A DNA stretch of 64,000 nt, taken from assembly GCF_018861905.1 (NCBI RefSeq), contig NZ_JAHLDU010000001.1, positions 62,001 through 126,000 of the forward strand, given 5' to 3'. This DNA is from Clostridium sp. DSM 17811. Its GTDB lineage: Bacteria > Bacillota > Clostridia > Clostridiales > Clostridiaceae. Positions 1 through 64,000 of the stretch are shown here, piece by piece; positions within the stretch are counted from its first letter, which is position 1; the number at the start of each line of letters is the position of its first letter. A program made the position numbers and the translations under genes. Under the pieces are notes generated by a model, which was not told where the DNA came from, did no database searches, and worked only from the letters and a program-made list of their open reading frames with translations.

Positions 1-1
1 A

Positions 2-1081
2 CTATTCATTTTTATTTACCCCCTTTAGTTTTCCCTTAGTTTTAAAATTTATTTTATACTTAGTAAAGAATTCACTACCTAATACAAAGAATAAAATTAT
101 TGCTTGTATTAATTGTGCGGCAGCTTCTGGTATTCCAAACGCTGTTTGAATAAATGATGCACCTTGAACAAGTGCCGCAAATAGTATAGATACTATTACT
201 ATAATAGGTGCAGAAAGTGATGATAACCATGCTATAATTATAGCTGTAAATCCTACTCCACCCGCAACATCCGCAGAAAGCGTTCTGCTAACAGCTGAAA
301 CTTGAATTACGCCTGCAATTCCACATAAGGCACCACTTAAAAATATTGCTATAAACATAGTTTTTCGAATTTTTATACCTGCGTATATAGCTGTTTTTTC
401 ACTTTCTCCAAGGACCGAAATTTCATAACCCTTCTTAGTATATTTGATAAAAATATATACTAGAATTGTTAATATAATTGCGATTATCCATCCCATATTT
501 ATACCAAAAACATCTGGAAGTGTTGCATTTGCAGCAAAACTAGGTATTTTCGGGAAGCCCATTGCGTTTTTATCTCTCCAAGGTCCATATTGAAGATAAG
601 TTATAAACTTTATTGCAATATAATTTAACATTAAGGTTACAATAGTCTCATTAGTATTCCATTTACCCTTAAGTAATGCTGCAATTAATGCCCATAATCC
701 CCCACCGAGTATTCCAGCGCAAAACATTATTAAAAGCAATTGAACCTTAGGCATACTCGGAAATTTCAAAGCAAAATAAGTAGCAGCAAATGCTCCCATA
801 AGTATTTGTCCTTCTCCTCCAATATTCCAAAATTGCATTCTAAATGCTATAGCTATTCCAAGAGAACTTATAATAAGTGGTATAGCCTTAATAAATGTTT
901 GCTGGATGCTATAAGTTGAACCAAAACTACCCTGAACAATAGCTGCGTACACATCTATTGGATTAAGGTTAATGATTATCAAAAACATAGCAAGTACTAC
1001 AAGTGATATGAGTATTGCAATACACCTAATTTTAAAATTATCTGTTTTGCTGATTTTAGACCTTTTAACAATCTGAATCAT
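2..1081 (-). CDS. Nucleoside ABC transporter permease (YufP/NupP-like)
   Basis: Integral-membrane permease of 359 residues, rich in hydrophobic helices (about 8-10), with one N-terminal helix at residues 20-40 and a conserved region around GGEGQILMGAF (about 88-98). This is the branched-chain/BMP-type permease family that imports nucleosides in Firmicutes. The ATG at 1081 abuts the stop of the upstream ATPase gene (1082), so the two are translationally coupled; GGAGGTGG lies inside the ATPase end. The stop codon is the second to fourth base of the window, so the gene is complete, but the usual second permease (YufQ-like) would lie outside. Family assignment is firm; the nucleoside substrate is inferred from the neighbouring xpt and BMP lipoprotein. 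Confidence 0.88.
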   Translation of the reverse strand: MIQIVKRSKISKTDNFKIRCIAILISLVVLAMFLIIINLNPIDVYAAIVQGSFGSTYSIQQTFIKAIPLIISSLGIAIAFRMQFWNIGGEGQILMGAFAATYFALKFPSMPKVQLLLIMFCAGILGGGLWALIAALLKGKWNTNETIVTLMLNYIAIKFITYLQYGPWRDKNAMGFPKIPSFAANATLPDVFGINMGWIIAIILTILVYIFIKYTKKGYEISVLGESEKTAIYAGIKIRKTMFIAIFLSGALCGIAGVIQVSAVSRTLSADVAGGVGFTAIIIAWLSSLSAPIIVIVSILFAALVQGASFIQTAFGIPEAAAQLIQAIILFFVLGSEFFTKYKINFKTKGKLKGVNKNE

Positions 1082-2602
1082 CTATACCACCTCCGTATCA
1101 TCAGTATTTCCAACCATCATCATACCGATTTTTTCTCTAGAAGACTCTTTTGCATCAACTATTCCAGTAATCTTGCCATCACAAATCACCATAATCCTAT
1201 CACATAAATGAATTAATACGTCGAGGTCCTCTCCTATGAATAAAACTGCAGTTCCTTTTTTCTTTTCCTCACTTATAAGGTCATATATCGTATAACATGT
1301 ATTAATATCAAGTCCACGAACGGCATATGCCATAATAAGTATTTTAGGATGCATGCTTAATTCTCTTCCAACTAATATCTTTTGAATATTACCACCTGAT
1401 AAATATTTTATAGGATGATATATATCCGGCGTTTTAATCTCAAATTTTTTCACCATTTCTTTTGCTTTTTTAATGACTGGCTTTCTATCTATGAATATTC
1501 CTTTTTGAGTGTGGTAATCCTTAAGCAAAAGATTATCCACCATACCCATAGACGCAACAAGTCCCATTCCTAATCTATCTTCTGGTATAAAACTCATACT
1601 TATACCTTTATTAATAATATCTCTTGGAGATTTCCCTACAAGGTCTTCCCCCTCTAAAACTATTTTGCCACTCGCTACCTTCTCAATACCTGCAATAGCT
1701 TCACATAATTCTCTTTGTCCACTACCCGCAATTCCAGCAATACCAAGAATTTCGCCTTTTCTAAGACTGAAACTAATGTTTTTAAGAATCTCTGCTTTTT
1801 CAGCATTTACAACTACTAAATCAGATACCTCAAGCATTACCTCACCAGCCTCTTTATCTACCTTTTTTATAGATAAATCTGCTTTGCGGCCCATCATTAG
1901 CTCTGTTAATTCCTTAGGATTGGTTTCTTCTTTTTTAAGCGTCTTTACAGCTTCACCTTTTCTTAATACAGTAATCTTATCGCAAATCTCCATTACTTCA
2001 TTCATTTTATGACTTATGAATATAATTGCTTTGCCTTTCTCTTTCATACTTCTCATTATTTTAAATAATTTTTCTGTCTCACTTTCTGTAAACACAGTAG
2101 TAGGTTCATCTAATACTAAAATATCAGCACCCCTATAAAGCACTTTAAGTATTTCAAGATTTTGCCTCTCACCTACTGGCATCTCTGAAACATATTTATT
2201 TAAATCCATTTCCAAATGAAATTTTTCGCATATATCATTAATCTTTTTAATTTCCATCTTATTATTAAAGAAAATCCCACTTGTTTGACCAAGTAATATG
2301 TTTTGTTTTGCAGTCATTTCCTCAACTAATTTAAAATGTTGATAAATCATTCCTACACCAGCTTTAATTGCATCCTTTGGACTATTAAAGTTAGTATTTT
2401 TTCCATGAATAAAAATAGAACCGCTATCAGGAGTATAAACTCCTGATAACATGTTCATAAGGGTACTTTTACCTGCCCCATTTTCACCTAGTAGTGCATG
2501 GATTTCTCCGCCATGCAAAGTTAAATTCATATTATTATTAGCTATTACTTTCCCGAAGGTTTTACTAATATTTTCTATAGATACATAAGGGATTTTATCC
2601 AT
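1082..2602 (-). CDS. Nucleoside ABC transporter ATP-binding protein (YufO/NupO-like), double ATPase
   Basis: 506-residue ATPase with two fused ABC cassettes, as in simple-sugar and nucleoside importers. The first has Walker A GENGAGKST (about residues 39-47) and Walker B ILVLDEPTTV (about 160-169). The second is degenerate in its A loop (GIAGSGQRE, about 290-298) and has LSGGNIQK as signature and ILIMAYAVRGLD where the B motif usually reads DEPTRGLD. This asymmetric pattern is typical of the YufO/RbsA group. It sits between the BMP lipoprotein and the permease; AGGAGGTAAAT precedes the ATG at 2602. It should energise uptake of nucleosides bound by the lipoprotein. Confidence 0.9.
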   Translation of the reverse strand: MDKIPYVSIENISKTFGKVIANNNMNLTLHGGEIHALLGENGAGKSTLMNMLSGVYTPDSGSIFIHGKNTNFNSPKDAIKAGVGMIYQHFKLVEEMTAKQNILLGQTSGIFFNNKMEIKKINDICEKFHLEMDLNKYVSEMPVGERQNLEILKVLYRGADILVLDEPTTVFTESETEKLFKIMRSMKEKGKAIIFISHKMNEVMEICDKITVLRKGEAVKTLKKEETNPKELTELMMGRKADLSIKKVDKEAGEVMLEVSDLVVVNAEKAEILKNISFSLRKGEILGIAGIAGSGQRELCEAIAGIEKVASGKIVLEGEDLVGKSPRDIINKGISMSFIPEDRLGMGLVASMGMVDNLLLKDYHTQKGIFIDRKPVIKKAKEMVKKFEIKTPDIYHPIKYLSGGNIQKILVGRELSMHPKILIMAYAVRGLDINTCYTIYDLISEEKKKGTAVLFIGEDLDVLIHLCDRIMVICDGKITGIVDAKESSREKIGMMMVGNTDDTEVV

Positions 2603-2655
2603 ATTTACCTCCTACTTTCTAGCGTATTTATTAGATCATATTGCCCACAAATTTA

Positions 2656-2695
2656 ATAAATATAGCAACCATAATATCATGTTTGCTATATTTAT
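2656..2695 (-). terminator. Intercistronic hairpin after the BMP lipoprotein gene
   Basis: A perfect 13-bp stem (arms 2656-2668 and 2683-2695, ATAAATATAGCAA) lies between the lipoprotein and ATPase genes. Only a weak T-rich run follows on the minus strand, so it is more likely a processing or partial-termination hairpin that keeps the binding protein more abundant than the rest of the transporter. Confidence 0.5.
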
Positions 2696-2726
2696 CAACT
2701 TTAAAAGACAATTTTATATTATTTTT

Positions 2727-3833
2727 TTATTTTGCTATTTTTCCTTCTACACCTTTAACAAACCAATTAAATGATAATAGTTCCTTATCTGTCATAACTA
2801 TACCTTTTGCAACTTTAACAGCTCCACTTTGATCTATTATTGGTCCTACAAATACTTTATTTTTACCTGATAGAATATCAGCTTTTGATTTAGCAACAGC
2901 TTCTGCTGCTCCTGCTGGTGCATTTTTTGTAAGTGGTGCAAGACTAACTACTCCAGACTCTAGACCTTTCCAGTAACTTCCTGATTTCCAAGTCCCAGCT
3001 TTAATAGCTTTTATTTGCTCAACATAATAAGGCGTCCAATTCCAAACTGGAGCTGTCATATATGCTTTAGGTGCTTTAGCACTCATGTCTGTATTGTATC
3101 CAATAGCAGATATTCCTGCCTCTTCTGCTGCTTGAAGTGGGCCTGCAGTATCTTGATGTTGAGTAATAACATCCACACCTTCTGCAATTAATGCTTTCCC
3201 TGCTTCTTTTTCTTTAGCGGGGTCATACCAAGTATTAGTCCATTTTACTTTTACTATAGCTTTAGGATTAACAGATTGTACTCCTAAAGTAAATGCATTA
3301 ATTCCTCTTACTACTTCTGGTATTGAGTATGCAGCTACATATCCTATTTTATTAGTTTTAGTCTTCATGCCTGCAACTATACCTGAAAGATATCTTGCTT
3401 GATATATACGGCCAAAATATGTAGACATATTTGTCGATGTTGTGTACCCAGATGCATGAAGATATTTAACATCAGGATGTTTTTTAGCTGATGCAGCCAT
3501 TCCATCCATAAAACCAAAACTTGTTCCTACAATAACAGTTGCTCCTTTATTAATCATTTCCTCGCATGTTTGTTCTACATCCGCTACATTCTCTTTTACA
3601 GATTCCTTATATAAAGTCTTTACACCTAACTGCTTTTCAAGCCCTTTTCTTCCCATATCATGAGAATAAGTATAACCTCCGTCACCTACAGGTCCTACAT
3701 ATATAAATCCTACTGTCATGTCCTTTTCTTTCGTAGCTGTTGTATCATTTTTTTTCGCACTGCCACATCCTACAAGTGCTAAAGATGTGAGTAATGTAAA
3801 TGCTAATAATAAACTTCCTAATTTTTTCTTCAT
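2727..3833 (-). CDS. BMP family nucleoside-binding lipoprotein
   Basis: Extracytoplasmic substrate-binding protein of the basic membrane protein (BMP/PnrA) family. From the ATG at 3833 it begins MKKKLGSLLLAF and has a lipobox LVGC with Cys23, so it should be lipid-anchored outside the membrane. DMTVGFIYVGPVGDGGYTY is the typical start of the mature BMP domain. A longer in-frame start exists 36 nt upstream, but the GGGGGC ribosome site lies just before 3833 and only this start gives a proper signal peptide. PnrA homologues bind purine nucleosides, which fits the xpt and guanine riboswitch upstream. Confidence 0.92.
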   Translation of the reverse strand: MKKKLGSLLLAFTLLTSLALVGCGSAKKNDTTATKEKDMTVGFIYVGPVGDGGYTYSHDMGRKGLEKQLGVKTLYKESVKENVADVEQTCEEMINKGATVIVGTSFGFMDGMAASAKKHPDVKYLHASGYTTSTNMSTYFGRIYQARYLSGIVAGMKTKTNKIGYVAAYSIPEVVRGINAFTLGVQSVNPKAIVKVKWTNTWYDPAKEKEAGKALIAEGVDVITQHQDTAGPLQAAEEAGISAIGYNTDMSAKAPKAYMTAPVWNWTPYYVEQIKAIKAGTWKSGSYWKGLESGVVSLAPLTKNAPAGAAEAVAKSKADILSGKNKVFVGPIIDQSGAVKVAKGIVMTDKELLSFNWFVKGVEGKIAK

Positions 3834-3887
3834 TATTAATGCCCCCTTTAATTCTTTTACGTCAAACAACTATTATTTAAAATTTTT

Positions 3888-4463
3888 TTATTTGTTAAAA
3901 ACTACCTTGTTATCTTTTAAAGATTTTATTATTGCTAGTGACTCTACTTTAATGCCCTCCTTTTCTATGCATTTCCTACCATTTTGGAATGCTTTTTCAA
4001 TCACAATTCCCACTCCAACAATACTAGCCTCAGCATCACGTGCGATTTTTATAAGACCAAGTGCCGCATTTCCATTTGCTAAAAAGTCATCAATTATTAG
4101 GATTTTGTCCCCTTTATTTATATATTTTTTACTAGTCCTAACTTTATAATTTTTGTTTTTTGTAAAAGAAAATACATCAGCCTCATATGCATTATTATCC
4201 ATTGTTGTGGAATCGTGTTTTTTTGCAAACACTACAGGTACGTTATTAAAGTATTGTGCCACAATACATGCTATTCCTATACCTGATGCTTCAACTGTTA
4301 ATATTTTTGTTATTTCATCCTTTGCAAATCTTTTTTTAAACTCTTGTCCTATTTCATTTAACAGTTTTATATCAATTTGATGATTTAAAAAACTATCAAC
4401 CTTTAAAATCTCACTACCTATTACTGCTGCTTCACTTAATATCTTATTCTTTAGTGCTTCCAT
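3888..4463 (-). CDS. xpt: Xanthine phosphoribosyltransferase
   Basis: 191 residues, the usual length for Xpt. It transfers the phosphoribosyl group of PRPP to xanthine (also guanine) in purine salvage. The PRPP-binding loop reads [14 protein letters not shown] (about residues 121-134), and VEASGIGIA (about 58-66) is the family purine/phosphate-binding segment. GGAGAAAATGT precedes the ATG. A guanine riboswitch and terminator lie in its leader, and the BMP lipoprotein gene starts 54 nt downstream, so salvage and nucleoside uptake are probably one riboswitch-controlled unit. Confidence 0.95.
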
Positions 4464-4517
4464 ACATTTTCTCCTTCGTCAATAAATTTTTGCGCATATT
4501 ATGTAATATAAAACAAT

Positions 4518-4557
4518 AACCCCTTAGATAACGCGTTAATACGTTAACTAAGGGGTT
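4518..4557 (-). terminator. Riboswitch-controlled intrinsic terminator upstream of xpt
   Basis: Inverted repeat AACCCCTTAG...CTAAGGGGTT with additional pairing inside, followed on the minus strand by ATTGTTTT. It lies between the guanine riboswitch aptamer and xpt, the position of the expression platform of an OFF switch. Confidence 0.8.
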
Positions 4558-4620
4558 TATAATAAAATCTTCAATAAAAATAATTCATACTAAAATTATT
4601 ATTACTTTATTTATCAAAAC

Positions 4621-4690
4621 ACCCATAGTCAAGTCTTTTAAGGTTACTTGGTAGAAACGCTTAGACCATATTTCTAAGCTTATATGAGTT
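4621..4690 (-). promoter_or_regulatory. Guanine (purine) riboswitch aptamer
   Basis: On the minus strand the segment has the complete purine aptamer: P1 arms ACTCATA and TATGGGT, the ATATGG element of J2/3, the conserved GTTTCTACC and the P3 stem. The discriminator just before the 3' P1 strand is C (GACTATGGGT), which specifies guanine/hypoxanthine rather than adenine. Together with the terminator 64 nt downstream it should switch xpt and the transporter off when guanine is plentiful. Confidence 0.93.
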
Positions 4691-4784
4691 TGCGAATATA
4701 ATTTTTTTTTATCATTTCATTGTTCGTGTTTATACTTGTTATTACAATATTACAACATTTATTTTATTAAATCAATATCTATTT

Positions 4785-5903
4785 TTAAAATTGATATGGT
4801 TCGACTTTTTTCTCTATTACTACAGGGAAGTCAACTGAACCATTAAGCACTGTATTCTCACACATAATTACATTTCTATCCACAATTACATTAGTGAGCT
4901 TACACCCCTTTTTAATTTCACAGTTTTCAAATATTATACAATTCTTAATTTCTACTTCCTCATGTATGGTCACCCTTCTTGAAATTATACTATTTTCTAT
5001 TTTACCCTTCAAAATACATCCATTTGAAATTAAAGCATTATTTACTTTTGCTCCATTAAAATATTTAGTAGGAGCCGCATTTTTACTCTTTGTATAAATT
5101 AACCCATTGCTAAAAAATAATTCTTTGGTTACCTTAGTATTTAACATATCCATACTAGCAGTATAATAATTTTTCAAAGAATCTATACGCTTAATATATC
5201 CTTTAAATTCAAATGCATTTACGTTGAGTTTCAAAATATGTTCATAGATAACTGCTTTTATTGAATTATGATATCCTGTTTCTTTACTTTTTTTCACAAT
5301 ATCTATAAGAGTGCTTTTTTTCATTATAAACATTTCCATTGATATATTTATCTTATCAGATGACCCTATGTTTTTCCCAACACTTAAGATTTTATTTTCT
5401 TCATTAATATATAATGTACTACAACTTAAATAATCACTCTTCCCACTATTTGTTTTTTTATATAATACTGTTACATCACTACCCGATTGCTCATGATAAA
5501 TAGCCGCTTCATTGTAATCCATATTACATAACATGTATGAAGAAGATATTATTACGTATTCCTGCTTTGATTTATAAATATATTCCATATTATCATTTAA
5601 TACATCTATATCCCTTAACTCCGATCTTTCTGATGTAAGATTAAATACATATAGTCCATTTAGTTTTCTATCTAAATCCCAAGGTTTCCCTGAACCTAGA
5701 TGATCAACTAGTGACCTAGATTTTGTATTAGTAAATAGACCTACATTATGAATACCCGAATTAACCATATTTGAAAGTACAAAATCAATAATTCTGTATC
5801 TTCCACCTATAGGAATAGCTGCTATCGGTCTTGATTTTGTAAGGCTTTTAATATTATCTTCTCTCTCGTTTAGCATTAGTATTCCCATATAATTCTCAAG
5901 CAT
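4785..5903 (-). CDS. glgD: GlgD subunit of glucose-1-phosphate adenylyltransferase (copy 1)
   Basis: 372 residues. A nucleotidyltransferase-like fold in the N-terminal two thirds (IPIGGRYRIIDFVLSNMVNSG, split motif at about 31-51) is followed by left-handed beta-helix repeats (from about 290: NNALISNGCILKGKIENS). Unlike GlgC it lacks the glycine-rich GGxGxRL nucleotide loop, which is normal for the non-catalytic, modulating GlgD of Firmicutes. It pairs with GlgC to make ADP-glucose. It lies 18 nt downstream of glgC copy 1 and closely resembles copy 2 at 11260-12369. Confidence 0.92.
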   Translation of the reverse strand: MLENYMGILMLNEREDNIKSLTKSRPIAAIPIGGRYRIIDFVLSNMVNSGIHNVGLFTNTKSRSLVDHLGSGKPWDLDRKLNGLYVFNLTSERSELRDIDVLNDNMEYIYKSKQEYVIISSSYMLCNMDYNEAAIYHEQSGSDVTVLYKKTNSGKSDYLSCSTLYINEENKILSVGKNIGSSDKINISMEMFIMKKSTLIDIVKKSKETGYHNSIKAVIYEHILKLNVNAFEFKGYIKRIDSLKNYYTASMDMLNTKVTKELFFSNGLIYTKSKNAAPTKYFNGAKVNNALISNGCILKGKIENSIISRRVTIHEEVEIKNCIIFENCEIKKGCKLTNVIVDRNVIMCENTVLNGSVDFPVVIEKKVEPYQF

Positions 5904-5921
5904 TTTATCACCTCGTTTATT

Positions 5922-7073
5922 TTATAATTTAGTTAATATCTTTGAATTAGCTTTAATTTCGGCCCCTTCTTCTATAACAATAATATCGTTTCCATTTCCA
6001 ATATATGAATCACGTCTTATGGTAACATTACTTCCTATAATAGCCTTATCTATAACCACATTATTTCCAATTTTAGTATTAGGCAGAATAACTGAATTAG
6101 TGATTTTAGTATTTTTCCCAACATGTACTCCTTGGAAAAGCACACAATTATTTATTTCTCCATACACAGTACAACCCTCATTTAACAAAACATTATTAAT
6201 ACTTGCATCCGGCCCTATATATTGCGGTGGAAGCATTGGATTGACTGTATATATCCTCCATTTGTCATCATGTATATCAAGCTCATTATTGTCAGATATC
6301 AAATCCATATTAGCGGACCAAAAACTATCAATAGTACCAACATCTCTCCAATATCCTTTGAATGGGAATGCATATAATTTTTGATTATTCTGGAGCATTT
6401 TTGGTATTATATTTTTTCCAAAATCATTACTAGATTGTTTATCAAGATTGTCCTCTTTTAAAAGTTTTTTAAGAACCTGCCAGTTAAAAATATAAACTCC
6501 CATAGAAGCTAAATTGTTTTTAGGTTTCTTAGGCTTTTCTTCAAATTCAAATATTCTGTAATCTTCCCTTGTGTTCATTATTCCAAACCTACTACACTCA
6601 TCATCTGGTACTTCTATCACTGCAATAGTAACATCACTGCCTTTTTCTTTGTGATAATCTAGCATTTTTTCATAATTCATTTTATAAATATGGTCCCCCG
6701 ATAAAACAATGACATATTCTGGTTCAAAATCATCAATATAATTTATATTTTGAAATATAGCATCGGCTGTACCGTTGTACCAATTGCCACCATCTTCACT
6801 TTGGTAAGGTGGAAGGAGACTTACTCCACCGTTTCTCCTGTCTAAATCCCATGGAGCCCCTATGCCTATATGTGCGTTTAATGCTAAAGGTTGGTATTGA
6901 GTAAGAACTCCCACTGTGTCGATACCTGAATTAGAACAATTGCTTAAAGAAAAGTCTATAATTCTATACTTTCCTCCAAATGGGACTGCAGGTTTTGCTA
7001 TCATTTTTGTTAATTGTTTTAATCTTGATCCTTGACCACCTGCCAGTATCATTGCTATCATTTCTTTTTTCAT
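5922..7073 (-). CDS. glgC: Glucose-1-phosphate adenylyltransferase GlgC (copy 1)
   Basis: Catalytic ADP-glucose pyrophosphorylase: glucose-1-phosphate + ATP gives ADP-glucose and PPi, the committed step of glycogen synthesis. The nucleotide loop [11 protein letters not shown], substrate segment [15 protein letters not shown], catalytic [10 protein letters not shown] and FEEKP are all intact, and a beta-helix domain ends the protein. The start at 7073 is chosen over an in-frame one 45 nt upstream because AAAGGAG sits 9 nt before it and [15 protein letters not shown] is the family N-terminus. It is headed by its own promoter and forms a unit with glgD copy 1. Confidence 0.94.
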
Positions 7074-7149
7074 GATAGTATTCTCCTTTCTACATTTTTT
7101 AGATCCTATATCACACAAAACATGTCAAATTCTATTTCATTTTATCAAA

Positions 7150-7178
7150 ATCATAGATTAATATATACAATTTGTCAA
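7150..7178 (-). promoter_or_regulatory. Predicted sigma-A promoter for glgC-glgD copy 1
   Basis: Minus strand TTGACA (7173-7178), 17-nt spacer, TATGAT (7150-7155). It lies after the glgP terminator and 77 nt upstream of the glgC start, so the second glgCD pair can be expressed independently of the main glycogen operon. Confidence 0.6.
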
Positions 7179-7193
7179 CAACGATTATAAAAA

Positions 7194-7227
7194 AATGCCA
7201 TACTAGATAATTGTCTAGCATAGCATT
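7194..7227 (-). terminator. Intrinsic terminator after glgP
   Basis: Minus-strand stem AATGCTATGCTAGA / TCTAGTATGGCATT (pairs including G-U wobbles, 6-nt loop) followed by a run of seven T. It ends the glgC-glgD-glgA-glgP transcript just after the glgP stop at 7237. Confidence 0.8.
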
Positions 7228-7236
7228 GTAGTTAAA

Positions 7237-9669
7237 TTACAACTTAATATTAACAGGTGGCGTATCCCAAATTTCTTTTGCATATTTTTTTATAGTATTA
7301 TCACTAGAGAATATACCAGATTTGGAAATGTTTATAATTGACATTTGTTGCCAAATAGCTTTTTGCCTAAATAACCTATCAATCTCACTGTGAGCATTAA
7401 CATACGCATCAAAATCTTTTAGCACAAAATACTCATCATTATTAGTTAGCAAACTCTCATATAAACCAGCAAATTCCGTTTTAGGTGTTTCTAAAAATCC
7501 ATTTACCAATTGATCTAATATGGTTTTTATTCTCAAATCATTGTTATATATATCATAAGAATTATAAGTTTTATTCTTATAATACTCTATTACTTCTTGG
7601 GAGGTAAGACCAAATAATATAATATTTTCTTTTCCAACCGCATCAAATATCTCTACGTTTGCTCCGTCTAAAGTAGCTATTGTTATAGCACCATTCATCA
7701 TAAATTTCATATTGCCAGTTCCTGAGGCTTCTTTTGATGCAGTTGATATCTGTTCACTTACATCTGCGCAAGGAATGATTTTCTCGGCAAGTGACACTCC
7801 ATAATTTTCAAGAAATAATATTTTTATTTTTCCGCGAACTATAGGATCATTATTTATCTTACTTGCCAAAGTGTTAATAAGCTTAATAGTCTGTTTTGCT
7901 ATATAATAACTAGGTGACGCTTTTGCCCCAAATATAAAAGTTCTTGGAACCATATCAATATTTGGATTTGCTAGTATCTGGTTATATAAATACATTATAT
8001 GAAGTACATTTAAAGTTTGTCTTTTATATGAATGCATTCTTTTTACATGAACATCAAATATTGAACTCGGGTCTATTGAAGCTCCATACTTTGATAATAC
8101 ATGATTTGAAAAATTTATTTTATTATTTGTTTTTATAATTTGTGTTTTCTCTTGAAAAGCTGAATCCTTTGCATAATCCATTAATTTATTAAGATCATTC
8201 GGAGTTTTTATCCAACTATCACCAATAGTTTCTGTTATAAGTTTTGCAAGCTGAACATTGGAATTTAGTAACCACCTTCTATGAGTTATCCCATTAGTTT
8301 GGTTATTAAACTTTTGCGGAAAAAATTCATAAAAATTGGAAAGTTCTTGATGTTTTAATAATTCTGTATGAAGTTTTGCTACTCCATTAACAGAGTGTCC
8401 CCCTACAATTGCAAGGTATGCCATTCGTACATATCCATCATAAATAATAGACATATTATTTACTTTGCTCCAATCACCATTATACCTATGATAAACTTCA
8501 TTACAAAAACGCCTATTTATTTCTTCAACAATCATATAAATTCTTGGAAGTAATTTTTTAAACATATCCACAGGCCATTTTTCTAATGCTTCTGCCATAA
8601 TTGTATGATTCGTATAGGCTGTAGTTCTTGTTGTAACGTACCATGCATCATCCCAAGATAAGTTCTCCGTATCCATTAGAAGTCTCATTAGCTCGGCCAC
8701 CGCTACTGCAGGATGAGTATCATTTATTTGCACTGCAACGTGTTTATGAAACTCAAGGAGCGATATTTTCTTCTTTTTATAATTTTTTATAATACTTTGA
8801 AGCCCAGCACTTACAAAAAAATACTCTTGCTTTAGTCTTAATAATTTCCCTTTTTCATAACTATCATCCGGATATAAAATTTGTGAGATAGCTTCTGCTG
8901 AATATTTATTCTCTCCAGCTTTTACATAGTTACCTTGACTAAAGGATGAAAAATCAAAATCTTCTTCCATAGTTTCGGCACTCCAAAGCCTTAAAGTATT
9001 TACAGTATTATTTTTATACCCTTTTATCGGAGTATCATAAGGCACTGCACGTACACATTCATAATTTTTATGAATAACTTTTGTTACCCCATTCTCATCC
9101 TCTAAATGCACATCTCCTCCAAATCTTACTTCGACAGCCTTATTTTCTTTTCTTATTTCCCATGCATTACCATTTTTTAACCAATTATCAGGAACCTCTA
9201 CCTGATAACCATTTTCTATTTTCTGTTTAAATAATCCATATTTATACCTTATGCCACAGCCATGACCTGGTACCTGCGTCGACGCCATAGAGTCTAAAAA
9301 ACATGCTGCTAGTCTTCCAAGTCCACCATTACCAAGCCCAGCATCTGCTTCTATATCCTCTACCTCAATCAAATTAATTCCTAGTTCGTGAAGTGCCTGC
9401 TCGCATATATCCTTAAGCCCGAGATTAACTAGGTTACTATTTAATAATCTACCAACCAAAAATTCCATAGAAAAATAATATACTTGTTTTCCTTTGTTTT
9501 TTGCATATTCCTTATTGCTTTCTATCCAAGGCTTTGCACAATAATCTTTTATGAGTGCACCTAACGCATAATATTGATGCAAAGGGGAAGCATCAACTGC
9601 TTCTTCTGCAAACATTGTTTGTAGTTTTTCTATATAATCCATTTTAAACATCTTTTTATCAATCACCAC
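7237..9669 (-). CDS. glgP: Glycogen/maltodextrin phosphorylase
   Basis: About 810 residues, GT35 family. It releases glucose-1-phosphate from alpha-1,4-glucan ends using phosphate and pyridoxal phosphate. The PLP region reads EASGTGNMKFMMNGAITIATLDGANVEI (split; about 650-677, Schiff-base Lys within GTGNMKF), and ADAGLGNGGLGRLAACFLDS (about 110-130) is the phosphorylase N-terminal signature. The open frame extends to a GTG at 9681, but TAGGTGG overlaps that codon; the GTG at 9669 is 8 nt after it and is preferred (ATG at 9651 is a further option). It follows glgA by 84 nt and is closed by a terminator. Confidence 0.94.
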   Translation of the reverse strand: MVIDKKMFKMDYIEKLQTMFAEEAVDASPLHQYYALGALIKDYCAKPWIESNKEYAKNKGKQVYYFSMEFLVGRLLNSNLVNLGLKDICEQALHELGINLIEVEDIEADAGLGNGGLGRLAACFLDSMASTQVPGHGCGIRYKYGLFKQKIENGYQVEVPDNWLKNGNAWEIRKENKAVEVRFGGDVHLEDENGVTKVIHKNYECVRAVPYDTPIKGYKNNTVNTLRLWSAETMEEDFDFSSFSQGNYVKAGENKYSAEAISQILYPDDSYEKGKLLRLKQEYFFVSAGLQSIIKNYKKKKISLLEFHKHVAVQINDTHPAVAVAELMRLLMDTENLSWDDAWYVTTRTTAYTNHTIMAEALEKWPVDMFKKLLPRIYMIVEEINRRFCNEVYHRYNGDWSKVNNMSIIYDGYVRMAYLAIVGGHSVNGVAKLHTELLKHQELSNFYEFFPQKFNNQTNGITHRRWLLNSNVQLAKLITETIGDSWIKTPNDLNKLMDYAKDSAFQEKTQIIKTNNKINFSNHVLSKYGASIDPSSIFDVHVKRMHSYKRQTLNVLHIMYLYNQILANPNIDMVPRTFIFGAKASPSYYIAKQTIKLINTLASKINNDPIVRGKIKILFLENYGVSLAEKIIPCADVSEQISTASKEASGTGNMKFMMNGAITIATLDGANVEIFDAVGKENIILFGLTSQEVIEYYKNKTYNSYDIYNNDLRIKTILDQLVNGFLETPKTEFAGLYESLLTNNDEYFVLKDFDAYVNAHSEIDRLFRQKAIWQQMSIINISKSGIFSSDNTIKKYAKEIWDTPPVNIKL

Positions 9670-9752
9670 AACATTCACCACCTAAAATTTTAGATTTCGC
9701 TTATGTGCATAACATATTAAAAAATAAACATTATTTTTTTAAATGCTAACCA

Positions 9753-11186
9753 TTATTTTTTTAGATTACTATATAATTTCATATAATTTTTAGCCGAATT
9801 TTCCCAACTATTATTTGAACTCATAGCATTCTGAACTAATTTGTTCCACGAATTTTTATCTTTGTACAAATCGAGAGCCCTATTTATAGTCTCAAGTAAT
9901 TCTTTACCAGAATAATTATTAAAAGAAAATCCATTACCCTTACCAGTATATTTGTTATAAGGAATAATTGTGTCTTTAAGTCCTCCAGTTTCGCGTGTTA
10001 TTGGGATACTTCCATATTTCAACGCTATAAGTTGACCTATACCACAAGGTTCAAATAATGATGGCATCAAAAACATATCTGAAGCAGCGTATATCTGCTG
10101 TGCTAATCCTTCATCAAAAATAATGTTTGTGGATATTCTACTTGGATAAATAGAAGCATAATACTGAAATATATCCTCATAATATTCATCACCATTACCA
10201 AGTAATACTATTTGAATAGGAAGACTAAGGAGTTCTTGTAATTTCTCCACAATTAGATCTAAACCCTTTTGTTTTACAAGTCTTGTAACAATCCCTATCA
10301 TCGGTATACCCTCAGTTACTGGAAACCCTAGTTTTGCCTGAAGCTTTAATTTATTTTTAGCCTTTTGTTTTACATTTTTAATGTCGTAATTATATAATAT
10401 TTTTTTATCAACTTTAGGACTATAGATTTCATAATCTATACCATTTACTATTCCATATAAGTTACTTGACCTTGAAGATAATAATCCATCTAGTCTTTCT
10501 CCATAAAAAGGAGTTTGAATTTCTTTTGCATATGTCTTACTTACTGTAGTTACAGCATCTGCGAATACAATTCCACCTTTCATAAAAGAGACAGAGTCAT
10601 CAAATTTCATTTCATTTTCATTAAAATATTTCCAATCCAAATTTAGTAGATCGCCTAATACTTCTTTTGGAAATATTCCTTGATATTGCAAATTGTGTAT
10701 AGTAAATACACTCTTTATCTTATTATATATATTATCTTCACTATACTTGTCTTTAAGGAGTATTGGTACAGGACCACATTGCCAATCATTGCAATGAATT
10801 ATATCCGGTTTAAAATCTCCCATATATTTTATTGCTTCAAGCACTGCTTTGGAAAAATAAGCAAACCTCTCACCGTCATCATAATCTCCATAAATGTTAG
10901 GTCTTTTAAAATAATACTCATTATCTACAAAATAATAAGGAACTCCATCGTACATTAAATGTTCTAATCCACAATACTTATTTCTCCATCCAACCTCTAC
11001 ATTAAAAGAAGCTATGTTCTCCATGCAACTTCTAAATGATAAAGGAATGTTACTATATTTAGGTATAATTACCCTTGCATCTATTCCAATTTTTCTTAAA
11101 GCCTTAGGTAACGCATATGCCACATCCCCAAGACCTCCAGTTTTTATAAAAGGATACGCTTCCGACGCCACAAATAATACTTTCAT
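9753..11186 (-). CDS. glgA: Glycogen synthase (ADP-glucose)
   Basis: 477 residues, GT5 family. It adds glucose from ADP-glucose to the growing alpha-1,4-glucan. The N-terminus MKVLFVASEAYPFIKTGGLGDV contains the ADP-glucose binding KTGGLGDV motif (residues 15-22). A second conserved segment near the C-terminus is MPSLFEPCGIGQLIAL, followed by RETGGLKDT. The start at 11186 is favoured by AGTGGGGGG 8 nt upstream over an in-frame codon at 11219. It lies 74 nt downstream of glgD copy 2 in the glgC-glgD-glgA-glgP operon. Confidence 0.95.
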   Translation of the reverse strand: MKVLFVASEAYPFIKTGGLGDVAYALPKALRKIGIDARVIIPKYSNIPLSFRSCMENIASFNVEVGWRNKYCGLEHLMYDGVPYYFVDNEYYFKRPNIYGDYDDGERFAYFSKAVLEAIKYMGDFKPDIIHCNDWQCGPVPILLKDKYSEDNIYNKIKSVFTIHNLQYQGIFPKEVLGDLLNLDWKYFNENEMKFDDSVSFMKGGIVFADAVTTVSKTYAKEIQTPFYGERLDGLLSSRSSNLYGIVNGIDYEIYSPKVDKKILYNYDIKNVKQKAKNKLKLQAKLGFPVTEGIPMIGIVTRLVKQKGLDLIVEKLQELLSLPIQIVLLGNGDEYYEDIFQYYASIYPSRISTNIIFDEGLAQQIYAASDMFLMPSLFEPCGIGQLIALKYGSIPITRETGGLKDTIIPYNKYTGKGNGFSFNNYSGKELLETINRALDLYKDKNSWNKLVQNAMSSNNSWENSAKNYMKLYSNLKK

Positions 11187-11259
11187 ATAAACCCCCCACT
11201 TTAAACAAACAAATAACATATTATTGTAGTTGTTTGTTTGTCTCCTAAATTTAATGTTT

Positions 11260-12369
11260 TTACGTTCTAATTTTTTTCTCTATAACAACTGGGAACTCTT
11301 CATCACCCTCAAGTACTGTATTCTCACTTATAACAGTATTTTTATCAATTATAACGTTAGTGAGTTTACAGCCTTTTTTTATTTCACAATTCTGAAATAT
11401 TATGCAATTCTTAATAACAGCACCAGCCTCAACAGTAACCCTTCTTGAAATTACACTTCTTTCTATTTTCCCTTTCAAAATACATCCATTTGAAATCAAA
11501 CAATTATTAACTTCTGACCCATTAAAATATTTAGTAGGAGCTTCATCTTTACTTTTTGTATATATTCGGCCATTGTTAAAAAATAATTCCTTGGTTATTT
11601 TAGCGTTTAACATGTCCATACTGGTTTTGTAATAATTCTGAATCGAATTTACACACTGAAGATAACCCTTAAACTCATATGCATTTACGTTATATTTTGA
11701 TACTTCATTATATATAGCCGTCTTTATTGAATTATAACTTCCTGTCTGAATACACCTGTTTACAATACTTATAAGGGTGGTCTTTTTCATTATAAACATT
11801 TCCATTGATATATTTAATTTTTCCTCAGAACCTATGTTTTTACCAATGCTCAAAACTTTGTTATCTTCATCAATATATAATGTACTACAATTCATATAAT
11901 GTTTTTTTCCATTATTTGTTTTTTTGTATATTAAAGTTATGTCACTGCCGGACTGCTCATGGTACTTAGCTGCCTCATTATAATTCATGTTACATATCAT
12001 ATATGAAGAAGATATTATTACATACTCTTGCTTAGTTCTATATATATATTCCATATTACTACTTAATACGTCTATATCCCTTAATTGCGATCTTTCTGAT
12101 GTAAGATTAAATACAAATAATCCATTTAGTTTTCTATCTAAATCCCAAGGTTTCCCTGAACCTACATGATCAACTAAAGACCTAGATTTTGTGTTTGTGA
12201 ATATACCTATATTATGAATACCCGAATTAACCATATTTGAAAGCACAAAGTCAATGATTCTATACCTTCCACCTATTGGTATAGATGCTATAGGTCTTGA
12301 TTTTGTAAGACTTTTAATATTATCTTCTTCTTCATTTAACATTAACATTCCTATATAGTTTTTAAGCAT
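11260..12369 (-). CDS. glgD: GlgD subunit of glucose-1-phosphate adenylyltransferase (copy 2)
   Basis: 369 residues, collinear with copy 1 over its whole length. Shared stretches include the N-terminal half (IKSLTKSRPIA, GGRYRIIDFVLSNMVNSG, GKPWDLDRKLNGL) and the beta-helix end. It likewise lacks the GGxGxRL loop and is presumably the regulatory partner of GlgC copy 2, whose gene ends 19 nt upstream. Divergence is spread evenly rather than clustered, which suggests an old duplication with both copies under selection. Confidence 0.92.
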   Translation of the reverse strand: MLKNYIGMLMLNEEEDNIKSLTKSRPIASIPIGGRYRIIDFVLSNMVNSGIHNIGIFTNTKSRSLVDHVGSGKPWDLDRKLNGLFVFNLTSERSQLRDIDVLSSNMEYIYRTKQEYVIISSSYMICNMNYNEAAKYHEQSGSDITLIYKKTNNGKKHYMNCSTLYIDEDNKVLSIGKNIGSEEKLNISMEMFIMKKTTLISIVNRCIQTGSYNSIKTAIYNEVSKYNVNAYEFKGYLQCVNSIQNYYKTSMDMLNAKITKELFFNNGRIYTKSKDEAPTKYFNGSEVNNCLISNGCILKGKIERSVISRRVTVEAGAVIKNCIIFQNCEIKKGCKLTNVIIDKNTVISENTVLEGDEEFPVVIEKKIRT

Positions 12370-12387
12370 TTTGACACCTCCTTAATT

Positions 12388-13542
12388 TTATAATTTACTT
12401 ACTACCTTTAAATCAGCTTTAATTTCACGACCCTTTTCTATAACAATAATATCTCGACCATTGCCAATATATGAGTTACGTCTTATAACAACATCGCTTC
12501 CTATAATCGCTTTATCTATAACCACATTATTTCCTATTTTAGTATTAGGCAAAATAACTGAATTGGATATCTTCGATCCTTTTCCAACATGTACATCTTG
12601 AAAAAGAACACAATTATTTACTTCACCAAGTACCGTGCACCCCTCATTAAGCATTGCATTATTTATAATTGCATCAGGTCCTATATATTGTGGTGGAAGC
12701 ATTGGATTAACTGTATATATTCTCCATTTATCGTCGTGCATATCAAGTTTATTATCATCAGATAATAAATCCATATTAGCCGACCAAAAACTTTCAATAG
12801 TACCAACATCTCTCCAATATCCTTTGAAATGATATGCAAACAACTTCTGTTCATTGTTTAACATTTTTGGTATTATATTTTTACCAAAATCATTACTAGA
12901 TATTTCATCACGGTTATCATCTTTTAAAAGTTGCTTAAGTACTGGCCAACTAAAAATATAAACTCCCATAGATGCCAAATTACTTTTAGGATCTTTGGGT
13001 TTTTCTTCAAATTCAAATATGCTACCATCTTCAAGAGTATTCATTATTCCAAATCTACTACACTCATCCCTTGGGACTTCTATTACCGCAATAGTGGCAT
13101 CGCCACCCTTTTCTTTGTGATAATCTAACATTTTTGAATAATCCATTTTATAAATATGGTCTCCTGATAAAATAAGAACATATTCTGGGTCAAAGCTATC
13201 AATATAATTTGTATTTTGGAATATCGCATCAGCTGTCCCCTTGTACCAATTACCACCGTCTTCACTTTGGTAAGGTGGAAGAAGACTCACCCCTCCATTT
13301 CTTCTATCTAAATCCCAAGGAGCGCCTATTCCTATATGAGAGTTCAGTGCCAATGGTTGGTATTGAGTGAGAACCCCTACTGTGTCAATATCAGAATTAG
13401 AACAATTACTTAAAGAAAAATCTATAATTCTATATTTCCCTCCGAATGGTACTGCAGGTTTTGCCGTCATTTTCGTTAATTGCTTTAGGCGTGATCCTTG
13501 ACCTCCTGCGAGTATCATAGCTATCATCTCTTTTTTAACCAT
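12388..13542 (-). CDS. glgC: Glucose-1-phosphate adenylyltransferase GlgC (copy 2)
   Basis: 384 residues, full length, with the same catalytic set as copy 1: [11 protein letters not shown] (about 12-22), [30 protein letters not shown], and the C-terminal beta-helix. AGGGGGAAGATTAGA precedes the ATG. It is the first intact gene of the main glycogen operon, directly downstream of the remnants of glgB. Having two intact GlgC proteins in one locus is unusual; they could differ in allosteric control or expression. Confidence 0.94.
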
Positions 13543-13579
13543 TCTAATCTTCCCCCTTTTATACTTAAGCTATCGTGAC

Positions 13580-14172
13580 CTAATATATACTTGTTTTTAA
13601 TAAAACATCATGCTTTTCTTTTTTTATAAAAATTATAGATAATGCTGGCAGCGTAATATTTATACAATAAGGTTTATTGTTTAACTTATTATTACCACCA
13701 AACATACTGTTATCACTATTAAATACTTCCACGCAATTTACTAATTAAGTAATATATTCTTTAATAATCCAATGGATGCTCCATCACAGGGAGCAATTCT
13801 ATATGAGCATATCCCATGTATATTACACAACTAAGAAGCTTGTCTGCAATTTCCATATGGGTCAGCCTTAAAAAGTACTTTTCCATCATTTGTTATTATT
13901 TTATATTTATATAAATCACCATCTTTGATCTCTTCGATAAAAATGTTAAAGAAACCTGATTTTCCTATATTTTTCATGGAATGCTTATACCCATCCCAAT
14001 TATTAAAATCCCCAACCACCATCACGTCTTTTGCATTTGGTGCCCATACTGAAAATTCAGCTCCCCTTTCGCCATTTTTTATTTTAAGTTTACATCCCAT
14101 AAATTTGTAACTATTAAATTCATGTCTATGAGATAAGAAAGCCTCTACGTTGTTCATATCTCCCCCCTTCAA
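13580..14172 (-). pseudogene. glgB: Decayed glycogen branching enzyme gene (glgB remnant)
   Basis: Three collinear pieces of GlgB survive. Piece 1 (14172-13831, ATG with GGGGGGAGAT before it) encodes a 113-residue CBM48-like N-terminal domain (GAEFSVWAPNAKDVMVVGDFNNWDG, split) ending in KADPYGNCRQAS and a stop. Piece 2 (13817-13761), in another frame, reads MGYAHIELLPVMEHP, a hallmark of the GH13 branching-enzyme barrel. Piece 3 (about 13755-13580) reads EVFNSDNSMFGG ... INITLPALSIIFIKK, the C-terminal end of GlgB. Most of the ~600-residue enzyme, including all catalytic residues, is gone through internal deletions and frameshifts. Its position ahead of glgC matches a glgBCDAP order. Piece 1 might still be translated. 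Confidence 0.9.
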
Positions 14173-14592
14173 ACCCTAAACAAATTATAATTTATACGAA
14201 TCTTCTTTGATTCCTATAATAGTAAACACATCACTAAAGTATAAATATCATATGTTAAATTTTTATCAAACAAAATTTTACTTTATTTACTTTTATTTAT
14301 TTAAAATGTTTTTAATAACATATTTACAATATATTATAAATTATACCATATAAATTAGTAGATGTGTGGTAAAAATTGTAATTAATTTTTTAAAATAATT
14401 ATAGAATTAATTATTTTTATTTCAATAAATTTTGAAATCGTTTAGATAATAGAGTAATTTTTATTATTCAAGCACATTTAAATATTTAACAAAATCAATT
14501 AATTGTCATTTATTTAAATATGCTTTTTATGTGTTTTCTGTATGTTTTTATATATTATTCCTACATATTTTTAATATAACATTAATATAACA
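14173..14592. other. AT-rich intergenic spacer, 420 bp
   Basis: Very AT-rich stretch between the glgB remnant and speD. It must hold the promoter of the glycogen operon, but no convincing -35/-10 pair, riboswitch or stable hairpin stood out on either strand. Confidence 0.5.
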
Positions 14593-15411
14593 TTAATCAT
14601 TAGAAATATCCATACCATAAAATATTTCTTTCATTTCTTTTTCAAGTTTTGCAACAATACTCGCTTTTTCATCCTCATTTAAATCTTCTTGTTTAATCTC
14701 GAACAAATAATTATCAAGTTCAAAGTCATTTAATATCATTTTTGTATGAAATATATTTGATTGATATATATTCATATCCATTAAGGTATACCTATCAATT
14801 GTTTCTTTAGCAATATAATTTTGTATAGAATTAATTTCATGATCTATAAAATGTTTTTTACCATCCATATCGCGAGTAAACCCACGAACTTTATAATCAA
14901 TAGTAATAATATCTGAATCAAAACTATCTATTAAATGATTTAGAGCTTTTAATGGTGAAATTTCACCACAAGTAGCTACATCTATATCAACTCTAAAAGT
15001 ACTTATATCATTTTGAGGATGACTTTCAGGATAAGTATGAACCGTTACATGACTTTTATCTAAATGCCCTACAATATTCTCCCTAATTGGAGTTAGAATC
15101 CCCCTATTACAAGAAGGGTCTACCACATATAATGGAATTTCTTCCTCTGAAATAAGTAATGTTACACTTGCTCCTTGTGGATCATAATCCTGCTTCGCAA
15201 TATTTAATACACTAGCACCTATCATTTGCGTAACATCCGTGAGAATTTTTGTTAACCTCTCAGCATTATATTGTTCATCAATATATTCTATATATTTCTT
15301 TCGATCCTCAGTTGTTTTTGTATAACAAACATCATAAATATTAAAACTTAATGATTTTGTTAGGTTGTTAAATCCATATAGTTTTATTTTGTTTTTGTCA
15401 TTTTTAGCCAA
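14593..15411 (-). CDS. speD: S-adenosylmethionine decarboxylase proenzyme
   Basis: 272 residues, the long bacterial (E. coli-type) AdoMetDC. It makes decarboxylated SAM for spermidine synthesis and depends on a self-cleaved pyruvoyl group. The processing site lies in [18 protein letters not shown] (about 135-152; Lys-Ser cleavage, Ser becomes pyruvoyl), and the catalytic Cys is in [10 protein letters not shown]. The start is TTG with GGGGAATAAAG before it. No spermidine synthase gene is adjacent; the gene stands alone, divergent from asd. Confidence 0.93.
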
Positions 15412-15683
15412 CTTTATTCCCCATTTCTTTTAGTCTTTTTATGGAAAATTATATGACTTATTACTTCATTATAAAGTCATAAATTTTTCATCCATAACCA
15501 TTCTATATAATAAATTGCTTGAAGTATATACTTTTTAACATTATAATCATTTATAATAGTAACATATAAAATTTTTATGTTTATTATTACTATTCCCAAT
15601 ATAACATGAGTATGAGTTTATTCATGTGCAATATTTGTAATTTTACACATTTATACATCATTAGAATCGGAGGTATTAATACA

Positions 15684-16766
15684 ATGAAAAAACTAAAAGT
15701 CGGATTATTAGGTGGAACTGGATTTGTTGGTCAACGTCTTGTTACACTACTTGAAAATCACCCTTATTTTGAAATAGCTGTTATTGCTGCTAGTGAGAAC
15801 TCTGTGGGTAAAACTTATTTTGACGCAGTAAATAAAAGGTGGAAATTGGATGTTCCAATGCCTGAAAACGTCAAGAATATAGTAATAAAAAACATAAACG
15901 AAGTAGATTTAATAAGCAGTGAGGTAGATTTCGTCTTTTGCGCTGTTAATATGCCAGCAAATGAAATAAGAGCAATTGAGGAAAGTTATGCCAAAGCTGA
16001 AACTCCTGTAATTTCAAATAACTCTGCACATCGAAGTACTCCAGATGTTCCAATGGTTATTCCAGAAATAAATGCAGACCATTTCAAATTAATCGATGTA
16101 CAACGGAGGAGACTGGGAACTAAGAGAGGTTTTATTGCTGTAAAACCAAACTGCTCAATCCAAAGTTATGTCCCTGCTATAAGTGCTCTTCTAGAATACA
16201 AACCTACAAAAATATTAGTTTGCACATATCAAGCTATATCTGGATCAGGTAAAATTTTCTCAGACTGGCCAGAAATTATTGATAATGTTATCCCATATAT
16301 AGGTGGAGAAGAAGAAAAGAGTGAACAGGAACCTCTAAAGATTTGGGGTCATATAGAAAATGATAAAGTAGTTAATGCAAAGGCACCTATAATTTCAACT
16401 CAATGCATACGGGTTCCTGTGGCTGATGGTCACTTAGCTGCTGTCTTTGTTTCCTTTGAAAAGAAACCATCAAAAGAAACTATTTTAGAAAAATGGGCAA
16501 CTTACAAAGGAAAACCTCAAGATTTGAAGCTTCCAAATGCTCCTGAAAAGTTCTTAACATACTTTGAGGAAAATGATAGACCTCAAACGCGCCTTGATAG
16601 GAATATTGAAAAAGGTATGGGAATATCACTTGGTAGACTACGAGAAGACAAAATATTTGATTATAAATTTGTTTGTTTATCCCACAATACTCTACGTGGT
16701 GCAGCTGGTGGTGCAGTGTTATCTGCTGAGCTTCTAATGAATGAAGGTTACCTAACTTCTAAATAA
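15684..16766 (+). CDS. asd: Aspartate-semialdehyde dehydrogenase (archaeal/fungal-like type)
   Basis: 360 residues. It reduces beta-aspartyl phosphate to aspartate semialdehyde for lysine/diaminopimelate, threonine and methionine synthesis. The Rossmann loop GLLGGTGFVGQRL (about residues 6-18) and catalytic Cys in VKPNCSIQSY (about 155) are clear. The length and the PNCS context match the longer ASADH subgroup found in archaea, fungi and some clostridia. CGGAGG lies 10 nt upstream of the ATG at 15684; an in-frame start 78 nt earlier lacks a ribosome site. Copy A of the large palindromic repeat starts 12 nt after the stop. Confidence 0.93.
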   Translation: MKKLKVGLLGGTGFVGQRLVTLLENHPYFEIAVIAASENSVGKTYFDAVNKRWKLDVPMPENVKNIVIKNINEVDLISSEVDFVFCAVNMPANEIRAIEESYAKAETPVISNNSAHRSTPDVPMVIPEINADHFKLIDVQRRRLGTKRGFIAVKPNCSIQSYVPAISALLEYKPTKILVCTYQAISGSGKIFSDWPEIIDNVIPYIGGEEEKSEQEPLKIWGHIENDKVVNAKAPIISTQCIRVPVADGHLAAVFVSFEKKPSKETILEKWATYKGKPQDLKLPNAPEKFLTYFEENDRPQTRLDRNIEKGMGISLGRLREDKIFDYKFVCLSHNTLRGAAGGAVLSAELLMNEGYLTSK

Positions 16767-16778
16767 AAAGTGTAATCC

Positions 16779-17016
16779 AATGAACTTCCTCTTACGCGAA
16801 TTGAAATAAAAGTTTGAAACATGAAATTCCTTTAAGAAATTCTAATCTTTTGAAAGTAAAAATTCTCTATCGCTCACATTCGGCTTGCAGCCGGTTCGCT
16901 AGCCTGGCCTTCTGCCAGGCTCACGTGGATTTTTACTTTCAAAAGAAGAATTTCTAAATGGGATTTCAATTGTTTCTGCTCTTCTTATTTCAATCCACTT
17001 CCAGAGGAAGTTCATT
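16779..17016 (+). repeat. Large palindromic interspersed element, copy A
   Basis: 238-bp near-palindrome with perfect 14-bp terminal arms (AATGAACTTCCTCT / AGAGGAAGTTCATT). A long outer stem (CTTTTGAAAGTAAAAAT with its complement) encloses two small hairpins: CGGCT-TGC-AGCCG and AGCCTGGC-CTTCT-GCCAGGCT (16901-16921). It starts 12 nt after asd. It shares sequence with copies B and C (AGTTTGAAACATGAAA, GCTCACATTCGGCTT, AAGAATTTCTAAATG, TTCTGCTCTTCTTATTT). No coding potential beyond chance; the short reading frame across it reflects the palindrome. Confidence 0.9.
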
Positions 17017-17191
17017 TTATTATGTGTTGCTACATTTAGAAAAAGGGGCTCTTCCGTTCCTTTGGAACGGAAATCGTATAGTAACAAAACATGGTAGTAA
17101 AACATAAATTTTTAAAAACAATAGTTGGGAAAAGCTAAGGACAATCGGCTCAGACTCGATAGGATATCCGATGGTATGTATTTTAGAAATA

Positions 17192-17233
17192 AAAGATAAG
17201 CGGAAGGGTATGTTAAACCTTCTGCTTATCTTT
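17192..17233. terminator. Strong hairpin, probably bidirectional terminator
   Basis: Perfect 16-bp stem AAAGATAAGCGGAAGG / CCTTCTGCTTATCTTT with a 10-nt loop, followed on the plus strand by ATTATTTT. It lies between the asd-side element and the minus-strand HD gene region. Confidence 0.75.
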
Positions 17234-17328
17234 ATTATTTTACAACCTATAAAATGATAGCTAAATTTTAAGTTTCCTTTAATTCAAATTATGGGTATCG
17301 CCAACATTTCTACTCTTCTATTCATAGC

Positions 17329-17529
17329 CTATATTTCTTCTACTCGATACCACAATTCACAAAATTCTTCGCCTTTATTATTCATACAATACATTTCGAA
17401 GTTGCCACCATCTAAAATTTTATATTTTGCAGTTTGAATCCATTCTGAAAAAATACGTTTTTTCAACGTGGCTAAATCTAATTTACCTGGTTCATAGGTA
17501 TTTGTAGGGAAAATAGCTCCATTTAGCAA
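17329..17529 (-). pseudogene. C-terminal fragment of a GyrI-like effector-binding domain
   Basis: 66-codon frame beginning with TTG directly after the HD gene stop. The sequence SEWIQTAKYKILDGGNFEMY ... CELWYRVEEI resembles only the C-terminal third of GyrI/AraC-type small-molecule-binding domains (EWxxxSGYExxDGPxxExY ... xEIWIPV). The N-terminal part of the domain and any ribosome site are missing, so this is probably a remnant. It could alternatively be a short expressed peptide, but nothing supports that. Confidence 0.5.
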
Positions 17530-17533
17530 GTTT

Positions 17534-18031
17534 TTAATCTTTTATTATGTACATTTCAAAGCAAAGTTTTCGTCCTGATTCAGTTTTAAAAATTTTATTA
17601 TAAGTATTTTGTATAGTCTCTTTATCATTTTGATTTTCATATAAATTCACAAGGAAATCTGCCTCTACTAGAATCTGATAATCAATCCCATCAATATTTG
17701 AATAAGTATGGTGGTGAGCTACCAAATAACTTACCCTCTCAATTACCTCCTTCTTAAATTCAAGTCTGTTTAACAATTTTTCTGCGTAAATAGGTCCTTC
17801 CTTTTCCTGAAGCTTACCATTACATTTTCCATATTTTTTCATAGAAACTTTAATCCCTATGTCATGAACAATAGCGGCCACCTCTAAAATTTCCATGTTA
17901 TAAGATGAAATTTTCTCCATGCTACCAATCAGCTTTGCAAACGCATGTACCTTTATAAAATGTTGGATTAATTCTGGCGCGCCTTCATCAAATTTAAACA
18001 TTTCTAAAATTAAACAGTTAATTTTATTCAT
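17534..18031 (-). CDS. HD-domain phosphohydrolase family protein
   Basis: 165 residues. An HD fold with a metal-binding His (FIKVHAFAKLIGS, about 24-36), the HD doublet in VAAIVHDIGIKVSM (about 50-63), and HHHTYSN followed by the distal Asp region (ILVEADFLVNLYEN). Such proteins hydrolyse phosphomonoesters of small metabolites or nucleotides; the substrate is unknown. GGGAGGATTAAT precedes the ATG. Neighbours (alpha/beta hydrolases) do not specify a pathway. Confidence 0.8.
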   Translation of the reverse strand: MNKINCLILEMFKFDEGAPELIQHFIKVHAFAKLIGSMEKISSYNMEILEVAAIVHDIGIKVSMKKYGKCNGKLQEKEGPIYAEKLLNRLEFKKEVIERVSYLVAHHHTYSNIDGIDYQILVEADFLVNLYENQNDKETIQNTYNKIFKTESGRKLCFEMYIIKD

Positions 18032-18117
18032 ATTAATCCTCCCTAAAATTATAAAACCTTATTTCTTGATTTTGATTTATATAACCAAAGCAACTTAACT
18101 GTAATTATTGATTATGC

Positions 18118-18909
18118 TCATAATCCACAAATGAAATTATTTATTTCTTTGTTAACATCATCATAATTATCCGCATTAGAAAAATGTGACGCACCTTTGA
18201 TTATATGAAGCGGATAGCCCTCTTTTTTCGACCACGCTTCACAATACTGCTTTACTTTTCCTATTTTGTCATATTCACCCACCAAAATTAGAACAGGGAA
18301 ATTATAATGTACTGATTCTTTTCTATCAAAAACTCTACCATAAGCTATGCCCATTTGTTCAACAATATCTGACTTGCTCAAAGGCTTTAGCATTTTAAGC
18401 ATCATATCATAAGCATATTGTGTTTTTGAAACAGATTTTGCAATACTATTACGCAACCTTTTATCAGTAAAACATCTTGCTATGGGTTCAACCTGTTTCA
18501 ACCACCATCTGTCTAATACAGAATAGTAGCACAAGCCTAATGGTGTAGTATCTAAAGCAATAAACGCAGTTACTTTACCTGGATATTGTATTGCAAATTC
18601 TTGACTTGGGTATCCACCCATTGACATGCCAACCAATATTACCTGCTGAATATTCTCACCATCAAGTATTGTTTTCAATTCTATAGCAGTATTTTCATAA
18701 GAAAAATTAGTATAAGGACGAGATTCTCCATGCAAAGGGACATCCCATGTAATAACAGTATATTTATTTGAAAAATAGTCAACCTGTTTATCAAACATCA
18801 TATGATTCGCAGTTAACCCATGTGTGAAAACAATGCATCTTGCATTTTCAATTTTGTTTATCCAATAATGAGTTGTCCCACGCTCCGATTTTACACTTTT
18901 ATGTTCCAT
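18118..18909 (-). CDS. Alpha/beta hydrolase
   Basis: 263 residues. An oxyanion segment FTHGLTANHMMFD (about 29-41), nucleophile elbow GMSMGG (Ser at about 99), an acid in LILVGEYDKIG and the C-terminal His in KGASHFSNADN complete the Ser-Asp-His triad. Cytosolic, with no signal peptide. It is a generic serine hydrolase/esterase-like enzyme; substrate unknown. GTGAGGTAAATTAAAT precedes the ATG. Confidence 0.85.
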   Translation of the reverse strand: MEHKSVKSERGTTHYWINKIENARCIVFTHGLTANHMMFDKQVDYFSNKYTVITWDVPLHGESRPYTNFSYENTAIELKTILDGENIQQVILVGMSMGGYPSQEFAIQYPGKVTAFIALDTTPLGLCYYSVLDRWWLKQVEPIARCFTDKRLRNSIAKSVSKTQYAYDMMLKMLKPLSKSDIVEQMGIAYGRVFDRKESVHYNFPVLILVGEYDKIGKVKQYCEAWSKKEGYPLHIIKGASHFSNADNYDDVNKEINNFICGL

Positions 18910-18995
18910 ATTTAATTTACCTCACTTTAGCAAAATATAAATAATATTTAACTCTCCATATCAATAGGTTTGGATTCATAAACACATATAGATTA

Positions 18996-19754
18996 TTATT
19001 CTTTTATATTATTCGAAAAAAGTTGTTGCAGTAAATCAAGATATTTCTCTGGATAGATTAGACTTATTTCTCCATGTCCACTTTTCTTTATTATCTTCAA
19101 AAAACTGCCATTAATAGTTTCATGAAGTAGCGAAGCAGATTTTTTCATTATTGATAATTCTTTTTCACCAACTAATATTAATACTTTTGCTTTTGTATTA
19201 CACAAAGTTTTCGGCATTGGATAATTCCCATTACTTTTAGTAATATTTATTAATGATTCCTTCGTAATTTTTGAACTTTCTTCATAATAGGTCTCAAACA
19301 AATCATCTGGTACGTTTAGTGTCTTGGCCTGTAGCTTTGCAAACCACCTTTTTTTAGTTAGCCCATAACACATATTATATATTGGTACAGCTAATGCACT
19401 TGCAAGCTTCATTGGATAAACTAAAGCACTTTCTATAACAGCATTATCCGTAATATCTTTTTCTCTAGAAAGTATTTCAACAGTTATTTGAGCACCGATA
19501 GATAGACCACAGATTGCAAAAACTTTTCCATTATAATTGTCTTTTATATATTTAATAACCTGCTCACCCGATTTTTTTATACTTATAAAATTGGTATCAA
19601 ATGCATCGCCTTGTCCATCAATAATAGGTGTTACAATATAATATTTTTTTTGTAAAACCTCAATTTGTGGTTTCCATGACCACCAAGACAATCCACCCCC
19701 ATGAAGAAAAATAATAACAGGCATACTTCTATTTCCAAACTCTTTAAATATCAT
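18996..19754 (-). CDS. Alpha/beta hydrolase
   Basis: 252 residues. HGGGLSWWSW forms the oxyanion loop, GLSIGA carries the nucleophile (about 84), LILVGEKE the acid and KKSGHGEIS the His. The start at 19754 is chosen because GGAGGGGGAG lies 6 nt upstream; an in-frame start at 19784 would place this ribosome site inside the gene. It is distinct in sequence from the hydrolase just upstream, so not a recent duplicate. Substrate unknown. Confidence 0.83.
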   Translation of the reverse strand: MIFKEFGNRSMPVIIFLHGGGLSWWSWKPQIEVLQKKYYIVTPIIDGQGDAFDTNFISIKKSGEQVIKYIKDNYNGKVFAICGLSIGAQITVEILSREKDITDNAVIESALVYPMKLASALAVPIYNMCYGLTKKRWFAKLQAKTLNVPDDLFETYYEESSKITKESLINITKSNGNYPMPKTLCNTKAKVLILVGEKELSIMKKSASLLHETINGSFLKIIKKSGHGEISLIYPEKYLDLLQQLFSNNIKE

Positions 19755-19906
19755 GTGCTCTCCCCCTCCATAGATTACCCCCATTTTATTGAGCTACTCT
19801 ACCTCTGCTGAGATATAATAGGTTTAGAATTGATAATATCCTACCATTTTAAGAACGTTAATAATATTATTTATCAACTTCTATTAAGTTTATAAATTCA
19901 ATAACA

Positions 19907-20359
19907 TTACTTTATATATTCAGTAACTAAATCAGTAAAAAGAATGCCTTCTAAATGATCTATTTCATGGCAAAAACATTTTGCTAAATCTCCTGTACCA
20001 GTCAATATAATCTCATCACCATTTTCATTCAATGCTTGCACAGTAACCTTTGCAGGTCTTTTTAACTTTCCAAATGTATTTGGAATGCTTAAACATCCCT
20101 CTGTAACTTCTTGAATACCTTCATGCTTAATTATCCTTGGATTAACTAGTTTTATAAGTCCTTGCCCCATATCTATTACAACTAATCGTTTTAATATTCC
20201 TACTTGTGGGCCTGCTAATCCTCCACCATTTTCTGTATTATACATAGTTTCTGCCATATCACTTAGTATTTGTCTTATTTTATCATCTACCAATTCAACT
20301 ATTCTGCTCTTTTTTCTTAATATTTCATCATCGAAAAGTCTAATTTGTCTTAATGCCAT
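19907..20359 (-). CDS. def: Peptide deformylase
   Basis: 150 residues. It removes the formyl group from nascent N-terminal methionine. The three metal/catalytic motifs are present: GGGLAGPQVG (motif 1, with Gly for one Ala of the usual GxGxAAPQ), EGCLS (motif 2, metal Cys) and CHEIDHLEG (motif 3, HExxH). Its start lies inside the end of the upstream XRE gene (20-bp overlap), so the two are coupled. No fmt or priA neighbours, so this may be one of several deformylases in the genome. Confidence 0.93.
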   Translation of the reverse strand: MALRQIRLFDDEILRKKSRIVELVDDKIRQILSDMAETMYNTENGGGLAGPQVGILKRLVVIDMGQGLIKLVNPRIIKHEGIQEVTEGCLSIPNTFGKLKRPAKVTVQALNENGDEIILTGTGDLAKCFCHEIDHLEGILFTDLVTEYIK

Positions 20360-20597
20360 TTAAAATACACCCCCTACTTTGTTGTGCTCTTGATTTTCTT
20401 ACACTTTCTTTAAAGAGAAAAATTTCCTCTATAGGACTGTGGAAGGTCTTACAAATATCATAAGCTAACCATATAGACGGCTCAAATTTTTCTGTTTCAA
20501 TGGAATTAATTGCTTGTCTTGATACACCTATAAGTTCTCCTAATTGTTCTTGTGTTAATCCAAGTGATTCACGAAATTCTTTTACTCTATTTTTCAT
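20340..20597 (-). CDS. XRE-family helix-turn-helix regulator
   Basis: 85 residues. The N-terminal HTH (VKEFRESLGLTQEQLGELIGVSRQAINSIE split, residues 4-33) is followed by SPIEEIFLF, as in small Firmicute XRE regulators. The start at 20597 is preferred over one 27 nt upstream since GGAGG sits 8 nt before it. A 16-bp perfect palindrome directly upstream is a likely autoregulatory operator. The 3' end overlaps def. Confidence 0.88.
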   Translation of the reverse strand: MKNRVKEFRESLGLTQEQLGELIGVSRQAINSIETEKFEPSIWLAYDICKTFHSPIEEIFLFKESVRKSRAQQSRGCILNGIKTN

Positions 20598-20611
20598 TAA
20601 TTGACGCCTCC

Positions 20612-20647
20612 ATAATGTTAACATTATATTGTAAAATATAACATTAT
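20612..20647 (-). promoter_or_regulatory. Candidate operator of the XRE regulator
   Basis: Perfect palindrome ATAATGTTAACATTAT (20612-20627) just upstream of the ribosome site, plus a second half-site ATAACATTAT (20638-20647). The location between promoter and start codon suits autorepression. Function is inferred from position only. Confidence 0.5.
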
Positions 20648-20781
20648 TTTATTTCCATATCAAGTCAACCTTACATAATATAGAATAGTTAAACTTGTTA
20701 TCTATAACAAACTTCGAGTTTATCTACAATGATATATGCATCGCTCTTTTATGCTTTAGATAACCTTATACAAATAAAAAT

Positions 20782-20813
20782 AACATGCTAATTAATTTTA
20801 TAATTAGCACGTT
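20782..20813 (-). terminator. Intrinsic terminator downstream of the small membrane protein
   Basis: Minus-strand stem AACGTGCTAATTA / TAATTAGCATGTT (one G-U pair) followed by ATTTTTATTTG. Confidence 0.7.
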
Positions 20814-20858
20814 ATTGCCTTCTGCTTCTCTTTTATATTTTACAACATTTATGAATTT

Positions 20859-21149
20859 TTATACTCCCCAAATGAGAGTTCCTACATACATAAGAATCAT
20901 TGGCCAAAATAGTAATATAACATTAATTGCTATTAAAAATACCCCTAATTTTGTTTTATGTTTAATTAATCCAATTATTGAAAGGATTCCACCAATAATT
21001 GCAAATATAGATGGTCCGAAATATAATAATAGTCCTTCTAAACGTGTAGAATGAGTCGGTATTAGTTGAATAAACTCATTTACTAATACCAAAAGGGATA
21101 CTATTAAAATGCCTAATGAACATTTTGTAAATATACTTTCTTTTTTCAC
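20859..21149 (-). CDS. Small integral membrane protein, unknown function
   Basis: 96 residues with three hydrophobic helices (about 12-28, 42-62, 68-90) linked by short polar loops. AAGGAGGTATGGGTCT precedes the GTG start; the only nearby ATG runs straight into a stop. Not recognised. It sits alone between the deformylase/XRE pair and repeat copy B, and has its own terminator. Confidence 0.65.
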   Translation of the reverse strand: MKKESIFTKCSLGILIVSLLVLVNEFIQLIPTHSTRLEGLLLYFGPSIFAIIGGILSIIGLIKHKTKLGVFLIAINVILLFWPMILMYVGTLIWGV

Positions 21150-21258
21150 AGACCCATACCTCCTTAAACTATAAATAGTTTCACTTTTTCACAATTTAGT
21201 TTATTATTTTTTTATGTATTATCACTCTTAGGTTATTATTACGATGCTACATACTAAT

Positions 21259-21491
21259 ATGACTTTCTCGGTCAGTGACTCAAAATAAGAAGAGCAGAAA
21301 CAATTGAAATTCTATTTAAAATTCTTCTCTTGCAAATATAAAATTCTCGTGAGACTGCTACAAGCAGTCTAGCGAACCGGCTGAAAGCCGAATGTGAGCG
21401 AAAGAGAATTTTCTATTTGCAAGAGATTAGAATTTCTCAATGGAATTTCATGTTTCAAACTCTTATTTGGATTCACAAAAACGAAAGTCAT
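21259..21491 (-). repeat. Large palindromic interspersed element, copy B
   Basis: 233 bp, inverted relative to copies A and C. Terminal arms ATGACTTTC / GAAAGTCAT; the outer stem contains CTCTTGCAAATA with its complement. Inner hairpins (minus strand) are CGGCT-TTC-AGCCG and AGACTGCT-TGT-AGCAGTCT (21352-21370). Read on the minus strand it begins 9 nt after the cbiT stop, the same sense relation to its upstream gene as A to asd and C to pflA. Confidence 0.9.
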
Positions 21492-21500
21492 AGGAATACC

Positions 21501-22064
21501 CTATATTTTTTTCCCAGTTACCACAAATATAGGATTATTAGCCATTAACATATAACTCTTTCCTTTTGTTTTACTTACTTGAATTTGTACACATTCTACT
21601 TCATATTTTAACCCTTTTAAAGCTTCCATAGCCTTGTATACATTATTTATAGTTATAAAGTTTAAAACAATATTTTTGCCTTTTTTAAGTTTATCTCCAT
21701 ACTTTTCAATAATGTCAGCTATATTTCCACCACTTCCGCCTACAAATATAGCGTCAAATTCTCCTATTATGTTTGACTCTATCTCCATAGCCTGGTCATT
21801 TATTATTTCTAAGTTACTTGTCTTAAACTTTTCTTTATTTTGTTTTAAAACCTCTAACGCCTCATTATCTTTTTCTATAGCTATAACTTTACCATTTTTA
21901 CAGATCTGCGCTATCTGAATACTTACAGATCCTGTTCCAGCGCCAATATCTATAACTCTATAATTATCTTCAAGTTCTAGCTTTACTACACTTAATATTC
22001 TTACTTCTTCCTTTGTCATTGGGCAATTGCCCCGTATAAATTCATCGTCTTTAATAAACCTCAT
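21501..22064 (-). CDS. cbiT: CbiT-like cobalt-precorrin-6B C15-methyltransferase (decarboxylating)
   Basis: 187 residues. MRFIKDDEFIRGNCPMTKEEVR (split) is the typical CbiT N-terminus. The SAM-binding motif is VIDIGAGTGSVSIQIAQ (about 37-53), with the acidic VIAIEKDNEAL after it and FDAIFVGGSGG (about 108-118) in the family position. It methylates C15 and decarboxylates the C12 side chain in anaerobic B12 synthesis. It stands apart from the cob/cbi genes at 30-37 kb, with no partner CbiE beside it. AGGAGGTCCAAAAAT precedes the ATG. Confidence 0.82.
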   Translation of the reverse strand: MRFIKDDEFIRGNCPMTKEEVRILSVVKLELEDNYRVIDIGAGTGSVSIQIAQICKNGKVIAIEKDNEALEVLKQNKEKFKTSNLEIINDQAMEIESNIIGEFDAIFVGGSGGNIADIIEKYGDKLKKGKNIVLNFITINNVYKAMEALKGLKYEVECVQIQVSKTKGKSYMLMANNPIFVVTGKKI

Positions 22065-22168
22065 ATTTTTGGACCTCCTGATTTATTCCACTACAATATA
22101 TATTTCTATTATACAACAGAAGCATATATTTCAGAAATCTTCTTTTAGTTTATACGGAAATTAATTTT

Positions 22169-23500
22169 TTACTTTTCACTATGTTTTACAACCGCCGCTT
22201 CCCCAGCCTCTTTATCCGTAACTTGCTTTATTTGCCTAGATAATCTTCCACCACAGTTTCTACAAAAATTATCAGTTATATTGTTCACTTCACCGCAGTT
22301 CCAACAATACGTAATTTCTTTAACGTTGTTTTCTTGATGTGGTTTTTTTCTTTGTTTGTTAAACAACTCTACCACCCTATTTTTAAAACTAACGACACTT
22401 TCTGATTTAAAAAAATATTTCAATGCTATAAATGAAATGAATCCTGTAATTACTGTATCAATTAATACAATAGGTAAATTATCTGCAGAAGAAGGTATCA
22501 TTACTAATTTCGAGATTGTAACAAATGAAAAAGCTATAGCAATGGCATTATATTTTTTTCTTGCAAAACATAAGATGCCTATAAATAGTAATAATGAAAT
22601 ATTACCATCTCTTAGTCCACTCGCCATGAATAAAGGATATATAATTACTATGAAGCATGCAAAGTATAAAATATATTCAACAAATGGCATTATATATTTT
22701 AGAATTTTAATGGAATATAATGCTCCCTCAAGATTCACTGATACTTCATTCAAGGTTAGTCCATTTGTTTTTTCCATAACAATTAAATTTTCTATTTCAA
22801 TTTTATTTTTTACCTTTTCAAAAAAATTGCTACTTGATTTCATTGATGAGTCCTTTATTGATGAAACAATTAGCGTGTTATTTTGTGAGTTATCTTCATT
22901 TACAATACTAATTTTCTTATTTGTTGCAAATTGCAATATCATTCCAAATATAGCAAACAAAACACCTATAATTATACTAGTTGCAAAACTGCTTATGTCT
23001 AATATTTTAGCTAAACTTATTCCCGCAATTAATCCACCTGATAAACTTGTGGAAACAATTATTACTGGTCTTACAAAAAAAACACTTAATACCCCTAAAA
23101 CCAATGCCATAATAATTCCTAATGTAACCGCCTGTGTAATTACATAGCCTAATAAAAATCCCATAACCCCACAGAGTATAAAAATACCTACTTTATACAA
23201 TTTAAATGTTATAAATGCGCCTAGCAAAGCAGATAGTATAACAATTAACATCGCCATACCTGCATTGCCCGAGCTAGTATTAACAACTACTCCACCCATT
23301 ATTCCAAATGTAAAAAAGCCACAAACAGTAACCCAAAACTTAAACAGCTTATACCCTAAAAAACATTGTAAGAATGTAAATAAAAACGTTACGACTGCAA
23401 TAATCCTTATACATTCGCTAGCAAAACCACTGATTCCAGTGGGATCTTCTACCATAGAATTAAGCTGTTGTAAAACAGCCAAAAATCCAGATATTCGCAT
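22169..23500 (-). CDS. DUF4203-like multipass membrane protein with C-terminal zinc ribbon
   Basis: 443 residues. The N-terminal half holds about seven hydrophobic helices rich in Gly/Ala (ILSALLGAFITFKLYKVGIF, GVMGFLLGYVITQAV), resembling the TM7S3/TM198 (DUF4203) fold. A polar loop (about 200-260) is followed by further helices, and the tail has a double CxxC zinc ribbon (YCWNCGEVNN ... FCRNCGGRL, about 405-425). The start at 23500 follows AAAGGAGTGGTTTT; an in-frame codon 30 nt upstream has none. Function unknown. Confidence 0.7.
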   Translation of the reverse strand: MRISGFLAVLQQLNSMVEDPTGISGFASECIRIIAVVTFLFTFLQCFLGYKLFKFWVTVCGFFTFGIMGGVVVNTSSGNAGMAMLIVILSALLGAFITFKLYKVGIFILCGVMGFLLGYVITQAVTLGIIMALVLGVLSVFFVRPVIIVSTSLSGGLIAGISLAKILDISSFATSIIIGVLFAIFGMILQFATNKKISIVNEDNSQNNTLIVSSIKDSSMKSSSNFFEKVKNKIEIENLIVMEKTNGLTLNEVSVNLEGALYSIKILKYIMPFVEYILYFACFIVIIYPLFMASGLRDGNISLLLFIGILCFARKKYNAIAIAFSFVTISKLVMIPSSADNLPIVLIDTVITGFISFIALKYFFKSESVVSFKNRVVELFNKQRKKPHQENNVKEITYCWNCGEVNNITDNFCRNCGGRLSRQIKQVTDKEAGEAAVVKHSEK

Positions 23501-23676
23501 AAAACCACTCCTTTTATAATAATTTTGCATATGGTATATGAGATTATTTTTATATCACAATTTGTTTTCTCTTAATAGAGTATTCAACTTAATAAGCATA
23601 TATTTATAACTTTTGGAGAAATCAATAATTAAATCATCTCCTGGGTCGCTGTAATATTAAATAACCTATGTTTATT

Positions 23677-23723
23677 AAAAAAGTGCTCAAGTGATTTAAA
23701 ATTAATCACTTGAGCACTTTTTT
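23677..23723. terminator. Strong bidirectional terminator after hemL
   Basis: Near-perfect stem AAAAAAGTGCTCAAGTGATT with its complement, with A- and T-runs on both sides. It closes the tetrapyrrole operon 40 nt after hemL. Confidence 0.9.
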
Positions 23724-23762
23724 AGAAAAAATGAAACAGCAAATAAGGTTATTCTTAACTTC

Positions 23763-25037
23763 TTATAATTCAAAACTCCTAAATGCCTCTAAGAATGATT
23801 CAATATCCTTATCCATATGTTTAGTGCATAAGAATATTGCTTCAAATTGAGAAGGTGCAATATTTATCCCACTTTTTATCATATGTTCAAAATATCTTGC
23901 AAATAATTTTGCATCACAAGTTTTAGCATCCTCAAAATTCTTAACTTCACTCTTCTTTGTAAAGAAAGCTGTAATCATTGAACCACATCTATTGACTACC
24001 ATAGGTATCCCTTTTTCTTTTGCAATTTCTAGTAATCCCTTTTGAAGTTTTTGTGATAGCTTTTCCATGTTTTCATAAACACTTGGATTGTTATAAAGCT
24101 TAGTTAAGCTTGCATAACCTGCTGCCATTACAACTGGATTTCCAGACATTGTACCAGCTTGATAAACTGGTCCCATAGGTGATAACATCTCCATTATTTC
24201 TTTTTTACCACCATAAGCACCACAAGGAAGTCCGCCTCCCATGATTTTTGCATAAGTAATTAAATCAGGTTGTATTCCATATATGCTTTGTGCCCCTTTA
24301 TATGCTACCCTAAATCCACTCATTACTTCGTCAAAAATAAGTAGACTCTTATATTTATCACATATTTTTCTAAGTTCTAATAAAAACTCTTTCTCTGCTG
24401 GAATAACTCCCATATTACCTGCTACTGGTTCAATAATTACGCAAGCAATATCATCACCATATTTCTCAAACAAAACTTTTACACTTTCTATATCATTGTA
24501 ATTTGCTATTAATGTATTTACAATACTTTCTTTAGGAACCCCTGCAGAACCTGGTATTCCCTCAGTAAGCACTCCTGAACCTGCTTCGACTAAAAATCCA
24601 CCAGCATGTCCGTGATAACATCCTGCAAATTTAATCATTTTATTCTTTTTTGTATAACCTCTTGCAAGTTTTACTGCACTCATAGTAGCTTCTGTACCTG
24701 AATTAACCATTCGAATCATCTCTACGCTGTCTACAGTTGAACAAATATGTTTTGCAAGTTTTAATTCTATCTCTGTAGATGCACCAAAAGCAATCGCCTG
24801 GGCTGCAGTATTTTGTATAGCTTTTACTACATCATCATCACAATGCCCAAGTATCATAGGACCCCAAGCACATACGAAATCTATGTATTTATTACCATCT
24901 TCATCATAAATGTAAGCCCCTTTACCTTTTTTAATAATCGGAGGAGTTACAGCTACATCTTTATATGCTCTTACTGGACTATTAACACCACCAGGCATAT
25001 ACTTCTTTGATTCATTAAATATATCTAAATTTCTCAT
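23763..25037 (-). CDS. hemL: Glutamate-1-semialdehyde 2,1-aminomutase
   Basis: 424 residues, class III PLP aminotransferase fold. It converts glutamate-1-semialdehyde to 5-aminolevulinate in the C5 pathway. [15 protein letters not shown] (about 14-28) and [11 protein letters not shown] (about 239-249, with PLP-contacting Asp) are diagnostic, and the Schiff-base Lys lies in [18 protein letters not shown] (split, about 262-279). Last gene of the riboswitch-headed operon, 101 nt after hemB, closed by a strong terminator. GAGGAAATTACT precedes the ATG. Confidence 0.96.
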
Positions 25038-25138
25038 AGTAATTTCCTCTTTTCTAAATATTTGATTTTAATTCTTTCCCCTCAATAGATATTTAGGACT
25101 CAATTATCTATAATAAATTGTAAACCTCAAGTTCACAA

Positions 25139-26104
25139 TTACTCTTTAAGCCACTTACATAAATCAATTGCATAATAAGTAATTATCATATCTGCTCCTG
25201 CTCTTTTCATAGATAAATGCATTTCCATAGCTATAGCTTTTTCATCAATAAAGCCCATCTTTGCAGCAGCTTTTACCATTGCAAATTCTCCACTAACACT
25301 ATAAGCGGCTACTGGAACATCATGTCTATCTCTCGACCATCTCACTACATCTAAATATGATAATGCTGGTTTAACCATTATAATATCTGCGCCCTCTTCA
25401 ACGTCAGCATCTATTTCTCTCATGGCTTCTCTTATATTTGCTGGATCCATTTGATAAGCTTTTCTATCTCCAAATTGTGGCGTTGAATTAGCGGCTTCTC
25501 TAAAGGGGCCATAAAACGCTGAGGAGTATTTTGCACTATAAGCCATTATTAATACATCTTTATATCCATTACTATCTAAAAGTTCTCTTATTGCAGCAAC
25601 ATGTCCATCCATCATATCAGATGGCGCTACCATATCAGCTCCAGATCGAGCATGAGATAATGCTATTTCTGCTATATATTTTAGACTCTTATCATTATCA
25701 ACTTTCGTTCCCTCTAGTATTCCACAATGTCCATGACTTGTATATTCACACATACATACATCAGTTATTATAACTAAATCTTTTGATATTTCGCGAACTT
25801 TTTTAACTCCTCTTTGAATTATGCCATTTTTATCGTAAGCACCGCAGCCTACTTCATCTTTATGATCCGGTAATCCGAATAAAATTACTCCACGTACTCC
25901 TACCTTGATAACCTCTTCAATAATCTCATGAAGCCTATCTAAAGAAAAATGATAATTCCCTGGCATTGAAGATATCTCTTCTTTAATATTTTCACCTTCT
26001 ACTACAAATATAGGAAATATAAAATCTGATGGAGTTAATACTGTTTCACGTACCAAATCTCTTATATATTTTGTTTCTCTTAATCTTCTATTTCTTTTGA
26101 ACAA
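25139..26104 (-). CDS. hemB: Porphobilinogen synthase (5-aminolevulinate dehydratase)
   Basis: 321 residues. It condenses two 5-aminolevulinates to porphobilinogen. The active-site zinc cluster Cys triad is present in DVCMCEYTSHGHCG (about 116-129), so this is a zinc-type enzyme. One Schiff-base Lys is in MAYSAKYSS and the second in MVKPALSYLD. TTG start with AGGAGTGGATAACT upstream. It sits between cobA/hemD and hemL. Confidence 0.96.
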   Translation of the reverse strand: MFKRNRRLRETKYIRDLVRETVLTPSDFIFPIFVVEGENIKEEISSMPGNYHFSLDRLHEIIEEVIKVGVRGVILFGLPDHKDEVGCGAYDKNGIIQRGVKKVREISKDLVIITDVCMCEYTSHGHCGILEGTKVDNDKSLKYIAEIALSHARSGADMVAPSDMMDGHVAAIRELLDSNGYKDVLIMAYSAKYSSAFYGPFREAANSTPQFGDRKAYQMDPANIREAMREIDADVEEGADIIMVKPALSYLDVVRWSRDRHDVPVAAYSVSGEFAMVKAAAKMGFIDEKAIAMEMHLSMKRAGADMIITYYAIDLCKWLKE

Positions 26105-26231
26105 AGTTATCCACTCCTAGTTAAATATATTTTAATGTTATCCACAATTTATTATTAAGTAATCACAAAATTGTTATTAAATAATCACAAAATTGTTATT
26201 AATAATCATTTTCTCTACTATTAAATCATTA

Positions 26232-27689
26232 TTACATTTCTAAAAGTTTATTTATAACACCTTCTACGCTATAAACATCACATATAGTTGGGTTCACTCC
26301 TACGTCTATTAGTGCTTTTGCAGTTATTGGTCCTATAGCAATTGCTTTTTTAGATTGTATAGTTTCAATTCCTACCATCTTAATCATATTTTTAACTGTT
26401 GATGGTGAAGTAAAGACTATTACATCTACATCTTCAATTCCATTATCAGATTTTAATTTACCACAAATAGTTTCATAAGTGAAAACTTCCTCAACAATGC
26501 ATCCGATATTTCTTAATGCTTCAACTAAATAAGGCCTTGCATCTTTTGACCTAGGTACTAACACCTTGTCATATTCTTTTACATAACCCCTCATTTTATC
26601 AAACAAACTCTCAGCAACAAAATGATCTGCCACAATATCTGGTATAATGCCTCTGTTTTCAATAGCCTTCGCAGTAGCTGGTCCTATTGCTGCAACTTTA
26701 GCTTTAAGTTTTCTAACATCAAATTTGATATCTCTTAAGTAATCAAAAAAGTAATTAACTCCATTTACACTTGTTAATGTTATGAAATCATAACCCGTAA
26801 GCCTCCCCTTGCATTTTTCTAAGTTAATTGAAGTATCTTTAAATTCAATAGAATTTATTTCAAACACCTCTGCTCCTAAATCTATCAATTCTTCCCTTAA
26901 TTCTTTTGCTTGAGCTTTTGACCTAGTTATACAAATATTCTTACCAAATAGCGGTTTCTTCTCATACCAATTAAATTGATCATTAAACTGGATTACTTCT
27001 CCTACTACAATAATACAAGGAGAAGATATTTCTGCTTCTTGAACCTTGCCTATAATATCTATTAAAGTTCCTACTACCTTTTTTTGCTTCGATGTAGTTC
27101 CTCTCATTATTACTGCGCAAGGTGTACTTTTATTTTTTCCATTAAATATAAGATTTTGTGCTATCTTTTCTAAGTTTTTAAATCCCATCATAAACACTAA
27201 AGTTCCACCAAGGCTTGCAACTGCCTTCCAATCAATCTCTAGTTTTTCCGCACTCATAGCAGTGAATACATGAAAACTTTGAGCTATTCCTCTATGAGTT
27301 ATAGGTATTCCAGCATAACTTAGTACTGCTATTGGCGAGGTTATTCCTGGTATAACTTCGAATTCAATATTTTCGCTAAGAAGAGCTAAGGCTTCCTCTC
27401 CACCCCTTCCAAATACAAATGGATCTCCGCCCTTAATCCTTCCAACAATGTTGCCTTCTTTAGCAAGAGTTACTAACATATCATTTATTTCATCCTGAGT
27501 TTTATAATGACACCCTGGCTCTTTTCCACAATAATATATTAAGCAATCTGCTTTTAGATATTTAAGTATACTAGTACTCGCAAGCCTATCATACATAACC
27601 GCTGTACATTTTCCAAGCATTCTTATAGCTTTAAGAGTTATTAACTCCTCATCTCCTGGGCCTACTCCCATTAAATAAACCTTTCCCAT
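26232..27689 (-). CDS. cobA-hemD: Fused uroporphyrinogen-III C-methyltransferase / uroporphyrinogen-III synthase
   Basis: 485-residue fusion. Residues 1 to about 245 are the SUMT (CobA) domain, with MGVGPGDEELITLKA (about 6-20) and GGDPFVFGRGGEE as SAM-binding signatures. Residues about 250-485 are HemD, ending with the weakly conserved VIVFTSPSTVKNM segment. It makes uroporphyrinogen III and methylates it to precorrin-2, the branch toward B12 and siroheme. The start at 27689 has AAGGAG 8 nt upstream; a GTG three codons earlier overlaps that site. This fusion is common in clostridia. Confidence 0.95.
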   Translation of the reverse strand: MGKVYLMGVGPGDEELITLKAIRMLGKCTAVMYDRLASTSILKYLKADCLIYYCGKEPGCHYKTQDEINDMLVTLAKEGNIVGRIKGGDPFVFGRGGEEALALLSENIEFEVIPGITSPIAVLSYAGIPITHRGIAQSFHVFTAMSAEKLEIDWKAVASLGGTLVFMMGFKNLEKIAQNLIFNGKNKSTPCAVIMRGTTSKQKKVVGTLIDIIGKVQEAEISSPCIIVVGEVIQFNDQFNWYEKKPLFGKNICITRSKAQAKELREELIDLGAEVFEINSIEFKDTSINLEKCKGRLTGYDFITLTSVNGVNYFFDYLRDIKFDVRKLKAKVAAIGPATAKAIENRGIIPDIVADHFVAESLFDKMRGYVKEYDKVLVPRSKDARPYLVEALRNIGCIVEEVFTYETICGKLKSDNGIEDVDVIVFTSPSTVKNMIKMVGIETIQSKKAIAIGPITAKALIDVGVNPTICDVYSVEGVINKLLEM

Positions 27690-27717
27690 TGTATCCACTC
27701 CTTATTTTTTCATAAGC

Positions 27718-28593
27718 CTATTTGTTTTCAAGTATCTTCTTAGCTAAATCATCTCCTAATTTTATATAATCATTTTTATCTCCCGATAATTGTTTTTTAA
27801 CTATTTTTCCATTTACTCTATATACTCCAGTCATATGCATAAGGTCATTATCAAGATAAGCATATGCTCCTATACAATCGTGACAATCTCCATTAAGCGT
27901 TGCCATAAAACTTCGCTCAGCATCTACACATATTCTAGCATCATAACAATCTAATTTTTTAATCATATTTATTTGTGGATGATTTTTAACCATTTCTATT
28001 CCTAGTGCGCCTTGAGCTATTGCTGGTACTATCTCATCTATGCTAAAATAATTAGTAATTATATTTTCCATGCCTAGCCTTTTTAGACCTGCCGCTGCCA
28101 GTATTATTCCATCTAGATTTTCCTTTTTTATCTTTGCTATTCTAGTCTGTACATTACCCCTTATAGGGACAATTTCTATATCTGGTCTTAAAATTTTAAT
28201 TTGTGTACCCCGTCTTATACTGCTGGTACCTATTCTTGCACCCTCATGTAAATCATAGAAGCTGATGTTATCAAATGCAACAAATGCATCTCTAACATCT
28301 TCCCTCACTGGGATTGCGACTATTTCAAACTCTTTTGGAACATCATATGGAACATCTTTCATGCTATGTACTGCCATATCAGCTTTTTGCTCTATCATTG
28401 CAAACTCTATTTCCTTTACAAAAAGTCCTTTACCGCCTATTTTATCCAAAGTAACATTTAGAATTTTATCTCCCTTTGTTTCAATTAGCACCTTCTCTGA
28501 ATCAATATCGAACTTTTCTTTAATCATAGCCATAATTGTATTTGCTTGAACTTGTGCAAGTTCACTTCTTCTAGTTCCTATATTAATTTTCAA
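27718..28593 (-). CDS. hemC: Porphobilinogen deaminase (hydroxymethylbilane synthase)
   Basis: 291 residues. It polymerises four porphobilinogens into hydroxymethylbilane on a dipyrromethane cofactor. [17 protein letters not shown] is the canonical N-terminus, [11 protein letters not shown] (about 78-88) is the catalytic region, and the cofactor-attaching Cys is in [13 protein letters not shown] (about 235-247), where the common form is GGCQVPIGA. TTG start with GGAGGGCAAGATT. It overlaps the preceding gene by 4 nt. Confidence 0.95.
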
Positions 28594-29288
28594 AATCTTG
28601 CCCTCCTCAAATCCTTACCTTCCGACATCACCCCTGGGGTAGATACCGATCCAATTTCATAAAACATTTCTAAGATAATATTCTGGACATCCTTAGTATA
28701 GAAAAAAAAGAAATCCTCACTACATACAAAATTCATGATTTCTTTTTTTTCTGACCGCATCTTAACTATATTTCTAATACTACAAGTATAATCTATAAAA
28801 TTCGAATACTCATAAATTTTATCTTCTATAATTTTTGACATAAAAAGTGATGTTTTTGGACTACCACCTTTAGTATGTAATGCAAACTTCATATTAGAAG
28901 TATCCCTTTGAACTGGTTTAACTACTAACCCCTGCGTGAAATCTTCACAGTTTAAATATAACTTACACTTCTCATCACAATAATTTTTTATAGATTCATT
29001 TATAATATTATTATTTGTTGCAATAATTACAATATGATTAATATCAACATAAGACTCTTTATACTCATCTTTTATTAATTTTATATTAGAAACATCTTTT
29101 AACTTATAAAACTTTTTGTTAAATTCCTTTGAAACTACTGTAATATTACAGCCTTCCTTTGAAAACGTTCCACATTTTATAAAAGCAGCCTCTCCCCCAC
29201 CAACAATAAGTATGTTAACCTTACTAGATAAGAGTGAAATCATGGTATAATTTATTGCTGAAAAATCCTGCTTATTATATCCACGCAT
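28590..29288 (-). CDS. Precorrin-2 dehydrogenase / sirohydrochlorin ferrochelatase-like (CysG N-terminal type)
   Basis: 232 residues. An NAD-binding segment [15 protein letters not shown] (about 26-40) and the siroheme-synthase core layout ([12 protein letters not shown], then [22 protein letters not shown] split) match the CysG-N/Met8 family that oxidises precorrin-2 to sirohydrochlorin and may chelate iron or cobalt. The protein carries an unusual N-terminal lead ([14 protein letters not shown]). Its start lies inside the 3' end of hemA (37-bp overlap) and its end overlaps hemC by 4 nt, so the three are tightly coupled. Confidence 0.85.
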
Positions 29289-30436
29289 TCCTTAGACCTC
29301 CCCTTCAAATGTTCCTCCTTTAAAACCTGTATAGCCTTATTTACAAAGGCGTTTGAAGTGCTCTTTAATAAAATCTCTGCTAATTTTTCATTATCTTTTG
29401 TCTCTTTTTTATGCTTAAAGGTTGCAAGTCTTTCCTTATATATATCCTCACCATTATGTTTTATCATTTTAATAAAAGGAGACAACTCTTCTATAGTTTT
29501 CCACTCTACAAATTCCCTTATGGCTTTATCCACAATATATCTATTATTTTTCATTGAATCCTTACGTATTTTAAAATTTGCATCATGAATATCCCTTATC
29601 TTATCTATATCATAAACTTCATATAAAGGATTTCCACTTACTATTTCCTCAATGTCCCTTGGCACAGCTAAATCAAACAATAATAAGTGCTTACTTGGCA
29701 ACTCATTCAAACGAACCACCGTATGAGGAGCTGTGGTACAAGATATAACACAATCTACCTTTTCATAATTTTTTTGTATATCATTAAAAGGTATTATTTT
29801 CACTCGTGGGTCCTCTATATCAACCTTTTGAGCATCCCTAACCGCAATATATAGTGAATCTATTTTTTCTGCTAGTATATATTTTGTAGTTAATTGTCCA
29901 ACCGTACCATAACCTAATATCATAAAATTTTTGTATCCCATATCTATTGCCTTTTTAACTACCATTGATGACGAGGAAACTGGTATTTCACCTGTTTTAG
30001 ATTTAGTTCTAAAATTCTTGCCACAAGCAATAGCATTTTCGAAAAGCCTCTGAAATTCCTTTTTAGTCGCCCCAGAGTCTTTCGCCACTTCATACGCATC
30101 CCTAACTTGACCTAGTATTTGGTCTTCCCCAAGTAATAGTGAATCAAATCCACAAACTACCTCCATTAAGTGCTGTACTGCTTTTTCTTCCTTATAATTA
30201 AATACACACTTTATTAAAGTCTCATCCCAATTTAGTACATTAAATATTTTCTTAACAATATCTTCATCTTTTGACTTAAAATATATTTCTATCCGATTAC
30301 AAGTACTTAAAATAACCGCCTCATCGCAAATATTAACAAGAGCCGCAAGGGACCTTTCTTGACGTTTTGGTATAATTGAAAGTTTTTCTCTAATTTCTAT
30401 TTTAACATCATGCTTTACCCCTATAAGTTGTATCAC
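29252..30436 (-). CDS. hemA: Glutamyl-tRNA reductase
   Basis: 394 residues. First committed enzyme of C5 tetrapyrrole synthesis, reducing glutamyl-tRNA to glutamate-1-semialdehyde. The catalytic Cys is in AVILSTCNRIEIYF (about 39-52), GEDQILGQVRDAYEVAK (about 103-119) is diagnostic, and the NADPH domain has MILGYGTVGQLT (about 171-182). GTG start with GGAGATGATATA. It follows cbiB by 47 nt, which places heme-precursor supply inside the B12-riboswitch transcript. Confidence 0.95.
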   Translation of the reverse strand: MIQLIGVKHDVKIEIREKLSIIPKRQERSLAALVNICDEAVILSTCNRIEIYFKSKDEDIVKKIFNVLNWDETLIKCVFNYKEEKAVQHLMEVVCGFDSLLLGEDQILGQVRDAYEVAKDSGATKKEFQRLFENAIACGKNFRTKSKTGEIPVSSSSMVVKKAIDMGYKNFMILGYGTVGQLTTKYILAEKIDSLYIAVRDAQKVDIEDPRVKIIPFNDIQKNYEKVDCVISCTTAPHTVVRLNELPSKHLLLFDLAVPRDIEEIVSGNPLYEVYDIDKIRDIHDANFKIRKDSMKNNRYIVDKAIREFVEWKTIEELSPFIKMIKHNGEDIYKERLATFKHKKETKDNEKLAEILLKSTSNAFVNKAIQVLKEEHLKGRSKECVDIISRIFQQ

Positions 30437-30483
30437 TATATCATCTCCAAAAATACTTAACTATTGATAATTCTTCATATTTA

Positions 30484-31458
30484 TTATTTATATATATTGG
30501 CACATATTTCGTATATTACACATATTAATGTTATATAAAACAATGATCCATACATTAATTTTATTGTATCCACAATATGTTCCCTACCTAAATCTTTTAT
30601 TCTATTTCCTATAGTTGGTTTATACATTTTCTCTCCAAAATATACGTTTGTTCCACCTAATTGAACCCTCATAGCTCCTGCCACTGCACCTTCAGGATAA
30701 GCACAATTAGGGCTTTTATGATTTTTTCTATCCCTTATCATGACTTTTATACTATCTAAAATATTTCCCCTAACAATTGGAGCTGCAAGACAGATTAAAA
30801 ATCCAGTTAATCTTGCAGGCACATAATTAAATACATCATCTGTTTTTGCTGGAAAGAATCCAATATACTTATATTTTTCATTCATATATCCAAGCATTGA
30901 GTCCATAGTATTTATACCCTTATACATCATAGCTAGTGGCGCTCCCCCTAGTATTGCATACAATATGGGAGCTATAACACCATCCGCCGTATTCTCCGCA
31001 ATGGTCTCCACATCTGCTCTAACTATTTCATCCACGCTAAGGTCTTTAGTATCTCTTCCTACAATATACGATAATTTAACTCTAGCGTCATCAATATCAT
31101 TTTTAACCAAAGCATCATAAACCTTAATACCCTCCGTGTGGAGGCATCTTGTTGCTATTGTTGTCCAAAGCAAAATGATATTAAGAATATTATATACCCA
31201 AAAGAACTCTTTGGATATTCTTAAAATTATAAATGGAACTAAAAAACTAGAAAATGCTACTATAACTACAATTACTCCTCCAAATATTTTAATTTGCTTA
31301 TTAGTTTTACATAACTTTCTACCTAATTTATCTAAGACCCTAATAAGTTTGCCTATATAAATCACCGGATGTTTAAACCAATACGGATCTCCAATTAATA
31401 AATCTAACAAAATTGCTGCTATTAAATCCATTATATTCATTTGAAACAACATTTCCAT
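30484..31458 (-). CDS. cbiB: Adenosylcobinamide-phosphate synthase (CbiB/CobD)
   Basis: 324-residue membrane enzyme with about 4-5 hydrophobic helices. It attaches aminopropanol(-phosphate) to adenosylcobyric acid. LIGDPYWFKHPVIYIGKLI (about 20-38) and TIAENTADGVIAPILYAILGG (split, about 150-170) are family signatures. GTGAGGAATTATA precedes the ATG at 31458. It lies downstream of cbiP, separated by the 44-bp tandem repeat array. Confidence 0.94.
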   Translation of the reverse strand: MEMLFQMNIMDLIAAILLDLLIGDPYWFKHPVIYIGKLIRVLDKLGRKLCKTNKQIKIFGGVIVVIVAFSSFLVPFIILRISKEFFWVYNILNIILLWTTIATRCLHTEGIKVYDALVKNDIDDARVKLSYIVGRDTKDLSVDEIVRADVETIAENTADGVIAPILYAILGGAPLAMMYKGINTMDSMLGYMNEKYKYIGFFPAKTDDVFNYVPARLTGFLICLAAPIVRGNILDSIKVMIRDRKNHKSPNCAYPEGAVAGAMRVQLGGTNVYFGEKMYKPTIGNRIKDLGREHIVDTIKLMYGSLFYITLICVIYEICANIYK

Positions 31459-31490
31459 TATAATTCCTCACTATCTTATTTTTCCTACTA

Positions 31491-31778
31491 TTAGTTCTTA
31501 ACTGTCCCCGCCTTTTAGAAACACTGAATACTAATTAGTTATTAACCGTCCCCACCTTTTAGAAACACTAAACACTAATTTGTTGTTAACCGTCCCCACC
31601 TTTTAGAAACACTAAACACTAATTAGTTGTTAACCGTCCCCACCTTTTAGAAACACTAAACACTAATTAGTTGTTAACCGTCCCCGCCTTTTAGAAGAAC
31701 TAAACACTAATTAGTTGTTAACCGTCCCCGCCTTTTAGAAACACTAAACACTAATTAGTTGTTAACCGTCCCCGCCTT
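31491..31778. repeat. 44-bp tandem repeat array between cbiP and cbiB
   Basis: Six full 44-bp units (starting at 31491, 31535, 31579, 31623, 31667, 31711) plus a partial seventh (31755-31778). The core is TTAGTTGTTAACCGTCCCC followed by (G/A)CCTTTTAGAAACACTAAACACTAA. Units differ at only a few bases. Each junction makes the short palindrome ACTAATTAGT. No spacers, so not CRISPR. The partial unit is also the 3' end of cbiP: its first three bases are the cbiP stop codon. The motif GGGGACGGTTAA on the minus strand resembles REP-like sequences of other bacteria, but no transposase is nearby. Confidence 0.95.
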
Positions 31779-33299
31779 AAAAGACTTGTCTCTTTTTTCT
31801 ATCCCTATGATCTTATAAATCATATTCATATCTATATTGTTTCTTACTATATCTGCAAGCTTGTCTATTTCTTTTTCTCTTAGGCTCTCATAAGTCTTAG
31901 ATTTTTTAGGTTTTATAGATTTTTTAACTCTTAAGCCATTAATAATAAACTCTCTAAATTCAGTTCCATCAAATACCCCATGAATATACGTACCCATAAC
32001 ATTTCCGCCTTCGTTAATTGCTCCATCAAAGGATAAATTGTGGTTACCTTGCACGGAAGTATCGTCACCGTTTCTATCATATATTTCAAATAGAGGTTTT
32101 GCCTTTTCCCCATAACTACATTTACCCATATGTATTTCATAACCATATGTCTTAACATTACTAGTTTTCATGTTAATGCTACGAGCCTTTACTCTTGTAG
32201 TTATTTTCTCATCTTCAAATAATGTATCTATATCTAAAAGCTTCATTCCTTCTACTTTATCAAAACTTCCCTCTACACCACTTGGGTCACTTAAACTATT
32301 ACCTAGCATTTGGTATCCTCCACAAATGCCTAATATTGTTCCTTTGCCACTGTATTGTTTTATAGCGTCCATAAGTCCTGAATCCCTTATGGTAATTAAA
32401 TCATCAATAGTATTCTTTGTTCCAGGGATTATAAGTAAGTCTGGATTTCCGAGTTCCGCTTTAGTTGTAATAAATCTAACTGATACATCTTCCTCTGCCT
32501 TCAATGCATCTAAATCTGTAAAATTTGATATATGCGGAAGTTTTATTACTGCAATGTCAATAGGTGCAGTAATTTTCTTGTTAAATTCTACTGCGCCATC
32601 CTCATCTTCAAGGTCTAATCTAAAGTGTGGAACTACCCCTGCGCAAGGAATATGTATAATATCCTCAAGCATTGTAAGTCCTGGCTTTAAAATTTCTAAA
32701 TCTCCTCTAAATTTATTTATAATAGTAGCTTTAACTCTTTTTTTCTCATCTGCCTTTAGTAAAAGCATAGTTCCTGCAAGTGATGCAAACACACCACCTT
32801 TATCTATATCTCCAGCAAGTATTACAGGGGCATCTATAAGTTCTGCCATTCCCATATTCACTATATCTCTTTCCCTTAAATTGATTTCTGCAGGACTACC
32901 TGCTCCCTCCATTACTATAATATCAAACTTCTTTTCTAATTCTTCAAACTGTGATTTTAACATATCTTTGAATTTTAGTTTCATATTATGATACTCCATA
33001 GCTGTACTATTTCCATAAACCTTTCCATTAACTATAATTTGACACTTTTTATCCGAGGTAGGTTTTAGAAGTATTGGATTCATAAATACTTCCGGCTCAA
33101 GACCTGCTGCATATGCTTGAAGCACCTGTGCACGTCCCATTTCTTTTCCATCCAATGTAATATAAGAATTTAATGACATGTTTTGTGACTTGAAAGGACA
33201 TACAGAAAACCCATCTTGTTTTAAAATTCTACATAACGCCGTAACTAATATGCTTTTCCCAACAGATGAAGCTGTTCCTTGAACCATTATTTTAGCCAT
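31755..33299 (-). CDS. cbiP: Cobyric acid synthase
   Basis: 514 residues. It amidates adenosylcobyrinic acid a,c-diamide at four positions using glutamine. The N-terminal P-loop-like [20 protein letters not shown] (about 5-24) and the C-terminal glutaminase with Cys in [13 protein letters not shown] (about 335-347) and His in YIHGVFDG are intact. The start at 33299 follows GGGAGAAAAAGTA; a frame opening at 33368 is longer but has no ribosome site there. The last residues, AGTVNN and the stop, are encoded by the partial unit of the tandem repeat. Headed by a cobalamin riboswitch. Confidence 0.96.
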
Positions 33300-33349
33300 T
33301 ACTTTTTCTCCCTTCCCTCTTGTTTGTCTTTGATTCTTATTTCCATTTT

Positions 33350-33386
33350 TAAAAATAAAAAACAGCAAGCTATCACACCTGCTGTT
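33350..33386 (-). terminator. Riboswitch-controlled terminator upstream of cbiP
   Basis: Minus-strand stem AACAGCAGG / CTTGCTGTT with an 8-nt loop, followed by TTTTATTTTT. It lies between the cobalamin aptamer and cbiP, the normal position of the expression platform. Confidence 0.78.
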
Positions 33387-33459
33387 ATATGCAATTTTTT
33401 ATTGCACTAACTTAAAACCTACAAGTTCTTTCCCGCCGAAAGCTTAATATTGCTAATTT

Positions 33460-33651
33460 AGGCAGGTCTCCTGGCTCTTGATAATCACTCCCCTATTACT
33501 TACCTTTTTAATACACTAGGCAATTATAAAGTTTGCTGTCAATTACAGTAGCGGGGGCTGCTGTGGACTTACACCACATTCCCTTTTCACCCTATCAATC
33601 ATCTACTAGTGTAGCTCATCTACTAAAGTAGTTAATCAATAAAAGGCACCT
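33460..33651 (-). promoter_or_regulatory. Cobalamin riboswitch upstream of cbiP operon
   Basis: On the minus strand the conserved elements occur in order: AGGTGCC at the 5' end, GGGAATGTGGTGTAAGTCC, CCCCCGCTACTGTAA, and the 3' B12 box GAGCCAGGAGACCTGCC (33461-33477). Spacing and order match the AdoCbl aptamer. With the terminator downstream it should repress cbiP-cbiB and the following hem genes when B12 is plentiful. Confidence 0.95.
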
Positions 33652-33828
33652 AAAAAATCTATTTAATTTTTACTAATATTTCCAACAGAATAGTCACTTT
33701 GATTCTGAAATTTATATATTTCTACAAAATAAGTTTATAACATTAGCTTAGTTATGTCAATAAATATGATTGTAAACCTTTAACTTTAAAAATCCCATTA
33801 TTAATCAACAATGTAGACCATTCATTTT

Positions 33829-34683
33829 TTAATCATTGTTGATTATATTCCCATGATTTATTATTTCAAAAAGCTCTTTTTTATTTCTAGGTATTGCTGC
33901 CTCTGAATCTATTTTTCCACTGCTCCTAAGCTGCTCAAAAACTTCAAGGATAAATGGCTTTTCAAGGTAACACTCATGAATTAGTTTATCATCCGAAAAA
34001 ATTTCATAAGGTGTACCTTCCTTAGCTATTTCGCCATCTTTAAGTACTATAATATAATCTGACCACGCATAAGCAAGCTCCACATCATGAGTTGATAATA
34101 TAACAGTTATTCCTTTTTTGTTTAAATCATCAAATATTTTCACAATTTGTTTTGAATGCTTAGGGTCAAGACTTGAAGTAGGCTCATCGAATACTATTAT
34201 TTCTGGGTTCATAACAAGTATATCTGCAATTGCCACTCTTTTTTTCTGTCCATAACTTAAAAAATGTACTGCTTTATCTTTATAATCATACATGCCCACA
34301 TCCATAAGTGCAGCATCCACCCTACGCCTTACTTCTGTCTCGTTTAGCTTTAAGTTCATAGCACCAAATGAAACTTCTTGATATACACTTGCAGAAAATA
34401 ATTGATTCTCAGGGTCCTGAAACACTATACCTATATTTTTTCTTAATTCTAATAATGACTTTTGATTATACTTTACTTCATTTCCTTTATATATTACATT
34501 ACCTTTAGTTGGTTTTAAAATACCATTAAAATTCAAGAAAACAGTTGATTTACCTGAACCATTAACCCCAACAAATGATATCTTTTTACCTTTTTCTATT
34601 TTTATATTTATATTGTTTAATGCTTTAGTTCCATCTTGATACTTATAACTTAAATTTCTTGTCTCCAATATATATTGACTCAT
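33829..34683 (-). CDS. cbiO: Cobalt ECF transporter ATPase CbiO
   Basis: 284 residues, single ABC ATPase. Walker A GVNGSGKST (about 38-46), Q-loop FQDPENQLF, signature LSYGQKKR, Walker B IIVFDEPTSSLDP and the switch His in LSTHDVELAY are intact. It powers cobalt uptake with CbiM, CbiN and CbiQ, whose genes lie directly upstream in the order cbiM-cbiN-cbiQ-cbiO. GGGAGATTATATA precedes the ATG. Confidence 0.93.
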   Translation of the reverse strand: MSQYILETRNLSYKYQDGTKALNNINIKIEKGKKISFVGVNGSGKSTVFLNFNGILKPTKGNVIYKGNEVKYNQKSLLELRKNIGIVFQDPENQLFSASVYQEVSFGAMNLKLNETEVRRRVDAALMDVGMYDYKDKAVHFLSYGQKKRVAIADILVMNPEIIVFDEPTSSLDPKHSKQIVKIFDDLNKKGITVILSTHDVELAYAWSDYIIVLKDGEIAKEGTPYEIFSDDKLIHECYLEKPFILEVFEQLRSSGKIDSEAAIPRNKKELFEIINHGNIINND

Positions 34684-34757
34684 TATATAATCTCCCTGGG
34701 GGCTTAAATTTTACAACCTTGAAATATCTTCAAATGATTTTTTTATAATTAAACTCT

Positions 34758-35540
34758 TTACGAAAATATAATGTTTTTACTAAAACTTACAATTATTAAA
34801 AACACCTCTACTAATATAATTAGGGATATATTTTTGTATGAAGTCACATAATGATTTTCCAATAAATTTATATCTCCATCATAACATCTTGATTCCATAG
34901 CCATATAAATATCTTGTGACCTTTTGTACGCACTTAAAAACAATGAAATAACTAAATTTCCTAATGAATTGAACCCTCTTCTAAATGTTGAATATCCAAG
35001 CCTTGAACTTTGAGATATATAAATCATATTAGCAGTATCTAATAATACAAAAATAAATCTATATATAAGACCCATTAATTCAACAAATAATTTAGGTACT
35101 TTAAGTTTTCTAAGCACTGATAAAACTTCAAAAACTGGCGTTGTTAGTGTTAAAAAATATAAACAAGAAACTGCTGCTAGTGACTTAAAAAATAATCTTG
35201 CTGCAGTTATTAGGCTATCATAAGTACATCCTAATGTAACATTAAAAATACTAAAACTAAATATTAAGCCTTTACTACTTGTTGCTACATTTATTGCTAT
35301 TGTTATAACACCCATTATCAAAAAAACTAATGGTATGGACATTAACTCAATATAATTTTTTAATGGTAATTTTCCCTTAAAAACCGTTATAAAACTCATA
35401 AGTAATAATATTATTATAGAGTCAGCTATGTTATTAAGTGATATACATACAATTATCGTAGCCATTGAAAAAATAAATTTTTCCATAGGATTAACATTTT
35501 TAAGTTTCGAAATATATGCTAACTTGTCTATAGAAATCAA
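34758..35540 (-). CDS. cbiQ: Cobalt ECF transporter transmembrane protein CbiQ
   Basis: 260 residues with 5-6 hydrophobic helices. The EcfT-type coupling region contains YISQSSRLGYSTFRRGF and AYKRSQDIYMAMESRCYDG (about 175-240), the two Ala/Arg-rich stretches that contact the ATPase. TTG start with GGTGAGAAAAA. It overlaps cbiN by 4 nt. Confidence 0.92.
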   Translation of the reverse strand: MISIDKLAYISKLKNVNPMEKFIFSMATIIVCISLNNIADSIIILLLMSFITVFKGKLPLKNYIELMSIPLVFLIMGVITIAINVATSSKGLIFSFSIFNVTLGCTYDSLITAARLFFKSLAAVSCLYFLTLTTPVFEVLSVLRKLKVPKLFVELMGLIYRFIFVLLDTANMIYISQSSRLGYSTFRRGFNSLGNLVISLFLSAYKRSQDIYMAMESRCYDGDINLLENHYVTSYKNISLIILVEVFLIIVSFSKNIIFS

Positions 35541-35890
35541 TTTTTCTCACCTTCAATTGTTTTCTCTTTCACTTCTATCTCTGCCCTTGCTTTTGCTTTT
35601 CCTTTTGCATACCCAAAGAAAAAACATACAACTCCAGATCCGATAGCTGCCTGTAGTGAAAATATAAGACTCTCTATTTCAGCGCTTGGCGGTGTCCAGA
35701 TTGATGAGAACCAAGGTTTATAATTTGCAGCAATTTTTGTTATCTCATTTTTGGCCAAATCATCTGAACCAGTGAAAGCCGCATGTTTTAGAAATAATAG
35801 GGGAATAACAGCAATAGCAACAACAAGTACAGCAAGTATCAAATTTTTTTTAAGCATACTATTATTCTTACTTTTTTTATCGATACTCAT
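35537..35890 (-). CDS. cbiN: Cobalt transport protein CbiN
   Basis: 117 residues. One N-terminal helix (LILAVLVVAIAVIPLLF, about 17-33), an extracytoplasmic segment with FTGSDDLAKNEITKIA and YKPWFSSIWTPPSAEIESLIF, and a second helix (about 80-100), which is the CbiN layout. It associates with CbiM for substrate loading. A charged Lys/Glu tail extends beyond the usual length. Confidence 0.92.
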   Translation of the reverse strand: MSIDKKSKNNSMLKKNLILAVLVVAIAVIPLLFLKHAAFTGSDDLAKNEITKIAANYKPWFSSIWTPPSAEIESLIFSLQAAIGSGVVCFFFGYAKGKAKARAEIEVKEKTIEGEKN

Positions 35891-35895
35891 CTTTA

Positions 35896-36636
35896 CTATT
35901 CCTCCTCTGATAAAACATTTAATTCTTTAAGTTCTTCCTTATTATATTTAGTTAAAAGATTAAATACTATAACTGTTAATATCCCTTCACTTATTGCAAG
36001 CGGAAGTTGTGTTACTGCAAATATACTCATAAATTTTATAAGCGATGCCACAAACCCTCCTATTTCATCTGGAAATGCCACTGCAAGTTGAAAAGAAGTT
36101 GTAACATATGTCATTAAATCACCAAGCATTGCGGCAGAAAATATAGATATTGATGTTGAAACATTTAATTTCTTTAAAAGTTTGTATACGCCGTAAGATA
36201 CTATTGGTCCAACTACAGCCATAGAAAAAGTATTAGCTCCAAGAGTTGTGAGTCCTCCATGTGCAAGGAGTAAGGCTTGAAAAATCAAAACTATTAAGCC
36301 AAGTACACTCATTACTGTAGGTCCAAATAAAATTGCACCAAGGCCAACCCCTGTTGGATGCGAACAACTTCCTGTAACTGATGGTATTTTAAGTGCTGAT
36401 AGAACAAATGCAAATGCTCCTACCATTGCAATTAACATCTTAAGTTTTGGATCTATCCTTATTTTTTCCTTTATAGAAAAGTAACCAACAACAATAAACG
36501 GTATACATATTGCACCCCAAGTTATACACCATTTCGGCGGTAAAAATCCTTCCATTATGTGCATTGCGAATACATTCCTCGGTATAAACAGCAACATCAT
36601 TAAAACTCCGAGTGTAACTTGGTATTTCTTTAACAT
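35896..36636 (-). CDS. cbiM: Cobalt ECF transporter substrate-specific component CbiM
   Basis: 246 residues. The metal-binding N-terminus is [13 protein letters not shown] after a signal-like helix ([19 protein letters not shown], split). Several helices follow, with [17 protein letters not shown] (about 89-105) as a signature. The start at 36636 follows GGGGGGCGCTTTT; an upstream in-frame ATG sits inside that site. First gene of cbiMNQO, headed by its own cobalamin riboswitch. Confidence 0.94.
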
Positions 36637-36693
36637 AAAAGCGCCCCCCATATTATTTTATCTGATTTATTTTTTCTTGTAATTTTTTCAAAA

Positions 36694-36726
36694 TAAAAAA
36701 AGCCCTTTAACTGGAGCGTTAAAAGG
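36694..36726 (-). terminator. Terminator between riboswitch and cbiM
   Basis: Minus-strand stem CCTTTTAACG-CTCC-AGTTAAAGGG (one bulge) followed by CTTTTTTTATTTT. Likely expression platform of the cbiM riboswitch. Confidence 0.7.
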
Positions 36727-36819
36727 AAACGATTTAAAATTATGTTTAACCATATAAATCAGCAAACAAATTTCTATTACAAAGCCCTCCCTATCACTCG
36801 TAGAGTTTATGGTGCAAAA

Positions 36820-36950
36820 CATAGGCAGATATTCTGACTCAAGAATCATTATTTAAGTACGCCTTCCCCGTTTCCGAGTGACATATTGTACTTAAATTCA
36901 TCTATTACAGCTACGAGATAGTTCAGGATTTTAACCTGATTCCCTTTTAA
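36820..36950 (-). promoter_or_regulatory. Cobalamin riboswitch upstream of cbiMNQO
   Basis: Minus strand: AAAAGGGAATCAGG, then TAAAATCCTGAACTATCTCG, TAGCTGTAAT, and the 3' box GAGTCAGAATATCTGCCTAT (36821-36840). The order matches cobalamin aptamers; the core variant (ACTATCTCGTAGCTGTAA instead of GCAGCCCCCGCTACTGTAA) differs from the cbiP riboswitch and resembles a subtype often seen before cbiM in clostridia. Confidence 0.85.
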
Positions 36951-37074
36951 TTAATCAATTTTAATTAAACCTATATTTTATTATTTAATTTTAATAACAA
37001 TTTAATATGAATACTTACAATACAATAATATCATTATTAATACAAGAAATCAACTACGTAAATTGTCCACATTA

Positions 37075-37103
37075 ATCCATAATTTTATGGAACTAATGTG
37101 GAC
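37075..37103 (-). terminator. Hairpin downstream of trmB
   Basis: Stem GTCCACATTA / TAATGTGGAC with a smaller inner ATAA/TTAT pairing. The T-run after it is weak, so termination is plausible but not certain. Confidence 0.55.
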
Positions 37104-37142
37104 AACTTTGTTAATAACTTTATTTATCTTTTATTAAACTTA

Positions 37143-37805
37143 CTAATTTTCTTTAATTAATTTAGCCCTTAAAAACATAGCTTTCTTACCTATACTTGCA
37201 AATTTAGCTTCATATTCCGTAATTACATTTTCTTCAAAACCGCTCTTATGAAGATCATATGTTAAAAATAATATTTCAAAACCACATTGTTTAAAATATT
37301 CTACAGAGTCTTCAAACAAGTCTGTATCATCTGTTTTGAACCAAACTTCAGATCCAACTTTTAAAAATTTCTTGTAATTTGTTAAGAATTTAGTGTGAGT
37401 TAATCTTCTTTTATTATGTCGTTCTTTTGGCCAAGGGTTACAGAAATTTATATAAATTCTACTTATCTCATCTTTTGCAAATACATCATCAATAAACATA
37501 ATGTTTAAAGGCATAAGACGTACATTTATATTTTGCTCTGCCTTAACCCCGCGAGCTTCTATAACTTTTCTAAGTGCAAACACTAGTACCTCATCTTTTA
37601 AATCTATGCCTACAAAATTAATGTTATCATTTTGCCTAGATTTTTCTGCAATAAAACTGCCCTTACCACATCCAAGCTCTAGATGTATTTCATTTTCATT
37701 TTTAAATTCTTCACTCCAATTTCCTTTATGATCATATTGATCTGTTCTTACAATATGGCTGGCTTCTAGTTCCGGCCTAGCCCAATATTTTTTTCTTAAG
37801 CGCAT
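37143..37805 (-). CDS. trmB: tRNA (guanine-N7-)-methyltransferase
   Basis: 220 residues. It methylates N7 of G46 in tRNA with [22 protein letters not shown] (about 42-60) binds [22 protein letters not shown] (about 118-136) is the family catalytic motif, and the tail has [21 protein letters not shown] (split). GGAGAAAATAT lies before the ATG. Single gene, 50 nt downstream of the M50 protease gene. Confidence 0.96.
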
Positions 37806-37854
37806 ATATTTTCTCCTTACATTTATAATAATAACAATTTTTAACTTTACTTTC

Positions 37855-38508
37855 TTATTGAAGCATTAACGCGATGTTCATAAAAATATTATATACCCAA
37901 TTAGCTGGCACTTGCACTATATAAGTGAAAACTGATTGATTACCAGGTAATATAGGTAATATTAAAACCAAAAATATCAAAAATTGATATCTAGTAAATG
38001 TATCTGACATATTGTAAAAAAACTTTGGAAACAAATCCCTAATTATATGATATCCATCGAATCCTGGCACTGGAACTAAATTAAGAAAAAACAACATACA
38101 ATTTATAGATACTGTAATCTTTAATATTTCTATAATAATGGTAAGTACCGTACCGTGAATAGGTGAGAATTTCCAGAATAGCACCGTTAAAATTGCAAAT
38201 ACAAACCCTATAATCAAATTTGCAAATGGACCAGCAAATGAAATTTTTAAATCATCCCTATAATAATTTTTATAAGAACTAGGATTTGTTTCAACGGGTT
38301 TCGCCCATCCAAATCCCGTTAATATAATCAGAATAAATCCTATTGGATCTATATGAGCAATTGGATTTAGTGTAAGTCTTCCTTGAAATCTAGGAGTTTT
38401 ATCGCCTAACCTATCCGCTACAATAGCATGTGCATACTCATGGAATGTAAATGCTATTAAAATTGCTGGTATCATTAAAATTTTATACAATATTTGCTGT
38501 GTATCCAA
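37855..38508 (-). CDS. M50 (site-2 protease family) membrane metalloprotease
   Basis: 217 residues with 5-6 helices. The zinc motif HEYAH is in [19 protein letters not shown] (about 18-36), and the distal Asp is in [17 protein letters not shown] (about 140-156, the NPxPxxDG-type motif as [10 protein letters not shown]). Short, without PDZ domain, as in YwhC-like rhomboid-independent M50 proteins of Firmicutes. TTG start with GGGGAGTAAATT. Substrate unknown. Confidence 0.9.
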
Positions 38509-38594
38509 ATTTACTCCCCCTCACATTCATTTTTTATTAAACTCACTAAATATCTAGTATAAACTTTTAATTTCAAATTTCTTAGTAAACAAAA

Positions 38595-38615
38595 GACTAT
38601 GCCAAAGGCATAGTC
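38595..38615 (-). terminator. Intrinsic terminator
   Basis: Perfect 9-bp stem GACTATGCC-AAA-GGCATAGTC; on the minus strand it is followed by TTTTGTTT. It ends the transcript of the anchored protein at 38628. Confidence 0.8.
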
Positions 38616-38627
38616 TGGATCCACTTA

Positions 38628-39656
38628 TTACTTGAAAAGCACAAAAGATATTTTGTTATTTACAAGAGATACTACTCCCTTATTATACAATTGCACAAAT
38701 TTACCTTTATAGCTAGTTTGAGTTCCAGAACTTATATCTTTTATGACACCTTTTAGTGGATCATTCTGATATATTTTACCGCCAGTTGATAGAAGTAAAT
38801 TTTCTTTAGCGCAAGGTGTTTGTAAATTAATGGTTTTCCATGTACTAGTATCTTGTGACGTTTTACCATAATAAACTTTGCTTATCAAATTATCTTTTAA
38901 TTGTGCAAGATAGATATTATCATCATCAGCAGCCCCAATTAAAGTAAGATTATCAACATCACCCACACTTATAGCATTGCTTTTACCGGTAACATATATT
39001 TTATTATACACCGAGCCTTCATAGACCAATTTATCTTCATGGCGAATCAATGCGATATTACCCACGAGTTTAGGTATTGTATCTATTTTTGACATATCTG
39101 GGTTTCTATCAATTCTATAAATGCTGCTTTTATTAGCATTGTTTGATACCTTCACGTAAATAAGTCCTGTTAAAGTAGATGTTTGAATATCTTCTACTTT
39201 AGGGTTAGTACCACCCCAATCTAATTTTATTGTTTTTACTTTTTCACCTTTTACTACATCATAAGAATATAATATTAAATCACTAGATTCATCATCACTT
39301 TCTTTTTCTACGAAAACCATTCTATTTCTACCTGGAACCCATGTAGCAAAAGAAACGTTACATCCATCTTCCGACTTTATGTTTTTAGTTTTCCCAGTCG
39401 AACAATTAACAATTACCAATTTTTCATCATCGTAATAAGATATATATTTGGCATCATAAGATGCTAATATATTTTTTGCATTTGCTGGTATATTAATATC
39501 AACATCTTTGACTTTTGCACTTATATCTTCGACAACTTTTTTGGAAACTGCCTTTGAATCAGTAGCTAAAAAATAATGATCAATGTAAAAGAGACCTAAA
39601 CATTGCAAAGATAAAGATACTACTATCCATATGCTTATTCTTTTCGTCCAACTCAT
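38628..39656 (-). CDS. Membrane-anchored extracytoplasmic protein, beta-propeller-like, unknown function
   Basis: 342 residues: one N-terminal transmembrane helix (about 6-30, ISIWIVVSLSLQCLGLFYI) and a large outer domain with repeated short beta-rich segments (YISYYDDEKLVIVNCSTGKTK, split; MVFVEKESDDESSDLILYSYDV; SIYRIDRNPDMSKIDTIPK), consistent with a WD40/TolB-like propeller. No catalytic motif recognised. It follows the phosphodiester glycosidase-like gene by 47 nt, so both are probably co-transcribed and act at the cell surface. Confidence 0.6.
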   Translation of the reverse strand: MSWTKRISIWIVVSLSLQCLGLFYIDHYFLATDSKAVSKKVVEDISAKVKDVDINIPANAKNILASYDAKYISYYDDEKLVIVNCSTGKTKNIKSEDGCNVSFATWVPGRNRMVFVEKESDDESSDLILYSYDVVKGEKVKTIKLDWGGTNPKVEDIQTSTLTGLIYVKVSNNANKSSIYRIDRNPDMSKIDTIPKLVGNIALIRHEDKLVYEGSVYNKIYVTGKSNAISVGDVDNLTLIGAADDDNIYLAQLKDNLISKVYYGKTSQDTSTWKTINLQTPCAKENLLLSTGGKIYQNDPLKGVIKDISSGTQTSYKGKFVQLYNKGVVSLVNNKISFVLFK

Positions 39657-39703
39657 ATTTTTTCTCCTTTAACTTCAAAATATCCTATACTTAAATTTTA
39701 TAC

Positions 39704-40711
39704 TTATTTTCTACTCTCTATATACATAATTGAAGGTACTGACCTTTCTCCCAAACTATCTGATGGGCTATTAATTATTTCATCATCATAAAATAATGTA
39801 GAAGAAGAACCTCCATCTAAGTTAGTAGCGTTAACAGCACCATAATCATATAATACATCTTGTGCTTCCCTTAAAGTAGCTCCTAAACTTTTTGCCTGTC
39901 TACCGTCAATTACTAAAAATATTATCGCTCCATCTTTTCTTTGCGCTACACATGTTCTAGGTGCAATACCCCAACCACCATCACCTTTAGTAATAGTTTT
40001 TTGTCCATTAACTATAAGTGCTGGTCCAAAAGATACTGCATCAGTTACTCCAGCTGTTTTCATCTCAGAAAGGCTATGAGGACCAACTAATAATTTTCCT
40101 GAACTAGTCATTGCTACAACCTCTGTTTTTTTATCTACATCAGTTATATCATTAAAAGCAGTTTTTCCATTGGCCATTATAATTCCAGTTGGATTTGCTC
40201 CTGTTCCTGTCCATTTCGATCCATTATCCTCATCTTTAAATCCACCACCATTGATTGCCGCAATTGCATTGTTATCCTTTGCAATATCGCTAGTTATCTG
40301 CCCTTCCTTACGAAGCATACTACTATACCCTACTTTTAATCTAGTTGGGTCATTAATTATTAATATGTAACCTTTAAATTTATTTCCTGTTACATCATAT
40401 CTTTCTATACTATCATCATTTTTATTTTCTACCTTTACACCATCTAAATTATTTTGAACTAAAGTATCCACTGTTTGATCGCTCATAATTTTTGCTATTG
40501 CTTCTTTAGATAAAAATGTTGTTGCAAGCCATTGTAATGAATAAGTAGTCATTGCCGCACCTACCACTGTACTCTTCACATTTTTAAAGGGACCATAATA
40601 AAGCATAAATGGGCCAGTAATTGTTGTGAAAATCAATTCGAATATTACAAATAACAAAACAAGTGTACTTGTACGCTTTTTGGTTTTTCTCCGTTTTTTT
40701 ATTTTTCTCAT
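39704..40711 (-). CDS. Phosphodiester glycosidase (NAGPA) domain protein, membrane-anchored
   Basis: 335 residues. A very basic N-terminus (MRKIKKRRKTKKRTSTLVLL) and one helix (about 17-40) anchor a NAGPA-type domain. Signatures are AAINGGGFKDEDNG (about 150-163), SFGPALIVNG, APRTCVAQRKDGAIIFLVIDGR (split) and ATNLDGGSSSTLFYD (about 295-310). Related domains cleave phosphodiester-linked sugars in exopolysaccharide or wall-polymer metabolism. The start at 40711 has AAAGGATGGGAAGT ahead; a start 9 nt upstream lies within that site. Confidence 0.85.
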   Translation of the reverse strand: MRKIKKRRKTKKRTSTLVLLFVIFELIFTTITGPFMLYYGPFKNVKSTVVGAAMTTYSLQWLATTFLSKEAIAKIMSDQTVDTLVQNNLDGVKVENKNDDSIERYDVTGNKFKGYILIINDPTRLKVGYSSMLRKEGQITSDIAKDNNAIAAINGGGFKDEDNGSKWTGTGANPTGIIMANGKTAFNDITDVDKKTEVVAMTSSGKLLVGPHSLSEMKTAGVTDAVSFGPALIVNGQKTITKGDGGWGIAPRTCVAQRKDGAIIFLVIDGRQAKSLGATLREAQDVLYDYGAVNATNLDGGSSSTLFYDDEIINSPSDSLGERSVPSIMYIESRK

Positions 40712-40831
40712 ACTTCCCATCCTTTTCTTTATTATGTACTTTTATATTGTACAGTATAATCATATAATTTAATACAACATTTTTATGTTATTTTTGTAAA
40801 TTAAACTAATATATGATAATTTAATACAAAA

Positions 40832-40979
40832 GAGAGTATAAAAATTTATACTCTCCTCTATACAAAATCGAGTATAAAAAAAAGAGTATAAATTTTTATG
40901 CTCTCTTCTACACAAAAGAAAATATAAAAATTTATACTCTCTTCTATACAAAAGAAAGTATAAATTTTTATACTCTCTT
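40832..40979. repeat. Tandem AT-rich hairpin repeats
   Basis: Four copies of a palindrome of the form GAGTATAAATTTTTATACTC (at about 40832-40855, 40884-40904, 40917-40942, 40952-40978), separated by the spacer TTCTATACAAAA or its variants. One extra truncated half-unit lies at 40868-40880. Located downstream of the PIN-PhoH gene. It opens an 82-codon frame with repetitive RREYKNLYFLL-type peptide that is not a credible gene. Confidence 0.85.
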
Positions 40980-40994
40980 CTATAAATCCCCTTA

Positions 40995-42407
40995 TTATAA
41001 TTTTTTTGATCCTTCAAATGCTAGAGGAGATCTCTCACATTCATCATATTTTAAAGTCACCTGATAACATAAGTCACTGCCCTTCATTTTTTCGGATGCA
41101 TAACATAATCCATTTGATCTTTTATCTAGAAAAGGATGATCTATTTGTTCTGGATCACCTATAAGGATCAATTTGGTTCCCTCTCCAGCCCTAGTTATTA
41201 TTGCTTTTACTTGTTTTGGTGATAAGTTTTGGGCCTCATCTATTATTACCCAATTTTTCACTATTGATCTTCCTCTAAGGTAAGCAACCGCTTCAGTAGT
41301 TATAATTCTCCTATCGAACAAGTCTTTTATCTTATCTGATAATTGTTTTTCATTCTTATAACGCTCTTTTTCATCAGATTCCACAAGTATTTCTAAATTA
41401 TCAAATATTGGCCTCATAAATGGCGAAATCTTTTCTTGCTCTGTACCAGGCAAAAAACCTATTTCTTCATCCATAGTAACATTGGGCCTGCAAATTAAAA
41501 TTCTTCTGTACTCTTCACTACCAAGGAGTTGTTCACCACCATGGTGGTGTTCGCCACTTTCTTGTAATATCTTTTGAAGGCCTACCGCTAATGAAAATAG
41601 TGTTTTAGCAGTTCCAGCTGGACCTTTAATAATTACAAGTGGTGCTTTTACTGAATCAATACTTAAAGATTCTAACATAAATCTCTGCCCAACATTTCTT
41701 GGTATAACTCCTAACGGTTTACTGTCTTTATAATAAAGCGGCACTACATTTCTTCCATCATACCTTGCTAATGCAGTTTGTTTTGGATTTTCCATTGAAT
41801 GCATTATTAAAAATTGATTTGTGTATAAAAATGGAGTAGTATACTCTTCTAACTCCTCATTATATTCAAGCAATACAGTAGCCTCTATACTTTTTTTACT
41901 AAAAAACTCCTGAAGCTTTTCTGGAGACACAAATACCTCTATCCTCCCTGTATACTGATTGTCATACTCTGGCACAAATTTTTCATAATAATCTTCTACA
42001 TTAATATCCGCAGCATCCGCCTTTATACGTAGAAATATATCCTTGGTTATGAGCCAAACATCTTCACCTTGCTCCTTAATACCTTTACATACTTGCAATA
42101 TTCTATTATCAGCTTTTTCTTTACTCCAAGAAGCCGGAATTTCGGTATCATATTGATTCATTTCAACCCGTAATATTCCTCCACTTTCTAAATCAATGCC
42201 CTCGTTTAATTTCCCCTGTTTTCTGAGTTCGTCAATAAGCCTTGCTGAATATCTAGCATTAGCTCCTAAATCACTTTTATCTTTCTTAAAACTATCTAGT
42301 TCTTCTAATACTACTTCTGGTATTATTACATCATTATCGCCAAAGGACAATATCGCACTCGGTGAATATAAAATAACATTGGTATCTAGTACATATGTTT
42401 TTTTCAA
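40995..42407 (-). CDS. PIN-PhoH family ATPase/ribonuclease
   Basis: 470 residues. The N-terminal PIN nuclease domain (YVLDTNVILYSP, acidic IPEVVLEELDSFKKD, residues 5-60 and on) is fused to a PhoH-like ATPase with Walker A KGPAGTAKTLFSLAVG (about 261-276) and Walker B NWVIIDEAQNLSPKQ (about 388-402). This is the PhoH2-type organisation, an RNA helicase/RNase in other bacteria. TTG start with AGGGGGAACTAATAC. It stands alone, opposite to perR; not part of a VapBC pair, since no antitoxin gene precedes it. Confidence 0.93.
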   Translation of the reverse strand: MKKTYVLDTNVILYSPSAILSFGDNDVIIPEVVLEELDSFKKDKSDLGANARYSARLIDELRKQGKLNEGIDLESGGILRVEMNQYDTEIPASWSKEKADNRILQVCKGIKEQGEDVWLITKDIFLRIKADAADINVEDYYEKFVPEYDNQYTGRIEVFVSPEKLQEFFSKKSIEATVLLEYNEELEEYTTPFLYTNQFLIMHSMENPKQTALARYDGRNVVPLYYKDSKPLGVIPRNVGQRFMLESLSIDSVKAPLVIIKGPAGTAKTLFSLAVGLQKILQESGEHHHGGEQLLGSEEYRRILICRPNVTMDEEIGFLPGTEQEKISPFMRPIFDNLEILVESDEKERYKNEKQLSDKIKDLFDRRIITTEAVAYLRGRSIVKNWVIIDEAQNLSPKQVKAIITRAGEGTKLILIGDPEQIDHPFLDKRSNGLCYASEKMKGSDLCYQVTLKYDECERSPLAFEGSKKL

Positions 42408-42518
42408 AGTATTAGTTCCCCCTCTCTCTCTATTACTAATATATGTAATTAATTCTATAAATGAATAAAAAACAAAATAAAATTTTACTTTTTATTACTT
42501 TTTTATATAATAATAATT

Positions 42519-42567
42519 TTGACAAGTAATAGCTTTTATTATATAATAAGTTCTATATTATATAATA
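42519..42567 (+). promoter_or_regulatory. perR promoter with overlapping palindromic operators
   Basis: TTGACA (42519-42524), 17-nt spacer, TATAAT (42542-42547), a perfect sigma-A consensus. A 14-bp palindrome TTATTATATAATAA (42536-42549) overlaps the -10 and a second, TATTATATAATA (42556-42567), covers the likely start site. Both resemble Per/Fur boxes (TTATAATxATTATAA), so PerR probably represses its own gene. Confidence 0.75.
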
Positions 42568-42586
42568 ATATTATAGGATGGTGTAT

Positions 42587-42997
42587 ATGGAGAACATTAC
42601 AACAGTTTTTAAAGAGAAAAAATTAAAGCTTACACCCCAACGCATTGCTGTCTACAAATATTTACAATCTACAAAAGAACATCCTTCAGCTGAAATAATT
42701 TACAAAGCTTTACAACCAACATATCCTACTATGAGTTTGGCTACAGTTTATAAAGCATTAAAAACTCTTATAAGCGTTGAACTGATTATAGAACTTAATG
42801 TTGGTGAAGGTAATTTTAGATATGATTGTAATATGCTACCTCACCCTCACATACAATGCGTGAATTGTGGTAAAGTTGATGACATAGAAGGTATAAGTTT
42901 TTCAAATGTACTTGAAGATGTAAAACAATATACTAATTACGACGTAATAGCAACTAGACTTTATTTTTATGGTTTATGTGAAAATTGTAAAAAATAA
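42587..42997 (+). CDS. perR: Fur-family peroxide regulator PerR
   Basis: 136 residues. Winged helix (LTPQRIAVYKYLQST ... MSLATVYKALKTL, about 13-65) and C-terminal dimer domain. The structural zinc site is complete: CVNCG (about 94-98) and CENCKK at the C-terminus. The regulatory metal ligands of PerR have counterparts: H in EHPSAEIIY, D in FRYD, HPH in LPHPHIQC and D in KVDDIE. The Asp position favours PerR over Fur. ATG at 42587 follows AGGATGGTGTAT; a frame start 9 nt earlier overlaps it. Confidence 0.88.
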   Translation: MENITTVFKEKKLKLTPQRIAVYKYLQSTKEHPSAEIIYKALQPTYPTMSLATVYKALKTLISVELIIELNVGEGNFRYDCNMLPHPHIQCVNCGKVDDIEGISFSNVLEDVKQYTNYDVIATRLYFYGLCENCKK

Positions 42998-43002
42998 ATC
43001 AT

Positions 43003-43050
43003 TAAATAAAAAGAAGTATGAAATTTAATTTCATACTTCTTTTTATTTAA
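43003..43050. terminator. Bidirectional terminator after perR
   Basis: Near-perfect long palindrome: TTAAATAAAAAGAAGTATG and its complement around AAATTTAATTT. It ends perR on the plus strand and the solute-binding lipoprotein gene on the minus strand. Confidence 0.9.
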
Positions 43051-43088
43051 TAATGTACCTTTGAAACATATTTTTTTGTATATTAATA

Positions 43089-44342
43089 TCATTTATAACT
43101 TTCCTTTAATATCTCTTCCCACTCTTTAGAACTATAATTTCCATCTATGATCTTTTTCAAGGTCAAAAGTACATTGGTTTTTATCTTTTTAGGTAAATTA
43201 TATAATATAGGTATGCTATTGTCATTAGCCTTATACATATGTTGAACCATTGATTTACCAATACCTAATATTTTATTATTTGCAACTTTATTTCCAGTTA
43301 TAATTCCCTTTTGCACAAGTCTTGCTTGAGCTTCATCACTATATACATATTGAATAAAACCATCTGCACTATCCCTATTTTTTGCATTTACAGGGATACT
43401 TAATATAGAGTTAATTATAATAGGCATATTTGCCCCAAACTTTGAATTATTATCATAGTCTTTAATTACACCTATATTATTTCCATTAAGTTTAGGATTA
43501 TAATATGAAGCACACATGAGTAGTGGTGAATCACCAGTATTAAAATTAGTAACACTTTGCTCATTACCTAACTCAAAAGAATCTTTTGTAATTCCATTGT
43601 TTTTAGTAAGCAAGTTAAATTCATCAAATACTCCTTGCATATTTTTAAGTTTCTTATAGCCTTGCTCACCACTATCATAACTTTCCTCAACCTCATGAGT
43701 ATTTATGCCTGTGCTAGCTATTAATGAAAACAAAATACCACTCGCATCTATATCTTCATTTAGTACGACAGGTGTCTTCAATCCCTTACCATTAATTTGC
43801 TTTAACACATTTAACCACTCTTTTAAATTATTAGGATTAGCTATTTTTAGCTTTTCTAAGTTTGCTTTATTATAAAATAATTCAATAGAATATGGTACAA
43901 CCCCTATTCCATAATATTTATCACCTATTCTTCCATAAGAACTCATAATATTAAAATATCTACTATTAATATTGTTGTCCTCATATGTTCCATCCATATC
44001 ACTTAGAACTCCCTTTTTACTAAGTTCAATAAAATCATTTCTACTCGTGAACATCACATCTATTTCTGTACCCAAATTAATTGTATCCATAATGTTACTT
44101 TTATCACCTATTATATCATTTAATTTTATTACAACATCTGGATTGTTTTTTTTGTAATCATCAATTAAAAACTTATTTATTTTATAAGAATGTTCATCTG
44201 TCGTATCTAGAAATATATTTAATTTTTTTTGATCTTCACTCTTTTTATCACTTCCCCATTTGCAAGATGACAAACTAAACACCGTAATTAGAATTAAAAG
44301 AACTATACATATGTTTCTTAAAAATTTATTTGATTTTCTCAT
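43089..44342 (-). CDS. Extracellular solute-binding lipoprotein (ABC family 1 type)
   Basis: 417 residues. A signal peptide with lipobox LSSC (Cys27) is followed by a family-1 solute-binding fold: LNIFLDTTDEHSYKINKFL near the start, GIGVVPYSIELFYNKANLEKL (split, about 150-170), and C-terminal FIQYVYSDEAQARLVQKG. Such proteins usually bind sugars for ABC import, but no permease or ATPase gene lies beside it, so it may serve a distant transporter or a sensor. GAGGTGAACTT precedes the ATG. Confidence 0.85.
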   Translation of the reverse strand: MRKSNKFLRNICIVLLILITVFSLSSCKWGSDKKSEDQKKLNIFLDTTDEHSYKINKFLIDDYKKNNPDVVIKLNDIIGDKSNIMDTINLGTEIDVMFTSRNDFIELSKKGVLSDMDGTYEDNNINSRYFNIMSSYGRIGDKYYGIGVVPYSIELFYNKANLEKLKIANPNNLKEWLNVLKQINGKGLKTPVVLNEDIDASGILFSLIASTGINTHEVEESYDSGEQGYKKLKNMQGVFDEFNLLTKNNGITKDSFELGNEQSVTNFNTGDSPLLMCASYYNPKLNGNNIGVIKDYDNNSKFGANMPIIINSILSIPVNAKNRDSADGFIQYVYSDEAQARLVQKGIITGNKVANNKILGIGKSMVQHMYKANDNSIPILYNLPKKIKTNVLLTLKKIIDGNYSSKEWEEILKESYK

Positions 44343-44446
44343 AAGTTCACCTCATTATATTATTAAATGTTAATTTTTAAGATTTATTAAATATAAATTA
44401 ATTAAATATGCAGTTGTTACATATAATTTAAGGGGGGGTGGAATAA

Positions 44447-45412
44447 ATGAAGATACAGATAATATTTTTAAAAAAGAAATATATTTATTATGTTTTAGGC
44501 ATTATCATTTTTACCATATCGCTTACATTTTTATTTCTTTTCAAAACAAGTGCAATAAGTACATTTAATATCGTAAATGAAGCAAAAATGATGCAAGTTG
44601 ATTTAACAGGTGATGGAACTAAGGATATACTCTACATAAAAACAGATGCTGATAAATACTTTATTCAAATAAATTCTGGAGACAAATCCTATTATTTAGA
44701 ACCTTCTAAAAAAATCAACACCGTTGGCAATTATTATCTGCAGTGGCCTATGAGACTAACATTAATGGACATATCTAGAAACAACGTACCTGAAATATTT
44801 ACTCAAGCATCTGTAAATAATAAAGCAGTGCAGCATGTTTTCCTTTGGACTGGTGAAAAATATGAAGATATATTTAGCAGCACAAACAATATTTTAGGTT
44901 TTGTAGACAGTAAAAATAATAAAACACCTAAAATGTTATCTGGGAATATCAAAGATGGAAAATTAAATCTTATTAGTTATATTTTTATTCAAGATAGTTT
45001 AAAATCTTTTGACTACAACTATGTTGATAATTATATGGGTAAAACCACAGTACTCGGTTTCATAAATCTTATGGCAACCTTTCCAGTTTCTGAATTAACT
45101 ATACCAAAAGACCTTTTTACATCTGATTTAAATGGTAATGATATTTCACTCTTAAGTGATTTATCCAACAAAAAAGTACAATTAACTTTCCAAGATGGTG
45201 TTTTTAAAGATTTCAATTGGGACAAGGATGGTAATGCTAGCGATGTTTTATGGACATTAAATTTTAAAGGAACTAATACAAATGATCTATTAGACCCTAA
45301 GGTAAGCGATTTAAAAGAAACAAGAAACTATACTATAGAATTAATTTTAAAGCTTATCCCAAATACTAATAAAGATCCTTCTTTTAAAATTAGCTCTATA
45401 GATATCAAGTAA
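44447..45412 (+). CDS. Membrane-anchored protein with VCBS/FG-GAP-like start, unknown function
   Basis: 321 residues: a single N-terminal helix (about 13-33, YYVLGIIIFTISLTFLFLF) then an extracytoplasmic domain. MMQVDLTGDGTKDILYIKTD (about 48-67) looks like a calcium-binding FG-GAP/VCBS beta-propeller blade, and MDISRNNVPEIFTQASV could be a second. The rest is not recognised. AAGGGGGGGTGGAATAA lies before the ATG. Divergent from the solute-binding lipoprotein gene, so the two may share regulation. Confidence 0.65.
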   Translation: MKIQIIFLKKKYIYYVLGIIIFTISLTFLFLFKTSAISTFNIVNEAKMMQVDLTGDGTKDILYIKTDADKYFIQINSGDKSYYLEPSKKINTVGNYYLQWPMRLTLMDISRNNVPEIFTQASVNNKAVQHVFLWTGEKYEDIFSSTNNILGFVDSKNNKTPKMLSGNIKDGKLNLISYIFIQDSLKSFDYNYVDNYMGKTTVLGFINLMATFPVSELTIPKDLFTSDLNGNDISLLSDLSNKKVQLTFQDGVFKDFNWDKDGNASDVLWTLNFKGTNTNDLLDPKVSDLKETRNYTIELILKLIPNTNKDPSFKISSIDIK

Positions 45413-45470
45413 AAACATAAAACTATTACATTATGTATAAAATATTAATATCACTTATAAACTTACAAAA

Positions 45471-45552
45471 GGGACCGTATTACCGGTCCCAAGGGGGGAT
45501 GGGGGTTACGCATAAAATGTTTTAATTTTATGCAAATGGAGATTTAAACTCC
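45471..45552 (+). other. Cluster of three hairpins in the bactofilin leader
   Basis: Three consecutive stems: GGGACCG/CGGTCCC (45471-45490), GCATAAAAT/ATTTTATGC (about 45509-45532) and GGAG/CTCC (about 45538-45552), with a purine-rich AAGGGGGGATGGGGG linker. The first has no T-run, so it is not an ordinary terminator. It may be a structured leader or a remnant; no known riboswitch class was recognised. Confidence 0.4.
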
Positions 45553-45697
45553 GATTACATTTATAATATTAACCTTTTTACTTAGTTTTATTCATTATAA
45601 ATGATAAATTAAAATATTTTTATATAAAGATGGTTTACTACAAACCTATTATGTATATAGGTAATTTAAAATATAATATAAATTGGGGGAATCGTAT

Positions 45698-46075
45698 ATG
45701 TTTAATAATAAAGAAAAAGATGTAAATAGAATTGAAACTTTAATTGGCCAGCAATGTTCTATAATTGGTTCTTTGAATGGAAATGGTCTTATTAAAATAG
45801 ATGGTTCTATTGATGGAAATATAATTTGTGAAGATGATATAGTATTAGGTGAAACAGGCAGAATAGAAGGCGATATTACCTGTAATAATGCATATATAAA
45901 TGGAATAATAAATGGAAATGTCTCTTGCACAAACACCTTAACTATAGAAAGTTGTGGCAAAGTCCGAGGTGATATTTCGGTGAAAAAATTAATGATCTCC
46001 GAGGGTGGAATTCTTGATGGCAAATGTACCATGGCAAATTATGAACAACCTGATGACAACATTGATAATTTATAA
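45698..46075 (+). CDS. Bactofilin family cytoskeletal protein
   Basis: 125 residues. A short charged N-terminus is followed by right-handed beta-helix repeats with the DUF583/bactofilin pattern: IGSLNGNGLIKIDGSIDGNI, VLGETGRIEGDITCNNAYI, NGIINGNVSCTNTLTIESCG, KVRGDISVKKLMISEGGILD. Bactofilins polymerise without nucleotides and scaffold envelope or spore-related processes. The start at 45698 is chosen since GGGGGAATCGTAT precedes it. Confidence 0.93.
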   Translation: MFNNKEKDVNRIETLIGQQCSIIGSLNGNGLIKIDGSIDGNIICEDDIVLGETGRIEGDITCNNAYINGIINGNVSCTNTLTIESCGKVRGDISVKKLMISEGGILDGKCTMANYEQPDDNIDNL

Positions 46076-46094
46076 ACATTTTAAATAAAAAAGT

Positions 46095-46121
46095 AACACA
46101 TAAGTTTTAAATTTATGTGTT
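46095..46121. terminator. Terminator between bactofilin and Asn-rich genes
   Basis: Perfect 9-bp stem AACACATAA / TTATGTGTT. The T-run (TTACTTTTTTATTT) is on the minus-strand side, so it mainly serves the Asn-rich protein gene. Confidence 0.7.
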
Positions 46122-46149
46122 GCTCTTACTAATTTTTATCTATATAATT

Positions 46150-47097
<948 letters not shown>

Positions 47098-47152
47098 GTT
47101 TATCACCTCATTTATAAATGGGAGAGCATTTAAGCTCCCCCTTATTTTTAAA

Positions 47153-47377
47153 TTAGCATCCGCAGCTCTTCACTGCATTTCCGCCACATCCACCTTTACA
47201 GAAACAAAAACCTAGGAATAACAATATTAATAAGAAAGCATTTTTGTTTTCAAGTAGACATGTTCTTTGAAGTATAATTAATAATATTATCGCACAAATC
47301 GGATTTGTGCATAGATTTCCTACTGGGCTTACTACAGGTGCTACAGCTACATTTCCACAACATCTTTTTTTAGACAT
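47153..47377 (-). CDS. Small Cys-rich hydrophobic protein
   Basis: 74 residues, not recognised. The N-terminus MSKKRCCGNVAVAPVVSPVG leads into two hydrophobic stretches (ICAIILLIILQRTCLL and AFLLILLFLGFCFC) and a Gly/Cys tail (CKGGCGGNAVKSCGC). AAAGGGGAGTTTTAT sits before the ATG at 47377. Cys-rich, membrane-seeking small proteins of this style are common among clostridial sporulation-associated proteins; that role here is inference. It lies between two other low-complexity genes on the same strand. Confidence 0.65.
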   Translation of the reverse strand: MSKKRCCGNVAVAPVVSPVGNLCTNPICAIILLIILQRTCLLENKNAFLLILLFLGFCFCKGGCGGNAVKSCGC

Positions 47378-47498
47378 ATAAAACTCCCCTTTCTGGGCCA
47401 AATTTTAATGTGTTACATATTTCAACTAAAGTTAAGAACATATAATTTATCTATTGTTTACTTAATATATATTTTTCACATATGATTAATTTTCCTAG

Positions 47499-47924
47499 TT
47501 ATTCGTCGTCGCAGCCATCTAAATTAATGATATTGTTCGTACATCCTTTGTTTTGTCTTCCATTGCCACTACATACCAATAAAAGAATTAAAATTATTAT
47601 CCAAATACCACTACCGCCGCCACATCCGCCACCGAATCCACCTAAACCAAAGAATCCATTACCATTACCACTTGATCCACATCTGCAAAGCTCCTTGCAG
47701 TGTTTTGGCTCACATCCGCATACAGTACCACTATCTTGTCCTTGACCTTGGCAGCAAAACAAAAGTAATAAAACGATTATCCAAATACCGCTGCCACCAC
47801 CGAATCCACCGCCACAGTTACCACCATTGTTACATCCGCCGCCATCATTGTTACAATTGCAGCTTTTATTGGAACCATTCTTTTGAGATTCAGCCAATCC
47901 ACTTAATAAGCTATTCATATCCAT
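47499..47924 (-). CDS. Gly/Cys-rich protein with two YjcZ-like hydrophobic segments
   Basis: 141 residues. The N-terminus MDMNSLLSGLAESQKNG is followed by a Cys/Asn/Gly-rich stretch, then GGGSGIWIIVLLLLFCC, a Cys loop (GTVCGCEPKHCKELCRCG), GGCGGGSGIWIIILILLLVC and an acidic tail. The duplicated GGGSGIWII(V/I)xLLL segment resembles the short Gly-rich plus hydrophobic pattern of YjcZ-type sporulation proteins. The SLLSGL motif at the N-terminus also occurs in the Asn-rich neighbour. AAAAGGAGGGTATTTAG lies before the ATG. Function unknown. Confidence 0.68.
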   Translation of the reverse strand: MDMNSLLSGLAESQKNGSNKSCNCNNDGGGCNNGGNCGGGFGGGSGIWIIVLLLLFCCQGQGQDSGTVCGCEPKHCKELCRCGSSGNGNGFFGLGGFGGGCGGGSGIWIIILILLLVCSGNGRQNKGCTNNIINLDGCDDE

Positions 47925-48068
47925 CTAAATACCCTCCTTTTAATTGCTCCTTTTAATTACTTTTCTTAATTTACTTTTAAAATCTTTTTCTTTTGTTTCT
48001 AATATATACTATTCTCCCAGAAATAAATTGATACAAATTTTCATATAAATACTTATGAAATAAAATGT

Positions 48069-48152
48069 ATCCATATAACTTTCTCCTGCATTCCTTGTAA
48101 TAAGAGATTAAAACGTGAAATTTCCATTTACAAAATAAGAATTTCTAAATGG
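48069..48152 (+). repeat. Collapsed relic of the large palindromic element (copy D)
   Basis: Left-arm sequence like copy C (ATCCATATAACTTTCTCCTGC, split, then AATAAGAGATTAAAACGTGAAAT) joined directly to a right-arm piece (CAAAATAAGAATTTCTAAATGG). The middle with both inner hairpins is deleted. It sits in the divergent gap before the HEAT-like gene. Confidence 0.7.
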
Positions 48153-48272
48153 AATATGAGAGAAAAAATTGAATATTTACACTACTCTGTTGTACAATTA
48201 AATACGGACGCAATATTAGGATAAGGTTTATTAATCACAGAATTATAATTAGTAAACAATAAGGAGTAAGAT

Positions 48273-49001
48273 ATGAAAAGTAGTAAGGAAGATTTGAAAA
48301 AACGTGGTTATATAGATAATGCTGATATTACTAATGATTATAAATTACTGACAATTGATGAATTATGTGTTTTGTTAAAATCAAAAAAAGCATTAGAAAG
48401 AACTATTGCTGTAAGGTTGTTAGAAAACTGTAATAATATTTCGCAATTAGATTTAGGTATTATTTTATTAGAAACTCTTGTGAAAGAGAAATCCCTCTAT
48501 ACAAAAATAGAAATATGTAGTTCATTAGAAAAAGGAGATAGTGAAATTGCGAAACAAATGCTTAGTTATGTGGGTAAAATAGGGAAAAATCAACATATTA
48601 AATTACCTAATAAAGTTTCCGAAAAAATAAGTTATCCTTTGCCAAGAGATATTATCGCAAGGGTAATGGGGAAAATGAATAAATCGGTATTGCCTATATT
48701 AGTTGAATCCCTTAACGATTATGATGTTTTTGTAATTCGAGAGGTTATTGATGGCATAGGATTTTTATGCTTTTATAATGATATTCCTAACGAATGTTTT
48801 GTTGTTAAAAAACTTATCAAGTGTTATGAAAAATATAAATATGATTACATTCTTCGTTGGAAAATTACAATGGCATTTTCGGCTTTTAATATTGAATTTG
48901 CAACCTCTGAACTAAAAAAAATAATACGCAATGATAATGAAGACCTTATCATAAAAGAAGCATATAGGGCATTAAACCTGATTGAAAAACGGTGTAAATA
49001 A
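48273..49001 (+). CDS. HEAT-like repeat protein, unknown function
   Basis: 242 residues, all helical, no signal peptide. Helical pairs typical of HEAT repeats are visible: LKSKKALERTIAVRLLENCN (about 32-51), VMGKMNKSVLPILVESLNDYD, FVIREVIDGIGFLCF, and FATSELKKIIRNDNEDLIIKEAYRALNLI (split). A protein-protein interaction or regulatory role is expected; no catalytic residues of alkylation-repair relatives were recognised. AATAAGGAGTAAGAT precedes the ATG. Confidence 0.65.
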   Translation: MKSSKEDLKKRGYIDNADITNDYKLLTIDELCVLLKSKKALERTIAVRLLENCNNISQLDLGIILLETLVKEKSLYTKIEICSSLEKGDSEIAKQMLSYVGKIGKNQHIKLPNKVSEKISYPLPRDIIARVMGKMNKSVLPILVESLNDYDVFVIREVIDGIGFLCFYNDIPNECFVVKKLIKCYEKYKYDYILRWKITMAFSAFNIEFATSELKKIIRNDNEDLIIKEAYRALNLIEKRCK

Positions 49002-49096
49002 TTTAAGGAAGCCATTTTTGTCTTCCTTTAAAAATTGTCATATTACCAACACTGTCGTTAAACATTAAAATTAATATAAAATGGAGTGTTAACGAA

Positions 49097-49157
49097 AAAT
49101 AGACCTTATTACGAAGTGTGCAAGTAATAACTTGCACACCGTAATATAGATCTATTT
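49097..49157. terminator. Long bidirectional terminator
   Basis: Extended stem: AAATAGA / TCTATTT, TATTACG / GTAATA and GTGTGCAAGT / ACTTGCACAC around loop AATA. It separates the plus-strand HEAT-like gene from minus-strand ysxC. Confidence 0.8.
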
Positions 49158-49184
49158 TATATCTCTACTGAAATTTTTTTCTTA

Positions 49185-49808
49185 TTATAGTATTGGATTT
49201 CCATTAGAAGTTAGTGGTTCATCTTCTGAACTGTCGTTAAACATATTTCCTAAAAGTTCTTTGACCCCTATTTTTTTAAGTGATGAGATATTTATAATCG
49301 CCTCACTTGGATCTAGTTGTAAAGTTTCCCTTATTAACTTATTATTCTTTACTAATTCTGCTCTGTTTAGTTTATCTTTTTTAGTTGCAACTATTACAAC
49401 TTCATATCCAAAATGTTTAATCCATCCGTACATTAGAAGGTCATCTTTAGTTGGCTTACGTCTACAGTCCACTAGTAATGCTACCTTTTGTAGTTGAGGC
49501 CTACGAACTAAATAGTCCTCCATCATTTTTCCCCATTTAGCTTGTTCAGTTTTGGATACTTTTGCATATCCGTAACCTGGCAAATCTACAAAATAAAAAC
49601 TATCATTTATTAAAAAGAAATTTATAAGTCTAGTTTTTCCTGGTGTTCCACTAACTTTAACTAATTTTCTTCTATTTGTTATAGTATTTATCAAAGATGA
49701 CTTGCCTACATTCGATCTTCCAACAAAAGCATATTCTACTCTATTATCTGTTGGGTACTGAGCAGGTTTTACTGCTGATATTATAAATTCAGATTGTTTT
49801 ATCTCCAT
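49185..49808 (-). CDS. ysxC: Ribosome biogenesis GTP-binding protein YsxC/YihA (EngB)
   Basis: 207 residues. GTPase needed for 50S subunit assembly. G1 is [12 protein letters not shown] (about 30-41), G3 is [13 protein letters not shown] (about 74-86), G4 is [10 protein letters not shown] (about 140-149), and NISSLKK is G5. GGAGAGATAAATA precedes the ATG, which lies inside the 3' end of lon (20-bp overlap), so translation is coupled. lon-ysxC pairing is conserved in Firmicutes. Confidence 0.95.
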
Positions 49809-52146
49809 TATTTATCTCTCCATTTAATGTATTTTCAAGTAATGCATGTTCAAGTACATTTTCTACTTTACTTGCAAATATAAATTTTAGTTTGTCCTTA
49901 ATACTCTTTGGTATTTTTTCTGTATCTTTTTCATTCTCACAAGGAATTATAATTGTATCAATACCTGCTCTATATGCAGCTAATGATTTCTCCTTAAGCC
50001 CTCCAATAGGTAGCACTCTTCCTGTAAGCGTAATTTCGCCAGTCATTGCTACATTATGCCTTACTTTTCTATTAGTCAATGCAGACACCATTGCAGTTAT
50101 CATAGTTACACCAGCCGATGGTCCATCTTTAGGTACTGACCCCTCTGGAACATGAATATGGATATCCTTATTTTTATAGAAGTCTTTATCTATATTATAC
50201 TTAGAAGCATTAGCTCTAACATAACTATATCCAGCTTTAGCGGATTCCTTCATAACATCCCCTAGTTGTCCTGTAAGTTCTAGCTTACCCGTTCCATCCA
50301 TAGCACTCGCCTCAACTGGTAATGTAACCCCACCAACTTCAGTCCATGCTAGTCCAGTTACTACACCAACTTTATCTTCAGTTTCAGCTTTGTCATAAGT
50401 AAACATAACTGCACCTAAATATCTCTTAACATGAGATGCTGTAACATTAACACCCTTTTTGTTTTTCTCTACCATTTCTGTTATTGCCTTTCGAATTACA
50501 GAAGCAATTTGTCTTTCAAGACTTCTAACCCCTGATTCTCTTGTATAGTTTTCAATTATACAAGTTATTGAATTGTCCGAAAAGGTTATACTACCATCAT
50601 CCATATTATGTTCTTTTAACATCTTTGGAATAATATGATTTTTAGCAATATGAAATTTTTCCTCTGATGTATATCCTGATACCTCAATGACTTCCATTCT
50701 ATCTAATAAAGCTCTTGGAATAGTGTCCAATTTATTTGCAGTAGTTATGAATAAGACTTTTGATAAATCAAAATCTAATTCTAGGTAATGATCCCTAAAG
50801 CTAGCATTTTGTTCACTATCCAATACTTCTAAAAGAGCATCTGCAGGATCGCCTTTAATATCACCACTCATCTTATCAATTTCATCTAATAAGAACAATG
50901 GATTCTTTGATCCGGCTTGTTTCATTGCATATATAATCCTACCTGGAATTGCTCCCACGTAAGTTTTTCTATGCCCCCTTATTTCAGCTTCATCTTTTAC
51001 TCCACCAAGTGACATTCTAACAAAGTTTCTATTTAATGCATTTGCAACAGACTTCGCTATAGATGTTTTACCAACTCCTGGTGGCCCTACCAAACAAAGT
51101 ATAGGTCCCTTAAGCGTCTTGCTAATTTTTTTAACTGCTAAATATTCTATTATTCTTTCTTTAACATCCTCAAGCCCGTAATGCTCTTTATCAAAAACTT
51201 CTCTGGCCTTACTTATGTCAATGTTATCTTTAGTCGATTTATTCCAAGGTAGAGCTAATATCCAATCTAAATACGACTTTGATACTCCACTATCGGCAGA
51301 ATAATTTCCTGAACTTTTTAATCTATTTAGCTCATAATTTGCTTTTTCTTTTGGCTCTTTAGGCAGTTTTGCCTTTTTTATTTTGATTTCATACTCAATT
51401 ATTTCTTTTTTGTTTTCGTCATCTTCCCCTAGTTCCTCTTGTATAGCTTTCATTTGTTCTCTTAGATAATATTCCTTTTGAATTTTATCTATTTTACCTT
51501 TAACCTTGCTTCCAATCTTCTTTTCTATTTTTAAGACTTCAAGCTCATTCTTTAATATAAATAACAGTTTTTCAAGTCTCTTAGTAACATCTAATATTTC
51601 AAGCAATTCTTGTTTTGTTTGTGGCTTTAATATTAAATAGGAACTTACAATGTCACAATATCTTCCAGGTTCTTCTGTTTCTTCTAAACTGAATAACGCA
51701 TCAGGAAAACTGTTAACCGATAAATTTATGTATTCTTCAAAAGCTTTATCTATAAGTCTAATATATGCCTTACATTTTTTATCATCTGCGCTTTGTTCAT
51801 CGTAAATAAGCTCTACTTCCACACTTACAAAGGGTTCCTTATCCTTATACTCTGAAATTTTTCCTCTTTGCATTCCCTCAACTAGTACTCTAATTGAATC
51901 TCCCGGTAACTTTAATATTTGTTTAACGTTACAAATAGTACCAATTTCATATATATCCTTTTCTTCTGGCTCTTCGATTTTCGATACTTTCTGTGAAACC
52001 AGAAAAATTTCTTGATTATTTAGCATAGCATTTTCTAAGGCAAGTATAGATTTTTCTCTACCAACATCAAAATGCAATACCATATATGGAAATATATTCA
52101 TACCCCTTAACGGAATTAACGGAAGAAGTTTTGTTGTTTTATCCAT
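49789..52146 (-). CDS. lon: ATP-dependent protease La
   Basis: 785 residues, full length. It has the N-terminal substrate domain ([20 protein letters not shown], split), coiled region (about 190-260), AAA+ module with Walker [10 protein letters not shown] (about 355-363) and Walker [10 protein letters not shown], and a C-terminal Ser-Lys protease with [11 protein letters not shown] (Ser at about 680) and [14 protein letters not shown] (Lys). It degrades misfolded and regulatory proteins in the cytosol. GAGGGAGAAAA lies before the ATG. A promoter is predicted 170-215 nt upstream. Confidence 0.97.
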
Positions 52147-52314
52147 TTTTCTCCCTCTTTTCTATATTATATTAATCGTCGTTTATAAATATAAAATTAT
52201 TATTTTAATTTTATATAAACTCCATATCATAAACTATAAATACTTATTTGTTTTATTTTTATAGTTACACTACATTTACATAATAGCAGTATATAAATAT
52301 AGCAACACTATATT

Positions 52315-52362
52315 ACTATAGTGACACTACTATAGTATACCTATAATATAATTATTTTTCAA
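52315..52362 (-). promoter_or_regulatory. Predicted lon promoter with repeated ACTATAGT motif
   Basis: Minus strand TTGAAA (52357-52362), 17-nt spacer, TATACT (52334-52339). The 8-bp palindrome ACTATAGT occurs twice (52315-52322 and 52329-52336), one copy overlapping the -10. This is a possible operator; no CIRCE or CtsR box was recognised. Confidence 0.5.
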
Positions 52363-52380
52363 TACTACAACCTTTAAAAT

Positions 52381-52422
52381 AAAAAAGGTAATCCACTATA
52401 TTTTAAAATGGATTACCTTTTT
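52381..52422. terminator. Strong terminator after lonB
   Basis: Near-perfect stem AAAAAAGGTAATCCA / TGGATTACCTTTTT with flanking A- and T-runs, 16 nt downstream of the lonB stop. Confidence 0.9.
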
Positions 52423-52437
52423 AAAAAAAATGACAAA

Positions 52438-54120
52438 CTAAATTTTTAATGACTTTGCCGCTATAACGTCTACCTCTGGCTCGAATGTAGTTTTAATATT
52501 TTTAGGTATTTCTAGAAGCAACGCTTCTTTTATTACCTCACTAATGTTATTAACTGGTATGATTTTAATATTTTCTATGGTATTAAAACTATCTTGAAAG
52601 TTATCCCTTGGAATAATTACTTTTGTGGCTCCTGCTTTTTTAGCCGCGGCGATTTTAGCATTTACACCACCTATTGGCAATACATTACCATGTATTGATA
52701 TCTCTCCTGTCATAGCAACCATGTTATCCACGGGTATTCCTTTTATCGCACTGTACATTGCAGTTGTTATGCTTACTCCAGCAGAAGGTCCATCCACTGG
52801 TGATCCACCTGGGAAATTAACATGAATATCATAATCGTCACAATCTATGTTAAAATATTTTTCAAGTACTGTAACTACATTTTCTACTGAAGATCTTGCA
52901 GTGCTTTTTCGTCGAAGTTTTTTATTACTACTACTTATTTCCTCTTCTTCAATAATTCCTGTAATTTTAAGAATGCCTTTTCTAAGCTTTACTCTTTTGG
53001 CACTAGCTTCAATTTCCATTACAGCTCCTATATTAGCTCCATAAACTGCAAGCCCATTTACATAACCAATTTGTGGTTTATCAGATATCCTAGACTCAAC
53101 CCTAGGGGAATATTGACCATTTTCTATAACCCACTCGATATCTTCAATACTCACTTCATCTCTTTCGTCATTAATTGCCATTCCACAAGCTAGTTGAATT
53201 AAATTAACAGTATCACGTCCATTACTTGAGTATTTACCTACAAGGTCTAGTGCCTTATCGCAAATTTTAAGGTCCATTTTACTTATTGAATTTTTGGCAA
53301 TTTGTTGTAACTCTTCAGGTAATAATGCTCTAAAAAATATTTCTATACACCTTGATCTTATAGCAGGCATTATTTCTTCTGGATTACGTGTAGTTGCACC
53401 AATTAACCTAAAATCAGCTGGCAGTCCTTCATCAAACACTTCCTTAATATAAAGAGGCATATTAGGATCCTCTTCATTATAATAAGCACTATCTAAAAAG
53501 ACTTTTCTATCTTCTAATACCTTAAGAAGTTTATTCATTTCTATAGGATGCAATTCCCCAATTTCATCAATAAATAGGATGCCACCATGTGCTTTTGTAA
53601 CGGCACCAGGCTTAGGTTGAGGTACTCCGGCTACTCCGAGTGGCCCTGCTCCTTGGTAGATAGGATCATGAACTGATCCTATAAGTGGATCTGCTATACC
53701 TCGTTCATCAAACCTAACAGTAGTACCATCTATTTCAATAAACTTCGAATCTTCCTTAAAAGGAGATCTTGCTCTTTTTTTAGCATCTGCAAGCACTAAT
53801 CTAGCAGCTGCTGTTTTCCCTATTCCAGGCGGGCCATAAATTATGACATGTTGAGGATTAGGTCCACATATCGCTGCCTGTAATGCCTTAATTCCCTCTT
53901 CTTGGCCTATAACCTCTTCAAATTTTGTTGGTCTGCTTTTTTCCGTAAGTGGCTCCGTAAGGCTTATGTTTTTCATTTTTCTTAAGTTTTCCATTTCTTT
54001 TCTATTTTCCTTACTAACGACCACCTTACCACTTTTCTGAGCTTTTAATGCATTAAAAAAATATAACCCAATAACCACCGTAAAAAAGAATTGTACTGCC
54101 ATGAGAATTTTAGTTGTCAT
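52438..54120 (-). CDS. lonB: LonB-type ATP-dependent protease
   Basis: 560 residues, the usual size. One N-terminal membrane helix (about 3-25, ILMAVQFFFTVVIGLYFFNA) anchors an AAA+ domain with Walker A YGPPGIGKTAAAR (about 95-107) and Walker B ILFIDEIGELH. The protease domain has DGPSAGVSITTAM (catalytic Ser at about 450) and GGVNAKIAAAKKAG (Lys). In Firmicutes LonB is often forespore-associated and lies between clpX and lon, as here. It probably has its own promoter, since terminators flank it. Confidence 0.94.
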   Translation of the reverse strand: MTTKILMAVQFFFTVVIGLYFFNALKAQKSGKVVVSKENRKEMENLRKMKNISLTEPLTEKSRPTKFEEVIGQEEGIKALQAAICGPNPQHVIIYGPPGIGKTAAARLVLADAKKRARSPFKEDSKFIEIDGTTVRFDERGIADPLIGSVHDPIYQGAGPLGVAGVPQPKPGAVTKAHGGILFIDEIGELHPIEMNKLLKVLEDRKVFLDSAYYNEEDPNMPLYIKEVFDEGLPADFRLIGATTRNPEEIMPAIRSRCIEIFFRALLPEELQQIAKNSISKMDLKICDKALDLVGKYSSNGRDTVNLIQLACGMAINDERDEVSIEDIEWVIENGQYSPRVESRISDKPQIGYVNGLAVYGANIGAVMEIEASAKRVKLRKGILKITGIIEEEEISSSNKKLRRKSTARSSVENVVTVLEKYFNIDCDDYDIHVNFPGGSPVDGPSAGVSITTAMYSAIKGIPVDNMVAMTGEISIHGNVLPIGGVNAKIAAAKKAGATKVIIPRDNFQDSFNTIENIKIIPVNNISEVIKEALLLEIPKNIKTTFEPEVDVIAAKSLKI

Positions 54121-54309
54121 ATTAATTAAAGTTTAATGATGAAGCTATTAAACTAATCCTCCTTTCGCATATTAAATTTGCATATTTTAGTAAATATTGC
54201 ATCTTTTGATATTATGCTCAAGTAGGATTAAATGTATTCACTTTCTTCCATATAATATTATTAATTAATATAATATTTTGCTTTTAAATTTGTATTTTTA
54301 TAATTAAAC

Positions 54310-54351
54310 AAAACACAAAAAGACGGATATAATATCCGTCTTTTTGTGTTT
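54310..54351. terminator. Strong terminator after clpX
   Basis: Perfect palindrome: AACACAAAAAGACGGATA, loop TAA, and the complement, ending TTTTTGTGTTTT. It lies 14 nt after the clpX stop. Confidence 0.92.
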
Positions 54352-54364
54352 TGCAAAGATTCAT

Positions 54365-55657
54365 TTATGCTGATTCTGGTCCTTTTTTACTTTTAATTTG
54401 TTTTGTAATTTTTATTTTTTCTCTTTTTCCACCTTCAGCTAAAACTAGTTCTGGATTTCTAGTTTGAATAGTATCCGCATTAATTATAACTTTAGCTACT
54501 TCTTCATTTGATGGAATATCAAACATAACTTCCTTCATCGTGTCTTCTATAATAGATCTAAGTCCACGAGCTCCAGTTTCTCTTTTAATAGCCTCTTTTG
54601 CAATAGCCTTTAAAGCTTCTTCTTTAAACTCTAATTCCACATTATCCATCTCAAACAATTTTTTATATTGTTTTACTAATGCGTTTTTAGGTTCACTAAG
54701 AATTTTAACTAATGCCTCTTCGTCCAATGCTTCAAGTGTAACAACTATTGGAAGTCTACCTACAAATTCTGGAATTAGTCCAAATTTCAATAAATCCCCA
54801 GGCATTATAGACTTAAGTAACTCTCCTACATTTGCTTCATGTTTAGATCTTATTTCAGCTCCAAACCCAACTGATGTAGTTCTAGTCCTTTTTTCTATGA
54901 TTTTATCAAGGCCATCAAATGCTCCTCCACAGATAAATAAAATATTAGCAGTATTTATCTGAATAAACTCTTGGTGAGGATGTTTTCTTCCACCTTGTGG
55001 TGGAACTGATGCTGTTGTTCCTTCTAATATTTTAAGTAATGCCTGTTGAACTCCTTCTCCAGATACATCACGAGTAATAGACGGATTCTCAGATTTTCTT
55101 GCTATCTTATCTATTTCATCTATATATATAATACCTTTTTCTGCTTTTTCTACATCATAATCAGCATTTTGTATTAATTTAAGAAGAATATTTTCAACAT
55201 CTTCTCCTACATACCCTGCTTCAGTAAGCGTAGTTGCATCCGCTATAGCAAAAGGTACATTTAAAAATTTTGCTAATGTTTGAGCAAGCAAAGTTTTACC
55301 ACAGCCTGTAGGTCCAAGTAATAGAATATTACTTTTTTGAAGTTCAACATCACTCTCATTAACATTTGAGTTTATTCTTTTATAATGATTATAAACAGCT
55401 ACTGCTAATGATTTTTTAGCTGTATTTTGTCCAATTACATAATCATCTATATAGTTTTTTATTTCTGCAGGTTTTGGAAGTGCTCCTAAATCTAATTCAA
55501 CATCACCCTGGAATTCATCTACAATTATTTCAGAACACAATTCTATACATTCATCACAAATATATACTCCTGGTCCCGCAATTAATCTTCTAACTTGTTC
55601 CTGGGTTTTACCACAAAAAGAACATTTAAGTTGTTTTTTTTCATCAAATTTTGTCAT
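54365..55657 (-). CDS. clpX: ATP-dependent Clp protease ATP-binding subunit ClpX
   Basis: 430 residues. An N-terminal zinc-binding domain with CSFCGKTQ ... CDECIELC (about 12-42) is followed by AAA+ with Walker [13 protein letters not shown] (about 113-124), Walker [16 protein letters not shown], pore loop [10 protein letters not shown] and the IGF-like helper region (GFGAEIRS). It unfolds tagged proteins for ClpP. 19 nt downstream of clpP; GAGGTGAAAATATG start. Confidence 0.97.
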
Positions 55658-55676
55658 ATTTTCACCTCTACTAACC

Positions 55677-56270
55677 TTATTTCTTTTTAGTTATAACTTC
55701 ATCTATTAGACCATAATCCATAGCTTCTTGTGCACTCATAAAATAATCTCTTTCAACATCATGTTGAATTTTTTCTATTGGTTGTCCGGTTCTTTCACTG
55801 TATATTCTATTTAATGTATCCTTAGTTTTCATGATTCGTTTTGCATGAATATCAATATCAGTTGCCTGACCTTGAAATCCTCCTAAAGGTTGATGTATTA
55901 AAATCTCACTATTAGGCAATGCAAATCTTTTTCCTTTTTCTCCAGCATTTAATAAAAAAGATCCCATAGATGCTGCCATACCTATACAAATAGTTGAAAC
56001 TTGTGGTTTGATATATTGCATTGTGTCATATATAGCCATTCCGGATGTAATTGATCCACCTGGACTATTTATATATAAATAAATATCTTTATCAGGGTCT
56101 TCAGATTCTAAAAACAATAACTGAGCAACGATTAAACTAGCAGTTACATCATTTACCTCTTCTCCTAGAAAAATTATTCTATCTTTTAATAATCTTGAAT
56201 AGATATCATAAGATCTTTCACCTCTATTAGTTTGTTCAACAACCATTGGTACTAAACTCATATAACTCAC
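55677..56270 (-). CDS. clpP: ATP-dependent Clp protease proteolytic subunit ClpP
   Basis: 197 residues. Serine peptidase tetradecamer. The catalytic Ser is in [13 protein letters not shown] (about 98), His in [18 protein letters not shown] (about 123) and Asp in [13 protein letters not shown]-type segment ([11 protein letters not shown], about 172). Directly upstream of clpX and downstream of tig, the conserved tig-clpP-clpX order. Confidence 0.97.
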
Positions 56271-56370
56271 TCCTTTGCTCTAATAATATTACTGCCTTAA
56301 CAGGTAACCTTTTCCTTAATTATATCCTAAATATTAGCTTTTTAATCATTTAGTTTTATCCTATATTTAA

Positions 56371-56404
56371 AATTAATTGCCAGATAAATATCTGGCAATT
56401 AATT
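56371..56404 (-). terminator. Terminator between tig and clpP
   Basis: Perfect 16-bp stem AATTAATTGCCAGATA / TATCTGGCAATTAATT with a 2-nt loop. The T-run on the minus strand is short, so some read-through into clpP is likely. Confidence 0.8.
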
Positions 56405-56414
56405 TAAATCTATA

Positions 56415-57707
56415 TTATGCTATCACTTTAGCATTTTCAACTAACATTTTTATCACTTTTTCATTTAAAACATCAATTTTTAGATATTGTTTTTGTGCTT
56501 TCATAATTAAATCTGCAGTTTTGTCTATATCTTTGTCTCCGTATTGTTTTGCAACTTCTTTAGCTTTTGCAAGCATTTCTTCATCGCTTGCTTCAACCTT
56601 TTCTTTTTTCGCTATTTCGGTTATAACTAAATCAGTCTTAACTCGCTTTTCAGCTGATTCTTTCATAAACGCTCTAACTTTTTCTTCAGTATTGTTTGTA
56701 TACTGATAATATGATTCAAGATCTAATCCTTGTTGTTTTAATTTCATTTCTAAATCTTTAAGCATTACATCAGTTTCTCTTTTTACCATAATTTCTGGAA
56801 TGTCCATTTCAACATTAGAGCAAGCTGCATCTATTACTGCTTCTTCAAATTCTTTCTTTTCTCTATCTTTACCTGATTTTTCAAGTGCATTTTTAATGTC
56901 ATTTCTTAATTCTTCTAAAGTATCAAATTCTGATATTTCTTTAGCAAATTCATCATCAATAGCTGGTAATTCTTTTGCTTTCATGCTTTTAACAGTCACA
57001 TTAAAAGTTGCTTGTTTACCATTTAAGTCTTCTCTTCCATATGCTTCTGGGAAGTTAACTTTAACTTCTTTAGCATCTCCAGCTTTTAAACCAACTAATT
57101 GTTCTTCAAAAGTATCAATAAATGATCCTGAACCAATTTCTAGTTCAAAATCTTTTCCTTCTCCACCTTCAAAAGCTGTTTCTTCAATAAATCCTTTGAA
57201 ATCTATAATTGCTATGTCGCCCATTGCAACTGTGCCATCTAGTTTATCTTCTATTCTAGCATTTTTTTCTTGCATGCCTTTTAGTTGACTTTCAATTTCA
57301 TCATCTGATACATTATATTCAACTTTCTTAGCCTCTAGTCCTTTATATTCTCCAAGTTTAACCTCAGGTGCTACTTCGACTGAAGCTGTGTATATAAACT
57401 CTTTTCCTTCCCCTATTTGAATAATATCAATTTTAGGATAGTCCAAAGGATTTATATCATGTTCTTTTAAAGCCTCTGGATATGTATCATCACAGCAAAA
57501 ATTTATAGCATCTTCAAAGAAGACATTTTCGCCATACATTTTCTTTATTATATTCATTGGAGCTTTACCTTTTCTGAATCCTGGTATATTCATTGATTTT
57601 GAATTTTTTGCACTAGATTTCTTTAAAGATTTATTAAATCTTTCTGCTTCTACCGTTATTTCTAATTTAATAATATTTTTTTCTAATTTTTCCATTTTAA
57701 TGTTCAT
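56415..57707 (-). CDS. tig: Trigger factor, ribosome-associated chaperone
   Basis: 430 residues. N-terminal ribosome-binding domain with the [16 protein letters not shown] signature (about 43-58), an FKBP-type prolyl isomerase domain ([20 protein letters not shown] ... [13 protein letters not shown], about 155-200), and a helical C-terminal chaperone domain. It folds nascent chains at the tunnel exit. The start at 57707 follows AGGAGGAGTAATATA; an in-frame codon 21 nt upstream overlaps that site. Confidence 0.96.
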
Positions 57708-57910
57708 TATATTACTCCTCCTAATCACTCACAAATGCTTATTTCTATATATATTATAACATAACTTTTAACGTATTTACAAATACTATTAAGCATATTT
57801 GCTCAAATAGTCTAATATTATGATTATACCCAAATTTTAAATAATTTACAAGATAATTTTATTTAATAATTGCTTTAAATGATATAAAACATTTATCGTT
57901 TAATGGTCTT

Positions 57911-58711
57911 CTAGGTCGCTGCAACATCGCTAAACTTTTTCGAAACAAAGTCCTTCACCTTTGTAAGTTCCTCGTAACTTGAAAAATTGTTACTATACAC
58001 TTCTATAATTCCTTTTCCACTATAGTTAACATTTTTAAGATTTCTTGCAATGTCATCATAGTCTAAATTTCCTTTTCCAGGTAAAAGACAAGGTGAATTA
58101 TCATCTCTATCATTAATATGAAGATTCACAATGTTACTTCCCATAACTTTAATATACTTTTCTATAGGAATATTAGCTTTGCATGCTTGTTTCAAATCCA
58201 GAGTGTAATATGTTGGATATTTACATTTTTGTGACAAAAGAGTTAAGAATTTTAAATCTGATGACATGCACCATGAGACATTTTCCTGTGCCAATTTAAT
58301 TCCTGCCTCTAGAGTTATATACGAAAGTTCATTATATATATCTACAATAAATTCAGTATCAAGTTCATTAAAATCAGCATACCTCATACCATGAAATGTA
58401 TAGCAGCTTGCGCCTAAAATCTTTGCTGCCCTAACAACTTCTTTGAATTGTTTTAACACATCTTTACGTCTTCTGTCATATTTATCAAAAAGATATGGTT
58501 CAAAAGAAGCTGAAAATGCATGAACTGAATTTACATTGAATTCATATAGCTCTTTTTTTTCCAATAGCACTCTTATAAATTCCTCTTTATACTCACTTTG
58601 CGTATTTAAAAATATTTCGCCAAAATTAAATCCTAACTCTTTCATCGTTTGCATACTATGCTCTGTATTCAATTTAGGATAAAAACATGCTGAAGATAAT
58701 CCTATATTCAT
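57911..58711 (-). CDS. Sugar phosphate isomerase/epimerase family (TIM barrel)
   Basis: 266 residues. The xylose isomerase-like/AP endonuclease-2 TIM barrel is recognisable from strand-end metal ligands: CYTFHGMRY (His), LAQENVSW (Glu), YYTLDLKQACKAN (Asp), NLHINDRDD (His) and GIIEVYSNNFSSYEEL (Glu). No signal peptide. The exact substrate is unknown; members isomerise sugars or act on inositol derivatives. GAGGCTAAAC precedes the ATG; the gene is 16 nt downstream of the anchored protein gene. Confidence 0.83.
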   Translation of the reverse strand: MNIGLSSACFYPKLNTEHSMQTMKELGFNFGEIFLNTQSEYKEEFIRVLLEKKELYEFNVNSVHAFSASFEPYLFDKYDRRRKDVLKQFKEVVRAAKILGASCYTFHGMRYADFNELDTEFIVDIYNELSYITLEAGIKLAQENVSWCMSSDLKFLTLLSQKCKYPTYYTLDLKQACKANIPIEKYIKVMGSNIVNLHINDRDDNSPCLLPGKGNLDYDDIARNLKNVNYSGKGIIEVYSNNFSSYEELTKVKDFVSKKFSDVAAT

Positions 58712-58727
58712 GTTTAGCCTCTTTTCG

Positions 58728-59543
58728 CTATTTTGTTACTTCACCTGATGCAGTTACATAAACTACATCTCCATCTATGTTTGCCTCTAGCCCCTTAGCT
58801 GTTGAATCTCCAAAAGTAATTTTCATGCCCGATGCTGGTTGTACCTGCATATGTACATTGTCTTTTAAATTCAACTTCCATATATATTGTACTTTTTTTT
58901 CATTCATCCAAGGTAACTCACTAACATACGCAATATTATCTTCATCAATGAACTTTGGTGTAATTGACCATATATAATCCGGATTGTTTTTAAGTTGGTC
59001 TTCTTTTGAATAATTTTGATTGTTACTAGATGTATATATTTTCCTTGTTATATCTTTGCTAGCTTTATTTATGTCAACATATATTATATCTTGATTTTTT
59101 GTACTCTGTATAACAATCAGCTTCTTGCTTGGACTTATATCATATGATACATCCTTAGCATTTGATATTCCTTTTATAATCTTATTTGCTGATGCTCCAT
59201 TATATTCAATAGTTACCTTTTGACCATCAGGCATTGTAGCTATAAAAGATGACTTGTCTGCACTTGCTTTTGCTGCTTTTGCAGTTTTTGCGGCAATTGC
59301 TGCTTGCGTAATCTTATCCTTCTGCGCATTTGTCTGTTTCTGCGAAACTTCTTCTGATTTTTTCTGAACTTTATCATCTTTTGATGAGGTAGTAGTTGTA
59401 CCTTTATTTATTAAACCTTTAAAATCTATATTTAAAAATATGATTAGCCCTATTATAGGTATAATAATTAGTGATAATATTACCTTTTTTCGTTTTTTTA
59501 TTTTTCTATCATAATCCTTACTAAATATACTAGGTTTCTTCAT
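58728..59543 (-). CDS. Membrane-anchored extracytoplasmic protein, unknown function
   Basis: 271 residues. A basic N-terminus (KDYDRKIKKRKKVILSLII) and one helix (about 20-38), then a low-complexity Lys/Gln/Ala linker (SEEVSQKQTNAQKDKITQAA region, about 60-105) and an outer domain with KKLIVIQSTKNQDIIYVDIN (propeller-like). YIWKLNLKDNVHMQVQP and the C-terminal DGDVVYVTASGEVTK are unassigned. The start at 59543 follows TGGAGGTAAATCAT; an in-frame start at 59600 lacks a ribosome site. Surface-exposed; function not recognised. Confidence 0.65.
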   Translation of the reverse strand: MKKPSIFSKDYDRKIKKRKKVILSLIIIPIIGLIIFLNIDFKGLINKGTTTTSSKDDKVQKKSEEVSQKQTNAQKDKITQAAIAAKTAKAAKASADKSSFIATMPDGQKVTIEYNGASANKIIKGISNAKDVSYDISPSKKLIVIQSTKNQDIIYVDINKASKDITRKIYTSSNNQNYSKEDQLKNNPDYIWSITPKFIDEDNIAYVSELPWMNEKKVQYIWKLNLKDNVHMQVQPASGMKITFGDSTAKGLEANIDGDVVYVTASGEVTK

Positions 59544-59600
59544 ATGATTTACCTCCATTATAATTGATACGCTGTTATCGCTCATATATTCTGCGTACAT

Positions 59601-60064
59601 AGTTTTTAATCAATAACTATACACTTTCTATTATACCTCATTACAAATGAAAATAATATTGTTTTCTTTAATGGTACGTTATCCTTTTATAGGTAACCGA
59701 TTTGCATTTCACTATATCCATATTGTGTATTTCAGTATAAACTAATCACAAAATCACTTTAGCATTCAAACTAATATAATTTATTATTTTTTGAATAATT
59801 CAATATCTCCTCTGGCATAAAATTACAATTTGCAGTTGTTTCACTTTAAATTACTCCTGTTACTATTTATTTCATTAATTATTTTTCATTATAAAACCCT
59901 TATATTACAACGCTTATAAGATTATCTAAATATTTTTAATATTTAAATATTAATAAACCACTTGAACTGTTTCACTTTTAATATTACAATATGTATATCA
60001 ACAAGATCCATTTACACAAATAAATATTAAATGTTAACTTTATTATTTATTTTATGACTAAGTA
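59601..60064. other. Intergenic region upstream of the pfl promoter
   Basis: AT-rich stretch with no credible gene. Short repeated TTTCACTTTAA-like words occur but no riboswitch or strong hairpin was recognised. It separates the minus-strand anchored-protein gene from the plus-strand pflB. Confidence 0.5.
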
Positions 60065-60123
60065 TTAACAAACATAACAAAGTATTGTATAATACATTCA
60101 TATAATACTTATTGTTAAACAAT
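60065..60123 (+). promoter_or_regulatory. Predicted pflB promoter with inverted repeat downstream
   Basis: TTAACA (60065-60070), 17-nt spacer, TATAAT (60088-60093). Just downstream is ATTGTTAAACAAT (60111-60123), an odd-length palindrome that partly resembles redox-sensing Rex half-sites (TTGTTAA). Rex control of pfl is plausible biology but the site is incomplete. Confidence 0.5.
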
Positions 60124-60216
60124 ATTTATTGTTGATTGCATGATTGTTTAATTACATAACAAAATGATCATATATAACAACATTTTAAAAACAGTATATT
60201 ATAGGGAGGAAAAACA

Positions 60217-62445
60217 ATGACTAAACAATGGAATGGTTTCAAAGGAGATTCATGGAAAAATAAAATAGATGTGAAAGACTTTATTCAAAAAAACTATACC
60301 TTATACGAAGGTGATGATAGTTTTTTAGTAGGAAAAACTGATAAGACCAATAAAGTTTGGGACAAAGCTAATTCCCTTATATTAGAAGAAATCAAAAAAG
60401 GTATTATAGATGTTGAAACTAATGAAATTTCAGGAATAGATAACTTTAAACCTGGATATATTGATAAAGAAAATGAAGTAATTGTTGGATTACAAACGGA
60501 TGCACCACTCAAAAGAATAGTAAATCCATTTGGTGGCTTTAGAATGGTAGAACAATCACTTGAGGAATATGGCTACAAATTAAACAAGGATATAAAAGAA
60601 TTTTTTCCAAAATACAGAAAAACTCATAATGAAGGAGTTTTTGATGCCTACACCGATGCTACTAAAGTTGCAAGAAATGTAGGGTTATTAACTGGACTTC
60701 CAGATGCATATGGGCGTGGAAGAGTAATTGGAGATTATAGAAGAATTGCTCTTTATGGATTAGATTTCTTAGTACAGCAGAAGCAAAAGGATTTAAAAGA
60801 ACTTACAGGACATGCGTCAGATGATTTAATAAGACATAGAGAAGAAGTAAGTATGCAAATAAGAGCACTTGGTCAAATAAAAAGCATGGCTCTAAAATAT
60901 GGTGTTGATCTATCGACACCATCTACTACAGCTTGCGACGCTGTTCAAGCAGTTTACCTTGGATATCTTGCAGGAATAAAAGAAAATAATGGTGCCGCAA
61001 TGTCCCTAGGAAGAACTACTACTTTCTTAGATATTTATTTTGAAAGAGATCTAAAAGCTAGATTAATAACAGAAGATGAAGCTCAAGAAATCATCGATCA
61101 ATTCGTAATTAAACTTAGAATGGCAAGACATCTAAGAACCCCTGAGTATAATGATTTATTTGGTGGAGACCCTAATTGGGTAACAGAATCTATTGGCGGA
61201 GTTGCACTCAACGGTACTCCAATGGTAACAAAGAATTCTTTTAGATTCCTTCATACATTAACAAATCTAGGATCAGCACCAGAACCTAATATGACAGTGC
61301 TTTGGTCAGAAAAGTTACCAGAAACTTTCAAGAAGTATTGTGCTAAAATGTCTATTGAAACTGATGCACTTCAGTATGAAAATGATGATATAATGAGACC
61401 TATTTACGGAGATGATTACGGCATTGCTTGCTGCGTTTCTGCTATGGAAATAGGAAAGAGAATGCAGTTCTTTGGAGCAAGAGCTAACCTTGCAAAATCA
61501 TTATTACTATCACTTAATGGTGGAGTTGATGAATTAAAAGGTAAACTTGTAGTACCTGGAATTGAAAAAATAACTGATGAAGTTCTTGATTACGAAAAAG
61601 TTAGAAAAATGTATTCAAAGGTTTTGGAATATGTCGCTAACATGTATGTAGACACAATGAACACAATACATTATATGCATGATAAATATGCTTATGAAGC
61701 TGGCCAACTTGCTCTTCATGATACTGACCTTAAATACTTCATGGCATTTGGAGTAGCAGGACTTTCAATTGCAGCCGATTCATTAAGTGCTATAAAGTTC
61801 GCTAAGGTATCTCCAATAAGAAATGCTGATGGCATAACCATTGATTTTAAAACTGAAGGAGATTTCCCTAAATACGGTAATGATGATGATAGAGTTGATG
61901 ATTTAGCTGTTGAACTTATCAAGGAATTCAGCAATGCTCTAAAGAAACATCCTGCATATAAGGGAGCAGAACACACCTTGTCAGCACTTACCATTACATC
62001 AAATGTAGTTTATGGTAAAAAGACAGGTACAACTCCTGATGGCAGAAAACAAGGCGTACCACTTGCGCCCGGAGCAAACCCAACACAAGGTAACGATGAA
62101 AATGGAGCACTTGCATCATTAAATTCAGTTGCTAAGATTCCTTATAGAACCTATTGCCAAGATGGAGTTTCAAATACTTTTTCAATTGTACCTGCTGCAC
62201 TTGGAATAGACGAACCTACAAGAATAAATAATTTAGTTTTCCTTTTAGATGGTTATTTTGCACAAGCTGCACATCATCTAAATGTAAATGTATTAAATAG
62301 AGAAGTTTTAATAGATGCTATGGAAAATCCAGACAAATATCCAACATTAACAATAAGAGTTTCAGGATACGCTGTTCATTTCAACAGATTATCTAAAGAA
62401 CAACAACTTGAAGTTATAAGCAGAACTTTCCATAAAAAAATCTAG
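60217..62445 (+). CDS. pflB: Formate C-acetyltransferase (pyruvate formate-lyase)
   Basis: 742 residues, typical length. It cleaves pyruvate + CoA to acetyl-CoA + formate by a glycyl-radical mechanism. The catalytic Cys pair is in [13 protein letters not shown] (about 405-417) and the radical Gly is Gly717 in [22 protein letters not shown] lies before the ATG. The activating enzyme follows 180 nt downstream, with a hairpin between. Supplies formate (one-carbon units) and acetyl-CoA anaerobically. Confidence 0.97.
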
Positions 62446-62470
62446 TTAATTTTAAAATATTGTATAATAT

Positions 62471-62497
62471 GAGAGGTACTTATTATAAGTACTTCTC
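62471..62497 (+). terminator. Hairpin between pflB and pflA
   Basis: Stem GAGA-GTACTTA / TAAGTAC-TCTC (one mismatch pair) followed by ACTTTATAT. Probably a partial terminator lowering pflA relative to pflB. A second, weaker inverted repeat (ATTAAAGCAAAAA with TTTTTGTTTTAAT) lies at about 62525-62569. Confidence 0.6.
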
Positions 62498-62625
62498 ACT
62501 TTATATAAAAATTTAACTTCATTTTATATTAAAGCAAAAAGGCTTTCAGTTTTTGTTTTAATATGAAATGAACACAAATAATCTATACATAAAATTGTTT
62601 CATTCAAGGCTAAGGAGGAATTTAT

Positions 62626-63351
62626 ATGGTAAAAGGTAAAATTCATTCTATAGAAACTATGGGACTAGTTGATGGTCCTGGAATAAGAGTTGTAGTTTTC
62701 TTTCAAGGTTGTAAATTGAGATGTGCCTACTGCCATAATCCCGACACTTGGCAGTTGAGTGGTGGTACAGAAATGACGCCTGATGAAATTGTTAAAAAAA
62801 TAGTTCGTTTCAAACCATACTTTAACAGATCTTGCGGCGGGGTTACTTTCTCTGGTGGCGATCCACTGCTTCAAAGCGAATTTCTACTAGAGTGTTTAAA
62901 ATTATGTAAGATAAATGGCATTCATACAGCTCTCGATACTGCTGGTTTTGGTGATGGTAATTACGACGAAATATTAAAGTACACAGATTTAGTACTTTTA
63001 GATATAAAACAAACAACAGGTAAAGGTTATGTTGCACTAACTGGAAAAGATGCTACAGATGTTAATATATTTTTAGAATCTCTTCGAAAATCAAAATCAA
63101 GAGTTTGGGTAAGACACGTTGTTGTTCCTGGTATTACCGATTCAGAGGAACATATAACAAAACTTGCTAAAATTATTAATGAAGAAGTACCTAATTTAGA
63201 TAAAGTAGAACTTCTTTCATATCATGTTTTAGGAGTTAGTAAATACGAAGAGTTATCTATACCTTATAAACTTAAAGGGGTAGATGCAATGGATAAAGAT
63301 AAAACTAAAAAACTCCAAATATTAATTGATAGTTTGCTTAATATCAAATAA
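62626..63351 (+). CDS. pflA: Pyruvate formate-lyase activating enzyme
   Basis: 241 residues. Radical SAM enzyme with the [4Fe-4S] motif in GCKLRCAYCHNPDTW (CxxxCxxC, about 29-43), preceded by ETMGLVDGPGIRVVVFFQG (split), the PFL-AE signature, and GGVTFSGGDPLLQ (about 75-87) for SAM binding. It generates the glycyl radical on PflB. TAAGGAGGAATTTAT precedes the ATG. Copy C of the palindromic element begins 12 nt after its stop. Confidence 0.96.
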   Translation: MVKGKIHSIETMGLVDGPGIRVVVFFQGCKLRCAYCHNPDTWQLSGGTEMTPDEIVKKIVRFKPYFNRSCGGVTFSGGDPLLQSEFLLECLKLCKINGIHTALDTAGFGDGNYDEILKYTDLVLLDIKQTTGKGYVALTGKDATDVNIFLESLRKSKSRVWVRHVVVPGITDSEEHITKLAKIINEEVPNLDKVELLSYHVLGVSKYEELSIPYKLKGVDAMDKDKTKKLQILIDSLLNIK

Positions 63352-63363
63352 TAGGGTGCATCC

Positions 63364-63609
63364 ATATGAAACTTCTCTCCTGCGTGACCTGAAATAAGAG
63401 TTTGAAACATGAAAATTCATTAAGGTATTCTAATCTTTTGCTCATATGAAATTCTCTAACAGCTCACATTCGGCTTACAGCCAGTTCGCTTAGACTTCCT
63501 TTCAGGAAGTCTTACGAGAATTTTATATTTGCAAAAGAAGAATTTCTAAATGAATTTTCAATTGTTTCTGCTCTTCTTATTTCCGGTCACTTCCGGTGAA
63601 AGTTCATAT
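63364..63609 (+). repeat. Large palindromic interspersed element, copy C
   Basis: 246 bp. Imperfect terminal arms ATATGAAACTT / AAGTTCATAT (one bulge), outer stem CTTTTGCTCATATGAAATTCT with AGAATTTTATATTTGCAAAAG (split; mismatched in places), inner hairpins CGGCT-TAC-AGCC and AGACTTCCT-TTC-AGGAAGTCT (63492-63512). Same orientation and distance from the upstream stop codon as copies A and B. Confidence 0.9.
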
Positions 63610-63771
63610 TGTTATATATTTGAACTGAAATATTTTTAAAATCAACCTCTTACAAAAGAAGAATTACTAAATCAACTTTCAATGTTTATGCTCTTCTTGT
63701 TACAAGCCACTTCTGGAGAAAATTCATACTATATCACATTTACATTAAAATATTTCTACGATCAACCTCTT
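63532..63771 (+). repeat. 120-bp tandem duplication of the right arm of copy C
   Basis: The right arm of copy C is followed by a diverged second unit at exactly 120-bp offset: TCAATTGTTTCTGCTCTTCTT against TCAATGTTTATGCTCTTCTT (split), GGTCACTTCCGGTGAA against AGCCACTTCTGGAGAA. ATCAACCTCTTACAAAAGAA is identical at 63641 and 63761. Confidence 0.8.
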
Positions 63772-63781
63772 ACAAAAGAAG

Positions 63782-63829
63782 AAAGGCATGTCCCAAGATG
63801 ATTTTATAATCATTTTTGGATATGCCTTT
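63782..63829 (+). terminator. Intrinsic terminator downstream of the repeats
   Basis: Imperfect stem AAAGGCATGTCCCAA ... TTGGATATGCCTTTT with inner ATGAT/ATCAT pairing, followed by CTTTTCTT-like sequence. Likely ends the pflBA transcript. Confidence 0.65.
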
Positions 63830-63913
63830 TCTTCGGTTCAACTATAACCTTTGTTATATTGTATGCTATTTGTGCTTAAATTTATATTTATCAACTATGG
63901 TTTCACTAGTAAA

Positions 63914-64000
63914 ATGGATGCTACCTCAATTATCCAAAACACTAATGATTATGAAAATTTATTAGTTATTAAACTCCTAGAAGAAAATCCTAGGAAACGT
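63914..64000 (+). CDS. Possible partial reading frame running off the window
   Basis: An open frame from ATG at 63914 continues to the window edge (29 codons: MDATSIIQNTNDYENLL ... EENPRKR). No clear ribosome binding site precedes it and the product is not recognised. It might be the start of a gene or part of one beginning upstream in the same frame. Confidence 0.25.
   Translation, partial: MDATSIIQNTNDYENLLVIKLLEENPRKR

Follow-up and report, generated by a model that had tools for sequence, protein, structure and literature searches.

Integron attC sites are imperfect palindromes that follow a stop codon, run in gene sense and vary at the apex. The elements described here share these three features, but they sit at core chromosomal genes on both strands and have longer arms. 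REP elements and other MITEs (NEMIS, ERIC, RUP) are described, in passages on them, as palindromic, extragenic and often near genes (PMC3733652); REPs measure 20-40 bp, whereas the present elements are about 240 bp long, with a branched apex and a strict sense orientation. We take as nearest precedent bcr1 of the Bacillus cereus group, which passages on it describe as MITE-like and often found in transcribed UTRs and operon spacers, with a mobility tied to TTTAT repeats (PMC3446304, PMC6542083). The likeness is that of MITE-like repeats tied to transcribed UTRs; bcr1 differs in sequence and host, and those passages report no fixed sense place for it behind stop codons. In B. cereus, bcr3 alone, and not bcr1, correlated with mRNA decay according to a passage of the same work (PMC3446304). 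TwoAYGGAY (RF01731, Weinberg et al. 2010), an orphan family of Rfam, has been classed, in passages on it, as probably RNA and not cis-regulatory, and proposed as a CsrA-binding RNA because its loops match the CsrA motif (PMC4333381); these passages mention neither mobile palindromes nor gene 3' ends. In the titles and abstract openings of the literature on TwoAYGGAY, RF01731 and repeats, we recognised no description of elements like those reported here: cold-loving Clostridium genomes hold dozens of long hairpin-forming elements just past stop codons.

The window, a stretch of 64,000 nucleotides from Clostridium sp. DSM 17811, holds three full copies, A, B and C. Copy A (16779..17016, plus strand) begins 12 nt past the stop codon of asd (15606..16766, plus), copy B (21259..21491, minus) 9 nt past that of cbiT (21501..22064, minus) and copy C (63364..63609, plus) 12 nt past that of pflA (62626..63351, plus), each in the sense of its gene (3/3), as the initial annotation had it. 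Its names for asd and pflA are upheld by NCBIfam models that score over their cut-offs (TIGR00978, 358.6 bits against 301.2; TIGR02493, 304.5 against 231.75), and the name cbiT in part, as the CbiT domain model (TIGR02469) reaches 129.2 bits against 78.3 while full-length models stay below theirs. A covariance model, R1, built from an alignment of 20 source-genome copies with A, B and C among them, matches the three at 183-186 bits (A, 16816-16988, 185.9; B, 21285-21456, 184.8; C, 63404-63580, 183.3), against 59-71 bits on their own reverse strands and 24 bits at the next place in the window.

Each copy folds as a single long hairpin with an energy far below that of shuffled sequences (z = -11.9 for A, -10.7 for B and -10.0 for C; 0 of 200 shuffles as good). 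The architecture is a long stem with conserved internal loops and a two-hairpin apex, and A is a near-complete palindrome. Its apical hairpins are P2 (16881..16893, plus; CGGC/GCCG), seen in sequence and fold, and P3 (16901..16921, plus), which contains the covarying inner stem AGCCTGGC/GCCAGGCT indicated by sequence and pair counts. The inner stems had been said to differ between copies and yet to pair, and they do, reading AGACTGCT/AGCAGTCT in B and AGACTTCCT/AGGAAGTCT in C. The proposed size of about 240 bp holds for the full copies; sharp ends at 240 bp do not, as the arms approach the stop codon in many copies. Minimum-energy folding was uninformative about the outer boundary, because chance pairs lengthen the predicted stem. 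No ORF of 100 amino acids or of 80 codons lies within A, B or C, and their palindromic arms amount to terminal inverted repeats without coding capacity, the ends expected of a MITE. As noted before, no target-site duplication is recognisable at any of the three.

Behind C lies a second, partial 3' arm (approximately 63649..63740, plus), flanked on both sides by the short repeat ATCAACCTCTTACAAAAGAAGAA; within 63649-63840 a hairpin with a T-rich tail follows this partial tandem arm (by eye). Copies A and B face each other within 16767-21500, separated by 4.2 kb and four ordinary genes (HD domain, two alpha/beta hydrolases, peptide deformylase; 17534..20359, minus). These genes were considered as mobile cargo and rejected, their domains being ordinary and without mobile functions. 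In genomes G001 and G009, asd is followed by one terminator and then by a putative cbiT on the other strand (by eye). The window also carries two cobalamin riboswitches and one purine riboswitch over gathering score (36807-36989, 33444-33668 and 4606-4707, all minus).

The 5.2-Mb source genome contains at least 33 copies, A, B and C included. The R1 search returned 62 rows, which became 33 when 29 antisense rows of the same places were removed, the weakest scoring 42.8 bits; the count is a lower bound because 150 of 7887 first-look candidates were scored. Matches to R1 occur in all 17 genomes of the genus and, under stricter filters, in 26 of 206 genomes of the family, those 17 included. Outside the genus they are strong in g31 (genomes G173 and G174), present in g9 (G093, G094, G096) and few and weaker in g22 and g24. 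A pattern search for the core found 39 stretches in named genomes, the hosts being Clostridium tagluense, C. bowmanii, C. frigoris, C. algoriphilum, C. lacusfryxellense, Clostridium sp. CF012 and three metagenome bins. Copy A had no match in plasmid and phage collections at E 1e-5, and the core pattern none in viral contigs.

Seventeen source-genome copies have a median identity of 76% and are more diverged than the first-subfamily copies of G174 discussed below. Ten of the 30 listed source-genome copies (L050-L059) measure 212-270 nt, where the remaining ones measure 169-180. The long copies that were read carry an extra apex module (CCTCTGGGT..GTAACAATT..AATTGTTAC), usually before P2 and in L050 inside P3, which looks like a secondary insertion. 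On contig G003:C1, 14 of the 15 sense matches of at least 78 bits lie within 3.87-4.45 Mb of 4.76 Mb, and on G004:C1 12 of the 16 of at least 72 bits lie within 4.22-4.95 Mb of 5.47 Mb; as both contigs open with dnaA-dnaN-recF (by eye), the cluster falls on one side of the origin. The copies of G005 are more scattered.

The proposed tie of a multi-copy family to gene 3' ends and gene sense was borne out. In the source genome 29 of 30 copies have a same-sense upstream gene, with the gene end at most 33 nt away in 28 of 30, and in the genus the counts are 49 and 47 of 51. These samples, 30 of the 33 source-genome copies and 51 genus copies, are the best-scoring ones with orthologous sites included, and distances run from an element edge set 37 nt before the R1 start. 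Uniform placement within the same spacers in random orientation would give at most about 3.6 of 30. Where the spacer lies between convergent genes, 15 of 16 source-genome copies stand closer to the gene whose sense they share, L057 being the exception. Random placement of the copies, named beforehand as the result that would tell against the idea, is thus not what this genus presents. In L046, L142, L123 and others the reading frame ends within the outer arm, so that the junction is not one fixed base in the genus.

In g9 the upstream gene is in sense in 32 of the 36 copies for which it is known (38 examined; 19/21 of 23, then 13/15), at distances looser than in the genus. A second palindromic subfamily, in G173, follows the sense rule in 8 of 10 known cases (11 examined). 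The first subfamily of g31 (G173/G174) wanders with no gene rule (9/25), and class-wide TwoAYGGAY matches show none either (17/27 in the R1 sense, three short loci dropped).

Judged by sequence, the elements belong to the superfamily of TwoAYGGAY. At permissive settings, two of 11 source-genome loci tested pass the RF01731 threshold of 43 bits (L024, 51.1; L017, 49.1), as do the relatives L154 (69.7 bits), L184 and L183, while L180, L186 and L185 fall short of it. Copies A, B and C (L001, L003, L006) had no RF01731 match at E 10, and the window none at gathering score. Across the class RF01731 matched 35 of 391 genomes, 26 of them over the cut-off. The likeness lies in the long stem, the branched two-hairpin apex, the GTCCTG-type loops of many copies and the junction bases CTA..TACG in the R1 sense; the difference is that the Rfam match runs opposite to the 3'-UTR sense and that A, B and C have other loops and go unmatched. 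All eight RF01731 matches run opposite to the R1 sense, the one that upstream genes share in this genus. Among sister copies GTCCTG-type loops persist, reading AGGAC on the Rfam strand.

The suggestion made for TwoAYGGAY, that of a CsrA-sequestering or trans-acting small RNA, would draw on this homology to RF01731 and on copies such as L010, L011, L022 and L024. Their gene-sense loops are TTCCTG or CGTCCTG and read CAGGA on the opposite strand, so the GGA motif, where present, is on the other strand. Nearly all g1 copies and most g9 copies have their AYGGAY strand antisense to the upstream gene, and a search of A, B and C for AYGGAY-type hairpin loops found no GGA in their loops on either strand. 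We consider such a role extremely improbable for the present elements. G138 has three TwoAYGGAY-like copies. One of them, L185 (RF01731 30 bits, under the threshold), lies inside a 16S-23S spacer and has its R1 sense against that of the rRNA; L191 and L195 share its rRNA-like flank (by eye).

Evidence for movement comes from the first subfamily of g31. Its copies end in TGATTA..CCACAA inverted repeats and have exact 5-6-bp target duplications at 32 of 39 sites, against about 5% in mismatched flank pairs; the 39 are the unique two-ended sites among 52 loci, of which ten had no recognisable end and three repeated a site. The subfamily looks young. Ten copies in G174 are 95-100% identical, and many copies of the subfamily are internal-deletion derivatives. 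The presence in another genus of near-identical relatives with inverted repeats and target duplications indicates that the family is or was mobile, and they lend support to the initial idea of a mobile hairpin. For A, B and C, with no recognised target duplication and no transposase identified, mobility is inferred from these relatives. TIR-like ends number 323 in G174 and 4 in a control; no parent transposon was seen in the first 170 bases inside the ends in G174, at 30 TIR loci among the 100 places listed, many of the 30 being internal-deletion derivatives.

These observations could describe plain MITEs that insert anywhere AT-rich, are tolerated only behind genes and have no function. Wandering copies with target duplications and without a gene rule exist in the same superfamily, copies decay through internal deletion, and 1 of 27 class-wide TwoAYGGAY matches lies between divergent genes. 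Tolerance alone, however, accounts neither for the fixed orientation (29/30, 49/51) nor for the proximity of the sense gene in convergent spacers, and sites persist as their occupant changes. We regard survivorship of this kind as unlikely.

The second subfamily is probably kin to the R1 family. Its R1 scores are weak (about 60-67 bits in G173) and no higher than those of most true copies on the reverse strand (about 52-79 bits), so the kinship rests mainly on shared loop bases, namely TTCTAA bulges and CTA..TAACG at the apex (by eye). The G173 copies of this type are 75.6-98.2% identical (median 88). In G174, in 19 of 20 regions chosen for showing paired matches, two copies of the subfamily face each other over a span of 0.8-1.6 kb. 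One end of the pair lies beside a same-sense gene in 15 of the 19, and in 13 of these 15 the terminal motif directly abuts the stop codon (11 TAA, 1 TAG, 1 TGA). The genes at the pair ends are mostly unrelated (two weak pairwise matches). At the convergent gene pairs L391, L403 and L405 a two-element unit of about 1 kb spans, as read, exactly from stop codon to stop codon. At the far ends of the pairs 9 of 15 continue with TTA (counted by eye), which means that the TAA may belong to the element end and that the element may supply the stop codon.

Targeted integration, in which the element or a transposase recognises gene 3' ends by a terminator or the stop-codon context and inserts in one direction, would explain the abutting motifs of G174 and the binding of the G173 type-2 copies to 3' ends, and the asd site carries different kinds of element across species. 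Set against it are the type-1 copies, which have clear target duplications and use AT-rich sites with no gene rule, the lack of an identified transposase, and the far ends that continue with TTA; the element-free asd sites with plain terminators are too distant (82-84% identical) for the junction to be read. The claim that the hairpin targets gene 3' ends is therefore compatible with the data and falls short of proof, given the wandering subfamily and the want of a close empty site. We hold targeted integration to be possible but doubtful. A further reading, for which the abutting motifs and the stop-to-stop units would speak, is that the element integrates at stop codons as such, with the end of the reading frame and no DNA motif setting the junction; it seems to us decidedly improbable. 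A copy might, for example, join an mRNA trimmed to the terminating ribosome and then be copied back into the chromosome; the TTA at 9 of 15 far ends lowers our estimate of it.

The asd site illustrates how occupants change. The element occupies it in G000, G003, G006 and G007; G008 has a copy without its apex, G005 a different palindrome, and a plain terminator hairpin stands soon past the stop in G001, G004, G009, G012 and G016 and further on in G014 (G002, G010, G011 and G013, cut or mis-framed, were left out). Element-free asd sites occur only in the species whose asd DNA is 82-84% identical. The long palindrome of G005 (L215) has a T-run tail and perhaps belongs to the second subfamily. 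Three candidate empty sites elsewhere, in G003/G006, proved to hold remnants or apex-deleted copies (one alignment read by eye), so that the apex is dispensable at least there, and no clean empty site was found in close relatives. The same element site is kept in several species. Among the 51 elements with an ortholog in the set of 78 best-scoring copies, 16 have that ortholog as their nearest relative, 30 are closest to an element that occupies a different site in a different genome, and 5 to one within their own genome. Sites persist, then, and the occupant changes.

The plain terminator hairpins at empty asd sites, together with an A-run before and a T-run after the stem in L050, L100 and L101 (by eye), might suggest that the elements are giant intrinsic terminators. 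A TTTTT within 12 nt past the outermost predicted pair was found in 0 of 81 folded copies (30 source-genome, 51 genus), a weak count since the fold over-extends the stem. We think this identity very unlikely.

Covariation in the family is real. Of the 53 consensus pairs in the 20-copy alignment, 25 show one or more both-sided changes, and pairing holds across 84 aligned sequences; uncompensated stems in a larger alignment had been named beforehand as a result that would tell against the idea. The suggestion that the covariation shows selection on a folded RNA is not supported as it was put. Wobble in the arms is as rare as A-C, with 54 G-U against 59 A-C cells in the 84-sequence alignment once the three pairs of the apex and a single wobble-rich pair (columns 6/232), which hold 163 G-U cells between them, are left out. 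A cobalamin riboswitch control from the same genus, in contrast, has 103 G-U against 9 A-C in sense (14.9% against 1.3%) and 7.1% against 2.2% when reversed. Four element samples, refolded, gave G-U/A-C counts of 42/18, 30/16, 42/21 and 16/13 in sense (1.1-2.7% against 0.9-1.3%) and 29/19, 29/13, 29/17 and 28/16 reversed (1.7-1.9% against 0.8-1.2%). In these samples G-U is slightly above A-C on both strands, which counts against pairing at the DNA level; as the folding itself prefers G-U to A-C and the control sequences have diverged further (65% identity, against about 82% in the element samples), only the near-symmetry of the strands and the low wobble count are to be read from the comparison. 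A strand call from wobble asymmetry was abandoned, as G-U equals A-C in the arms and no strand is indicated. With G-U as rare as A-C there, covariation is weak evidence for selection on RNA.

Comparison of orthologous sites with an upstream DNA identity of 95% or more gave 32 both-sided against 44 one-sided pair changes (12 comparisons, two of them repeats); at ten such sites the identity of the elements themselves is 75-98%, with a median of about 83%. Both-sided changes nearly as common as single ones fit correction between arms at the DNA level or exchange between copies. Template switching between arms has been described for RNA hairpins (PMC8794818). If it acted on these arms, or if copies exchanged with others, the double changes and the nearest relatives that are not orthologs would both be explained. 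Pairing may thus be kept at the DNA level.

The reading we prefer, to which we give about even credence, is that A, B and C are old, non-coding and nearly fully palindromic mobile elements of MITE type, members of the TwoAYGGAY superfamily that now stand as 3'-UTR modules and would act at the mRNA end. A terminator would hardly fit into the short gap that separates the stop codon from the element, so a transcript passing the stop would enter the element. Where an mRNA ends in a long duplex, one would expect slower 3'-to-5' decay or cleavage by RNase III. The mRNA would end in the hairpin, or in a product that an RNase III-type enzyme cuts from its long duplex, with 3'-to-5' decay of the upstream mRNA slowed by the hairpin. 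Copies not read in sense at a gene end would have been lost or never made, and pairing would be maintained at the DNA level, largely through template switching between arms and exchange among copies. The fixed sense suggests either that the branched apex plays a part on the mRNA strand or that insertion is directional. Against a 3'-UTR module speak the bcr1 precedent, with no correlation with mRNA decay, the wandering subfamily with no gene rule and the class-wide TwoAYGGAY matches, which show none either.

New here are the link to TwoAYGGAY and the finding that the strand of that family runs opposite to that of the genes, together with mobile relatives that bear target duplications, the strict position past the stop codon in this genus and the DNA-like covariation. 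The annotated strand of TwoAYGGAY and the CsrA idea are now in doubt. A palindromic mobile element can pass covariation tests without clear selection at the RNA level, which calls for caution in the discovery of RNAs by comparative genomics. Stop-codon targeting, if true, would be an unusual choice of site for a mobile element. An orphan Rfam family gains a concrete biology, that of a mobile palindrome bound, in this genus, to the 3' ends of genes and to the sense of their transcription.
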